Origin: Pseudomonadales bacterium
Lineage (GTDB): Bacteria; Pseudomonadota; Gammaproteobacteria; Pseudomonadales; Azotimanducaceae
DNA: 47,468 bases
Assembly (NCBI GenBank): GCA_007122315.1
Contig: SKUB01000125.1
Span: 1-47,468 of the forward strand
Direction of reading: 5' to 3'
The notes under the pieces are model-generated. The model was not told the DNA's origin and made no database searches. It worked only from the letters and a program-made list of their open reading frames with translations. Shown here in pieces: positions 1 through 47,468 of the stretch. Each line of letters opens with the position of its first letter. Within the stretch, counting starts at the first letter, position 1. The translations under genes were made by a program, and so were the position numbers.

Positions 1-1216
1 ATCCGGTCTTGCTGTGATCCGGCCGTTGCTCGTTCAAGTCGTTGATCATCAGGAAGTCCCGCAGATGGCGCTGGCGGGTGATGAACGGCGAGCGGGCCTC
101 GAGCAGCAGGACATCGCCGGCCTCGAGCGTGATGCTGCCCAGATTGCCGTGAATCGACTCCCCGTTGCGGTTCACCGCCAGCACCACGGCGCCGTAGCGG
201 TCCCGGAAGCGGCCGTCACGCAGGGTCTGGCCGATGCCTTCGCAGAGCGGTGAGACGACCGCCTCCACCAGCCGGCGCTCGGCCATGTCCTTCTCGATCA
301 CCGGGGTGTTGCTGTCCGACGCCACCAGGCCATTGATGCGCAGCACGTCGACGATGGCGTCCGTCTCACCCACGAAGACGAGACGGTCGCCCGCCTGCAG
401 CCGTTCCTCGGGTGCCACTGCCGTGATGATGCCGCCCTGGCGTTCGATCTCGGCTAAGAAGATGCGCCCGAGGTGGCGCAGCCCGGCCTGTTGAATGGAC
501 AGCCCCACCAGTGGGCCGTCCGCGGCGACGGCCACCTCGAATGTGAACTCGCGCCGATTGGCGAACTGTTCGGAGACGCTGGGTCGCTCCGGCAGCAGAC
601 GCTTGGCCGTCAGCAGCAGAACCAGGAAGCCGGCCACGGCGACACCGAGGCCCACGGGCGTGATGTCGAACATGTTGAAGCCGTCGCGTCCGGTGAGCGA
701 CTGGAATTGGCCGTTGACCACCAGGTTGGTACTGGTCCCGATGAGGGTCAGGGTGCCGCCGAAGATGGACGCATAGGACAGCGGGATCATCAGCCGGCTC
801 GGCGACACGTTGATCTGCTTCGACCAGCGGGCCACCGCTGGAATCATGGTGGCGACGACCGGGGTGTTGTTGAGAAAGCCGCTCATGGCGCCGACCGGAA
901 GCATCAGGCGTGTTAATGCGCCCCGGTAGCTTTTGGGCCGCCCGAGGACGCGACCTACGATGGCATCGACACCGCCGGAGTTCTGCACCCCGGCCGCCAC
1001 CACGAACAGTGCCGCCACCGTGATGAGACCGGGATTGGCGAAGCCGGCCAGGGCCTGGTCAGGCCCGAGAATTCCAGTGACGGTGAGCAGGACGAGGGCC
1101 GCGACGAGTACGAGGTCCGGGGTCAGTCGGGTCGTCGCCAGCGTGAGCAGCACCGCGGCGCACGTGAACAGCGTGAGCCAGCCCTGCCAATCGAGTACTG
1201 AGGCTTCCGCCGCCAT
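1..1216 (-). CDS. SLC13-family anion permease with two RCK_C (TrkA-C) domains, cut at its 3' end by the window edge
   Basis: About 405 residues are visible, read from an ATG at 1216 preceded by AGGA; the C-terminal half lies outside the window. Residues 1-205 are hydrophobic and contain the family hallmarks FLNNTPVVA (about 114-122) and GTSTNLVV (160-167), as in SLC13/ArsB-type sodium- or proton-coupled anion carriers. Two soluble RCK_C-like segments follow (about 224-297 and 315-376), then the next segment begins. This TM-RCK_C-RCK_C-TM layout is typical of bacterial SLC13 permeases annotated as sulfate or dicarboxylate carriers. The substrate cannot be told from sequence; sulfate, dicarboxylate or another oxyanion are all possible. 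It is transcribed divergently from nothing obvious: the next gene rightward, the glutathione transferase, lies on the same strand. Confidence 0.88.
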   Translation of the reverse strand, partial: MAAEASVLDWQGWLTLFTCAAVLLTLATTRLTPDLVLVAALVLLTVTGILGPDQALAGFANPGLITVAALFVVAAGVQNSGGVDAIVGRVLGRPKSYRGALTRLMLPVGAMSGFLNNTPVVATMIPAVARWSKQINVSPSRLMIPLSYASIFGGTLTLIGTSTNLVVNGQFQSLTGRDGFNMFDITPVGLGVAVAGFLVLLLTAKRLLPERPSVSEQFANRREFTFEVAVAADGPLVGLSIQQAGLRHLGRIFLAEIERQGGIITAVAPEERLQAGDRLVFVGETDAIVDVLRINGLVASDSNTPVIEKDMAERRLVEAVVSPLCEGIGQTLRDGRFRDRYGAVVLAVNRNGESIHGNLGSITLEAGDVLLLEARSPFITRQRHLRDFLMINDLNEQRPDHSKTG

Positions 1217-1355
1217 TTTCCTGCTGACTCCGCCGGGGCGCGCCGCGCTGAGGAGGGGAGCACGCCCATGATTGCCATTGAGCCGGCCATCATGGGCAGG
1301 CTGCGCCGCGGCTGGAAGGAATGAAACTCGATGCTCTAATGCGAATTCGTTCTTA

Positions 1356-1368
1356 ATCAGCCGCTGAT
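1356..1368. repeat. 13-bp perfect dyad upstream of the SLC13 permease
   Basis: ATCAGC-C-GCTGAT is a perfect inverted repeat in the 180-bp gap between the permease start (1216) and the end of the glutathione transferase gene (1397). Its symmetry and location suit a dimeric repressor operator, but no regulator is encoded beside it. The rest of this gap shows nothing else I can name. Confidence 0.3.
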
Positions 1369-1396
1369 CCGATGTTCCAACCGAGGCAGGACGGGA

Positions 1397-2125
1397 TCAG
1401 CGTTCATCCGGCGCCGGCCGCGCGCGCTGGTTGTAGAGCAGTTTTCTGAGCGCTTCCTTCTCGGCGTCCGTCAGCTTGGAGAAGTCGTTGGAGAGATCAG
1501 AGCCGGCGTCCATGCCGCGTTGAACGGCGTCCCTCGCGCCCATCTCTTCGAACCAGCGCTTGAAATGCTTGAAGTCGTCGATGTTCTGGCCCTGGCCTTC
1601 CCAGCCCACGGTCCATGGATAGCAGATCATGTCGGCGATGGTGTAGTCGTCGCCGGCGACGTAGGGATGGTGATAGAGCTGCGTGTTGAGCACGCCGTAG
1701 CAGCGGTTCACCTCGTCGGTGAAGCGGTTCACGGCATAGCTCTGGTCGCCCTGGCTGTCCTTGAGGCGGCGGAAATGACCACACTCGCCGGTCTTGGGCC
1801 CCTGGTTGGCCATCTGCCACATCACCCACTCGTGCACCTTGGCGCGTCCGCGTACGTCGCTGGGCAGGAAGCGACCCTCCTTTTCCGCGATGTACCACAT
1901 GATGGCGCCGGACTCGAAGACCGAGATCGGCTCGCCCCCGTCTGCAGGTGCGTGATCCACCAGCGCCGGCATGCGATTGTTGGGCGAAATGCGCAGGAAT
2001 TCGTCCGTGAACTGATCGCCCTTGCCGATGTTGCACGGCACGATGCGGTACTCCGCTGCGAGTTCTTCGAGCAGTATCGTCACCTTCTTGCCGTTCGGTG
2101 TGGGCCAGTAGTGGACGTCGTACAT
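1397..2125 (-). CDS. glutathione S-transferase, YfcG-like disulfide-bond oxidoreductase
   Basis: A 242-residue protein with an N-terminal thioredoxin-fold domain and an all-helical C-terminal domain. It resembles E. coli YfcG closely in recalled sequence: PTPNGKKVT near the N-terminus with the glutathione-contacting Asn11, SPNNRMPALVDH with cis-Pro53, and the gamma-glutamyl-binding pair Glu71-Ser72 in FESGAI. YfcG and its Ure2p/YghU relatives bind GSH or GSSG and reduce disulfides or peroxides rather than conjugating xenobiotics. The ATG at 2125 was chosen because the family begins here and GGGAG lies about 8 nt upstream; a longer reading to 2236 would add non-homologous residues. The gene diverges from the dienelactone hydrolase operon across 86 bp. 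Confidence 0.9.
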   Translation of the reverse strand: MYDVHYWPTPNGKKVTILLEELAAEYRIVPCNIGKGDQFTDEFLRISPNNRMPALVDHAPADGGEPISVFESGAIMWYIAEKEGRFLPSDVRGRAKVHEWVMWQMANQGPKTGECGHFRRLKDSQGDQSYAVNRFTDEVNRCYGVLNTQLYHHPYVAGDDYTIADMICYPWTVGWEGQGQNIDDFKHFKRWFEEMGARDAVQRGMDAGSDLSNDFSKLTDAEKEALRKLLYNQRARPAPDER

Positions 2126-2211
2126 CGCCGGTTCTCCCTCGAGTACTCGATGGGGCATGATACGGATCCAGACGCATCCTGCGTACCGCCATCCCGCCCG
2201 GAGATGCTGCC

Positions 2212-3060
<849 letters not shown>

Positions 3061-3090
3061 GCCCTACGCCTCACCATTAGAGGTTGTTCC

Positions 3091-4191
3091 ATGCTGTTGA
3101 AATCCATGAAGATTCCCAAGGCCGAGTTCGAGGCCGGAACCGGCTGGCAACTGCAGCCGGAAGGCGCCTGCAAGGGCGACGTCTGCATCCCGCTGCCCGC
3201 AACGTCGGGCGACATGGTGGACGTCGAGGCGGTGGCCGACGCCATGGGCCTGCCGCTGGCGGCGGCGCCGGATCACGGCCTCTGGGCCCTTGGGCCGGAA
3301 GCCATCGGCGGTCGCGCGCTCGTGACCGCCGAAGCGCCTGACCTGCGCCTGCCCGATCTCGACGGCAAGGAGTTCGCGCTGTCGAGCCTGCGCGGCCGAA
3401 AGGTGCTGCTCTACGCCTGGGCCCCCTACTGAGGCTGTTCCGGCGACCTGTCCGTGTGGCAGGCACTCAGGAACGAACTCGCGCCTCAGGGCTTCGAACT
3501 CGTCACCGTCGGCCTCGACACCCTCGGCGCTGAAGGCTGCCGACAATTCATCGAGGCGGCCCAACCCGAGCATCCGTCACTGATCGATCAGTTCCATAAG
3601 CTTGCGGATGCCTTCGGCGTCATCAACATTCCGAGCAGTGTGTGGATCGATGAGCAGGGCATGATCGTCCGCCCCGCCGAAGTCGCACCGGCGCCTCCGG
3701 GTGGCCGTCGCGGTCCACCGCGTGACCTGCCGGCGGAGACGCCCGAGCGGCTGCGCGAAATGATGAAGCAGGCAGTGAAGATTCCGAACGACTCAGAGGC
3801 GTACCACGCTGCCCTGCGCGACTGGGTGGAGCAGGGCGAAGCCTCCCGCTATGCCCTGTCGCCCGAAGAGGTGATTGCCCGGTCACGGCCGCGGGATGCG
3901 AACCGGTCCCTGGGCCATGCCCACTTCGAGCTGGCCAGCGCGCTGGAACTCGCCGGTCATCACGAAGCGGCAATCGAGCACTTCCGCGAGGCCCATCGCC
4001 TGGTGCCAGAGAGCTGGACGTTCCGGCGCCAGGCCTGGTCCCTGGAGACGGTGGATGCGGCCGGACCCTTCGCCCGCTTCTGGCAGGGCCCGAAGCCGGA
4101 CGACCCGGAGTCATGGCCCTACGAGGGTGGTTGGCTGGAGGACGTCAAGCAGGTGGGCCCGGAGAATTACAACGACCGCTGGAAGCCGTGA
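3091..4191 (+). CDS. putative selenoprotein: redoxin/thioredoxin-fold protein with selenocysteine at an in-frame TGA
   Basis: Two open stretches in one frame, 3091-3429 and 3433-4191, are separated only by TGA at 3430-3432; read through, they give 366 residues. The TGA lies at position 114 in WAPY-U-GCSGDL, where redoxin/TlpA/ResA-type domains carry the first redox Cys after the buried strand ending in WA. Cys116 follows, making a U-x-C pair. The fold continues through a predicted cis-Pro181 (INIPSS). Residues 1-80 hold a CxxxxC pair (Cys27, Cys32). The C-terminal third has a TPR-like helix pair (about 285-320). The start ATG has GAGG 7 nt upstream. The stop overlaps the next gene by 4 nt. 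A SECIS-like hairpin begins at the TGA. The alternatives are a nonsense mutation or sequencing error; unbroken coding on both sides and the hairpin argue for selenocysteine. A GTG at 3454 would yield a domain lacking its active site. The substrate is unknown. Confidence 0.82.
3429..3470 (+). promoter_or_regulatory. candidate bacterial SECIS element for Sec insertion
   Basis: A hairpin can be drawn whose base contains the UGA, as in E. coli fdhF. C3429-U-G-A-G3433 pairs with 3466-3470 (CUCAG, 5 bp). The apical stem is CCUGUC (3447-3452) with GGCAGG (3458-3463), 6 bp including one G-U, capped by the 5-nt loop CGUGU. The loop begins 20 nt after the UGA, within the 16-37 nt range generally given for bacterial SECIS elements, and G and U stand at loop positions 2-3. 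A large 5'-side internal loop separates the two stems. Pairing was done by eye. Confidence 0.68.
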
Positions 4192-4847
4192 CCATCGAGC
4201 TCGTCATCTTCGATTGCGACGGTGTGCTCGTGGATTCTGAGCGCCTCGCGGTGCGCATCGAGGGCGCAGCACTGGCGGAACTTGGCTTGGCGTTGTCCGA
4301 GGAGGAGATGGTGGAACGCTTCGTCGGGGTCACGGACGCCTATTTTCGCAAGGAGGTCGAAGCCCAGTTGGGTCGGCCGTTGCCGGAGGATTGGGACGAA
4401 CGCATGGCGGCGCGTTACCAGGAGGCCTACCACAACGAATTGACGCCTGTGGATGGGGTGGTGGAGGCACTCGATGCCATCACCCACCCGAATTGTGTCG
4501 CCTCCAACGGCAGTCACCGCAAGATGAAGTTGACGCTGGGGATCACCGGCCTGCACGCACGTTTTGCCGGACGCATCTTCAGCGCCTATGACGTGACCCG
4601 CGGCAAGCCCGCTCCGGATCTCTTTCTGCATGCCGCCGAGCGGCTCGGTGCTGACCCGAGCCGCTGCGTGGTGATCGAGGACAGTCCCAACGGTGTCGCC
4701 GCGGCGCGCGCGGCGGGTATGCACGCGTTCGGTTACGCCGGCGGCCTCACGCCGGCGTCGCGACTGCAGGGGCCTGCGACCACCGTCTTCAAGGACATGC
4801 GGGCCCTTCCGGCCCTTCTTGAAGCCCACAGGAGCTCTGCCACCTGA
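4188..4847 (+). CDS. HAD-family phosphatase, YieH-like
   Basis: A 219-residue HAD hydrolase with a cap domain between motifs I and II (subfamily IA). Visible motifs are the nucleophile Asp9 and acid/base Asp11 in FDCDGVLVDSE, Ser106 in VASNGS, Lys140 in RGKPAPD and the acidic pair Glu164-Asp165 in VIEDS. The stretch around Ser106 and the overall layout resemble E. coli YieH (6-phosphogluconate phosphatase), but the natural substrate is not determinable here. The GTG at 4188 overlaps the stop of the upstream selenoprotein gene (GTGA), signalling translational coupling; an ATG at 4113 lies deep inside that gene and would add non-homologous residues. Confidence 0.9.
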   Translation: MTIELVIFDCDGVLVDSERLAVRIEGAALAELGLALSEEEMVERFVGVTDAYFRKEVEAQLGRPLPEDWDERMAARYQEAYHNELTPVDGVVEALDAITHPNCVASNGSHRKMKLTLGITGLHARFAGRIFSAYDVTRGKPAPDLFLHAAERLGADPSRCVVIEDSPNGVAAARAAGMHAFGYAGGLTPASRLQGPATTVFKDMRALPALLEAHRSSAT

Positions 4848-4865
4848 TTCCGGCGACGGTCCGGA

Positions 4866-6179
4866 TCAGTCCTCGTTGAGTCGGGTCAGCGCCTGGTAGG
4901 TGAGCACCTTCAGCTCGCTGCGCAGGGGCCAGGGTGATTGCATCAGCTGGATCATGCCGACGACGACGAGATCCTCCACCGGATCCACCCAGAAGATGGT
5001 GCCGGCAGCGCCGCCCCAGCTGTACTCACCCACCGAGCCGATGACGCCGGTGGCGGTGACATCGTGGACCACGGCGAACCCGAGTCCGAAACCGGCGCCG
5101 GTGAAGCTGCCGAGGGTGCCGAGGCCCGGGCGCTCGCCCGTGCCGTCCGCCGAAACCGCCGCCGGCAGATGATCCATGGTGATCAGCTGCACGGTCTTCG
5201 GCGACAGGATGCGCACGTCGCCGAGGGCGCCGCCGTTGCGCAGCATCTCCGCGAAGCGGGCGTAGTCGGACGCGGTGGAGATGAGTCCGCCGCCGCCGGA
5301 GAAGAACGTGGTGTTCTCCCACAGCGGGTAGGCAGGGGTCGGCAGAACCTGCAGCCGTCCGGCTTCGCGGTCGTAGCCGTGGTGGGTGCCGAGGCGATCG
5401 CGTTTGTCGGCGGGGATGTCGAAGAACGTGTCGTTCATACCGAGCGGCCGGAACAGCCGCTCAGTGAGGAACTCGTCGAAGCGTTGCCCGCTGATCCGCT
5501 CCACCACGGCGCCGAGGATGTCGTTGGCGACGCTGTAGTGCCAGCGGGTCCCGGGCTGGAATTTCAACGGCAGCCGAGCGATGCGGGCGATGAACTCGTC
5601 GAGGTCCGCACTCTCGCTCCACTCCGACTCACGATACATGACGTCCACGGGATCCCGTGGCGAGAAGCCGTAGCTGAACCCCGCGGTGTGGGTCAGCAGG
5701 TGCTGCATGTTGACCGGCTGTGCCGGAACCCGGCTGCCGTCTTCGTTGAGGACTTCGAGTTCTGCGAGCTCCGGGAGAAACTTCGAAATCGGATCCTTGA
5801 GCTGAAAGGCGCCTTCTTCGTACAGGATCATGGTCGCCACGGCGGCGATGGGCTTGCTCATGGAGTAGATGCGGAACAGGGTGTCCTCCCGCATCGGGGT
5901 ATCCTGTTCGATATCGGCCTTGCCCACAGCATCGAGGTGGACCACCTGACCCTCACGCGCCACCAGGACGACGGCGCCGGCCAGTTTGCCCTCGTCAACG
6001 TAGCGCTGGGTCAAGGCGCTGAGGCGTTCCAGGCGTTCGCCCGACATGCCCACCTGTTCGGGTGCGACGCGCGGCAGCACGGCCACGTCGGCCAGCGCCG
6101 GTGCAGTCGGCAGGGCGGTCAGCGCCCATGCCAGAACCAGAGCGGCGCAGCGCCCACCCTTCGGGATCCTCGTCAGCAT
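4866..6179 (-). CDS. exported class-C beta-lactamase-fold serine hydrolase (EstB-like)
   Basis: A 437-residue protein with a signal peptide (positive residues, hydrophobic core 11-24, probable cleavage after ALA30). The catalytic SxxK motif is Ser106-Met-Ser-Lys109, and the second motif has Tyr215 in WHYSVAND. The third motif differs from the KTG of true AmpC enzymes, as in EstB-type esterases. Family members hydrolyse short esters, D-amino-acid peptides or, rarely, beta-lactams; a resistance role is not indicated. It stands alone, convergent with the HAD phosphatase gene (18-bp gap), and is followed leftward by no partner. Confidence 0.9.
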   Translation of the reverse strand: MLTRIPKGGRCAALVLAWALTALPTAPALADVAVLPRVAPEQVGMSGERLERLSALTQRYVDEGKLAGAVVLVAREGQVVHLDAVGKADIEQDTPMREDTLFRIYSMSKPIAAVATMILYEEGAFQLKDPISKFLPELAELEVLNEDGSRVPAQPVNMQHLLTHTAGFSYGFSPRDPVDVMYRESEWSESADLDEFIARIARLPLKFQPGTRWHYSVANDILGAVVERISGQRFDEFLTERLFRPLGMNDTFFDIPADKRDRLGTHHGYDREAGRLQVLPTPAYPLWENTTFFSGGGGLISTASDYARFAEMLRNGGALGDVRILSPKTVQLITMDHLPAAVSADGTGERPGLGTLGSFTGAGFGLGFAVVHDVTATGVIGSVGEYSWGGAAGTIFWVDPVEDLVVVGMIQLMQSPWPLRSELKVLTYQALTRLNED

Positions 6180-6332
6180 CTCCCCGTTCTCCTCGAGATG
6201 GTCAGCGCCCCCGGTTGAGGCGCGCCAGGGAACTATAACGAGTTCCAGCGGAATTCGGATGCGTGTCGAACAGATCCCAGGATTCTAGCCACCGGATCTT
6301 GGCGACCCGCATGCATGCAGGCAGGCAGGCGC

Positions 6333-6968
6333 TCAGCGGCCTGCGGGCAGGTTGGCCCCGAGCGCGGCCAGCGTGCGTTGGATGACACGCTCGGCCAGGG
6401 CGGCGGCGTCGAGATCAGCGCGCTGACTCAAGCGCCCATCGAGATAGAGATGAGCGAAGCCGTGCACCAGTGACCACAACAGTACGGCGTCGATGCTGCC
6501 CTCGTCGTCGGCCATCGCGTCGTCTACCCGATGCAGTGCGGCCACCGGCCGCTCCAGCTCGAGAAATGCTTCCCGGCCGCTGGCGGCCAGCTCCGGGTCC
6601 TCGGTATCCACCACCGAGCAGCGGAACATCAGGTAGAAGTGCTGTGGTTCGCGCAGGGCGAACGCGATGTAGCCCTCTCCGGCACCTTGCAGTTGCGCAA
6701 GGGGATCCGGGGACGCGGCGGCCTTGCAGGCTCGCATGGACGCGGTGATGCGCTGGAACGCCCCGGCAGCGACCGCGGTCAGCAGGCTGCGCACATCCTT
6801 GAAGTGATGCGCAGGGGCGGCGTGGGAGACGCCGGCCCGGCGGGCGCACTCGCGCAGCGTGAACGCTTCCACGCCACGGTCTTCGAGCAGCCCATCCGCC
6901 GCTTCGAGCAGGGCGCTGCGGAGGTCGCCGTGATGGTAGGCCTTGTCGGCAGTGCGGGTTCGAGCCAT
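6333..6968 (-). CDS. TetR-family transcriptional regulator
   Basis: A 211-residue one-component repressor. The N-terminal three-helix DNA-binding domain shows the TetR pattern with the recognition region at about 37-60 (FTLRECARRAGVSHAAPAHHF). The C-terminal domain resembles the TetR_C WHG type (HFYLMFR; WSLVHGFAHL), whose ligand is usually small and hydrophobic. I chose the ATG at 6968 because the conserved TADKAYHHGDLR segment follows at once; a GTG at 7007 is an alternative and neither start has a clear ribosome-binding site. It diverges from two membrane-protein genes, and a repeat-rich promoter region lies between them, so control of itself and of 7184-8436 is the natural inference. Confidence 0.9.
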   Translation of the reverse strand: MARTRTADKAYHHGDLRSALLEAADGLLEDRGVEAFTLRECARRAGVSHAAPAHHFKDVRSLLTAVAAGAFQRITASMRACKAAASPDPLAQLQGAGEGYIAFALREPQHFYLMFRCSVVDTEDPELAASGREAFLELERPVAALHRVDDAMADDEGSIDAVLLWSLVHGFAHLYLDGRLSQRADLDAAALAERVIQRTLAALGANLPAGR

Positions 6969-7015
6969 TGCATCGGTGTCTTGTTGAATCCGGCGACAGT
7001 CTGCCACAGCAGGTC

Positions 7016-7067
7016 ATCTTGACGTTGACAAAATAATCTTGACAGAGAAAAGATGCGGCGCTAGCTT
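7016..7067 (+). promoter_or_regulatory. TetR/ABA4-like intergenic control region with 20-bp-spaced direct repeats and a sigma70-like promoter
   Basis: ATCTTGAC occurs at 7016-7023 and again at 7036-7043, exactly 20 bp (two helical turns) apart, with another TTGAC at 7025-7029. The TTGACA at 7039-7044 is followed after 17 bp by TAGCTT (7062-7067), a plausible promoter for the rightward membrane genes, so the second repeat overlaps the -35 box. The layout would let a regulator bound to both repeats block the promoter. Confidence 0.45.
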
Positions 7068-7183
7068 GGCCCGTAACGGGTATTGAGAGCGCTGCTCATG
7101 TCCCTGGCCGACCCCAGCCGGACCTGCCGCCGATCCGTGTCCGTCCTGCTTCTCCCGCAAACCCACTCTGCGCGAGGTCTGTG

Positions 7184-7642
7184 ATGCTGATGATCGAACC
7201 GGAAGTCCTGTTCGGCCTGGCCGGCGGTCTGATGCTGCCGCTGTGGCTGTTTCTGATCGCGTCGCTTTGGCTGCAGCGCCTGCAGGCGCCCGCGGACTGG
7301 ATAGCGTTCGTCGGCCTGCCGGTCCTGTTCGGCTTGCTCTATCTGCTCTTGATGGGCCCCCACGTGCCGTTCGAAGAAGGCGGTTTCGGCAGTCTGGCGG
7401 AGGTCCGGGCGCTGTTCGCCCATGACGAGCGCCTGCTGGCCGGGTGGCTGCACTTTCTGGTGTTCGACTACTTCGTTGGCGCCTGGATCGCCCGCGACCA
7501 GCGCAGCGAACCGGTGCACGCGCTGCTGATCGTCCCCTGCCTGCTGCTGTGCTTCCTCGCCGGGCCGGTGGGGCTGCTGCTCTACCTGTTGCTGCGGGTC
7601 GCGGGGCGCATCCTGCACAGCCGGGTGAGTCAGCCTGCATGA
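7184..7642 (+). CDS. ABA4-like (DUF4281) membrane protein
   Basis: A 152-residue integral membrane protein with about four hydrophobic segments. The sequence shows the ABA4-like pattern: GGFGSLAEVRALF, then LLAGWLHFLVFDYFVGAWIARD, then CLLLCFLAGPVGLLLYLLLR. Plant ABA4 acts in neoxanthin formation, but the bacterial members have no established function. The ATG at 7184 is preferred over the GTG at 7181 because GAGG lies 6 nt upstream of it. The stop overlaps the next start as ATGA, and the two genes probably form one transcript facing away from the TetR gene. Confidence 0.82.
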   Translation: MLMIEPEVLFGLAGGLMLPLWLFLIASLWLQRLQAPADWIAFVGLPVLFGLLYLLLMGPHVPFEEGGFGSLAEVRALFAHDERLLAGWLHFLVFDYFVGAWIARDQRSEPVHALLIVPCLLLCFLAGPVGLLLYLLLRVAGRILHSRVSQPA

Positions 7643-8436
7643 ACGCGCTCGTGGCAGAGCTCCGGCGCCGCAGTCCCTGGCTGGTGCGCGTGGCTCTGGC
7701 CCATGTCGTCATCCTGCTGGTGTTGCTGCTGCTCATGGCGGTGGACGACCGGCAGCTGCTCGGCTTCAACGTCTGGCACAAGCCGGCCAAGTTCGCGTTG
7801 TCCATCGCGGTGTACCTGCTGACCATGGCTTGGCTGCTCGGTGAACTGCGACGCGCACGCTGGTTGGTGGGCTGGGTCACTTTCGTGATCGTGGCGTCGA
7901 TGTGCGTGGAGCAGGCGCTGATCACGCTGCAGGCTGCGCGTGGCGTGACGTCGCACTACAACGCCGCGACCTGGTTCGACGCTGCCGTGTTCTCCGTGAT
8001 GGGTTTCGGCGTGGCCGCGAATTCGGCGGCGGTGGCCGTCGCGCTGATACTCTTCCTGCGCGAGCCGGAACCGGAACGGCCAGGCTACTGGTGGGGGATA
8101 CGGCTCGGCCTCGCCGTGTTCCTGCTCGGGAGCGTGCAGGGCTTCGTGATGATCGCCAACTTCGGTCATACAGTGGGTGCGGACGATGGCGGGCCGGGCA
8201 TCCCCCTGTTCGGTTGGAGCGTGGTGTCCGGGGACCTGCGCATCGCCCACTTCATCGGCATCCACGCGATTCAGGTGCTGCCCCTGGTCGGCTGCCTCCT
8301 CGACCGCCTCCTGCGCGCCCGACCCTGGCGGCTCGCCGGGGTCGCCATGGCGACCATTCTCTATGCGGGCTTCGGCCTCGTCGCCCATGCCGTCGCCCTC
8401 GCCGGGCAGTCCTGGTTCGCCTGGGCGGCGATCTAG
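7639..8436 (+). CDS. uncharacterised polytopic membrane protein
   Basis: A 265-residue protein with about seven predicted membrane helices and short loops; I do not recognise a named family. Recognisable local features are GFNVWHKPAKFALS in the first loop, which may be conserved because it is charged and aromatic between helices 1 and 2, and two histidine-bearing helices (ANFGHTVG; RIAHFIGIHAIQ). The start overlaps the upstream DUF4281 stop by 4 nt (ATGA), so the two are translationally coupled and probably share regulation by the divergent TetR protein. No signal peptide separate from helix 1 is seen. Confidence 0.8.
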   Translation: MNALVAELRRRSPWLVRVALAHVVILLVLLLLMAVDDRQLLGFNVWHKPAKFALSIAVYLLTMAWLLGELRRARWLVGWVTFVIVASMCVEQALITLQAARGVTSHYNAATWFDAAVFSVMGFGVAANSAAVAVALILFLREPEPERPGYWWGIRLGLAVFLLGSVQGFVMIANFGHTVGADDGGPGIPLFGWSVVSGDLRIAHFIGIHAIQVLPLVGCLLDRLLRARPWRLAGVAMATILYAGFGLVAHAVALAGQSWFAWAAI

Positions 8437-8468
8437 CAACAGCGTGTCGCTTCAAGATTGGAACGCGT

Positions 8469-8474
8469 TATGAT
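8469..8474 (+). promoter_or_regulatory. -10 box for the SRPBCC gene
   Basis: TATGAT stands 43 bp before the ATG in the 80-bp gap after the membrane-protein gene. No good -35 box lies 16-18 bp upstream, so the assignment rests on the hexamer and its position. Confidence 0.35.
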
Positions 8475-8516
8475 CCCGCCGCTCAGCAACTTTGCAATCC
8501 ATCGAGGAGGGACGCC

Positions 8517-8936
8517 ATGACGAACGTCACCGTACAGGAAACCATCAAGGGACCCGCCGCAGCGGTCTGGGCTCGTCTCAGTGATTTCGCCGGCATCGAG
8601 GTCGGTGGCCCGATCACGGCTTTCGAGACCGAAGGCGAGGGTGTGGGCATGACCCGCACCATCACGCTGGGCGGTGCCGACATCGTCGAGCGTCTCGATG
8701 CGTTCGATGCTGACGCCATGACGTTCGCGTATTCCATCATCAATGACGGCGGGCCGCTGCCGGTGAAGAATTACTCGGCCAAGGTCCAGGTGGCCGATCA
8801 GGGCGACGGCACCTGCCAGGTGACCTGGTCTGGGGATTTCGAGCCGAACGGAGCGCCGGAAGCGCAGGCCGTGCAGGTGGTGGAAGGGATCTACAAGGGC
8901 GGCATTGCTGGTGCCCGCAAGGCTGTCGGCGGCTGA
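8517..8936 (+). CDS. SRPBCC (Bet v1-like / polyketide cyclase) family protein
   Basis: A 139-residue single-domain protein with the helix-grip pattern: an N-terminal strand and an amphipathic helix (KGPAAAVWARLSDFAGI), alternating strands with VERLDAFDADAMTFAYSI, TCQVTWSGDFEPNG, and a long C-terminal helix. Such proteins bind hydrophobic ligands in a central cavity; some are cyclases, many are carriers of unknown ligand. A strong GAGGAGGG site lies just upstream of the ATG. It appears monocistronic: a -10-like box precedes it and a strong hairpin follows directly after its stop. Confidence 0.85.
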   Translation: MTNVTVQETIKGPAAAVWARLSDFAGIEVGGPITAFETEGEGVGMTRTITLGGADIVERLDAFDADAMTFAYSIINDGGPLPVKNYSAKVQVADQGDGTCQVTWSGDFEPNGAPEAQAVQVVEGIYKGGIAGARKAVGG

Positions 8937-8952
8937 CGGACCCGCGTCCACC

Positions 8953-8983
8953 GACAGGCGGCCGCAGCCCGCGGTCGCCTGTC
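8953..8983. terminator. bidirectional terminator hairpin between SRPBCC and DUF3429 genes
   Basis: GACAGGCG (8953-8960) pairs with CGCCTGTC (8976-8983), G8961 with T8975, and CCGC (8962-8965) with GCGG (8971-8974), giving 13 bp around a 5-nt loop. It sits between two convergent genes and overlaps the stop of the leftward one. There is no long T-run. Confidence 0.65.
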
Positions 8984-9395
8984 AGGCCAGCATGGTGATC
9001 CAGACGTGGCAGGCGATCACGACGACGGTGAGCTGCCAGCGCAGGTTGGGGTAGCCGGGTGGATAGTCGCGGTCGGTGCCGGTGAGGATCTCGGCGATGC
9101 GCAGCGCCAGAAACAGCAGCGCCTGGATTGGGCCCACCAGCGTCGGCAGGAAGGCAAAAGCCAGAAAGCTCGCGACCGGGAACGACACGGCCAGCAGCGC
9201 CATGCGGTTCGGCGTCGAGGCCGGGTAGAGCACCGGCCACAGCACGCCTGCCATGAACCCTAGAATCAGGGTGCTGTAGATGTGAAACAGCTGCAGCGCC
9301 TGGGCCCCGCTCCCGATGACGGGCTGCCACGCGAGCCATGCCAGCGCGATGAACGGAATCAGGCCGGCATAGCCAAGCCCGCGGATCATGCCCAT
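8982..9395 (-). CDS. DUF3429 membrane protein
   Basis: A 137-residue protein with four or five hydrophobic segments and the DUF3429 pattern: GLIPF near the N-terminus, LQLFHIYSTLILGFMAGVLWP, and a C-terminal WQLTVVVIACH helix. The function of the family is unknown. Its ATG overlaps the last base of the serA stop (TGATG), so it is translated as the second cistron of a serA operon. No catalytic motif is seen. Confidence 0.82.
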   Translation of the reverse strand: MGMIRGLGYAGLIPFIALAWLAWQPVIGSGAQALQLFHIYSTLILGFMAGVLWPVLYPASTPNRMALLAVSFPVASFLAFAFLPTLVGPIQALLFLALRIAEILTGTDRDYPPGYPNLRWQLTVVVIACHVWITMLA

Positions 9396-10630
9396 CAGAA
9401 CAGGACCCGCGTGCGGATGGTGCCCTCCACCTTACGGATGCCCTCGAGCGCCACGTCGCTGTGCTCGGCGTCGGTGTCCACCACCACGTAGCCGATCTCC
9501 GCATTGGTTTGCAGGTACTGGGCGGAGATGTTCAGTCCGTTCTCGGAAAACACCTTGTTGATGGCGGACAGCACGCCGGGAATGTTGCGGTGGATGTGCA
9601 GCAGTCGATGCTTGCCCGGGTGGGACGGCAGGGCCACCGGCGGGAAGTTGACGGAGCCGATGCTGGAGCCGTTATCGCTCCACATCGTCAGTCGCTCAGA
9701 CACCTCGCGACCGATGTTCTCCTGGGCCTCGACGGTAGAACCGCCTACGTGGGGCGTGAGGATGACGTTGTCGAACTGGGTCAGGGGCGAGACGAAAGGG
9801 TCGTCGTTGCTGCGCGGTTCCTCTGGGAACACGTCGATGGCGGCGCCGAGAATCTGTCGTGCCTCCAGTGCGTCCGCCAGCGCGTCGATGTCCACGACCT
9901 GGCCACGGGAGGCGTTCAGCAGCACCGCGCTGCGCTTCATGTAGCCCAGCGTGGTGGCGTCGATCATGTTGCGCGTGCTCGGCGTGTCCGGAACGTGCAG
10001 CGTCACCACGTCCGCCTCGCCGAGCAGGTCTCGCAGGCTGTCCACCTGTTCCGCGTTGCCGAGCTTGAGCTTGCGGGTGACGTCGTAGAAGCGCACGCGC
10101 ATGCCGAGCGACTCGGCCAGCACGCCGAGCTGGGAGCCGATGTTGCCGTAGCCGATGATGCCGAGTGTCTTGCCCCGCAGCTCGTAGCTCTGCCGGGCGG
10201 TCTTCAGCCATACGCCGCGGTGGGCAAGCGCGTTCTTTTCTGGAACGCCGCGCAGCAGCAGGATGGCTTCCGCGATGACCAGCTCCGCGACACTGCGGGT
10301 GTTGGAGAACGGCGCGTTGAACACCGGTATCCCGCGGTTCAGGGCGGCGAGAAGATCCACCTGGTTGGTACCGATGCAGAAGCAACCGACGCCGATCAGT
10401 CGATTCGCGGCGGCGAACACGTCCGCGTCGAGCTGGGTGCGGGAGCGGATGCCGAGCAGATGCACGCCCGATACCGCCTGCAGCAGGTCCTCTCGGGACA
10501 GTGAGCCGTTGACGAGCTCGACGTTGCGGTAGCCGGCGCGCGCGAAGTTGTCCACCGCCGTGTCACTGATGCCTTCGAGCAGCAGGATGCGGATCTTGTC
10601 CTTCGAGAGTGAGGTGCGGGCAGTGGTCAT
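9395..10630 (-). CDS. serA: D-3-phosphoglycerate dehydrogenase
   Basis: A 411-residue enzyme, nearly the length of E. coli SerA (410), that oxidises 3-phosphoglycerate to 3-phosphohydroxypyruvate with NAD, the first step of L-serine synthesis in the cytosol. The Rossmann motif is G160-Y-G-N-I-G165. The catalytic residues of the D-hydroxyacid family are Arg242 (NASRGQVVD), Glu271 (FPEEP) and His294 (TPHVGGST). A C-terminal ACT domain (about 340-411) marks the serine-feedback-regulated short form. The start at 10630 matches the E. coli N-terminus (SLSKDKIRILLLEG); a longer reading to 11086 lies antisense to the divergent dehydrogenase. No clear ribosome-binding site precedes it. Confidence 0.97.
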   Translation of the reverse strand: MTTARTSLSKDKIRILLLEGISDTAVDNFARAGYRNVELVNGSLSREDLLQAVSGVHLLGIRSRTQLDADVFAAANRLIGVGCFCIGTNQVDLLAALNRGIPVFNAPFSNTRSVAELVIAEAILLLRGVPEKNALAHRGVWLKTARQSYELRGKTLGIIGYGNIGSQLGVLAESLGMRVRFYDVTRKLKLGNAEQVDSLRDLLGEADVVTLHVPDTPSTRNMIDATTLGYMKRSAVLLNASRGQVVDIDALADALEARQILGAAIDVFPEEPRSNDDPFVSPLTQFDNVILTPHVGGSTVEAQENIGREVSERLTMWSDNGSSIGSVNFPPVALPSHPGKHRLLHIHRNIPGVLSAINKVFSENGLNISAQYLQTNAEIGYVVVDTDAEHSDVALEGIRKVEGTIRTRVLF

Positions 10631-10671
10631 GGTCTGGGAGCTGCCTGGGTAGCGGGAAAAAAGGCGGCGCA

Positions 10672-10680
10672 TGATAGCAT
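10672..10680 (+). promoter_or_regulatory. extended -10 promoter element for the D-2-hydroxyglutarate dehydrogenase gene
   Basis: TG-A-TAGCAT matches an extended -10 (TGn + TAnnnT) about 33 bp before the ATG, in the 82-bp gap shared with serA. No consensus -35 box is seen. Confidence 0.4.
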
Positions 10681-10712
10681 GGCGACCCTCCCGAACCGGC
10701 CTCCCGAGTGTC

Positions 10713-12134
10713 ATGAAGCAGCCTGCCTCCGAGACCATCCCCACCACCCTGGGCCCCGCGGCCGAAGCGGCGCTGGCCGACTGCTTCGGCGACCGCTTCC
10801 GACAGGATGCGGACACCCTGGCGCAATGGGGGCGGGACTGGACCCGGAGCTTCGAGGTGGCGCCGAGTGCCGTGGTCTTTCCGGAGTCCACCGATGAGGT
10901 CGTGGCGCTCGTGAACGCCGCCCGGGAGCATGGATTCGCCCTGGTCCCGTCCGGTGGCCGGACGGGACTTTCAGGCGGTGCGGTGGCGCCGGCGGGCGAA
11001 GTGGTGGTGTCCTTCGACCGCATGAATCGCATCCTGGAATTCGACCCGGCCGGACAGCTTCTGCGCTGCGAGTCCGGCGTCATCACCGAGGCGATCCAGA
11101 CTTGTGCTGAGGAACACGGTCTGTTCTACCCGGTGGATTTCGCTTCGTCCGGTTCTTCCCAGATCGGCGGCAACGTGGCCACCAATGCCGGTGGCATCAA
11201 GGTGATCCGCTACGGCATGACCCGGGATTGGGTGGCGGGACTTAAGGTCGTGACTGGCCGCGGCGAGGTGCTGGACCTCGGCCGTGGTCTGGTGAAGGAC
11301 AACACCGGCTACGATCTGCGGCACCTGTTCGTCGGCTCGGAGGGGACGCTCGGGCTGATTACCGAAGTCACGCTGCGCCTGGCGCGCCGGCCGGCAGCGC
11401 AGCAGGTGCTGGTCCTCGGTCTGTCCGCGTTTCCGGTGGTCATGGATGTCCTGCATGCGTTCCGCAGGCAACTCGCGGTCTCCGCTTTCGAGTTCTTCGA
11501 TGCCGGCGCCCTGGCCAAGGTGCTGGCGCGCACGGGGCTACCCGCACCGTTCGAGGCCGACGCGGACACCTGCCCTTACTACGTGCTGGTGGAAGTCGAC
11601 GTCGCCGCAGATCCGGATGCGCCGCTGACCGTGTTCGAGCACTGCGTCGAGCAGGGCTGGGTGGTGGATGGCGTGCTGAGTCAGTCCGAGGAGCAGGCGA
11701 AAAAGCTGTGGCGTCTGCGTGAGGACATCTCCGAGACCATCAGTCACTGGACGCCGTACAAGAACGACCTCGCCGTACGCGTCGGACAAGTCCCTGATTT
11801 CCTCGCTGAAGTGGATGCATTCGTCGCACGAACCTACCCGGATTTCGAGGTGATCTGGTTCGGACACATCGGCGACGGCAACCTGCACCTGAATATTCTC
11901 AAGCCGGAGGGCATGCCGCAGCCGGAGTTCTATGCCCGCTGCCATGGCGCTTCGAAGGAGATCTTCGAAACCGTCCGTCGCTATGGCGGCAGCGTCTCCG
12001 CGGAACACGGCGTCGGGTTATTGAAGAAGGACCACCTCGGCTATTCCCGTAGCGACGCGGAAATCGCCTACCTGCGCAGCATCCGGGCGGCGTTCGACCC
12101 GGACGGCATCCTCAACCCCGGCAAGCTGGTCTAG
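10713..12134 (+). CDS. FAD-dependent D-2-hydroxyglutarate dehydrogenase (GlcD/D2HGDH family)
   Basis: A 473-residue oxidoreductase of the FAD_binding_4 / FAD-oxidase_C type. The FAD-binding domain shows PSGGRTGLSGG (79-89), NAGG (158-161) and FVGSEGTLGLIT (206-217). The C-terminal domain has the metal/substrate histidines in GHIGDGNLH (384-392), AEHGVG (430-435) and the family-typical ending ILNPGKLV. D-lactate and glycolate dehydrogenases are close relatives. Divergence from serA favours D2HGDH: bacterial SerA reduces 2-oxoglutarate to D-2-hydroxyglutarate while recycling NADH, and D2HGDH removes that product, a coupling described in Pseudomonas. The ATG at 10713 starts the conserved region; an earlier ATG at 10671 has no support. 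Confidence 0.88.
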   Translation: MKQPASETIPTTLGPAAEAALADCFGDRFRQDADTLAQWGRDWTRSFEVAPSAVVFPESTDEVVALVNAAREHGFALVPSGGRTGLSGGAVAPAGEVVVSFDRMNRILEFDPAGQLLRCESGVITEAIQTCAEEHGLFYPVDFASSGSSQIGGNVATNAGGIKVIRYGMTRDWVAGLKVVTGRGEVLDLGRGLVKDNTGYDLRHLFVGSEGTLGLITEVTLRLARRPAAQQVLVLGLSAFPVVMDVLHAFRRQLAVSAFEFFDAGALAKVLARTGLPAPFEADADTCPYYVLVEVDVAADPDAPLTVFEHCVEQGWVVDGVLSQSEEQAKKLWRLREDISETISHWTPYKNDLAVRVGQVPDFLAEVDAFVARTYPDFEVIWFGHIGDGNLHLNILKPEGMPQPEFYARCHGASKEIFETVRRYGGSVSAEHGVGLLKKDHLGYSRSDAEIAYLRSIRAAFDPDGILNPGKLV

Positions 12135-12141
12135 TCCGCCG

Positions 12142-12810
12142 GTGCCGGTACACATCCTCGCTGGGATGCTGGCGCTGGTGGCGGGGGCTGTCGCGCTGTC
12201 GGTGCAGAAGGGCGGGGTAGTGCATCGGGGCAGCGGTCTGGTGTTCGTGGTCACCATGGTGATCATGGCGGCCACCGGAGCGGCCCTGGCGGCCTTCATC
12301 CCGGAGCGGCTGTCCGTGTTGGCCGGAGGCCTGACGCTCTATCTCGTGGTGACGTCCCTGCTCACGGTGCGTCCGCCGCCGCTGGAGGATCGGTCGATTC
12401 ACTGGCTGGCGCTGGCGGTCGGGGCGGGGGTGGCGCTGCTCGGCATCACCTTCGGTATCGAAGCGCTGAACCGTGAAGACGGGCAGCTCGACGGTTTTCC
12501 GGCGCCTCTGTATTTCATCTTCGCAGCGGTGGCGGCCTTCGGTGCGCTGGCGGATCTGCGGATGCTGAGGTCGGCGCCGCTGGCCGGACACCGGCGGATC
12601 GCCCGTCACCTCTGGCGCATGTGTCTGGCCCTGTTCATCGCCACGGCGTCCTTCTTCCTCGGCCAGGCGCAGGTGTTCCCGGATGCGCTGCGCCACTTCA
12701 CGCTGCTGTCAGTCCCGGTGCTTGCCGTGCTCCTGATCATGGCCTACTGGCTGATCCGCGTCCTCTGGCTCGAACCGCGCCGGAGTCGGCGGGCGTCGCA
12801 GGGCGACTGA
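12142..12810 (+). CDS. DUF2306-type membrane protein
   Basis: A 222-residue integral membrane protein with six or seven hydrophobic segments. The opening (HILAGMLALVAGAVALSVQKGGVVHRGSGLVFV) matches the DUF2306 pattern of a small helix pair followed by a conserved HR-G turn. The function of the family is not known. It begins with GTG 7 bp after the stop of the dehydrogenase gene without an evident ribosome-binding site, suggesting it is read as the second gene of that transcript. A start a few codons away cannot be excluded. Confidence 0.75.
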   Translation: MPVHILAGMLALVAGAVALSVQKGGVVHRGSGLVFVVTMVIMAATGAALAAFIPERLSVLAGGLTLYLVVTSLLTVRPPPLEDRSIHWLALAVGAGVALLGITFGIEALNREDGQLDGFPAPLYFIFAAVAAFGALADLRMLRSAPLAGHRRIARHLWRMCLALFIATASFFLGQAQVFPDALRHFTLLSVPVLAVLLIMAYWLIRVLWLEPRRSRRASQGD

Positions 12811-12845
12811 CCGGTCCTCTCTGCGCGCCGCGAAACCTGACGCTG

Positions 12846-14468
12846 TCACTCCTGAATCGCTTCGTCCGGTTCAGCGAACTCATCGAGGTCCTGTTCGGGC
12901 TCCTTTTTCGCTTCCTTCTTGGCGTCCTCGGCGGCCGTGGCGTCGAGATAGAACTCCTGATCGCCGTAGTAGTTGTCGATGGCGTGCTCCGAGGACACCG
13001 GGCTCAGGTAGTGCCGGTCGGTGAGTCCTTCCTTGCGCATGGCGAGCCCGGTCAGGCAGGCCTTGACGATGTGGGCGCTGTTGAGGACGGTCATGTAGGT
13101 CGGATCAAGCGCCGGATGCAGTTCGATCAGATCGAAACCGATGACGTTCGACTCTGCACACAGCCGCCGCACGATGGTGATGGATTCCCGCATGGTCATG
13201 CCACCGGACACCGGCGTGCCGGTGGCGCGCATGTAGGCCGGGTCCACCACGTCGATGTCGAAGGAGATGAACAGCTTTCTGCCATCCTCGCTGGCCTCGG
13301 CCACCACCCGGTCGAGTACCGCCTCCCAGCCGCGCCGTTCGATTTCGGCCATGGTGTGGTAGCGCATGCCGTTTTCGCGCATCCACTTGAATGCCGCCCG
13401 GTCAGGACCACTCGAGCGCAGCCCCATCTGAATGTAATCGGAGATGCGGACGTGGCCTTCGTTCAGGAGCCGGTAGACGGGCGCGCCATGGCTGATCAGG
13501 TGCGGTGATCCCCACCAGGCATCGTAGTGGGCGTCGAAGTGGATGACGCTCAGCCGCTCCTTGCCGTAGACGTCGGCGAGGCCGGCGATGTTCGGGTAGG
13601 ACAGCGAGTGGTCGCCACCGATGATCAGCGGTACGGCGCCGGTCTCGGCGATTTCGCGCACGACCCGGCGAACCTCCTGCATGGACCGCTCAGTGCTGTC
13701 GTTGTCGATGGCGATGTCGCCGTAGTCGACGATGTTCAGGACCTTGCTGGCATCCACCTGCACGTACTGGTCGGCGCTGCCCATGGTCCCGCCGAGGACG
13801 CGCATCTCCGTGGTGCTCTGACTGCCGGAATCACGCCAGGCGGAGCCCATGTTCAGCGGCGCACCTACGATGACCGCCTCCACTTCACCCGCAATCAGGT
13901 CCTCCGGCGTCAGTGCCAGCGGAAAGCCGCCGAACGTGGGCGGTCCGCCGCGACCGTCGTAGCGGCCGAGTCCGATGGGACCGGCCTCACGCTCCGGATC
14001 CATGGAGCGGGGGCGGACCATGCGCCAGGCATTGAACTCCGGGGAATCGGTATTCAACGGAATGTTCGGCAAATCCCGACCTTCCTTGTAGCGGCTGCCC
14101 TCCACCACGTGGATCATGGCCTGCACCCAGGCCTGGATGTTCTCGGGCGAGCGCTTCTCCAGTTCTTCCATCGTCTTTTCGAGGTCGCCTGCGAAGCGGC
14201 GGGCGTCGCCGCTTTGGAGGAAGGCGATTTCCTCTTCGGTGAGCAGTTCCAGCTTCGGCATCACCTCCTCGGGCAACTCGATGCCGGGCCGTTCCTCTTC
14301 GCGAGGATCGACGGTGTCGAAGGGATACGGATTGGTACCGACCACGTGTTCCGGCGTCTCCGGAGGCTCGGCTGCGACGGGCGTGGCCGCCGCAAAGCCT
14401 GCCAGCAGAAGGAAACTGATCAGGGCAGTGCCCCAGCGGGTGGTACGAGGCGCGGATTCGGACGGCAT
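12846..14468 (-). CDS. exported ureohydrolase (agmatinase/arginase fold) with intact metal site
   Basis: A 540-residue protein with a signal peptide (hydrophobic core about 15-29, cleavage near VAA33). The ureohydrolase domain occupies roughly 180-490. All binuclear-metal ligands are present: His287 (GGDH), Asp312, His314 and Asp316 (DAHYD), Asp404 and Asp406 (DID), plus Glu449 in LIELHP. It should hydrolyse a guanidino compound to urea and an amine outside the cytoplasm; agmatine, arginine or guanidino acids are all possible. A 140-residue N-terminal extension and a charged lysine/glutamate tail (after 510) are unusual. GGAG lies 8 nt before the ATG. It is the second gene of a pair, 55 bp after a degenerate paralogue. 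Confidence 0.87.
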   Translation of the reverse strand: MPSESAPRTTRWGTALISFLLLAGFAAATPVAAEPPETPEHVVGTNPYPFDTVDPREEERPGIELPEEVMPKLELLTEEEIAFLQSGDARRFAGDLEKTMEELEKRSPENIQAWVQAMIHVVEGSRYKEGRDLPNIPLNTDSPEFNAWRMVRPRSMDPEREAGPIGLGRYDGRGGPPTFGGFPLALTPEDLIAGEVEAVIVGAPLNMGSAWRDSGSQSTTEMRVLGGTMGSADQYVQVDASKVLNIVDYGDIAIDNDSTERSMQEVRRVVREIAETGAVPLIIGGDHSLSYPNIAGLADVYGKERLSVIHFDAHYDAWWGSPHLISHGAPVYRLLNEGHVRISDYIQMGLRSSGPDRAAFKWMRENGMRYHTMAEIERRGWEAVLDRVVAEASEDGRKLFISFDIDVVDPAYMRATGTPVSGGMTMRESITIVRRLCAESNVIGFDLIELHPALDPTYMTVLNSAHIVKACLTGLAMRKEGLTDRHYLSPVSSEHAIDNYYGDQEFYLDATAAEDAKKEAKKEPEQDLDEFAEPDEAIQE

Positions 14469-14523
14469 CAAACAATCTCCGGGGCGTCGACGCGGATCGG
14501 GGACACAGGACAACCGGTCGGCA

Positions 14524-15918
14524 TCAATCCTGTTCATGATCGAGCGCCAGCGGATGGACGTAGTCAGTCGTGAGGCCGGCCGCCCGTGCGGCCATTCCTG
14601 TGAGGCAGGCATTGAGAATGGCGTTGGCGTTCAGCGCGGAGAGTCGTGAGTAGTCGAGCATCGGCGACATGTCGGTGATTTCGAAGCCGACGATTTCCTT
14701 GGCCCCGCAGAGATGGCGGATGGCGTTGGTGACCTCCTGCACTCGCAGGCCGTTGGTGGCGATGCGGCCGGCGGCGATCATGTCCGAGGGCTCGATGACG
14801 CTGACGTCGATGGAGACGAAGAGCTTTTCGGGACCTGCTGCCACCTCCCGAAGTACGCGCTCGAGCACGGCGTCGTAGCCGTGCTGCCGAACCGCAGCCA
14901 TGGTGTGGTAGCGGACGCCCTGGCTGCGCAGCCACTGCAGGTTGTCAGCGGTGACGTCCTTGCCGCGCAGGCCGACCTGGATCATGGCGTCACCGGCGAC
15001 GATGCCTTCGTTCAACAGCAGGAATATGGCCTGGGTGTCGGAGATGGTGTGGACCGCGCTGCGGTGCACGTCCGGGTGAGCGCTGAAGTGCACGAGACCG
15101 AAGCTGCCCGAACCGTGGTGGCGGGCGACACCCTGCACGCCCGGATACAGCATGGAGGTGTCGCCGCCCACCAGCATGGGAACCGCGCCGGTGGCAGCCG
15201 TCTCCGCGACCATGTCGGCGACGTGGCCGATGGTCCGTGCGGTGCTCATGTTATCCGTCGAGAAGTCGCCATAGTCGACCACGGAGAGGACGTCCAGGGG
15301 ATTGAGCAGGGTCTGCACGTCCGGCGTGGCGATGGTGTTCAACGCCCGCATCACGCGCGGTCCGTATTTGGCGTTGCGCCTGCCGCTGCCCATGTCGTTG
15401 GGGATGCCGATGATGGCGACGTCGACGTTGCCGGCCACCAAGTCCTCCGGGTAGATCGCCACCATGGCCCCGGCGAAGGTCGGGACGCCGGACTCCGGGA
15501 AGATGTAACGATGCACGCTGAAGGGCCCGGGTTCGCGTTGGAGCTTGCGCAACGGTTCCGGGGTCGGAATGGTCCCGGCGTTGAAACGGTCGGAGTCCAG
15601 GTTCAGCGGAATGGCGCCCATGTCCCGCTCCGGGTCGTAGCCCATCTCGGCGGCCACCTGCATGAGATCGTTGACGAAGGACGCAAGCGACGCGGCGTCG
15701 CGGGTGGCGATCTCGTGCTCGAGCTGCCTCGGTGGCAGGAACTGCAGCGCCGCGCCGCCCGTGACGAAACGGCGCTGCTCGGGTTCGAGGGCGGCGACCT
15801 CGTCGTGAAGCTCGGATGGCAGCTCCCAGTCGGCGGCGAGGAGGCTGCCTGCAGATAACAGGAGTGCGCTCGCAAGTGCGGCACTCGCGAGTCGCGCGCG
15901 GATGGGTGGGCCGTTCAT
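14524..15918 (-). CDS. exported ureohydrolase-like protein with degraded metal site (probable pseudoenzyme)
   Basis: A 464-residue paralogue of the next gene, with its own signal peptide (core 11-28, cleavage near LAA29). The fold-defining segments align, but ligands are changed: GGDT (Thr254 for His), SAHPD (Ser279 for the first Asp; His281 and Asp283 kept) and DVS (Asp371 kept, Ser373 for the second Asp). Three of the six metal ligands are therefore missing, while the frame is intact over the full length. That pattern suits a structural or regulatory partner of the active enzyme rather than a decaying gene. It shares the upstream ~PLNLDSDRFNA motif with its neighbour (PLNTDSPEFNA), so both descend from one long-form ancestor. 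GGAG stands 8 nt before the ATG. Confidence 0.85.
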   Translation of the reverse strand: MNGPPIRARLASAALASALLLSAGSLLAADWELPSELHDEVAALEPEQRRFVTGGAALQFLPPRQLEHEIATRDAASLASFVNDLMQVAAEMGYDPERDMGAIPLNLDSDRFNAGTIPTPEPLRKLQREPGPFSVHRYIFPESGVPTFAGAMVAIYPEDLVAGNVDVAIIGIPNDMGSGRRNAKYGPRVMRALNTIATPDVQTLLNPLDVLSVVDYGDFSTDNMSTARTIGHVADMVAETAATGAVPMLVGGDTSMLYPGVQGVARHHGSGSFGLVHFSAHPDVHRSAVHTISDTQAIFLLLNEGIVAGDAMIQVGLRGKDVTADNLQWLRSQGVRYHTMAAVRQHGYDAVLERVLREVAAGPEKLFVSIDVSVIEPSDMIAAGRIATNGLRVQEVTNAIRHLCGAKEIVGFEITDMSPMLDYSRLSALNANAILNACLTGMAARAAGLTTDYVHPLALDHEQD

Positions 15919-16228
15919 GGTCAGTTCTCCGTCTCCTCGCAGACGCCGGTCGGGGTCCGGTCCCGATCACGCTCGTCGCTGGCGTTCATGCGCACAGTTA
16001 TACACCGCGGAACGGCGGCACAGAGGAGTAATGCAATGTCGGCGCCAGTTTCGACGGCGCCGGCCGAACGCGCTGCGGGGTCAGGTATTTCGGAGCTTCA
16101 GGCCGCCCGCGGGGCCCCATGATGGAACGCAGCGCCTGCTCCCCGGTGCACCGGAATGAAGCCAGGCAGTTGCCGGCGGGACCCATATCGGTGCGCCGCC
16201 GCGGCTTGGTCTCGAATCCAGAGGACGC
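15919..16228. other. 310-bp non-coding gap between the ureohydrolase pair and rpiA
   Basis: No convincing gene is seen. On the minus strand TATAAC (16002-15997) is a plausible -10 box for the ureohydrolase operon about 80 bp before its ATG. A hairpin at 16040-16062 (CGGCGCC / GGCGCCG, 9-nt loop) could end rpiA transcription arriving from the right. CCGGTGCACCGG at 16143-16154 is a perfect 12-bp palindrome of unknown role. A 62-codon open frame at 15998-16186 (minus) has no ribosome-binding site and an unremarkable composition. Confidence 0.5.
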
Positions 16229-16909
16229 CTACTGGTCATTCTTGACGTAGTGTGCGACTCCTGAACTTCCTGCTACCAACAGGGCATCAGCAGGCCGCAG
16301 GGCAAACAGGCCGTTGCACACGACGCCCACCAGATCGTTCAGCTGCCGCTCCGCGGCCGGCGGATCGCGCAGATCGAGCCGGGCCGTGTCGATGATCAGA
16401 TTGCCGTTGTCAGTGGTGAATCCGGACCTCACCTGCGGCGCGCCGCCAAGGTCACGCAGTGCCCCCATGACCAGTTCGCGCGCCATGGGCAGCACTTCCA
16501 GTGGCAGTGGAAATGCACCAAGGGTGCCGACGCACTTGCTGTCATCGACGATGCAGACAAAGCGCTCGGATGCGGCGGCGACGATTTTTTCCCGGGTGAG
16601 GGCACCGCCGCCGCCCTTGATCAGGTTCAGGTCGGGGTCGGCCTCGTCGGCCCCGTCCACGTAGACCGCGAGGGTGCCGGCGTCGTTGAGATCGAGGACG
16701 CGGATGCCGTGACCGCCGAGACGGTCGGCGGTGGCCTTGGAACTGGCCACGGCCGCGTCGAAGTGCTGCTTGTGCTGCGCGAGCAGATCGATGAACGCAT
16801 TGGCGGTGGAGCCGGTACCGACGCCGATGATGGCGCCGGAAACGAACTGGCCGCGGATCTCCTCGATGGCGGCGGCGGCGACCGCTTGCTTCTTGGCGGC
16901 TTGGTCCAT
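16229..16909 (-). CDS. rpiA: ribose-5-phosphate isomerase A
   Basis: A 226-residue enzyme (E. coli RpiA 219) interconverting ribose 5-phosphate and ribulose 5-phosphate in the pentose phosphate pathway. Visible signatures are the phosphate loop [11 protein letters not shown] (29-39), the acidic DGADEAD (85-91) and [11 protein letters not shown] (98-108), which include the catalytic Asp85, Lys98 and Glu107. The ATG at 16909 starts the conserved [17 protein letters not shown] region; longer readings are proline-rich and non-homologous. It is divergent from ilvA, an arrangement also found in other gammaproteobacteria. Confidence 0.97.
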
Positions 16910-16941
16910 GGTGGCGTATCCCCCCGGTGGTGAGGGCCGGA

Positions 16942-16950
16942 ATGTTAGCA
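16942..16950 (-). promoter_or_regulatory. extended -10 promoter element for rpiA
   Basis: Read leftward, TGC-TAACAT is an extended -10 with a predicted start near 16935, leaving a leader of about 25 nt. No -35 consensus is apparent. Confidence 0.45.
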
Positions 16951-17112
16951 GGGCGGGCGGTGGCGTGGGGTTGGGGGAGTCCGTACCATCTCGGCGCCGG
17001 CATGAGGCGGCTACCGGTTGATGCAGCGGCGGCGCGGGCGCCATCGGGGCGCGTGCGCCTGTGGCGACGTGCGTGGGTCGCGATGGTGAAGGATCTTCCG
17101 AGGATATCGGGA

Positions 17113-18630
17113 ATGCTGGAGCGATACGTCAAACGAATTCTGGAGGCCCGGGTCTACGACGTCGCGGTGGAGTCGCCGCTGGACGAGGCGCCGCAGCTTT
17201 CGGCACGTCTGGACAATCGGGTGCTGATCAAGCGGGAGGATCTGCAACCGATCCACTCCTTCAAGCTGCGTGGGGCCTACAACAAGATCGTGCAGCTGGA
17301 TCCGGAACAGCGCCGCCGTGGTGTCATCGCCGCGTCCGCGGGCAACCACGCCCAGGGCGTGGCCCTGGCGGCCGCTCGGCTCGACATCAAGGCCCACATC
17401 GTCATGGGCCGCAATACGCCAGCCATCAAAGTGAACGCGGTGCGTGCGCTGGGCGGCCACGTGATCCTCCACGGCGATACCTACGACGACGCGGCACGCC
17501 ACGCGCTGGAATTGATCGAAAAGCATGGCTACATCCAGGTCCCGCCATATGACGACATCGACACAATCGCCGGCCAGGGAACCGTGGGCATGGAGCTGCT
17601 GCGTCAGCAGCCGGGTGCGCTCGATGCGATTTTCGTTCCGGTGGGCGGTGGTGGTCTGATCGCTGGCATCGCGGCGTACGTGAAGTATCTGCGACCGGAG
17701 GTGCAGGTCATCGGTGTGGAACCGGACGGCTCCCACTGCCTCGCCGCGGCGAAGGCGGCCGGTCGGCGGGTGACGCTGCCCTACGACAAGCTGGATCTGT
17801 TCGCTGATGGCGTCTCCGTGGCACAGATCGGCAAGGAGCCGTTCCGCATTGCCAGAAAGTACGTCGACGACGTGGTGATCGTGAATACCGATGCCATCTG
17901 CGCGGCGGTCAAGGACATCTACGAGGACACCCGCTCCCTGGCGGAACCGGCCGGCGCGCTGGCGGTGGCCGGTATGAAGGCATGGGTCGAGGAGCACGGG
18001 GTCACGGGCAGGACGCTGATCGCGATTCACAGCGGTGCCAATCTCAACTTCGATCGCATGCGGCACATCTCCGAGCGGGCGGACCTTGGCGAGAAGCGCG
18101 AAGCCATCCTGGCGGTGACCATTCCTGAGCGGCCGGGCAGCTTCAGGCGGTTCTGCCGGGTCATCGGCAAGCGCAGCGTCACGGAATTCAATTACCGCTA
18201 TGCGGACCCGACCCGGGCTCATGTCTTCGTCGGGCTGGCGCTGTCGCCGGCGCGGGATCGGGAGACCTTCGTCGAACGGCTGTCAGAAGAGGGCTATCCG
18301 GTGGTGGACATGACCGACAACGAGATGGCGAAGCTGCATGTGCGTCATCTGGTAGGCGGCCGCGCCCCTGGGGATCACGCTGAGCTGATTTTCCGTTTCG
18401 AGTTTCCGGAGCGCCCCGGCGCACTGATGAACTTCCTCACGGTGCTGGGTGAACGCTGGAACATCTCGCTGTTCCACTATCGCAACCATGGTGCGGCCTG
18501 GGGTCGGGTGCTGGTGGGCTTTCATGCGTCGAAGGCGGATCGCGCGGCGTTGGTGAAGTCCCTCGGCGCCACCGGCTATCGGTTCTGGGAAGAGACCGAT
18601 AACCCCGCCTACGCCCAGTTTCTCGCCTGA
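17113..18630 (+). CDS. ilvA: threonine ammonia-lyase, biosynthetic (threonine deaminase)
   Basis: A 505-residue PLP enzyme (E. coli IlvA 514) converting threonine to 2-oxobutanoate, the first committed step of isoleucine synthesis. The PLP lysine is Lys51 in HSFKLRGAY, and the phosphate-binding glycine loop GGGGLIAG lies in the middle of the catalytic domain. Two ACT-like regulatory domains fill the C-terminal third (each opening with a PERPG motif: TIPERPGSF and [10 protein letters not shown]), consistent with isoleucine feedback inhibition. The ATG at 17113 was chosen because GAGGA lies 8 nt upstream and close relatives begin MLE-YVK-IL; an ATG at 17083 would add ten residues. It diverges from rpiA over 203 bp and converges on def. 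Confidence 0.97.
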
Positions 18631-18682
18631 TCCGAGCGGAGTGACACCCTGCAGAAGGCGGCCGTGTAGCGGCGCGCCGCTC

Positions 18683-19231
18683 TCAGTCGATGGCTTCGAC
18701 CGGGTCGCCGAAGCGGGCGAACTCCTCCTCGAACATGAGCTTGGAGGTGTCCTTGAGCCGATCGATGTAGAGCCGGCCGTCGAGGTGGTCGAACTCGTGC
18801 TGGAACACGGTGGCGAGGAAGCCCTGATAGGCGGCTGCCTGCGGTTGGCCGCTTGTGTCCAACCAGCGTACGCGAATGCCGCGCGGCCGCTCGACGTAAC
18901 CGCGCAGTCCGGGGACGGACAGGCAGCCTTCCCAGAACCCCTGTTCCGACCCATCGAGGACCTCGATTTCGGGGTTCACGTAGATCGTGAGCGGCACCTC
19001 CTCGATCTCGCCGTAGCGACTCGGGCCACCGGGGATGCGGATGATGGCGAGCCGGAGCGGGATGCCGATCTGGGGCGCAGCGAGACCGATGCCGCCGGAG
19101 TCCGCCAGGGTGTCGACCATGTCCTCGATGAGCGCGCTGAGTTTCGAATCCCCGATCTCGGCGGCGGTGAGGGCCCGTGCCCGCTGGCGCAGGATGGGAT
19201 GTCCCATGCGCAGGATCTCGCGTACAGCCAT
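18683..19231 (-). CDS. def: peptide deformylase
   Basis: A 182-residue metalloenzyme that removes the formyl group from nascent proteins. All three family motifs are present: GIGLAAPQ (47-54), EGCLS (101-105) and HEFDH (145-149), with metal ligands Cys103, His145 and His149 and catalytic Glu146. Two ATG codons abut (19234 and 19231); an AAAGGAG site ends 4 nt before the first and 7 nt before the second, favouring 19231. The start lies on the stop of the 5-formyl-THF cyclo-ligase gene, so the two are coupled. This copy is not beside fmt, so a second deformylase may exist elsewhere in the genome. Confidence 0.96.
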   Translation of the reverse strand: MAVREILRMGHPILRQRARALTAAEIGDSKLSALIEDMVDTLADSGGIGLAAPQIGIPLRLAIIRIPGGPSRYGEIEEVPLTIYVNPEIEVLDGSEQGFWEGCLSVPGLRGYVERPRGIRVRWLDTSGQPQAAAYQGFLATVFQHEFDHLDGRLYIDRLKDTSKLMFEEEFARFGDPVEAID

Positions 19232-19884
19232 CATCGGGCTCCTTTCGCAGTGACCGCCACGGCGAGGAAACGGGTGTCGGTGGCGATGCCGTGAAGCGGC
19301 ACATCATGCTCCGCAGCGGGAAGTTCTTCGACCTCCTGCAGATCGTGGGCGAGGCCGATCAGGCGGGGACGATGCGCCCGGGGCCGACGCAGATCGAAGC
19401 TGCGATCATAGAACCCGCCGCCCATGCCGAGACGATTCCCCCGGGCATCGAATGCCACCAGGGGCAGCAGCACCAGATCCAGGGTCCAGCCGGGAACCGT
19501 GTCTGTCACCACCGGCTCCGGGATACCGAAGCGGTTGCTGGAAAAACAGGTATCGGGCCGCCAGGGCGCAAAGCGCAGGCGCTGGCTGCCACGGGTGATG
19601 GGGTCGATCACGGGCAGAAAGACGAGGCAGCGTCGCAGGTACAGCCATTCGGCGATGGGCTCCGGATCGATCTCCCCGTCCCGGGGCAGGTACACCGCGA
19701 CGCGGCGCGCGCGGCGCAGTTCCGGCCGGCTGCGCAGGTGTGCGAGGAGTCCCTGGGCGGCCTGCGCCTGGGCCTGTTCGGAGAGCGTCCGGCGCGCGCT
19801 GCGCATGTGCTTGCGCAATGCCAGACGGCCCGCAGTCGGCACCGGCGCGCGCTCGGCAGCAGGATGTGAAGGTGCTTCGCTCAA
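19231..19884 (-). CDS. fau: 5-formyltetrahydrofolate cyclo-ligase
   Basis: A 217-residue enzyme that converts 5-formyl-THF to 5,10-methenyl-THF with ATP, recycling a folate form that inhibits one-carbon enzymes. The glycine-rich substrate/ATP loop GMGGGFYDR (153-161), PVIDP and GIPEP are characteristic. No ATG precedes the conserved LRKHMRSARRTLS segment closely; a TTG at 19884 with GGGAG 8 nt upstream is the best start and gives a normal length. An internal ATG (residue 27) would remove part of the first helix. It lies directly downstream of 6S RNA on the same strand, exactly as ygfA (fau) follows ssrS in E. coli, and overlaps def. Confidence 0.92.
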   Translation of the reverse strand: MSEAPSHPAAERAPVPTAGRLALRKHMRSARRTLSEQAQAQAAQGLLAHLRSRPELRRARRVAVYLPRDGEIDPEPIAEWLYLRRCLVFLPVIDPITRGSQRLRFAPWRPDTCFSSNRFGIPEPVVTDTVPGWTLDLVLLPLVAFDARGNRLGMGGGFYDRSFDLRRPRAHRPRLIGLAHDLQEVEELPAAEHDVPLHGIATDTRFLAVAVTAKGAR

Positions 19885-20021
19885 ACGGTTGGCTCCCGAC
19901 GGACAGCCGGCACGTGGGCGGTGAGACTTGCACAGACGACGGCCTGGAGCACGCGGGCGACGCAGAAATACCATGAGAAGCCGGAGGCCGGATCTTGGCT
20001 TGCGGCAGAAGGGTAAAGCTC

Positions 20022-20198
20022 GCTCCCCGGAGGTGCCGCTGTCGATATTGTCCTTGAACCCAAACAGTTCAAGGTGGAGGTTCAGGCGATCCCTCAGGCT
20101 TTCCGACGCGCGGACATGCACACCGGGATCTGCACTTCACCCCCTGGTACCACATAAGGCTCGAGGACGTGCACCGACTGGCGAGCATCCCAGGGAAC
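20022..20198 (-). ncRNA. ssrS: 6S RNA
   Basis: The 340-bp gap between zapA and the cyclo-ligase gene holds sequence that matches 6S RNA in order and in landmark. Reading leftward: a 5' closing arm CCCTGGGATGCTCGC (from 20195), GTCCTCGAGCC, then GTGTGCATG...CGGAAAGCCTGAGG, then the hairpin CCTTGAAC/GTTCAAGG (20074-20052, 7-nt loop), and a 3' arm CAGCGGCACCTCCGGGG (ending near 20024). E. coli 6S has the corresponding CUCUGAGAUGUUCGC, CCCUGAGCC, GAGCAUGC...GAGAAGCCUUA, CACCUUGAACC...GGUUCAAGG and GGCGGCAUCUCGGAG. The arms pair in the first 7 positions, then with mismatches. The role is sequestering sigma70 RNA polymerase in stationary phase. The ends are estimates, about 177 nt long. Confidence 0.85.
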
Positions 20199-20206
20199 GA
20201 GGGTCG

Positions 20207-20236
20207 AGCATACAGGAGAAGGGGGGTGGCGGTCAG
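20207..20236 (-). promoter_or_regulatory. ssrS (6S RNA) promoter overlapping the zapA stop codon
   Basis: Read leftward, CTGACC (20236-20231) and TATGCT (20212-20207) are separated by 18 bp and place the start about 20199-20200, at the predicted 5' end of 6S RNA. The -35 box contains the TGA stop of zapA (20235-20233). Confidence 0.55.
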
Positions 20237-20544
20237 CTTGCGCGCAGCTCACGGACTTCGCCGAGCACCTTGGCGATGCGCTCGTTCAGACGCTGGATGG
20301 ACTGCTTCGCCTCGCCGCTGTTGCGATCCAGGGACAGCAGTTCGTGGGCAATGTTCAGGGCCGCCATGACCGCGATGCGCTCGCTGCCGATGATCTTCCC
20401 GGTGTTGCGGATCTCCCGCATCTGCTCGTCGAGATACCGCGCGGACCGTTCGAGGGCCTCGCGCTCGTCGGCGGGGCAGCTCACCTGGTAGTCGCGTCCG
20501 AGGATGCTGACGGTCACCGTGACGTTGGTACTGGCCTGACTCAT
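20233..20544 (-). CDS. zapA: cell division protein ZapA
   Basis: A 103-residue protein (E. coli 109) that binds FtsZ protofilaments and stabilises the Z-ring. The N-terminal globular part (VTVSILGRDYQVSCPADEREALERSARYLDEQM) and the long C-terminal coiled-coil helix (about 68-103) match the family. The start at 20544 overlaps the stop of the upstream TIGR02449 gene as ATGA. Gene position before ssrS and a folate cyclo-ligase is the same as in E. coli (zapA-ssrS-fau). Confidence 0.95.
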   Translation of the reverse strand: MSQASTNVTVTVSILGRDYQVSCPADEREALERSARYLDEQMREIRNTGKIIGSERIAVMAALNIAHELLSLDRNSGEAKQSIQRLNERIAKVLGEVRELRAS

Positions 20545-20750
20545 CCATCCTGCTCCAGCGATTTCAGACGGCTGATCATGGCCTCGACCTTGCTCTTTGC
20601 CAGCTCGTTCTTCTCGATCAGCTGGGCGCGCTCGCTGGCCCAATCGGAATGCCTGCCCATGAGCGCCTGGTTTTCATGGGCAAGCTGTTCGCACAGGCGC
20701 ACGAGTTCCTCGATGCGACTTTCAAGCGTATGCAGTTCGTGCTCACTCAT
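20541..20750 (-). CDS. TIGR02449-family small coiled-coil protein (ZapB-like)
   Basis: A 69-residue protein that is almost wholly a heptad coiled coil (LESRIEELVRLCEQLAHENQALMGR..., residues 8-66). It occupies the position before zapA typical of the TIGR02449 family in gammaproteobacteria, and its shape resembles E. coli ZapB, which links ZapA to MatP. A division role is inferred from context. It is translationally coupled to zapA, and a near-consensus sigma70 promoter lies 42 bp upstream. Confidence 0.85.
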   Translation of the reverse strand: MSEHELHTLESRIEELVRLCEQLAHENQALMGRHSDWASERAQLIEKNELAKSKVEAMISRLKSLEQDG

Positions 20751-20791
20751 GGCCGGGACCCTGGGCGGGGCGGTCGGAAAACGACCGCGCC

Positions 20792-20820
20792 ACTATAGGA
20801 TTGGCCCCGTGGGCGGTCAA
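20792..20820 (-). promoter_or_regulatory. sigma70 promoter of TIGR02449-zapA
   Basis: Read leftward, TTGACC (20820-20815), a 17-bp spacer and TATAGT (20797-20792) form a near-consensus promoter with a start near 20785, some 35 nt before the first ATG. It is the best-matching sigma70 promoter I saw in the window. Confidence 0.75.
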
Positions 20821-20914
20821 CGCAGTCGCGACAGGCGCCCGACACGCTGACCCGCGGTCGAGATGGGCGGTGGGAAGCGGGTATCATCCGCCTTCCTTGC
20901 CTGCGGAGTCTCTC

Positions 20915-21478
20915 ATGGGAACGCGCATTTCCGCATCCGCTCTGGACTGGAACGAGACGTCCGCGCGACTCGTGGACTTGTTCGACTGGATTCAGCCAGC
21001 GGAGCTGCACGGGCTGCTCTGCGGCAGTGCGTGTGCTGGCGGCGGACTCGACGACCGTGCATGGTTGCAGCGCATCCGCGAACACGCGGGGGCGCAGTTG
21101 TCGGATCAGGCCGATTCGTCCGACCTGCTCTGGTTCCGCAATCGCGCGCTGGTGAATCTCGGCGATGCCGACTTGCGCTTCGATCTGCTCCTGCCGGACG
21201 CGGATGCCGTCTTGCCGGAACGGCTCGATGCGCTTGCAGCGTGGTGTTCCGGATTCCTCTCCGGCTTCGGTCTCGCCGGCGGTCGCGCCGAGGCCCTTGA
21301 TGCCGACGGGGCATCAGGTCTGGTGGATCTGGCAGCGATTGCCGACGTCGACCCAGGCGCGTCGGAGTCCGAGGCGGATGCGGAGGAGAGCTATGCGGAA
21401 CTCGTGGAGTACGTACGGGTCGTGGTGCTGCTGATACTGCAGCAGCGGGTCGCGAACGATCAGAGGGGTGCGACATGA
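20915..21478 (+). CDS. ygfB: UPF0149 family protein YgfB
   Basis: A 187-residue, mainly helical, acidic protein. It carries the UPF0149 landmarks: AELHGLLCGSACAGG near residue 29, WCSGFLSGFGLAGG, and a C-terminal AEESYAELVEYVRVVVLLI helix. In Pseudomonas, YgfB is reported to influence ampC expression through the AmpDh3 pathway; the biochemical role is not settled. GGAG lies 6 nt upstream of the ATG. Its stop overlaps the pepP start (ATGA), the gene order of E. coli. It diverges from TIGR02449-zapA across 164 bp. Confidence 0.92.
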   Translation: MGTRISASALDWNETSARLVDLFDWIQPAELHGLLCGSACAGGGLDDRAWLQRIREHAGAQLSDQADSSDLLWFRNRALVNLGDADLRFDLLLPDADAVLPERLDALAAWCSGFLSGFGLAGGRAEALDADGASGLVDLAAIADVDPGASESEADAEESYAELVEYVRVVVLLILQQRVANDQRGAT

Positions 21479-22902
21479 GTCAGACTGAGGCCAAGCGCAG
21501 CGGCGCGCCCGCGCCGAAGCCGAAGAAGATGGCGCGGGCGAAATCCCGGGCAGCGCCCCCGGACCTGAACGTGGTGCGCTCTACAGGGATCGCGCCGGCA
21601 GAATACACCCGCCGCCGTCGCCGGCTCATGGACGGCCTCCACGAAGATACGGTGGCGCTCATTCCCGGTGCCCTGGTGCGGCTGCGCAACGGCGATACCG
21701 CCTATCCGTTCCGCCAGGATTCCAACTTCCTCTACCTGACGGGCTTCGACGAGCCTCAGTCGCTGCTGGTGCTGGTTCCCGGTCGCTCGCAGGGTGAGAG
21801 CATCCTGTTCTGCCGGGAGCGTGAGCCGCGGGCGGAGCGCTATGACGGCGAACGGCTTGGTCCGGAGCGTGCGGCATCGGCGCTGGGCCTCGACGACGCG
21901 TTCCCGTGGGAGGACGTCGACGAGATCCTGCCCGGGTTGATCGAGGGCCGTCGGCGCGTCTATTTCCCGCTCGGGGCGGATGCCGACTTCGACCGACGGG
22001 TGCTGGGCTGGCTGCACCTGCTGCGTTCCCGGGTCGGTTCCGATGCGCTGCCCCAGTGTGAGTTCGTCGACATCGGCCACCTGCTGCACGACCTCCGGCT
22101 GGTGAAAAGTGCCGCCGAGCTCAGACTCATGCGGCAGGCAGGCGCCATCTCTGCCGCGGCGCATTGCCGGGCCATGCAGGTCTGCCGGCCGGGGATGACG
22201 GAGGGCGATCTCGAGGCGGAGCTCCTCTATAGCTTCCGCCGCGCCGGCGCCAGGGAGCCGGCTTACGAGTGCATCGTGGCCGGCGGCGAGAATGCCTGTA
22301 CGTTGCATTACGTCCGCAACAGCGATGCACTGGCAGACGGCGCGCTGGTGCTGATCGATGCCGGCTGTGAGTACGCAGGCTACGCAGCGGACATCACCCG
22401 CACCTTCCCCTCTTCCGGTCGCTTCACGCCGGTGCAACGGGAGCTCTACGATCTGGTGCTGGCAGCCCAGCACGCAGCCATCGACGCGGCCCGCAGCGGC
22501 GCCCATTTCAACGCCCCTCACGAGGCAGCCGAGCGGGTGCTCACGCAGGGGCTCATGGATCTGAAGCTGCTCGACGGTCCGCTGGACACGCTCATCGAGA
22601 CCGAGGCCGCGCGGCGCTTCTGCATGCACAAGACCTCGCACTGGCTCGGTCTCGACGTGCACGACGTCGGCGACTATCGGGTCGGCGAGGCATGGCGGGA
22701 ACTGGAACCGGGCATGGTCCTGACGGTGGAGCCTGGCCTGTACTTTCCGCCGGAACTCGACGACGTACCGGAGGCCTTCAAGGGCATCGGCATCCGGATC
22801 GAGGACGACGTGGTCATCACCCGTGGCGAGCCGGAAGTGCTCACCGGCGGGGTGCCGAAGTCCCCGGACGCCATCGAGGCGCTGATGGCCGAGGGGCGAT
22901 GA
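21475..22902 (+). CDS. pepP: Xaa-Pro aminopeptidase (aminopeptidase P)
   Basis: A 475-residue metallopeptidase that removes N-terminal residues preceding proline. The five dinuclear manganese ligands are Asp295, Asp306, His389, Glu419 and Glu443, with the same spacing as E. coli PepP (261, 272, 355, 384, 407 from memory). The N-terminal AMP_N domain spans roughly 40-180. Relative to E. coli there are about 34 extra N-terminal residues rich in Lys, Ala and Pro (residues 5-29). The ATG at 21475, overlapping ygfB, was kept because it is coupled, but the internal ATG at 21529 would trim most of the extension. Confidence 0.95.
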   Translation: MSQTEAKRSGAPAPKPKKMARAKSRAAPPDLNVVRSTGIAPAEYTRRRRRLMDGLHEDTVALIPGALVRLRNGDTAYPFRQDSNFLYLTGFDEPQSLLVLVPGRSQGESILFCREREPRAERYDGERLGPERAASALGLDDAFPWEDVDEILPGLIEGRRRVYFPLGADADFDRRVLGWLHLLRSRVGSDALPQCEFVDIGHLLHDLRLVKSAAELRLMRQAGAISAAAHCRAMQVCRPGMTEGDLEAELLYSFRRAGAREPAYECIVAGGENACTLHYVRNSDALADGALVLIDAGCEYAGYAADITRTFPSSGRFTPVQRELYDLVLAAQHAAIDAARSGAHFNAPHEAAERVLTQGLMDLKLLDGPLDTLIETEAARRFCMHKTSHWLGLDVHDVGDYRVGEAWRELEPGMVLTVEPGLYFPPELDDVPEAFKGIGIRIEDDVVITRGEPEVLTGGVPKSPDAIEALMAEGR

Positions 22903-24104
22903 CCGGGCATGCCACCATCGCGGTGGTGGGTGCCGGAGTGGTTGGCGCCGTCACGGCGCTGATGCTGCATCGTGCCGGCGTGGATGTCGTGGTGCTGGAA
23001 CAGCGGCCGCCGGAAGCCGTTGCGCCCACTGTCGGGACGCTGGGCGAGGATCTGCGGACCTGGGCCCTGTCGCCCGCATCGTTGGCGCTGCTGGACGAGC
23101 TGGACGTCTGGGACGCGTCCTGTCGTGCTGCCTCCTGCAGCTATCACGGCATGGAGGTGTGGGACGGCGAAGGCACCGGGCGGATCAGCTTTACTGCCGC
23201 TGAGGCGCAGGTCCCGGAACTCGGCCGCATTCTGCCGAATCAGGTGCTGGTGACCCGGCTGTGGGACGCGCTGGCGCGGGATGGCATCCGTTGCGTCGAC
23301 GGGCGCGCCGTGGTGGCATTCGAAGCCGCAGCGACGCGCAGTACGCTGACCCTGGATGATGCCACCACGCTGACTGCCGGGCTGGTAGTGGCCGCGGATG
23401 GCGGTGACTCGAAGATGCGCGATCTCGCCGGCATCGAAGTGGACGAAGAGGACACTGGACAGCGTGCGATCGCGACGCTGGCGGTCATCAGGCAGCCCCA
23501 TGAGGCCACCGCCTGGCAGCGCTTCCTGCCCACGGGCCCGCTGGCGTTTCTGCCGTTGCCGGACCGCGCTGGCCAGCACCGGGTGTCCGTGGTGTGGTCA
23601 CTGGATGCGGAGCAGGCGGCGGCAGTCGAAGCACTGGACGACGCAGCGTTTGCGACGGCACTCGATGATGCCATCGAAGGTCGCTTCGGGGGCATCGCTG
23701 CGGTTGACCGGCGCCTGGGCTTTCCCCTGCGGCAGCGTCATGCCCGCCGTTACCGGTCGCTGGGGCTGGTGCTGGTGGGGGATGCGGCGCACGTGCTGCA
23801 CCCGCTGGCGGGACAGGGCGTGAACCTGGGCCTGAAGGATGCGAAGGTGCTGCTGCACGAGCTCCGGCCTCACCTGCGCAGCGGACGTTGCGCCGCGCTG
23901 GGGGATCCGGATCTGCTTTACCACTACGAACGCATCCGGCGCGGAGAAAATGCGATCATGTTGCGGGCGATGTCGGGATTGAAGCGGCTGTTCGGCGCCG
24001 ACGATCTGGGTCTGCGCTGGGCGCGCAACCAGGGTCTGCGCTGGGTGGACGATCTGCCCGTGGTGAAGCGCGAGTTGTTGCGTCAGGCCCTGGGCCGTGC
24101 GTGA
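22899..24104 (+). CDS. ubiH: 2-octaprenyl-6-methoxyphenol hydroxylase (ubiquinone biosynthesis)
   Basis: A 401-residue flavoprotein monooxygenase of the UbiH/UbiF/COQ6 family. The FAD motifs are GxGxxG (11-16), the DG motif ADGGDSKMRD (166-175) and the GD motif VGDAAHVLHPLAGQGVNLGL (293-312). Placement after ygfB-pepP, as in E. coli, selects UbiH among its paralogues; substrate choice within the family is not visible in the sequence. The start overlaps pepP (ATGA). The ubiI (visC) gene that follows ubiH in E. coli is absent here, and the gcv genes come next. Confidence 0.9.
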   Translation: MTGHATIAVVGAGVVGAVTALMLHRAGVDVVVLEQRPPEAVAPTVGTLGEDLRTWALSPASLALLDELDVWDASCRAASCSYHGMEVWDGEGTGRISFTAAEAQVPELGRILPNQVLVTRLWDALARDGIRCVDGRAVVAFEAAATRSTLTLDDATTLTAGLVVAADGGDSKMRDLAGIEVDEEDTGQRAIATLAVIRQPHEATAWQRFLPTGPLAFLPLPDRAGQHRVSVVWSLDAEQAAAVEALDDAAFATALDDAIEGRFGGIAAVDRRLGFPLRQRHARRYRSLGLVLVGDAAHVLHPLAGQGVNLGLKDAKVLLHELRPHLRSGRCAALGDPDLLYHYERIRRGENAIMLRAMSGLKRLFGADDLGLRWARNQGLRWVDDLPVVKRELLRQALGRA

Positions 24105-24182
24105 GCCGCACCGGATATGAGAGATTGCCACGAATGATTGTTCACGCTATCGCGGAAGGAATAACGCTGATGCACTCCAGGC

Positions 24183-24294
24183 CCAGGTGGGAGCCTACGT
24201 CCGCGAAGCGGGCGTCGCGATCTGTGTCACGCCCGAGTCCGGGGGCAGTCCGCGATCGCAACGCCGGGCTGCGCCCGACGTTCGCTCCCACTGG
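24183..24294. repeat. 112-bp palindromic (REP-like) element upstream of gcvT
   Basis: CCAGGTGGGAGC (24183-24194) faces GCTCCCAC-TGG (24284-24294), with further inverted segments inside, such as CGCGAAGCGGGCGTCGCGA on one side and CGCGATCGCAACGCCGGG on the other. GTGGGAGC...GCTCCCAC ends are those of REP-like elements of pseudomonads and related genera. It sits in the 289-bp gap between ubiH and gcvT. A copy elsewhere in the genome cannot be checked here. The remaining 99 bp to gcvT include GGAGAG at 24341 and the gcvT ribosome-binding site. Confidence 0.55.
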
Positions 24295-24393
24295 CACCCT
24301 GACACGCCTGACGCCAGCAATGGGCTGTACGTTGTTCCAGGAGAGATCGCGCCGGACGGCGGTAGGGCTGCGAGTTTGGATCGGAGTGAAACG

Positions 24394-25470
24394 ATGACGG
24401 AACGTACTCCGCTGCACGCCGAACATGTGGCGGACGGCGCGAAAATGGTGGATTTCCACGGCTGGGACATGCCTCTGCACTACGGCTCCCAGGTGGAGGA
24501 GCACCATGCCGTGCGGCGGGGTGCAGGCATGTTCGACGTCTCCCACATGACGGTGGTGGACGTGACCGGCGAGGGCGCGACCGCCTGGTTACGCTGGCTG
24601 CTGGCCAACGACGTCGCGAAACTCAAAGCGCCGGGTCGGGCCCTTTACACCGCCATGCTTGATGCTGAAGGCGGCATTCTCGATGACCTCATCGTCTATC
24701 GACGTGACGGCGGCTGGCGGCTTGTGGTCAACTCCGCCACCCGGCAGGACGACCTTGCGTGGCTGGAGACTCAGCGTCGCAAGGGCGTGACCGTGAAGGA
24801 GCGTCCGGAGCTCGCGATGATCGCAGTGCAGGGTCCGGCGGCCCTGGAACGCTCCGCTGCATGGCTCGGGTCTGCGGCGGAAGCGGTTGCTGAGCTGAAG
24901 CCGTTCGGATTCGTGGAAGACGGCGACCGTTTCATTGCCCGGACCGGCTATACAGGTGAGGACGGCTTCGAGGCCATCCTCCCCGGGGATTGCGCTGCTG
25001 CGGCGTGGCGAGCGCTGCGGGACGCGGACATCGCCGCCGCTGGACTCGGCGCCCGCGACACGCTGCGGCTGGAGGCCGGGCTGAATCTGTACGGTCAGGA
25101 CATGGACCGCTCGGTGACGCCGCTGGAGTCGAATCTGGCCTGGTCCGTGGCCTTCAAACCGCCGGAACGGGACTTCATCGGCCGCGCCGCGCTGGAGCGG
25201 CAGCGCGAGGAAGGCGTGCCGCGGGTGCTGGTGGGGCTGAAGCTGCAAGCGCGTGGCGTTCTGCGGCGTGGGCAACGGGTTCTGTACGATGGGCAGCCGG
25301 TGGGCGAACTCACCAGCGGTGCGTTCTCGCCGACCCTCGGTGTCGGCATCGGTCTCGCGCGCATCGACGCCGGCATTGACGCGTCGGAACTCGAAGTGGA
25401 CATCCGCGGCAAATCGCTGCCCGTGGCGCGGTTGAAGCCGCCTTTCGTGAAGCGCGGCGAAGCCGCTTAG
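24394..25470 (+). CDS. gcvT: aminomethyltransferase, glycine cleavage T protein
   Basis: A 358-residue folate-binding enzyme (E. coli GcvT 364) that releases ammonia from the aminomethyl-lipoyl H protein and forms 5,10-methylene-THF. The pattern begins [28 protein letters not shown] and includes [16 protein letters not shown] and [18 protein letters not shown]; the C-terminal domain contains [21 protein letters not shown] lies 7 nt before the ATG. Downstream are gcvH (85 bp), gcvPA and gcvPB. A 289-bp leader precedes it, but I could not identify a glycine riboswitch. Confidence 0.97.
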
Positions 25471-25555
25471 GCGCCCGGTCAGCAGTCGACGCGAAACGAG
25501 TCGTTTTCGAATCAATGCGCCACGAGCGCGCCCCAGGCATGGAGAAGACATCCAG

Positions 25556-25951
25556 ATGAGCAACATCCCGGCTGAACTGCGCTATGCGTCTACCCATGAG
25601 TGGGCGCGCCTCGAGGAGGACGGCACGGTGACCGTGGGCATCACCGACCATGCCCAGGATGCCCTGGGCGACGTGGTGTTCGTCGAGCTCCCGGAACTCG
25701 AGATCGACGTCCAGGCCGGCACCGAAGCCGGGGTGGTGGAGTCGGTGAAGGCCGCTTCCGACATCTATTCGCCGGTGAGTGGTACGGTGATTGCTGTCAA
25801 TGATGCCCTGGAGGAATCGCCAGAGACGGTGAACGAGGATCCCTACGGCAGCGGCTGGTTCTTCCGCCTGCGCCCCTCCGACAAGGCGGAACTCGACGAA
25901 CTGCTCGATGCCGAAGGTTACGCCGAGGTAGCCGAGAACGACGCCCACTGA
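25556..25951 (+). CDS. gcvH: glycine cleavage H protein
   Basis: A 131-residue lipoyl carrier shuttling the aminomethyl group between P, T and L proteins. The lipoylated lysine is Lys65 in [13 protein letters not shown], in the typical beta-hairpin. [11 protein letters not shown] and [21 protein letters not shown] are the usual early signatures. GGAGAAG lies upstream of the ATG. It is the normal size (E. coli 129). The dihydrolipoyl dehydrogenase (L protein) is not in this window. Confidence 0.97.
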
Positions 25952-26063
25952 CTCGCGCTTTGCACCACCACGGGTCCAACGGACACGGGTCCATTAGGGT
26001 GACGCCGCCGCCAGCGTGACCCCGGTCGTGGCGCTGCCCGCAGCTGGCGCCGGAACCTGACTG

Positions 26064-27431
26064 ATGCCCTTCATACCCCATACCGAAAATGACACCCGTA
26101 CCATGCTCGAGGCCGTGGGTGTCGAACGCATCGAAGACCTGTTCGATGAGATTCCGAAGTCGCTTCGTGCCGGCGCCCTCGAGCAGGTGCCGGAAGGCGT
26201 CAGCGAGATGGCCATGCTTGCCGATCTCGGGGCGCGCGCTGCCCTCGATGCAGACGTTACCTGCTTTGCCGGAGCCGGCGCTTACGACCACCACATTCCG
26301 GCGGCGATCTGGGATCTGGTCGGACGCGGCGAGTTCATGACCGCCTACACGCCGTATCAGGCCGAGGCGAGCCAGGGCACGCTGCAGCTCATCTACGAGT
26401 ACCAGACCATGATCGCGGGTCTGACGGCCATGGACGTGTCCAATGCGTCGGTCTACGACGGTGGGTCCGGACTTGCCGAGGCCTGCCTCATGGCGATCCG
26501 GGCCAACCGTAAATCGAAGTCGCGGCGGGTCCTGGTGGCCGGGTCTCTGCATCCACGCTACCGGAGCGCCACCGAGGCCATCGTTCACAACCAGGACATG
26601 GCGCTGGTGGAACTGGCCGCCGATGCCGACGGTGCGCTGGCAGCGGATGCGCTTGCGGAGTATGCCGGAGAGGATTTTGCGGCTCTGGTGCTGCAGCATC
26701 CCAACGTGTTCGGGCGTCTCGAGGACGTGGACACCCTGACCGACGCGGCCCACGCCGCCGGCATGCTGGTAATCGCCGTAGTGAACCCGACCTCCCTGGC
26801 GCTGCTCGAACCGCCCGGACACTGGGGGCAGGCGGGAGCCGACATCGTGGTCGGCGACGGTCAGCCGCTGGGCATTCCGATGGCCTCCGGCGGGCCCTAC
26901 TTCGGCTTCATCTGCTGCCGCTCCGAGCACGTCCGCCAGATGCCCGGGCGCATCATCGGTCGTACTGTGGACCTCGACGGCCGCACCGGCTACACGCTCA
27001 CGCTGCAGGCCAGGGAGCAACACATCCGCCGCGGCAAGGCCACTTCCAACATCTGTACCAACCAGGGACTGCTGGTGACGGCGGGCACCCTGTACATGGC
27101 GCTGATGGGCCATGACGGCCTGCGCCGGGTGGCCGGACACTGTCACGCCCGAACCAGGTCGCTGGTGGACCGGCTCACGGCCATCGCCGGCGTGGAGCGG
27201 GTGCATGAGGGGCCGTATTTTCACGAGGCCGTTCTGCGCCTGCCGCGTCCCGCCCAGGAGGTGGTGGACGCCCTGGCCCGCGAGCGGCTGCTGGCGGGTG
27301 TCGCGCTGTCGGCATTCTGGCCGGAGCGCAGCCACGAACTCTTGGTCTGTGCCACGGAGAAACGCACCGACGCGGACATCGAACGGTTTGCCACCGCGCT
27401 GGCCGCAGTGCTCGAGGAGGTCCGGTCATGA
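26064..27431 (+). CDS. gcvPA: glycine dehydrogenase (decarboxylating) subunit 1
   Basis: A 455-residue N-terminal half of glycine decarboxylase. The region [52 protein letters not shown] and HPNVFG(R)LED matches GcvPA. Together with GcvPB it forms the PLP enzyme that decarboxylates glycine and loads H protein. E. coli has both halves fused in one GcvP; the split form is found in other proteobacteria and Gram-positives. The next gene overlaps its stop (ATGA, 27428-27431), which fits equimolar synthesis. The 112-bp gap after gcvH contains ACGGGTCCA twice (25971 and 25985), meaning unclear. Confidence 0.96.
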
Positions 27432-28915
27432 GCCGTCCCGATCATCAAGGCCGCACCCTGTTCGAATTGTCTGCATCCGGCCGTTCCGCCCTGGCCCAGA
27501 TGCTGCCGGAGCCACCCCCTGCAGACGATCTGCCGGAGGCGGCACTGCGTCAGGAAGCGGCGCTGCTGCCGGAGGCGTCCGAACTGCAGGTGGTGCGTCA
27601 CTACACGAACCTGTCGCGGCAGAATTTCTCCATCGATACCGGGTTCTATCCGCTTGGCTCGTGCACCATGAAGTACAACCCGCGTGGTGCGCACAAGGCG
27701 GCAAGTCTGCCGGGCTTTCTCGGGCGGCACCCCATGGCGCCGGAAACGCTGTCCCAGGGCATTCTCAGCGTGTTTTTCGAGCTGCAGGAGACGCTGAAAG
27801 CGGTGACCGGCATGCGCGGCGTGTCCCTCACGCCCATGGCCGGCGCCCAGGGCGAGTTCGCCGGCGTGGCCATGATCCGCGCCTACCACGAGGCGCGTGG
27901 CGATCACGAACGGCAGGAGATCATCGTGCCGGTCGCGGCCCACGGCACCAATCCGGCCACCGCGGTCATGTGCGGTTACAAGGTCCGCGAGGTGGCGGTG
28001 GACGACGACGGTGACGTCGACTTCGAGAGCCTCGAGAAAGCTCTGGGGCCGCAGACGGCGGGACTGATGATGACCAATCCGTCGACCTGCGGTGTGTTCG
28101 AACGGCGTATCAAGGAGATTGCCGCTGCGGTGCACGAGGCAGGCGGCCTGCTCTATTACGACGGTGCCAACCTCAACGCCATCCTCGGCAAGGTCCGGCC
28201 CGGCGACATGGGCTTCGACGTGCTGCACATGAACCTGCACAAGACCTTCGCCACGCCCCATGGCGGCGGTGGTCCCGGTGCCGGGCCGGTGGGCGTTGGT
28301 GAGCGCCTGCTGCCGCATCTGCCGACGCCCATCGTGGCCCGGGAAGAACGCGACGGGAAGCCTTGGTACCGCTGGGTGGACGAGGACGAGATGCCGGGCA
28401 GCATCGGGCATCTGTCCGCATTCATGGGCAATGCCGGGATTCTGGTGCGGGCGCTGGCCTATGCGCTGATGCTCGGGCGCGAGGGCATGCAACGGGTCGG
28501 TGATTACGCGACCCTCAATGCCAACTACCTGGCCCGCAGGCTGGCGGCGGAGGGCTTCGAACTGGCCTATCCCGAGCGGCGCGCCACCCACGAGTTCATT
28601 CTCACTTTCGCCCGCATGGCGAAGGAGCAGAACGTGAACGCCATGGATCTCGCGAAGCGGCTGTTGGACTACGGGCCCCACGCGCCCACCACCTACTTCC
28701 CGCTGCTGGTTCCGGAGTGCTGGCTGGTGGAGCCGACGGAGACCGAGTCGAAAGAGGAACTCGACGCGTTCGTGGAGGCGATGGTGCTGATCCGCAAGGA
28801 GGTGGAGCAGACGCCGGAACTGGTGCGCTCGGCTCCACTGACGACGCCGGTCAAGCGCCTCGACGACGTACGTGCTGCGCGGCAGCTGGATCTGGTCTGG
28901 AAGCCTGCAGTCTGA
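27428..28915 (+). CDS. gcvPB: glycine dehydrogenase (decarboxylating) subunit 2
   Basis: A 495-residue C-terminal, PLP-binding half of glycine decarboxylase. The PLP lysine is Lys272 in [16 protein letters not shown]. Other family signatures are [13 protein letters not shown] (73-85), [14 protein letters not shown] (133-146), [14 protein letters not shown] and the C-terminal HEFILTF. Coupled to gcvPA by a 4-nt overlap, so the two subunits come from one mRNA. Transcription probably ends at the hairpin 8 bp after its stop. Confidence 0.97.
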
Positions 28916-28922
28916 ATCCGGC

Positions 28923-28957
28923 GGCGTTCGCGTCGGCCTCGCGGCCACGCGAACGCC
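28923..28957. terminator. bidirectional terminator between gcvPB and DUF885 genes
   Basis: GGCGTTCGCGT (28923-28933) pairs with ACGCGAACGCC (28947-28957), and inside it GGCC (28935-28938) pairs with GGCC (28943-28946) around TCGC; C28934 is bulged. It stands between convergent genes. No T-run follows. Confidence 0.7.
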
Positions 28958-28969
28958 TGTCGGAAGCGG

Positions 28970-30730
28970 TCACTCGCCGTTCGTGTGTTCGGCGATCCAG
29001 CGCCGCATCTTCTCTTCCAGCATGGACAGCGGCATGGCCCCTTCATCCAGAATGCGATCGTGGAAGGCGCGCAGGTCGAAGTCCTCACCGAGTGCCGCTT
29101 CCGCTTCCGCACGCAAGGCGCGAATGAGCAGCTCGCCGGTCTTGTAGGCCAGTGCCTGGCCCGGCCAGGCGATGTAGCGGGACACTTCGGTGCGGACGTT
29201 GTGGGTGGCCAGGGCGGAGTTTTCCAGCAGGCAGGCCTCGGCCTGCTCCCGGCTCCAGCCGTACCAGTGCAGTCCCGTGTCCACCACCAGCCGGCAGGCG
29301 CGCCACATTTCATACGTCAGGCGGCCGAAATCCTCATACGGCGTCCGGTAGATGCCCATTTCCTGGCCCAGATACTCGGTGTACAACGCCCAGCCTTCGA
29401 TGAAGGCCGTGATGCTGGCGCGGCGCCGGAACTCAGGTACGTCCTCGAGCTCCTGGGCGAGGGCGATCTGGTGGTGGTGTCCAGGCACTGCCTCGTGCAC
29501 CGTGAGTGCCGGCAGTTCGTACAGCGGCCGCTGATCCAGGGCGTAGGTGTTGACCATGTAGCCACCGGCTTCGCCGGCCTCCAGGTTGCCGGACCAGTAG
29601 CGCGCCGTGGTGTAGTTCGGCGCCAGGGAGTCCGGAACCGGGCGTACGCCGTAGGACAGGCGCGGCAGGCGCCGGAAGAATGCGGGCATGGTGTCGTCGG
29701 CCAGTTTGGCGATGCGCGAGGCGTGCATCAGCAGTTCTTCGGGGGTTTCCGCGTAGAACTTCGGATCCGTCCGCAGGTAGTCGAGGAAGGCTTCGAAGCT
29801 GCCTTCGAAACCGGAGGCATCGATCACCGCGTCCATCTCGCTGCGGATGCGTGCCACCTCGTCGAGGCCGCGCTGATGGATCTCCTCCGGCGTGAGCTCC
29901 AAGGTAGTGTGGTAGTGCACCAGCGCCCGGTAGTAGTCGCGCCCGTCCGGCACCTCGGAGATTCCCAGGCTGGCGCGAGGTTCCGCGAGGTACTCGTTTT
30001 CCAGGAACTCCAGCACCTCCCGGTACGCAGGGAGGGCCCGCTCCGCGACGGCTCGCTTAGCATGCTCGCGCAGGCGCTCGCGGTCTGCCTCCGGGATGCC
30101 GGAGGGCAGCCGCTGTATGGGGGTCAGCAGGTCGCTGCTGCCCGCATCCGCATCGGCGATGGTCGCCAGCTGCCCGATGACCAGACGAACGACGCTTTCC
30201 GGCTGCACGAAACCGGTTTCGACACCCCGCCGCAACCAGTCGAGGTAGCCTGTCAGGAAGTCCGGAATGGACTCCAGGCGCAGGATCCACGCTTCCGCTT
30301 CGGCCACGTTTCGCGGCCGCGTCGACGTGGCGAGCTGAATCGGCGTCGAGAAGAAGCCGCTGTCGTTGGTGAACGGGATACGCTGGCTCTCGAAGCCTCC
30401 GAGCATGAGTCGCGAGTCGAGCAGGTAGCCGAGCACGCCATGGCTGACCCTTTGGCTTGCGTCGAGCGCTGCAGCATCGATGGCGTCGAGCCGATCGCGG
30501 AAGCCGCGTTCGGCCTCGAGTCGTTCGGCGACGGCGGCGGGACTGCCGTCCGGCCAGCGGCCGAGGGCATCGAGGTCGCCGTCACGGCCGGCGGCGATGG
30601 GATTGTGAGCCTGATCATGGGCGTCGAAGTCGGCGACCAGCGCCTCGAACCGGGCCGCGTCACCCGCGTGCAGCGGTGATGTCAGGAATCCGAGCAGCAG
30701 GGCGCTGCCGGCGAGCATGGATCGAATCAT
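28970..30730 (-). CDS. DUF885 family exported zinc metallopeptidase-like protein
   Basis: A 586-residue protein with a signal peptide (core 6-19, cleavage near HAG23). The DUF885 active-site pattern is clear: HEAVPGH (412-418) and, 27 residues on, the likely third ligand Glu445 in FIEGWALYTEY. Characterised relatives act as carboxypeptidase/dipeptidase-like enzymes, but the specificity here is unknown. It is transcribed leftward toward gcvPB. The start ATG at 30730 is well placed for the signal peptide. It diverges from the DUF456 gene. Confidence 0.88.
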   Translation of the reverse strand: MIRSMLAGSALLLGFLTSPLHAGDAARFEALVADFDAHDQAHNPIAAGRDGDLDALGRWPDGSPAAVAERLEAERGFRDRLDAIDAAALDASQRVSHGVLGYLLDSRLMLGGFESQRIPFTNDSGFFSTPIQLATSTRPRNVAEAEAWILRLESIPDFLTGYLDWLRRGVETGFVQPESVVRLVIGQLATIADADAGSSDLLTPIQRLPSGIPEADRERLREHAKRAVAERALPAYREVLEFLENEYLAEPRASLGISEVPDGRDYYRALVHYHTTLELTPEEIHQRGLDEVARIRSEMDAVIDASGFEGSFEAFLDYLRTDPKFYAETPEELLMHASRIAKLADDTMPAFFRRLPRLSYGVRPVPDSLAPNYTTARYWSGNLEAGEAGGYMVNTYALDQRPLYELPALTVHEAVPGHHHQIALAQELEDVPEFRRRASITAFIEGWALYTEYLGQEMGIYRTPYEDFGRLTYEMWRACRLVVDTGLHWYGWSREQAEACLLENSALATHNVRTEVSRYIAWPGQALAYKTGELLIRALRAEAEAALGEDFDLRAFHDRILDEGAMPLSMLEEKMRRWIAEHTNGE

Positions 30731-30804
30731 GGGCTTTTCTCCCGCTCAGGGCCCATGATTGTAACGATTCGGAGGCCATCGGGCGGGCCGTCGAGGAGCG
30801 CGTC

Positions 30805-31290
30805 GTGGAACTGCTCTGGTTGATCTACATCGCCGCTGCGCTGCTCATCGCCATCGGCCTCGCCGGGACGGTGCTGCCGGTGATTCCAGGCATTCCGCTG
30901 ATGTTCCTCGGGATGTGGCTCGTGGCCTGGGCCCAGGACTTCGTCCACATCGGCTCATTGACGCTCTGGGTGCTGGCCCTCCTCACGCTGCTGTCGGTGG
31001 CGGTGGATCTGCTGGCAAGCGCCCTCGGTGCGCATCGGGTCGGTGCCAGCCGCGGCGGTCTGATCGGCGCGGCGCTGGGCACCGTGGTGGGGCTGTTCTT
31101 CGGCTTGCCAGGAATTCTGTTCGGCCCGCTGCTGGGCGCCGTCCTCGGCGAGCTGGCCTACCGGCCCGGCCTGCACAGCGCCGCGCGGGTGGGCGTCGCC
31201 ACCTGGGCCGGCATCATCGTCGGTGCCGTGTTCAAGGTGGCGATCGCGTTTCTCATGCTCGGCCTGTTCACTTTCGCGCTCCTGTTCTGA
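30805..31290 (+). CDS. DUF456 membrane protein
   Basis: A 161-residue integral membrane protein with four hydrophobic stretches and the DUF456 landmarks: GLAGTVLPVIPGIPLMFLGMWL (about 19-40) and glycine-rich GLIGAALGTVVGLFFGLPGILFGPLLGAVLGEL. Function unknown. A GTG at 30805 was chosen because GAGGAG lies 6 nt upstream; longer readings run antisense into the DUF885 gene. It converges on the prolyl oligopeptidase gene with 5 bp between stops. Confidence 0.88.
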   Translation: MELLWLIYIAAALLIAIGLAGTVLPVIPGIPLMFLGMWLVAWAQDFVHIGSLTLWVLALLTLLSVAVDLLASALGAHRVGASRGGLIGAALGTVVGLFFGLPGILFGPLLGAVLGELAYRPGLHSAARVGVATWAGIIVGAVFKVAIAFLMLGLFTFALLF

Positions 31291-31295
31291 AGCGT

Positions 31296-33467
31296 TCAGT
31301 CGGTGTCGTTGGAGTCCATCAGCCGCTGCTCGAGGAACAGGTAGATCAGCGTGTCCCTGTGGGCCGATTCCTCCAGGTTGGCCGCCCCCGCATGCCCGCC
31401 TTCGATGTTCTCGTAATAGAGGTAGGGGTGGCCGAGGTCCTGCAGCAGATGGGCAAACTTGCGTGCATGGCCCGGATGAACGCGGTCGTCCTTGGTGGAG
31501 GTGTAGAGGAAGATTTCCGGGTAGCTGCCGTCCTCGGTCACGTTGTGGTACGGCGAAATGCGGCGCAGAAACGCGCCCTCATCTGGATCCTCCGGATGGC
31601 CGTACTCACCCACCCAGCTCGCGCCGGCGAGCAGCAGGTGGAAACGCTGCATGTCGAGCAGCGGTACGCCGCTGATCACTGCCCCCCAGAGATCTGGACG
31701 CTGCGTGTACATGACACCGGTGAGCAGGCCGCCGTTGGAGCGGCCGTCGACGGCGAGGCGCTGCGGCTCGGTCACGCCCCGGTCGATGAGATCCTCGGCC
31801 ACGGCGATGAGATCGTCGTAGATGCGCTGCCGCTTCGTCCTGAGGCCGGCCTGATGCCACGACGGCCCGAACTCGCCGCCACCGCGGATGTTTGCCAGGG
31901 CGAAGGCACCGCCCCGCTCCAGCCAGAGGCGCCCGCGAACGCCCGAATAGCCCGGGCTCATGGTGACCTGAAAGCCGCCGTAGGCATAGAGCAGCACGGG
32001 CGTGCTGCCGTCGGGCTCCATGTCCTTTCGATGCACGAGGAAATACGGTACCCGGGTGCCATCGCTGGAGATGACCTCGTGCTGGGTCACGGTCAGGTCC
32101 TCGGCGTCGAACCACTCGGGTGCAGAGCGAATCGGGTCGGCGCTGGCCGCGTCCACATCCACGGCATAAAGCGTCGCCGGCTGCAGGAAGCCTTCCGCCG
32201 TCAGCAGGGCGAGGCTCAGGCGCGGATGGGTGCTGATCAGGTTCAGGCTCAGGTTGTCGGGCAGGTCGACCGCGCGCCCGTTCCAGCCGGACCGGTCGAA
32301 GTCCAGCACTTGCAGCGTGCCCACCACGTTGTCATCCACGGTCATCAGCACACCGCTTGCGGTCACGCCGATGTTGCGCACCGACTGCCGCTCCGTGGGC
32401 GTGAGCACCACATGGACGGGAGGCAGTTCACCGTGTTCCAGAAAGTGGGCGAGATCGAAGGACAGCACGGTGCCCGGCTGATGGGAGGCCTGGCCGGGGA
32501 TCGACCAGGCTTCATTCAGGCTGACGATGAGCTGACCCCGGTACAGCCCCCGCACCGAGGACTGCCGAGGCAGGGGCAGGGCGATGGCGTCACCCTCGTC
32601 CGGGAGCACCCAGCGCGTCGATTCATAGAACGTGTGGCTCTCAGTGAGCATGACGTGGGCTTCGCCATCGGTCCCCTCCAGGCGGAAGGCGGACAGGCCC
32701 ACATCCTCGGCGCTGCCGCGCAGCACCTCCTCCGCTGCCTCGAGCGGTGTGCCCCGCTGCCAGCGTCGGGCAACGAAGGGGTAGCCGGATTCGGTGGTCT
32801 CCTCCGGGTCCAGCGCCAGCAGCATCAGCAGCTGGTCCTCGTCGATCCAGGCGCTGTTGCCCTTGGCCTCCGGGGTCACGAAGCCGTCTTCCACGAAGGA
32901 CCGGCTCTCGAGATCGAACTCCCGGCGCACGGCCGCATCGGTGCCGCCGTCGGACAGGGTGAGCAGACAGCGGGGGACGTCGTTCGGTGCGCAGTCCGCG
33001 CCCTTCCAGACCCAGTTCACGCCCTCCTCGCGGGCCAGCTCATCCAGATCCAGCAGCGGTTCCCACTCCGGCTCGGCCGCCAGGTAGGGGTCGATTTCGG
33101 AGCGGCGCCACAGGCCGTGCCGGCGGTCGGCATCCTCCCAGAAGTTGTAGACCTTGCCGTGGCGCAGGCCGCCGTAGGGGATGCGGTCCGCGCTCTGGTA
33201 GACCTCGAGGGCTGAGCGCATGCGGGCTTCGTAACGTGGATCGTCGCGCAGGACCTCGTAGGTGCGGGCATTCTGCTCCCGCGCCCAGTCCAGCGCCGCT
33301 TCGCTCTCCACCTCCTCCAGCCACAAGCGGGGATCGTCCTCCGCGGCTGGGGATTCGCGATCGGAAGCAGCGGGAGGCTCCATGGCGTGTCCTTGTCTCA
33401 GGGGAAGATCAGGGTGGCTGCTGGCACCGGCGAGCAGCGCGAGGATCAACAGAGGTACAACGGGCAT
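31296..33467 (-). CDS. prolyl oligopeptidase family serine peptidase (S9A), exported
   Basis: A 723-residue protein with a short N-terminal signal peptide (about 1-17). The seven-bladed propeller region (about 80-440) is followed by an alpha/beta hydrolase domain. The catalytic residues are Ser577 in GRSNGG, Asp660/661 in TKDDRVHPGH and His692 in EGGHAGAAN. S9A enzymes cut after proline in short peptides, the propeller excluding large proteins. The GRSNGG nucleophile elbow replaces the more usual GGSNGG. It converges on DUF456, and it is one of three exported peptidase-like genes in this part of the window. Confidence 0.92.
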   Translation of the reverse strand: MPVVPLLILALLAGASSHPDLPLRQGHAMEPPAASDRESPAAEDDPRLWLEEVESEAALDWAREQNARTYEVLRDDPRYEARMRSALEVYQSADRIPYGGLRHGKVYNFWEDADRRHGLWRRSEIDPYLAAEPEWEPLLDLDELAREEGVNWVWKGADCAPNDVPRCLLTLSDGGTDAAVRREFDLESRSFVEDGFVTPEAKGNSAWIDEDQLLMLLALDPEETTESGYPFVARRWQRGTPLEAAEEVLRGSAEDVGLSAFRLEGTDGEAHVMLTESHTFYESTRWVLPDEGDAIALPLPRQSSVRGLYRGQLIVSLNEAWSIPGQASHQPGTVLSFDLAHFLEHGELPPVHVVLTPTERQSVRNIGVTASGVLMTVDDNVVGTLQVLDFDRSGWNGRAVDLPDNLSLNLISTHPRLSLALLTAEGFLQPATLYAVDVDAASADPIRSAPEWFDAEDLTVTQHEVISSDGTRVPYFLVHRKDMEPDGSTPVLLYAYGGFQVTMSPGYSGVRGRLWLERGGAFALANIRGGGEFGPSWHQAGLRTKRQRIYDDLIAVAEDLIDRGVTEPQRLAVDGRSNGGLLTGVMYTQRPDLWGAVISGVPLLDMQRFHLLLAGASWVGEYGHPEDPDEGAFLRRISPYHNVTEDGSYPEIFLYTSTKDDRVHPGHARKFAHLLQDLGHPYLYYENIEGGHAGAANLEESAHRDTLIYLFLEQRLMDSNDTD

Positions 33468-33633
33468 TCGGGGCTCCGGGACATTCGAAGCCGGCCATCA
33501 AAACGGGAAAGCGCGCCGGACGCAAACCGCGTCCGATGGCTCCAGGGGTCTGCGGGTTGCCGGTCAGGTGTGCACTGTGGCGCCAGACGGTGCCTCCGGA
33601 ACGCTCGCGCTGGCCGTTGGGCCGCTGCGCTGA

Positions 33634-35745
33634 TCAGGGGCGCAGGCTGACCACCTTTTCGCCCCCGAGCTCGGCCGTCAGTTGGGACAGCCGGGTCATG
33701 GGGAGCGAACACGTCATGTTGCGGCACAGCCAGGCCGTCGTGGCCGCCGGGAGCTCCGTTGGCAGGTAGGCCGGCAGCAGTGGTTCGCTGTGGCCCGCTG
33801 CGGGCTCGACGTTTTCGGGCAGTGCGTAGACCAGGCGGAACGGACGGTACTCGTCGTCGGCCTTGCGCGCCCAGGCAGCAGCTTCGGCGCCGCGGATCAG
33901 CAGCAGTTCCGGGGCCGTGAGCGCGTCTTCCAGGGCGTGGCACAACGCTGCGTGGCCCTGGGGTGCCCGCCCCATCACGGGCCCGGCCCAGCGCAGGACG
34001 TTCTCCGCTGCGTCGAGATAGTCCTGCCGGCCGAGCAGGTAGCCGAGGCGTCCGAGCGCGCTGGCGGCCACCGCGTTGCCCGCAGGCGTCGATTCGTCGA
34101 GGGTGGGTTTCGGCCGGTAGATCAGGCTCTCGGCGTCGTGGGCGGTCTGGAAGAAGCCTCCCTCGCTGCGGTCGAGGAAGTGCTCTAGCAGGTCGTCCGC
34201 CAGCTGCACGGCGAAGCGGACATCGGCATCCCGCCAGCGTACGGCCAGCAGCGCGAGCAGGCCGTCGAGCAGGAAGGCGTGATCCTCGAGATAGGCGCGG
34301 GGGCCGAGTTGACCATCCATCCAGGTGGCGTGAAGCCGGCCGTCGATCACCATCTCGCGCTGGATGAAGTCCACGGCGGAAGTGGCGGCTTTGGCCCATG
34401 CAGGCTCATCGAGCACGGCGCTGGCGCGGGCGAGTCCGCGAATGGCCAGCCCGTTCCAGGCGGTGAGGATCTTGTCGTCGCGGCCGGGCCGCGGCCGTTG
34501 CTCCCGGGCGTCGAACAGCTTCTGGCGGGCGCTGGCCAGCAAGGCATCGGCCTGCTCCCGGGGCAGTGCGAGCCGCTCCACCACGGCGCGCCAGGCATCC
34601 CGACGATGCAGGATCCAGCTGCCCTCGAAGTTGGCGGGTTTGTCGATGCCGTAGAGGGTCTCGATGACCGTGAACTCGTCAGGTTCGAGCAGGCGCCGGA
34701 TCTGCTCACGATGCCAGACGTAAAAGCGGCCCTCCTCGCCCTCGGAATCCGCATCGAGCGCAGCAAAGAAGCCGCCGTCCGGGTGCTGCATCTCCCGCAG
34801 CAGCCAGCCGGCCGTGTCGCGCACCACCGAATCGAACAGCGCGTCCGGCGCAATCGCCATGGCATCGGCGTACAGCGCGAGCAGGGAGCCGTTGTCGTAG
34901 AGCATTTTCTCGAAGTGAGGCGTCAGCCACTCCCGATCCACCGAATAGCGGCAGAAGCCGCCCCCGAGGTGGTCGAAGATGCCGCCGCGGGCCATGCGCG
35001 TGAGGCTCTGCAGGACCATGTCCAGCGCCTCGCTGTCCGCGCCGCCCCGGGTCTCGCGACTGTGCGCCCAATGCCGCAGCAGCCGCTCGAGGCTGCTCGG
35101 CATGGGAAACTTCGGGGCATCGCCGAAGCCGCCGTGACTGGAGTCGAACACCCGCTCGAGCTGATCCCTGGCCTGCTTCAGGATGTCCGCGTCCGGCAGC
35201 TCAGCATCCGGATTACCCGGCGCGTTGAGGCTGTCGAAGATGTCCTGTACTTTCTCGCCCTGCTCGGCGAGCTCGTCTTGCCGTTCGCTCCAGACCGTCG
35301 CGACCCGTTTCATGAGTTCGGTGAACGCCGGCATGCCGTAGCGTGGCGTGCGTGGGAAGTAGGTCCCACTGAAGAACGGCAGCAGCGTGTGGGGGTCAAG
35401 GAACACGGTCAGCGGCCAGCCGCCCGTCTGCTGGGTGAGGATCTGGTGGGCAGTCTGGTAGACCCGATCCAGATCCGGTCGTTCTTCCCGGTCCACTTTG
35501 ATGTTCACGAACAGCTGGTTCATGACCTCCGCGGTGGCCGCATCCTCGAACGATTCGTGGGCCATCACGTGGCACCAGTGGCAGGCGGAGTAGCCCACCG
35601 AGAGCAGGATGGGGACATCCCGTTCCCGGGCTTGGGTCAGGGCGGCGTCGTCCCAGAGCTGCCAGTGAACGGGATTGTCCGCGTGCTGGCGCAGATAGGG
35701 ACTGCTGCTGCTGTCGAGACGGTTGCCAGGATTCGGGTCCGGCAT
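33634..35745 (-). CDS. DUF255 / thioredoxin-domain protein (YyaL, SPATA20 family)
   Basis: A 703-residue protein. The N-terminal thioredoxin-like domain (about 10-165) has the CxxC motif Cys55-His-Trp-Cys58 in YSACHWCHVM. After it comes a long (alpha/alpha)6-barrel-like region resembling N-acylglucosamine 2-epimerases. This domain pair is the widespread DUF255/YyaL family, whose biochemical role is not established. An ATG at 35745 is favoured over the one at 35784 because the conserved NRLDSSSSPYLRQHADNPVHW follows at once. It is divergent from rlmI by 62 bp; there is no obvious partner downstream. Confidence 0.88.
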   Translation of the reverse strand: MPDPNPGNRLDSSSSPYLRQHADNPVHWQLWDDAALTQARERDVPILLSVGYSACHWCHVMAHESFEDAATAEVMNQLFVNIKVDREERPDLDRVYQTAHQILTQQTGGWPLTVFLDPHTLLPFFSGTYFPRTPRYGMPAFTELMKRVATVWSERQDELAEQGEKVQDIFDSLNAPGNPDAELPDADILKQARDQLERVFDSSHGGFGDAPKFPMPSSLERLLRHWAHSRETRGGADSEALDMVLQSLTRMARGGIFDHLGGGFCRYSVDREWLTPHFEKMLYDNGSLLALYADAMAIAPDALFDSVVRDTAGWLLREMQHPDGGFFAALDADSEGEEGRFYVWHREQIRRLLEPDEFTVIETLYGIDKPANFEGSWILHRRDAWRAVVERLALPREQADALLASARQKLFDAREQRPRPGRDDKILTAWNGLAIRGLARASAVLDEPAWAKAATSAVDFIQREMVIDGRLHATWMDGQLGPRAYLEDHAFLLDGLLALLAVRWRDADVRFAVQLADDLLEHFLDRSEGGFFQTAHDAESLIYRPKPTLDESTPAGNAVAASALGRLGYLLGRQDYLDAAENVLRWAGPVMGRAPQGHAALCHALEDALTAPELLLIRGAEAAAWARKADDEYRPFRLVYALPENVEPAAGHSEPLLPAYLPTELPAATTAWLCRNMTCSLPMTRLSQLTAELGGEKVVSLRP

Positions 35746-35807
35746 GGGCAGGAGGACTCCGGTCGCTGCAGGGTGCCGGATCATAACGCAAGGGAGCAGG
35801 AGCCAGC

Positions 35808-37031
35808 ATGCCGACCGGAGAACTGCCGAAACTGAAGCTCAAGCCGCGTGAAGACCGCCGGCTGCGTCAGGGCCACCTCTGGATCTACAGCAACGAGGTG
35901 GACATTGCTGCCACGCCGCTGAAAGGGCTCGATGCGGGAGCGGAAGTGCTGGTCTGCGGGTCCGGCGGTAAGCCGCTGGGGCGGGCATTGATGAGCCCGA
36001 ATTCCCTGATCTGCGCCCGCATGGTGTCGCGGGACCCGGAGCAGGGCCTGGATCATGCGCTGGTGGCGGAGCGGCTGCGGGCGGCGCTGGCGCTGCGGGA
36101 GCGGCTCTATCCCGGCACGGGATGCTATCGCCTCTTCTACGGCGAGGCCGATGGTCTGTCCGGAGTCATCATCGATCGCTACGGCGACGTCGTGGTCTGT
36201 CAGCTCAACACGGTGGGCATGGAGCAGCGGCGCGACCTGTTCGTGGATGCGCTGCGTGAGGTGATCGATCCGCGCAGCATCGTGTTCAAGCACGACGCCA
36301 GCATCCGCGATCCCGAGGGCCTCGAGCGCTACGTGGAGGTCGTCGGTGAGCAACCCCCGGAGCTGGTGTCGCTGGTGGAGAACGGGGTGACGTTCCTGGC
36401 GCCCGTGCTGGAAGGCCAGAAAACGGGCTGGTTCTACGATCACCGGGAGAACCGCGCCCGGACCGCGGCGCTGACGCCGGGCGCACGCGTCCTGGACGCC
36501 TTTAGTTATGTCGGCGGCTGGGGACTGCAGGCCCTGGCCTGGGGCGCGGACAGCCTGCTGGCAGTGGACAGTTCGGCCTCTGCCCTCGATGTCCTCGAGC
36601 AGAATGCGTCTGCGCAGGGCGTGGCCGATCGGGTCAGTGTCGAGAAGGGCGATGCGTTCACCACGCTGGAAGCGCTGGCGGATGCGGGCGAGCGCTTCGG
36701 TCTGGTGGTGATCGATCCGCCGGCACTGGTGAAGCGGCGCAAGGATCTCGGCGCCGGGCAGCACGGTTACCAGCGTCTGGCGCGGCTCGGTATGCGCCTG
36801 ACCGACGACGACGGCCTGCTGCTGTTCGCGTCCTGTTCGCTGCATTTCGATCGCGACATGCTGCGCGATACGGTGCGCGCCGCGGCGCGCCACGTGGATA
36901 GGCACGCCCAGCTGCTGGGCATGTGGGGTGTCGGGCCCGATCATCCGCTGCACCCGGCCATTGTGGAGATGGACTATCTCGGTGCAGCCCTGGTGCGGGT
37001 GCGTGCGCCTGGTCGCGGTGGCGTCCTTTAG
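35808..37031 (+). CDS. rlmI: 23S rRNA (cytosine-C5)-methyltransferase RlmI-type
   Basis: A 407-residue SAM-dependent methyltransferase with an N-terminal PUA-like RNA-binding domain (about 8-85). The middle EEHG-type segment and the C-terminal Rossmann domain show VLDAFSYVGGWGL (SAM loop), DPPALVKRRKD and CSLHFDRDML. E. coli RlmI methylates C1962 of 23S rRNA, and the size (396 in E. coli) and motifs match. RlmI-like paralogues exist, so the exact target nucleotide is inferred. The neighbours (DUF255, rppH) do not add information. Confidence 0.85.
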   Translation: MPTGELPKLKLKPREDRRLRQGHLWIYSNEVDIAATPLKGLDAGAEVLVCGSGGKPLGRALMSPNSLICARMVSRDPEQGLDHALVAERLRAALALRERLYPGTGCYRLFYGEADGLSGVIIDRYGDVVVCQLNTVGMEQRRDLFVDALREVIDPRSIVFKHDASIRDPEGLERYVEVVGEQPPELVSLVENGVTFLAPVLEGQKTGWFYDHRENRARTAALTPGARVLDAFSYVGGWGLQALAWGADSLLAVDSSASALDVLEQNASAQGVADRVSVEKGDAFTTLEALADAGERFGLVVIDPPALVKRRKDLGAGQHGYQRLARLGMRLTDDDGLLLFASCSLHFDRDMLRDTVRAAARHVDRHAQLLGMWGVGPDHPLHPAIVEMDYLGAALVRVRAPGRGGVL

Positions 37032-37117
37032 ATCGCTTGGCACGATATGGCGTTTGCCGTAGCGCCGACTCTGGGTGAAGATTGAGCCAGAGATGAGATA
37101 CGCGTAACGGTGCAGCC

Positions 37118-37603
37118 GTGATCGATCGAGACGGCTTCCGCCCGAACGTCGGCATCGTCCTGGCCAACGATCATGGTCAGGTGCTCTGGGCTCGCAGAGT
37201 GGGTGGTCGCGACGCTTGGCAGTTTCCTCAGGGAGGCATCCAGGGGGACGAGACGCCAGAGCAGGCCATGTACCGGGAACTCTGGGAGGAGGTCGGACTG
37301 ACCCCAGAGGCGGTGCAGGTGATGGCTTGCACCCGAGGCTGGTTGCGCTACCGGCTGCCCCGGCGGATGCTCAGACACAACGCGACGCCGAGGTTCGTCG
37401 GCCAGAAGCAGAAGTGGTTCCTGCTGCGCATGCTCGCGCCGGATGAGCGTGTCTGCGTGGCCGCGTCCGAGAAACCGGAGTTCGACTTCTGGCGCTGGGT
37501 GAGCTACTGGTACCCCCTCGGCCAGGTGGTATCGTTCAAACGCGACGTCTATCGACGCGCACTGGTCGAACTGGCAACCCGCCTGCCTGTCAACGGCGCC
37601 TGA
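37118..37603 (+). CDS. rppH: RNA pyrophosphohydrolase
   Basis: A 161-residue Nudix hydrolase that removes pyrophosphate from triphosphate 5' ends of mRNA and opens them to RNase E decay. The Nudix box runs from Gly39 to Leu61 (GGIQGDE...[11 protein letters not shown]), with metal ligands Glu54, Glu57 and Glu58. The N-terminus [15 protein letters not shown] is that of gammaproteobacterial RppH, with GTG as start codon. It is followed 25 bp later by ptsP, the same pair as in E. coli. Confidence 0.95.
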
Positions 37604-37628
37604 CCCCTCAATCCATTCGGGACGATTC

Positions 37629-39911
37629 ATGCTCGACACGCTGCGCAGCATCGTGCAAGAGGTCAACGCGGTTCCGGACCTGGAAGCTGCCCTGCGCATC
37701 ATCGTCCGGCGGGTGCGGGACGCCATGGGGACCCAGGTCTGCTCCGTGTACCTGGTGGACCAGAATCACGGCCGCTTCATGTTCATGGCCACTGAGGGTC
37801 TGAACGAAGCGATGGTCGGCCGGCTGTCCCTCGGGCCGGGTGAAGGCCTGGTCGGTCTGGTGGGTCAGCGCGCGGAGCCGATCAATCTGGACGACGCGCC
37901 GGGCCATCCCAACTACTACTACTTCCCGGAGATCGGCGAAGAACCGTTCAACGCCTTCCTCGGCGTTCCCATCATCCACCATCGCCGCGTGCTCGGCGTA
38001 CTGGTGGTGCAGCAGCAGGCGGCCCGCCGCTTCGACGAGAGCGAGGAAGCATTTCTCGTCACCCTGTCCGCGCAACTCGCGGGGGTCATTGCGCACGCAG
38101 AAGCCACTGGTGGCATGGACCATCTCGGCCAGCGGGGTGCCGAGCGCCAGGACGCGCGTTTTGTCGGCGTTCCCGGAGCGCCGGGCGTCGCCATCGGCAC
38201 CGCGGTGCTGATGTTTCCACCCGCGAATCTCGACGCCGTGCCGGACAAGGAGGCCGAGGACGTCACCGTCGAGCTGCTGCTGTTCGAGCGTGCCTTGAAT
38301 GCGGTGCGGGATGACATCGGCTCGCTGCGGGAGAAACTTGCCGACAGCCTCGATCCTCAGGAGCAGGCGCTGTTCGACGCCTACCTGCACATGCTCGATG
38401 ACCGGGCTCTCGGTGGCGAGATCACGGCCCTCATCCGCCAGGGGCAGTGGGCCCAGGGTGCGCTGAAGAAAGTGATTGCCGAGCACGTGGCCCACTTCGA
38501 ATTGATGGAAGACTCCTACCTGCGCGAGCGCGCGGCGGATGTGAAAGAACTCGGTCAGCGGGTGCTCGCCCATTTGCAGGAGGCGGTGCGGCCGAAGAAG
38601 CACTTCCCGGAGAAGACCATCATCATCGGCGAAGAGATCAGCCCGGGCATGCTCGGAGAGGTCCCGGCGGAGCGGCTCGCGGGCATCGTCTCCATGAAGG
38701 GCTCGGGCAACTCCCACATCGCGATTCTCGCCCGTGCCATGGGGGTCACCACGGTGATGGGTGCCGTGGACCTGCCCCTGTCCCAGCTGCAGGGTCGGGA
38801 GCTGATCGTCGACGGCTTCTACGGTCATGTCTACGCCAACCCGACCCGGTCGCTGCGCGAGCACTACGAAGACGTGATGCAGGACGAGCGGCAGTTCTTC
38901 GCCGGTCTGAGTGAGCTGCGTGATGAACCCTGTGTCACCACCGACGGCCATCGCATTGCCCTGTGGGTCAACATCGGTCTCTCGGTGGATGTGGAGCGCT
39001 CTCTCGATCGCGGTGCCGAAGGCGTCGGCCTCTACCGCACCGAGATTCCCTTCATGTCCGCAGACCGCTTCCCCACGGAGGAGGAGCAGCGCGTGATGTA
39101 CCGGGAGTCCATGCTGGCGTTCAACCCGCGGCCGGTGACCATGCGCACCCTCGACATCGGCGGCGACAAGGCCCTGACCTACTTTCCCATCTCCGAGGAG
39201 AACCCCTTCCTCGGCTGGCGCGGCATACGTGTCACCCTGGACCATCCGGAGATCCTGCTGGTGCAGGTGCGGGCGATGATGAAGGCCAGCATCGGCATGA
39301 AGAGCCACCTGCGCATCATGCTGCCCATGATCACCAACCTGTCCGAAGTCATGGAGGCGCTGGGACTGGTGCGCCGGTCCTACGACGAGCTGCTCGAGGA
39401 AGGCCACGACATCCGGCGCCCGGAAGTGGGCGTGATGATCGAGGTTCCCGCCGCGGTCTATCAGGCTCGGCTGATTGCGGAGCAGGTGGATTTCCTGGCG
39501 GTGGGCAGCAACGACCTGACCCAGTACATGCTGGCGGTGGATCGCAACAATCCCAGGGTGGCGGACCTGTATCAGGACCTGCATCCAGCGGTGCTCAGTG
39601 CGATCCGGATGGTGGTGGATTCGTCGAAGGCGGCGGGGAAACCGTCGGGTATCTGCGGCGAGCTGGCAGGGAATCCGGCGGCGGCCGTGCTGCTGATGGG
39701 CATGGGCTTCGACGTGCTGTCGATGAACTCCACCAACCTGCCTAAGGTGAAATGGGTACTCAGGTCCTTCAGTCTGGAGCGGGCCAGGGACCTGGTGGAT
39801 CAGGTTCTGACGATGGAGTCCGCGGATGCCATCGCCGAGTTCATGCACCAGGTGCTGGTGGAGCAGGGGCTGGGTCGTGCGATCCGGCCGGACCCCCGCG
39901 CAGCGGCCTGA
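37629..39911 (+). CDS. ptsP: PtsP, PEP-protein phosphotransferase of the nitrogen PTS (EI-Ntr)
   Basis: A 760-residue protein (E. coli PtsP 748). The N-terminal GAF domain (about 15-155) is the nitrogen-sensing part absent from ordinary enzyme I. The phosphorylated histidine is His363 in KGSGNSHIAILARAMG. The C-terminal PEP-binding barrel has FRTEIPFM-type and SGICGELAGN signatures, including the catalytic Cys. In other bacteria EI-Ntr senses glutamine and phosphorylates NPr and then EIIA-Ntr; those partners are not in this window. The gene order rppH-ptsP-lgt-thyA is as in E. coli, except that the NRDE gene lies between ptsP and lgt. Confidence 0.95.
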   Translation: MLDTLRSIVQEVNAVPDLEAALRIIVRRVRDAMGTQVCSVYLVDQNHGRFMFMATEGLNEAMVGRLSLGPGEGLVGLVGQRAEPINLDDAPGHPNYYYFPEIGEEPFNAFLGVPIIHHRRVLGVLVVQQQAARRFDESEEAFLVTLSAQLAGVIAHAEATGGMDHLGQRGAERQDARFVGVPGAPGVAIGTAVLMFPPANLDAVPDKEAEDVTVELLLFERALNAVRDDIGSLREKLADSLDPQEQALFDAYLHMLDDRALGGEITALIRQGQWAQGALKKVIAEHVAHFELMEDSYLRERAADVKELGQRVLAHLQEAVRPKKHFPEKTIIIGEEISPGMLGEVPAERLAGIVSMKGSGNSHIAILARAMGVTTVMGAVDLPLSQLQGRELIVDGFYGHVYANPTRSLREHYEDVMQDERQFFAGLSELRDEPCVTTDGHRIALWVNIGLSVDVERSLDRGAEGVGLYRTEIPFMSADRFPTEEEQRVMYRESMLAFNPRPVTMRTLDIGGDKALTYFPISEENPFLGWRGIRVTLDHPEILLVQVRAMMKASIGMKSHLRIMLPMITNLSEVMEALGLVRRSYDELLEEGHDIRRPEVGVMIEVPAAVYQARLIAEQVDFLAVGSNDLTQYMLAVDRNNPRVADLYQDLHPAVLSAIRMVVDSSKAAGKPSGICGELAGNPAAAVLLMGMGFDVLSMNSTNLPKVKWVLRSFSLERARDLVDQVLTMESADAIAEFMHQVLVEQGLGRAIRPDPRAAA

Positions 39912-39956
39912 TGGGCGCGCCGATCAGGCATTGAGCCCGGGCGGCGCCGTCCGGCG

Positions 39957-40769
39957 CTACGAAGAGCGGACGGCAGACAGATCCAGCTTCGGCTCGGCGC
40001 TGCTGGCCGTCTCGAAGCTGAAGTCCCGGCGGCCGCTGCGCCGCCCGTTGGATCCGAAAGCCACCTCCGTGAAATCGATCAGGCCATCCCCACGCATCAT
40101 CACGACCGTGCTCGCCCGGGTGCCGTAGGCTTCACCGCGGATGAAGCAGGGCGCGGCCCGGCGCATGCGCTCCGGGTCGAGCCCGGCTGCGCGCAGCTCT
40201 GCATCCGTGGGCGACGTCTCGTCCGCCAGCAGGTCCAGCAGCGGGTCCACGGCGGGATCCGCCTCCGATTCCTCGAACACGGCCAGCGCCGACTTCCCCT
40301 GGCGTACTTTGGGCCAGTTCGTGTCCAGCAGATGGTTGGAGAGGCCATAGGTCCCCGGTGCCAGCTGCCTCGGCTCGGGAATACGGTTGGAGAAGTACCA
40401 CAGCGTCTGCGCGTCACCCACCAGCAGATTGAAGCCCCGATACTCGCTGGCGTGCCGGGCCACCTCCCGCAGGTAGGCTTCGGCGGCGCGGCCTCCGCTC
40501 AGGAAGTCGCTCACCAGGGCACCGCGGGAGCGGGGCGGCAGCGGGTCCGGCGGTTCCTCGGCGAAGTTCGTCACTGCGGCGAAGCGTCCGCGGCGGGACA
40601 CGCCGAGCCAGGTCCCACCGGCTTCCAGGTCGCGTCCCGCCAGCATGTCCGGCTCATCCGACCAGAACGCTGCGGCGGCGGCCGGCCGACCGTGGAACTC
40701 GTCCCGGTTCGCCGCGACGATCAGCGGGAACTCAGGGTGGACCTGGTGGGCGAACAGGATCAGACACAC
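39957..40769 (-). CDS. NRDE (TANGO2-like) family protein
   Basis: A 270-residue protein beginning CLILFAHQVHP and containing the signature NRDE (in VAANRDEFHGRP) that names the family, along with GGTWLGVSRRGRFAAVTNF and TYGLSNHLLDTNWPKV. Mammalian TANGO2 is linked to mitochondrial and heme metabolism; bacterial function is uncertain. The GTG at 40769 encodes the first residue of the family's MC-L pattern; an ATG at 40814 would add fifteen residues, and neither start has a clear ribosome-binding site. It is on the strand opposite to all its neighbours, splitting the ptsP-lgt block. Confidence 0.85.
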   Translation of the reverse strand: MCLILFAHQVHPEFPLIVAANRDEFHGRPAAAAAFWSDEPDMLAGRDLEAGGTWLGVSRRGRFAAVTNFAEEPPDPLPPRSRGALVSDFLSGGRAAEAYLREVARHASEYRGFNLLVGDAQTLWYFSNRIPEPRQLAPGTYGLSNHLLDTNWPKVRQGKSALAVFEESEADPAVDPLLDLLADETSPTDAELRAAGLDPERMRRAAPCFIRGEAYGTRASTVVMMRGDGLIDFTEVAFGSNGRRSGRRDFSFETASSAEPKLDLSAVRSS

Positions 40770-40920
40770 GGAACGCGAACTCGCGGGCTGCGACGGGACG
40801 CGGGAGTCTAGCATTCCGGTGGGTGAAGGCGCCGCGTCTGTGCGTGGGGCCCGGTAAGGGGCATCTGCAAGGCAATCACGAAAAGAGGTTACTGCGAACG
40901 GACGCCGCGGGCCGTCCGGG

Positions 40921-40929
40921 TGCTAGAAT
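40921..40929 (+). promoter_or_regulatory. extended -10 promoter element immediately before lgt
   Basis: TGC-TAGAAT is a strong extended -10. A start 7 bp after it would be at about 40936-40938, at or next to the ATG of lgt (40938), so the lgt mRNA may be leaderless. No ribosome-binding site is present before that ATG, which agrees. No -35 consensus is seen. Confidence 0.6.
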
Positions 40930-40937
40930 CCGCGCCC

Positions 40938-41729
40938 ATGCGTTCCTATCCCGCCATCGATCCGGTCGCCTTCTCACTCGGCCCGATCTCGATCCACTGG
41001 TACGGTCTTGCCTACCTGGCAGCGTTCGCGTTTGCATGGTGGTACGGCACCGTCCGCTGCGCGCGCCCGGACAGCCCGTTCTCCCGGCAGGACGTGGCGG
41101 ATCTCGTGTTCTACGGCGCGCTCGGTGCCATCCTCGGTGGCCGCATCGGCTACGTCCTGTTCTACGGCACGGAACGCCTGCTCGCCGATCCGCTCTACCT
41201 GTTCGCATTCCGCGAAGGTGGCATGTCCTTTCACGGCGGCATGCTCGGGGTGGCCGCGGCGGTGTGGTGGTTCGGGCGCAGGCGGGGCAAATCGCTGTTT
41301 CAGACCCTGGACTTCGTGGTGCCTCTGGTGCCCATCGGCCTCGGCTTCGGCCGCCTCGGCAATTTTGCGAACGCCGAGCTGCCGGGCCGTGTGACGGACG
41401 TGTCCTGGGCGCTGGTCTATCCCGGCGACGTGGTGGCGCGGCATCCGTCGTCGCTGTATCAGGCCTTCACCGAAGGCCTGGTGCTGTTCGCCATCGTGGT
41501 CTGGTATGCCCATCGCCCGCGGCCGACGGGCGCGGTGACCGGCGCCTTTCTGCTGGCCTACGGGACACTGCGCTTCATCACCGAATTCTTCCGTGAGCCG
41601 GATGCCCACCTGGGTTTCGTGGCGCTGGACTGGATGTCCATGGGACAGGTGCTGTCCTTGCCGATGATCCTCGGTGGCGCGGCGCTCATGGCCTGGTCTC
41701 TGCAGCATGGAGCGCGCCGGCATGCGTGA
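40938..41729 (+). CDS. lgt: prolipoprotein diacylglyceryl transferase
   Basis: A 263-residue inner-membrane enzyme with about seven helices that transfers diacylglycerol to the lipobox cysteine of prelipoproteins. The essential residues are visible: His99 in SFHGGMLG and Arg139 in [12 protein letters not shown] (E. coli His103 and Arg143). The ATG at 40938 matches the family N-terminus ([22 protein letters not shown]); a GTG at 40920 would add six residues but lies within the -10 region. It overlaps thyA by 8 bp. Confidence 0.95.
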
Positions 41730-42516
41730 GTACCTCGACCTCCTGCGTGAGGTCCGTGAGCACGGGGTGTATCGGGAGGATCGCACCGGGACCGGCACCT
41801 ACTCGGTGTTCGGGCGCCAGCTTCGCTTCGACTTGAGCCGCGGCTTTCCGCTGGTCACCACCAAGAAGGTGTTCCTGAAAGGGATCATTCACGAGCTGCT
41901 GTGGTTTCTCTCCGGCAGCACCAACATCCACTATCTGCAGGAGCATGGGGTTCACATCTGGGACGAGTGGGCTGACGGTGAGGGCGAACTCGGCCCGGTG
42001 TACGGCTCCCAGTGGCGCTCCTGGCCGACACCGGATGGTGGTCAGATCGATCAGATCACGGCCGTGCTCGACTCCATCCGCAACAATCCGAATTCGCGCC
42101 GCCACATCGTCAGCGCCTGGAACCCGGCCGAGGTGCACGCCATGGCGCTGCCGCCCTGCCACACGTTGTTCCAGTTCTACGTGGCGGATGGCCGGCTGTC
42201 CTGCCAGCTGTATCAGCGCAGTGCCGATCTGTTCCTCGGCGTCCCGTTCAACATTGCCAGTTACGCGCTGCTGATGCTGATGGTCGCCCAGGTTTCGGGG
42301 CTCGAACCGGGCGATTTCGTCCATACCTTCGGCGATACGCACCTGTATGCGAATCACGTCGAGCAGGCCGATCTGCAGCTGTCTCGTGATCCGCACCCGC
42401 TGCCGCGGATGCACCTCAATCCGGAGATCCGGGACCTGTTCGCGTTCCGCTACGAGGACTTCCGTCTGGAGGGCTATCAGAGCCATCCGGCGATCAAGGC
42501 GCCGATCGCGGTTTGA
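41722..42516 (+). CDS. thyA: thymidylate synthase
   Basis: A 264-residue enzyme, exactly the E. coli length, methylating dUMP to dTMP with 5,10-methylene-THF and leaving dihydrofolate. The catalytic cysteine is Cys146 in [12 protein letters not shown], at the E. coli position. Signatures [20 protein letters not shown] and [20 protein letters not shown] are intact. The ATG at 41722 was chosen over that at 41707 from the family N-terminus (M-EYLDLL) and GGAG 9 nt upstream. It starts inside the end of lgt and is followed 2 bp later by folA, which restores the folate that ThyA oxidises. Confidence 0.97.
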
Positions 42517-42518
42517 CC

Positions 42519-43040
42519 ATGGACACAGACAAGCCGATTCGCCTCGCCCTGATCTGGGCCATGGGGGAGAACCGGGTCATCGGCCGCGGCAACACGCTGC
42601 CCTGGCGCCTGCCCGGCGAGATGCAGTACTTCCGTGCCGTCACCTTGGGCAAGCCGGTGATCATGGGCCGCAAGACGTTCGAATCCCTGGCCAAGCCCCT
42701 GCCCGGCAGGACCAACGTCGTGGTCAGCCGCGCGCTGGCGACGGAGCACCCCCGGGTAAAGGTGACCCGGTCCCTGGAAGAGGCGCTGCGGGTGGCGCGG
42801 GCCCAGGCTGCAGTGGATGGGCAGGACGAAGTGTTCGTGATGGGGGGCGCCGAGCTCTACGCCGCAGCGTTGCCGCTGGCGGACCGGCTCTATCTCACCC
42901 TGGTTCACGCTGAACCGGAGGGCGATACCTACTTTCCGGATTTCGACGCAGCGCGCTGGCGGGAGAAACGACGTCTGCGGGTGCCGGCGGATGCGGACAA
43001 TATCCACGACTTCAGCCTGATTCTGCTCGAGCGATCCTGA
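42519..43040 (+). CDS. folA: dihydrofolate reductase
   Basis: A 173-residue enzyme reducing dihydrofolate with NADPH. Recognisable are GENRVIGRGNTLPWRLPGEMQYF, GKPVIMGRKTFESL and VMGGAELYAAALPLADRLYLT. The substrate-protonating acid, Asp27 in E. coli, is Glu34 here (LPGEM), as in vertebrate and some bacterial enzymes. Starts at ATG 42519, 2 bp after thyA, so the pair is coexpressed. A large hairpin follows immediately after the stop. Confidence 0.95.
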   Translation: MDTDKPIRLALIWAMGENRVIGRGNTLPWRLPGEMQYFRAVTLGKPVIMGRKTFESLAKPLPGRTNVVVSRALATEHPRVKVTRSLEEALRVARAQAAVDGQDEVFVMGGAELYAAALPLADRLYLTLVHAEPEGDTYFPDFDAARWREKRRLRVPADADNIHDFSLILLERS

Positions 43041-43041
43041 C

Positions 43042-43098
43042 AAGGAGGCTCCGAACTGGATTCGCCCCGCTCTGGCGAACCCAGTTCGGAGCCTCCTT
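43042..43098. terminator. 57-nt near-perfect hairpin after folA
   Basis: AAGGAGGCTCCGAACTGG (43042-43059) is perfectly complementary to 43081-43098 (18 bp). Inside, TTCGCC (43061-43066) pairs with GGCGAA (43074-43079) around a 7-nt loop, with one A/C mismatch. It begins 1 bp after the folA stop, so a terminator role is likely, though there is no T-run. Its arms also carry AAGGAGG and CCTCCTT, equal to Shine-Dalgarno and anti-Shine-Dalgarno sequence. Confidence 0.6.
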
Positions 43099-43116
43099 CG
43101 CTCTCTTGCGATTTCG

Positions 43117-43146
43117 TTGTGATTCTGCTTTAGGTCGTGCTAATCT
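43117..43146 (+). promoter_or_regulatory. cold-shock gene promoter, extended -10
   Basis: TTGTGA (43117-43122), an 18-bp spacer and TAATCT (43141-43146), the latter preceded by TG at 43138-43139 as an extended -10 (TGC-TAATCT). The expected start is near 43153, leaving a leader of about 147 nt, close to the 159 nt of E. coli cspA mRNA. Confidence 0.65.
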
Positions 43147-43152
43147 GAAGGC

Positions 43153-43299
43153 CGATTCAAGGTGGTCCGGGCTTCCGGATCCCTGCCGGGAACCGCATCA
43201 ACCCCCCTCCGAGAGTCGCTTCAACCACCGAGTCGTACAGGCGCGGTGAATTTCAACGTCGACGCAAGTCGGCGATTTATAGTGAGATTGAGATACAAC
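43153..43299 (+). promoter_or_regulatory. long 5' leader of the cold-shock gene
   Basis: About 147 nt lie between the predicted start and the ATG, with no other gene. In cspA-type genes such leaders refold with temperature and control mRNA stability and translation; that role is inferred here from length and context. Start-proximal sequence is A-rich (GAGATACAACATG), and no strong ribosome-binding site is present. No fold was computed. Confidence 0.45.
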
Positions 43300-43509
43300 A
43301 TGGCAGACCAGATCGAAGGCATCGTCAAGTGGTTCAATGACGAGAAAGGGTTCGGCTTCATCCAGCGTGAAGGCGACAAGGACGTATTCGTCCATCACTC
43401 CGCCATCAATGGCACGGGCCGCAAGACCCTGCACGAAGGCCAGCGCGTCATGATGAATGTGACGCAGGGCCAGAAGGGCCCCCAGGCCGAGAACGTCAAC
43501 CCGCTGTGA
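43300..43509 (+). CDS. cold-shock domain protein, CspA family
   Basis: A 69-residue single cold-shock domain that binds single-stranded RNA or DNA. RNP1 is KGFGFI (16-21) and RNP2 is VFVHHS (29-34), with the usual [16 protein letters not shown] opening and the [19 protein letters not shown] ending. The family has many paralogues (cspA to cspI), so a letter is not assigned. The long leader and own promoter suggest it is regulated after transcription. A stem-loop follows. Confidence 0.95.
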
Positions 43510-43517
43510 CGTCCTTC

Positions 43518-43543
43518 GCGAGCGGCGCGTAAGCGCCGCTCGC
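43518..43543 (+). terminator. terminator hairpin after the cold-shock gene
   Basis: GCGAGCGGCGC (43518-43528) pairs perfectly with GCGCCGCTCGC (43533-43543) around the 4-nt loop GTAA, 8 bp after the stop; the downstream sequence is ACTTCCTCC, with few T. The 11-bp GC-rich stem and position support termination. Confidence 0.8.
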
Positions 43544-43624
43544 ACTTCCTCCGCAGTCCCGCTTCGCCCCACCACGCGTTGTCGTATACCCTTGTGCCTG
43601 TCGAGGCCCAAGGAGCGCGAGCCT

Positions 43625-43993
43625 ATGCATGATCATGCCCGTATCGTTCGAGAGTTCATCGCGGCCTGGTCCCGGCTCGATGCCGATGAGCTCGCCGAGT
43701 ATTTCACCGACGACGGCGTCTACCACAACATGCCCCTGCAGGCCGTAGGTGGCCGCGACAACGTCCGCGCCATGATCAAGGGTTTCATTGCGTCCTGGAC
43801 GGAAACCGAGTGGGAGATCCGCTCGTTGCTCGCATCCGGTGACACCGTGATCGTCGAGCGCATCGATCGCATCCGCAGCAGCGCCGGAAACGTCGACCTC
43901 CCCTGCGTGGGGGTGTTCGAAATGGAAGATGGCCGCATCCGCGAATGGCGCGATTACTTTGACCTGAACACCTACGCCAAGGCCATGAGCTGA
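43625..43993 (+). CDS. limonene-1,2-epoxide hydrolase family (SnoaL-like fold) protein
   Basis: A 122-residue single-domain alpha+beta barrel protein. Residues equivalent to the active site of limonene-epoxide hydrolase are all present: Tyr33 and Asn35 (VYHNMP), Arg79-x-Asp81 (VERID) and Asp110 in EWRDYFD. Such enzymes add water to an epoxide ring in one step. The substrate is unknown and no terpene genes lie near. AAGGAG is about 10 nt upstream of the ATG. It appears monocistronic, between the cold-shock gene and the peptidase lipoprotein gene. Confidence 0.83.
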   Translation: MHDHARIVREFIAAWSRLDADELAEYFTDDGVYHNMPLQAVGGRDNVRAMIKGFIASWTETEWEIRSLLASGDTVIVERIDRIRSSAGNVDLPCVGVFEMEDGRIREWRDYFDLNTYAKAMS

Positions 43994-44069
43994 TGCCCCA
44001 AGGTCTGCCGGCGAGGCCGTCAGGCCGACCTCTGTCCTCCATCCTGTGCCTGCTGTCAGGAGTCCGACT

Positions 44070-46046
44070 GTGATCGACAACCGCTTTCCCCTACTTGGCT
44101 GCCTCTGCCTCCTGCTCGCCGCCTGTGCCAGCGCGCCGCCGACGCAGCCGGACGACGTCGACCGGCGTCAGGTCGGCAACCTGGTCTACGAGGACATTCC
44201 GCCGGTTCCCGAGGCCATCGAGTCGCGGCTTGCCCAGTACCTCGAGGTGCGCAGTGCCAGTTTCCAGGGATGGCTGTCCGATGGTGGCGCGCTTGTGAGC
44301 ACTCGCTTCGGCGAGACAGCACAGATTCACAGGGTCGCGCAGCCGGGAGCTGCCCGCGAACAGCTCACGTTCTTCCGTGAGCCGGTGCCCTCTGCGCTGG
44401 TTTCACCGGATTCGGACCGGCCTGGGTTCCTCTATCTGCGCGATGCCGGGGGATCTGAATTCTGGCAGCTTTACTTCTTCGATCTTGCCAGTGGCCGGTC
44501 CGAGCTCCTGAGCGACGGCACCGCGCGCAATTCGTCGCCGGTGTGGGACCGTGATGGGCAGCAGATCGCCTGGTCGTCCACCGTGCGCAACGGCCGGGAT
44601 ACCGATATCTGGGTGCGGACGCTGGACGGTGAGCCGCGACTGCTGGTCGACGCAGGCGGCAGCTGGTTTGCCCAGGACTTTTCCGTCGACGGCGAGCGTC
44701 TGCTGGTCTCCCGCTACGTGTCGCGGTCCGAGGCGCATCCGCATGTTGTCGATGTCGCCACCGGGACGCTGACCCCCCTGCTGCCTGAAGGGGTGGTCGC
44801 GCGTATCGACCAGCTCCGTTTCGGACCCGACGACAGCATCTATTTCAGCTCCGACCTCGGCGGTGAGTTCGTACGGCTGTATCGGGTGGCGGAACCCGGT
44901 GCCGAGCCACGAGCGGTGACCGGCGAAATGGATCACGACGTCGAGCAGTTCGAAGTCTCCAACGATGGCCGCTACCTGGCCTTCAGCGTCAACGAGAACA
45001 CGCTCAGTCGGCTCTACGTCCGACGGCTCGAGAACAACAGCTTCGTCGCGCTGCCGGCACTCCCGGAGGGCCTGCTCTACGGCCTCGAGTTCTCTGCTGA
45101 CGGCGACCGGCTCGGCTTCACGCTCAATACGGCGACCACGCCGGGAGATGCTCACAGCATCGATTTGCGGGGACGCACCCTGACCCGCTGGACGGCGAGC
45201 GAGGTGGGCGGCCTCGACACGGCCATGTTCGTGGCGCCTGAGCATTTCACCTATCCCACGTTCGATACGCCGGATGGGCGCACGCCGCGGATCGGCGAGG
45301 AGCGGCGGCAGATTCCGGCCTACGTGTACCGACCGGAGGGTCCCGGGCCCCATCCTGTGGTGGTGCAGATCCACGGTGGCCCGGAATCCCAGGCGCGACC
45401 GGGCTTCTCCCCGAACCACCAGTTCTGGGTGCGGGAACTCGGGTTCGCGGTGGTGGTGCCGAACGTGCGCGGCTCCACCGGCTACGGCCGCAGCTTTCAC
45501 CAGCTCGACAACGCGAAACTGCGCGAGGATTCGGTACGCGACATCGGTGCCTTGCTGGATTGGATCGCGGCCCAGCCGGACCTGGACGCGGAGCGGGTCG
45601 CTACCTTCGGCGGCTCTTATGGTGGCTACATGGTGCTGGCCTCCCACATGCATTACAGCGACCGGCTTGCCGCCGGCGTGAACGTGGTCGGCATCTCCAA
45701 TTTCGTCACCTTCCTTGAGAACACCCAGGACTATCGTCGCCAACTGCGGCGGGAGGAGTATGGCGATGAGCGCGACCCCGACATGCGTGCCCACCTGGAG
45801 GCGATCTCGCCCCTGAACAACATGGAGCGGATGACGAAACCCCTGCTCGTCGTGCATGGCGCCAACGATCCCCGCGTGCCTCAGAGCGAAGCTGATCAAC
45901 TGGTGGCGGCTTTGCGGTCCCAGGGGCAGTCGGCGCCGTATCTGCTCGCGCTCGATGAGGGCCATGGCTTCCGCAAGCGCAGCAATCGGGATGCCTACCT
46001 GGCCGTGGCGGCAGATTTCCTGCGCCGTCACCTCCACCCGGACTGA
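44070..46046 (+). CDS. lipoprotein S9 family peptidase (S9C/DPP-like)
   Basis: A 658-residue lipoprotein: the N-terminal signal ends in LAAC with lipid-accepting Cys19, so it is anchored in a membrane after modification by Lgt. A propeller of WD40-like repeats (about 60-390) precedes the catalytic alpha/beta hydrolase domain: Ser516 in GGSYGGYM, Asp600 in GANDPRVP and His632 in EGHGF. These match acylaminoacyl-peptidase and dipeptidyl-peptidase relatives rather than the S9A type found at 31.3-33.5 kb. A GTG at 44070 with AGGAG 7 nt upstream is the start. Position 2 after the Cys is Ala, so retention in the inner membrane is not signalled. Confidence 0.9.
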   Translation: MIDNRFPLLGCLCLLLAACASAPPTQPDDVDRRQVGNLVYEDIPPVPEAIESRLAQYLEVRSASFQGWLSDGGALVSTRFGETAQIHRVAQPGAAREQLTFFREPVPSALVSPDSDRPGFLYLRDAGGSEFWQLYFFDLASGRSELLSDGTARNSSPVWDRDGQQIAWSSTVRNGRDTDIWVRTLDGEPRLLVDAGGSWFAQDFSVDGERLLVSRYVSRSEAHPHVVDVATGTLTPLLPEGVVARIDQLRFGPDDSIYFSSDLGGEFVRLYRVAEPGAEPRAVTGEMDHDVEQFEVSNDGRYLAFSVNENTLSRLYVRRLENNSFVALPALPEGLLYGLEFSADGDRLGFTLNTATTPGDAHSIDLRGRTLTRWTASEVGGLDTAMFVAPEHFTYPTFDTPDGRTPRIGEERRQIPAYVYRPEGPGPHPVVVQIHGGPESQARPGFSPNHQFWVRELGFAVVVPNVRGSTGYGRSFHQLDNAKLREDSVRDIGALLDWIAAQPDLDAERVATFGGSYGGYMVLASHMHYSDRLAAGVNVVGISNFVTFLENTQDYRRQLRREEYGDERDPDMRAHLEAISPLNNMERMTKPLLVVHGANDPRVPQSEADQLVAALRSQGQSAPYLLALDEGHGFRKRSNRDAYLAVAADFLRRHLHPD

Positions 46047-46140
46047 ACCTCGACCCAGAGGCGCGCAGTCGAACTCGCGGCATGTCCCGTTCGGAGGCTG
46101 TATTCTGTCCGTCGATTCCGAATCTGTGGCCGGGGGCGAC

Positions 46141-47271
46141 ATGCTGAACAAATTCGACGATTACCCGATCCACCAGACGGCTGAGCCGCTGGCTCACCCG
46201 GTGACCAGCGACCGCAACGTCTACGATCGCACCTGGTTCAATGGCTACGCGCGGGACGGCTCCTATTACTTCGGTGTAGGTATGGCGATCTACCCGCACC
46301 GCGGCATTCTCGACGGCGCTTTCAGCGTGGTGGAACCGAACGGGCGGCAGCACTGTTTCTATGCCTCGCGGCGGGCGCCAACGGAACGCAGTGAGATGCG
46401 GGCGGGCCCGTATCGGATCGAGGTCGTCACGCCAATGCGCAAGGCACGGGTGGTCCTCGAGGACAATCCCAGCGGTATCACCTGTGACCTCACGTTCTCC
46501 GCCCGCAGCGCGGCCATCGAGGAAAAGCATCAGACCCTCTGGAGCGGTGCCCGGCGGGTGATGGACGCGACCCGCTTCGATCAGTTCGGGCGCTGGCAAG
46601 GCTGGATCCGGCACCCGGACGGCGACATTAAAGTGGATGAGGACGTCTGTATCGGGACCAAGGATCGCTCCTGGGGCGTACGGGGCGTCGGCGAGCCTGA
46701 AGCCGGCGGCGCGCCGACCCGGCCCAACGGCATCTTCTTTCTCTGGGCGCCGCTGGTCTGGGATGACCACATCACCCATGCCATTTTCTTCGATGGTCCC
46801 CACGGCGAAGCGCTCGTGCGCGAGGGTTTAGAGGCCCCCTTGTATCCTGATGAGGCCTCCATCCCACCGGGATCCGAAGATGGCCTTTGCCAGCGCATGG
46901 CGGATGCCCGGCACCGGGTGCAGTACCACCCGGGTACGCGCCTGGCGAAAACTGCCGAGATCGATCTCGTGGACATTCACGGTCAGACCCGGACCATCGC
47001 GTTGGAGCCTGTGCTCAAGTTCCAGATGAAGGGCCTCGGCTACCTGCACCCGGAGTGGGGCCAGGGTATGTGGCAGGGCGAGCTAGAGTTGGGGCACGAG
47101 AGTTTCGACCCGCGCCAGCTGGAAATGCTCGCCCGGGAGAACCTGCACGTGCAGCAGGTGGTCCGCGCCAGTGACGGTGAGAACGAGGGCATCGGGGTGC
47201 TTGAGCAGATCTGCATCGGCCCCTATGCGCCCGCAGGCTTTACAGATTTTTTCGACGGCGCCAAAGGCTGA
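46141..47271 (+). CDS. uncharacterised protein, possibly lipocalin-like (AttH/CrtC-type)
   Basis: A 376-residue protein I do not recognise with confidence. It has no signal peptide and no membrane helix. Strand-rich segments alternate with conserved aromatic motifs, such as YDRTWFNGYARDGSYYFGVGMAIYP near the start and DRSWGVRGVG around residue 180, the latter resembling the DRSWG-type turn of AttH/CrtC and related lipocalin-like DUF proteins (DUF7064/7065 is a possibility). GGGGGCGAC precedes the ATG, which is 94 bp after the peptidase stop; a -10-like TATTCT (46101) lies in between. Treat the family assignment as a guess. Confidence 0.55.
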   Translation: MLNKFDDYPIHQTAEPLAHPVTSDRNVYDRTWFNGYARDGSYYFGVGMAIYPHRGILDGAFSVVEPNGRQHCFYASRRAPTERSEMRAGPYRIEVVTPMRKARVVLEDNPSGITCDLTFSARSAAIEEKHQTLWSGARRVMDATRFDQFGRWQGWIRHPDGDIKVDEDVCIGTKDRSWGVRGVGEPEAGGAPTRPNGIFFLWAPLVWDDHITHAIFFDGPHGEALVREGLEAPLYPDEASIPPGSEDGLCQRMADARHRVQYHPGTRLAKTAEIDLVDIHGQTRTIALEPVLKFQMKGLGYLHPEWGQGMWQGELELGHESFDPRQLEMLARENLHVQQVVRASDGENEGIGVLEQICIGPYAPAGFTDFFDGAKG

Positions 47272-47332
47272 GAGAGCAGGGGCGACGGACAGCGCAGCGA
47301 CGCGTGCTCGGAACCTCCGGGCGCCAGGTGCC

Positions 47333-47468
47333 TCACTTGTCGTCGGTGGAGAACTCCAGGATGCGTACGTCCAGGCTGTTGTCCGCAAGCGCTGCCTTCG
47401 CCGCCCGTTCGTCAGCGTCGTCCTCGAGACGGGCGCACAGCAGCAGATGGCCCTGATTGAGATGCTCC
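47333..47468 (-). CDS. C-terminal 44 residues of an unidentified protein, cut by the window edge
   Basis: Reading leftward from the right edge, an open frame of 44 codons ends with TGA at 47335-47333. It reads EHLNQGHLLLCARLEDDADE..., then RILEFSTDDK at the end. The composition is acidic and coding-like (third-position G+C rich). No family is recognised from so short a stretch. It converges on the previous gene with 61 bp between stops. Confidence 0.6.
   Translation of the reverse strand, partial: EHLNQGHLLLCARLEDDADERAAKAALADNSLDVRILEFSTDDK

Follow-up and report, generated by a model that had tools for sequence, protein, structure and literature searches.

A conserved pair of predicted exported ureohydrolase-family proteins, one with a rebuilt active site, as probable subunits of a single enzyme

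The window analyzed here is a stretch of 47,468 nucleotides from a Pseudomonadales bacterium (contig SKUB01000125.1, assembly GCA_007122315.1). It carries two adjacent genes of the ureohydrolase family, which encode an exported pseudo-ureohydrolase, D, and an exported catalytic-type ureohydrolase, A. The features of the pair, whose signal peptide cleavage sites are inferred, are:

14524..15918, minus strand: D, 464 aa, open reading frame (Arginase family PF00491, 160.7 bits; AlphaFold2 mean pLDDT 88.8)
15835..15918, minus strand: D, predicted Sec-type signal peptide, about residues 1-28 (sequence reading and a hydrophobicity scan of homologues)
15424..15834, minus strand: D, N-terminal module in common with A, residues 29-165 (alignment; model helices and pLDDT)
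14608..15423, minus strand: D, arginase-fold domain (PF00491 match; fold matches to solved ureohydrolases)
15157..15159, minus strand: D Thr254, equivalent of ligand His287 of A
15082..15084, minus strand: D Ser279, equivalent of ligand Asp312 of A
15037..15039, minus strand: D Asp294, equivalent of His327 of A
14800..14802, minus strand: D Ser373, equivalent of ligand Asp406 of A
14764..14772, minus strand: D Ala383-x-Arg385, equivalent of Thr416-x-Thr418 of A
14671..14673, minus strand: D Asp416, equivalent of Glu449 of A
14469..14523, minus strand: gap of 55 bp from the D stop to the A start
12846..14468, minus strand: A, 540 aa, open reading frame (PF00491, 229.8 bits; AlphaFold2 mean pLDDT 82.9)
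14370..14468, minus strand: A, predicted Sec-type signal peptide, about residues 1-33 (sequence reading and the same scan)
13056..13880, minus strand: A, arginase-fold domain (PF00491 match)
13608..13610, minus strand: A His287, metal ligand
13521..13535, minus strand: A Asp312, His314 and Asp316, metal ligands
13488..13490, minus strand: A His327, presumably the catalytic His (alignment; role by homology to arginase)
13251..13259, minus strand: A Asp404 and Asp406, metal ligands
13122..13124, minus strand: A Glu449, which we take by homology to be the catalytic, substrate-binding Glu (alignment)

Residues of A are numbered in the 540-aa frame from the ATG at 14468. The open frame of A extends back to 14612-14630, within D. 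We place the start at 14468 because a signal peptide follows it and because some homologues have a frame that opens only past the D stop (e.g., loci L092, L105, and L108). The coordinates, the strand, and the residues listed in the original prediction (six ligands in A; Thr254, Ser279, and Ser373 in D) are all correct.

Both proteins score far above the PF00491 cut-off of 22 bits. When compared with ureohydrolases of known structure, as had been proposed, the D model gives Z scores of 31-39 among the 50 matches listed (for 1gq6, Z 38.8 and rmsd 1.9 over 291 residues). The N-terminal module of D is modeled as about 65 helical residues followed by a less ordered stretch. Residues 29-137 of D have no sequence relative in the PDB (best E 0.25). 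We make no claim of a new fold for this module, as the fold matches say little about the first 105 residues of the D model.

Export of both proteins is supported by their N-termini and by a pair of cysteines. A hydrophobic N-terminal stretch occurs in 58/58 D and 92/94 A with enough N-terminal sequence to be scanned (3 D and 1 A had too little). The Cys pair (Cys437 and Cys471 in A) is present in 95/95 A and in 60/61 D, the odd D row being gapped at the second position. It is found in 0/24 other ureohydrolases of the same order as aligned, every one of which is gapped at the first Cys column. Thus, the earlier description of two adjacent exported-type proteins with a common N-terminal module is borne out by the scan and the alignment.

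The active site is intact in A, which has all six metal ligands together with the catalytic His and Glu. D retains His281, Asp283, and Asp371; its other three ligands are replaced, as are the catalytic His (Asp294) and the catalytic Glu (Asp416). We find five alignment columns in which each group is fixed to 90% or more but for a different residue, and all five are active-site positions. From A to D, the changes are His to Asp, Asp to Ser, Thr to Ala, Thr to Arg, and Glu to Asp. The catalytic His is Asp in 61/61 D. The catalytic Glu is Asp in 60 D and Gly in one, its loss being part of how D is defined. The position of Arg385 holds Arg in 60/61 D and Gln in the remaining one. The pocket of D has therefore been rebuilt nearly uniformly, rather than lost at random. 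"Ligand-deficient", the term originally used for D, is right for the three replaced ligands, but understates a pocket in which five columns have turned to other residues, with 90% fixation or more, across the D clade.

The ligands themselves are less uniform. Across D, one to five of the six are lost. Asp371 stays, as often do His281 and Asp283, and the other ligand positions differ among D subtypes. By contrast with D, 24/24 other ureohydrolases of the same order keep the full ligand set and both catalytic residues, His and Glu, and 23/24 have the Thr-x-Thr motif. Trypanosoma brucei reportedly has an arginase-like protein without a metal centre, which keeps the ureohydrolase fold and has lost the ligands. 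Such proteins are known as stand-alone, and we know of no active neighbour for any of them.

D is a maintained gene. Comparison of 15 pairs of genomes within the genus gives a dN/dS of 0.09-0.19 for D and 0.07-0.16 for A, far below the value near 1 expected of an unconserved copy. Together with the full length of D, this rules out a pseudogene or decaying gene. D is monophyletic in a quick tree (SH-aLRT 99). A search that used A and D together as queries gave 61 D from the window plus the 77 named loci with the best matches, and each of these D adjoins an A. By open-frame bounds, a same-strand A lies within 700 bp of 60/61 D; by aligned core, 61/61 are paired, with a largest gap of 334 bp. A search with a D profile alone covered 137 genomes of one family, and class and phylum level thinly. 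In the family, 15 genomes gave 31 hits whose bit scores class them as D-like. No orphan D appeared among them, since an A-like hit lies within 500 bp of 31/31. Residues were checked for 15 of these hits, one per genome, and 15/15 show the D pattern beside an A. Within this scope, we find no case of the same substitutions without an active neighbour.

D and its partner also diverge together. The distances among D correlate with those among their partner A (Mantel r 0.954, 49 dereplicated pairs, 0/2000 permutations), although shared genome history explains part of r. Within the window subtype, the correlation is 0.752 (28 pairs, 0/2000 permutations). Lone A are frequent: 18/77 loci carry a single A, although a contig end truncates at least three of these loci (L091, L102, and L129). 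As many A occur without D, A-type enzymes do not in general depend on D. Gene order also varies. The earlier observation that the degenerate copy comes first in the operon holds for the window subtype, but all other D subtypes seen have A upstream of D.

Purifying selection, adjacency, a single D clade, co-divergence, the kept catalytic residues of A, and the rebuilt pocket of D all point to a heteromer. We consider it probable that D and A are two subunits of one exported ureohydrolase, with D as a metal-free structural subunit. A and D would assemble outside the cytoplasm. A would carry the two-metal centre and hydrolyse a guanidino compound, yielding urea plus an amine, and D would support or cap A. 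We infer the complex, its metal, and its substrate. The earlier suggestion of a maintained partner or decoy is thus upheld for the partner, through selection, co-occurrence, the single clade, and co-divergence; the decoy is without support.

An alternative is that D has a role of its own outside the cytoplasm, in binding, sensing, or metal delivery, and has only operon and substrate in common with A. The ligand would sit in the rebuilt pocket of Asp294, Asp371, Ser373, Arg385, and Asp416, and the near-uniform substitutions there fit a kept binding function. Some D may also be membrane-anchored alone, as a lipobox-like pattern occurs in 15/61 D (several probably spurious) and 3/95 A. We nevertheless regard a separate role as unlikely, given the strong co-divergence with A, the lack of orphans among the 31 hits in 137 genomes, and ligand positions that vary between D subtypes in a way that a tuned metal site would disallow. 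It is very unlikely that D retains a different catalysis with one metal or none. Asp371, the often-kept His281 and Asp283, and the purifying selection on D would allow for it, but the replacement of the catalytic His and Glu, and the loss of ligands that all 24 other ureohydrolases keep, argue against it. Still more improbable is that A and D form separate, functionally unlinked homo-oligomers, with D drifting. D does evolve somewhat faster than A in the window subtype (mean distance 0.344 vs 0.233), but its low dN/dS, full length, adjacency, and co-divergence already disfavour drift. That D is a decoy, which binds a competitor or inhibitor and so shields A, is barely credible: the window neighbours with Pfam matches are of housekeeping type, and a scan of 20 window proteins showed no inhibitor-like family.

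The heteromer that we favour has a parallel in metformin/dimethylguanidine hydrolase, variously named MetCaCb, MefH, MfmAB, or DmgH (PDB 8ryi, 8snf, and 8x3g). Here too, adjacent ureohydrolase genes encode one six-ligand protein and one that has lost several ligands. Enzymes of the MetCaCb/MefH type are heterohexamers. Passages of two papers describe the deviant subunit of MetCaCb/MefH as metal-free and either subunit alone as inactive (PMC11271267, PMC11399263). By analogy, D would serve A as MetCb/MefH-beta serves MetCa/MefH-alpha. The two systems probably arose independently. With metformin-hydrolase chains, D reaches no more than 48-54 bits (phmmer), compared with 283 bits for A (blastp); although the programs differ, D is far nearer to A than to either chain. 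Neither section 11 of PMC11271267 nor the Discussion of PMC11399263 mentions exported pairs for metformin hydrolase, and our phrase searches of the open-licence literature found no exported ureohydrolase pair. A search of plasmids for MetCb relatives gave 425 records with a match. Among the 60 matches listed, three were examined: the two with annotation each show one gene and no partner, and the other is unannotated.

Other ureohydrolases were compared as well. The top-scoring solved sequence for both A and D is 7esr, one of the GdmH/comammox guanidinases (7esr, 9fek), which, unlike A/D, are single-gene enzymes. GdmH is described as nickel-dependent in parts of PMC11271267 and PMC11410670, and the latter proposes W313 as important for guanidine hydrolysis. 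Aligned to 7esr, this position is Thr418 in A and Arg in D. As A has Thr where GdmH has Trp, we do not predict A to be a guanidinase. Agmatinase, guanidinobutyrase, and proclavaminate amidinohydrolase share the fold, and share all catalytic residues with A; both A (148.2) and D (76.9) fall below the NCBIfam agmatinase equivalog cut-off of 174.3 (TIGR01230). An Rfam search of five sources, the window and four loci, gave three gathering-level matches, and no guanidine riboswitch is among them.

The genomic neighbourhood differs between subtypes. Scanned neighbours in the window are rpiA, a threonine dehydratase, an FAD oxidase, a 2-hydroxyacid dehydrogenase, a DUF3429 protein, and one without a match; none is of the HypA or HypB/cobW type. 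The related copies share their clusters with genes for a TonB receptor, a foldase, HupE/UreJ, a urea transporter, or urease, which the window subtype mostly does not. Its 34 loci contain no urease or Urt match, and three have a foldase with HupE. We thus reject a urease link for this subtype, although genome G000 has both urease alpha and UrtA, on a different contig. Of the 24 genomes examined, five carry the residue-confirmed window subtype without a urease-alpha or UrtA match over the cut-off. HupE/UreJ was found in 24/24 genomes, so its presence alone says little. Nor do we claim an N-terminal-His HupE ("anglerase", in a passage of PMC12537917) as a general partner, its pattern occurring in 7/20 HupE frames, several of them wrong frames.

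The metformin hydrolase genes again offer a comparison. They lie beside HypA/HypB nickel chaperones, whereas a foldase and HupE/UreJ recur with A/D in the other subtypes. Part of PMC11399263 also places a urease downstream of the DmgH cluster. In the related A/D clusters, nickel would be the likeliest metal, and Urt would import the released urea for cleavage by urease. A wider scheme, which we offer as tentative and rather doubtful as a whole, would have an extracytoplasmic heteromeric ureohydrolase, of separate origin from metformin hydrolase, supplied through a TonB receptor that imports a guanidino compound or chelated nickel to the periplasm. One or two catalytic/pseudo-subunit pairs, aided by a dedicated foldase and HupE/UreJ, would free urea there, and Urt plus urease would complete its use. 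In the pseudo-subunit, the near-invariant Arg, held by Asp residues, would take the place of the metal cluster and form the structural core of the inactive site.

If A and D do form a heteromer, then a single fold has given rise to the enzyme/pseudoenzyme design at least twice, in this case outside the cytoplasm, and the present pair spans Gamma- and Alphaproteobacteria, named strains included. The periplasm would then be a site of urea release, which several genomes connect with urea uptake and urease. The 49 dereplicated natural pairs, with their graded ligand loss, provide material for asking what a pseudo-subunit does.

We find that the two adjacent arginase-fold proteins of the window are a real, conserved enzyme/pseudoenzyme pair of exported ureohydrolases. 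Their genes lie on contig C300 of a draft genome of 3.99 Mb, with 55 bp between D, the pseudo-ureohydrolase, and downstream A, the catalytic-type copy:

14524-15918, minus strand: D, arginase-fold protein, 464 aa (ORF)
12846-14468, minus strand: A, arginase-fold protein, 540 aa (ORF)

In the alignment, A retains six of six metal ligands, while Thr254, Ser279, and Ser373 replace three of the six in D; the residues named in the original prediction are correct in the 540-aa numbering. D also has Asp294 at the catalytic His position and Asp416 at the catalytic Glu position, roles that we assume from earlier arginase work. Contig C383 of this genome encodes a third ureohydrolase, whose catalytic set is complete.

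A search with a mixed A/D alignment, using one genome per species, returned at least 316 encoding stretches. The best 77 loci serve as our named loci, and all counts among them therefore lean to nearer relatives. By make-up, 34 are of the window type (D1-A1) and 21 show other A-D arrangements; another four carry two intact copies, and the remaining 18 carry one A alone, although at least three of these (L091, L102, and L129) end at a contig edge, where D may be missing. A-D-A-D quartets are present in Pseudohongiella. The family is rare at broad sampling: a D profile (E 1e-80) matched 1 of 369 class genomes and 2 of 398 phylum genomes, with the query genome counted both times, and the sole non-query match is an intact A. 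An A query (E 1e-40) matched 11 of 390 genomes of the order, query genome included.

Tandem exported ureohydrolases with both sites intact occur at L126, L141, L147, and L148, with urease genes at the locus; at L126, L141, and L148, the two members sit in different tree subgroups. A lone exported member (L038:4843-6366, minus strand) has six ligands and Ala at the catalytic-His position, and adjoins foldase, HupE, and TonB receptor genes. A shorter relative (L177-L191; open frames of ~410-450 aa), matching only from D-profile position 114-120, recurs across one genus, where many genomes carry a single copy each. Another ureohydrolase (L023:1201-2469, plus strand) has Trp at the guanidinase Trp position.

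The D pocket is rebuilt. A comparison of 49 D and 70 A (10% dereplicated) left just five columns in which each group is at least 90% fixed but for different residues (A to D): His327 to Asp294, Asp406 to Ser373, Thr416 to Ala383, Thr418 to Arg385, and Glu449 to Asp416. By homology, all five are active-site positions. Membership of the D class was set by 406 and 449, and that of the A class by the full catalytic set; independent evidence therefore comes from the residues that D has at 327, 416, and 418. Position 418 is Arg in 60 of 61 D (Gln in the other) and Thr in all 95 A; position 416 is Ala in 58 of 61 D and again Thr in 95/95 A. Other D ligands are lost unevenly, from one of six (L152) up to five of six (L120). 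Random decay would not leave such a pattern. We speculate that Arg385 occupies the vacant metal site via salt bridges to the aspartates. The predicted D model is a confident ureohydrolase fold (mean pLDDT 88.8), matching 1gq6 (Z 38.8) and the metformin-hydrolase chains (Z 38.1).

The original prediction took D for a maintained copy rather than a pseudogene, and this is upheld by both selection and pairing. Nei-Gojobori dN/dS, computed for 15 pairs drawn from six genomes of the genus and taking in a few codons ahead of the start, came to 0.09-0.19 (D) and 0.07-0.16 (A). Taking the window together with the named loci (the latter from a search anchored on A and D jointly), open-frame bounds place a same-strand A within 700 bp of 60 of the 61 D. 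The odd one out, L094, is spurious and comes from a long open frame; measured by aligned core, each of the 61 has an A partner, at gaps of at most 334 bp. When 137 genomes of one family were searched with a D profile, 15 of them yielded 31 D-like matches, judged by bit score, and every one had an A-like match within 500 bp. Residues were checked for 15 of the 31, one per genome, and each had the D pattern and an adjoining intact A. The claim that the degenerate copy comes first in the operon holds for the window type; in all other D subtypes seen, an A is upstream.

A quick maximum-likelihood tree, built from 75 family members with one outgroup, separates 35 D from the rest on a single branch (SH-aLRT 99). 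Support is weaker (84) for the grouping of the D-adjoining A, whose three subgroups match those of D. Distances among D and among their partner A are correlated at 0.954 (49 pairs; reached by 0 of 2000 permutations). Within the window type, the value is 0.752 (28 pairs; 0 of 2000 permutations), owing in part to the shared ancestry of the genomes. The deep agreement, together with the coexistence of several subtypes in one genome, suggests that pairs duplicated as units.

Both window proteins begin with positive charge and a hydrophobic stretch. A hydrophobicity scan of the window and named loci found export-type N-termini in 58/58 D and 92/94 A, leaving out three further D and one further A with too short an N-terminal sequence. 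A Cys pair (437 and 471 of A) is present in 95/95 A and 60/61 D, the odd row being a gap; as aligned, none of the 24 other ureohydrolases from the order has it. This fits a predicted disulphide outside the cytoplasm. Upstream of the arginase fold, the D model has ~65 residues of confident helices followed by a less ordered region; residues 29-137 have no similar sequence among solved structures. Some D (L134:10247-11806, L137:1168-2799, and L138:4096-5565) may be lipoproteins, because they carry a lipobox-like motif.

The nearest functional model is metformin hydrolase. Its active and metal-free ureohydrolase subunits are reported to form a heterohexamer, and each alone is inactive (PMC11271267, PMC11399263). 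In that family, three to five ligands are altered in the deviant subunit (PMC11271267); in D, one to five are. D scores 48-54 bits against the metformin-hydrolase chains (phmmer) and 283 bits against A (blastp), values from different programs. Because D is far closer in sequence to A than to either chain, the A/D pairing probably evolved independently, as a variation on this recently described enzyme/pseudoenzyme ureohydrolase design. The A/D complex, its metal, and its substrate are all predicted; Thr418 argues against guanidine itself as the substrate of A.

Recurring neighbours in non-window subtypes are genes for a TonB receptor, a PpiC-type foldase, HupE/UreJ, UrtA/UrtB, and urease.

Marker genes at named loci (lower bounds, given contig ends and one query per marker)
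Locus make-up: urease; Urt; foldase + HupE
Two intact copies: 4/4; 0/4; 1/4
Single A: 6/18; 1/18; 6/18
Other A-D: 4/21; 8/21; 10/21
Window type: 0/34; 0/34; 3/34

Window neighbours with Pfam matches are of housekeeping type. The window also holds a 6S RNA (20020-20199, minus strand; RF00013, 92.4 bits) adjoining a 5-formyltetrahydrofolate cyclo-ligase gene. Among 24 genomes checked, urease alpha was over the cut-off in 18, UrtA in 16, and HupE was found in all 24; five window-type genomes with confirmed residues (G1216, G1231, G1254, G1264, and G1265) had neither urease alpha nor UrtA over the cut-off. Given these locus and genome-wide counts, urea assimilation makes a reasonable setting for the wider family, and only a possible one for the window subtype. 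HupE/UreJ with a predicted mature N-terminal His occurs in Pseudohongiella-type clusters (L119, L121, L123-L125, L128, and L130); an N-terminal His is also a feature of the 'anglerase' domains of PMC12537917.
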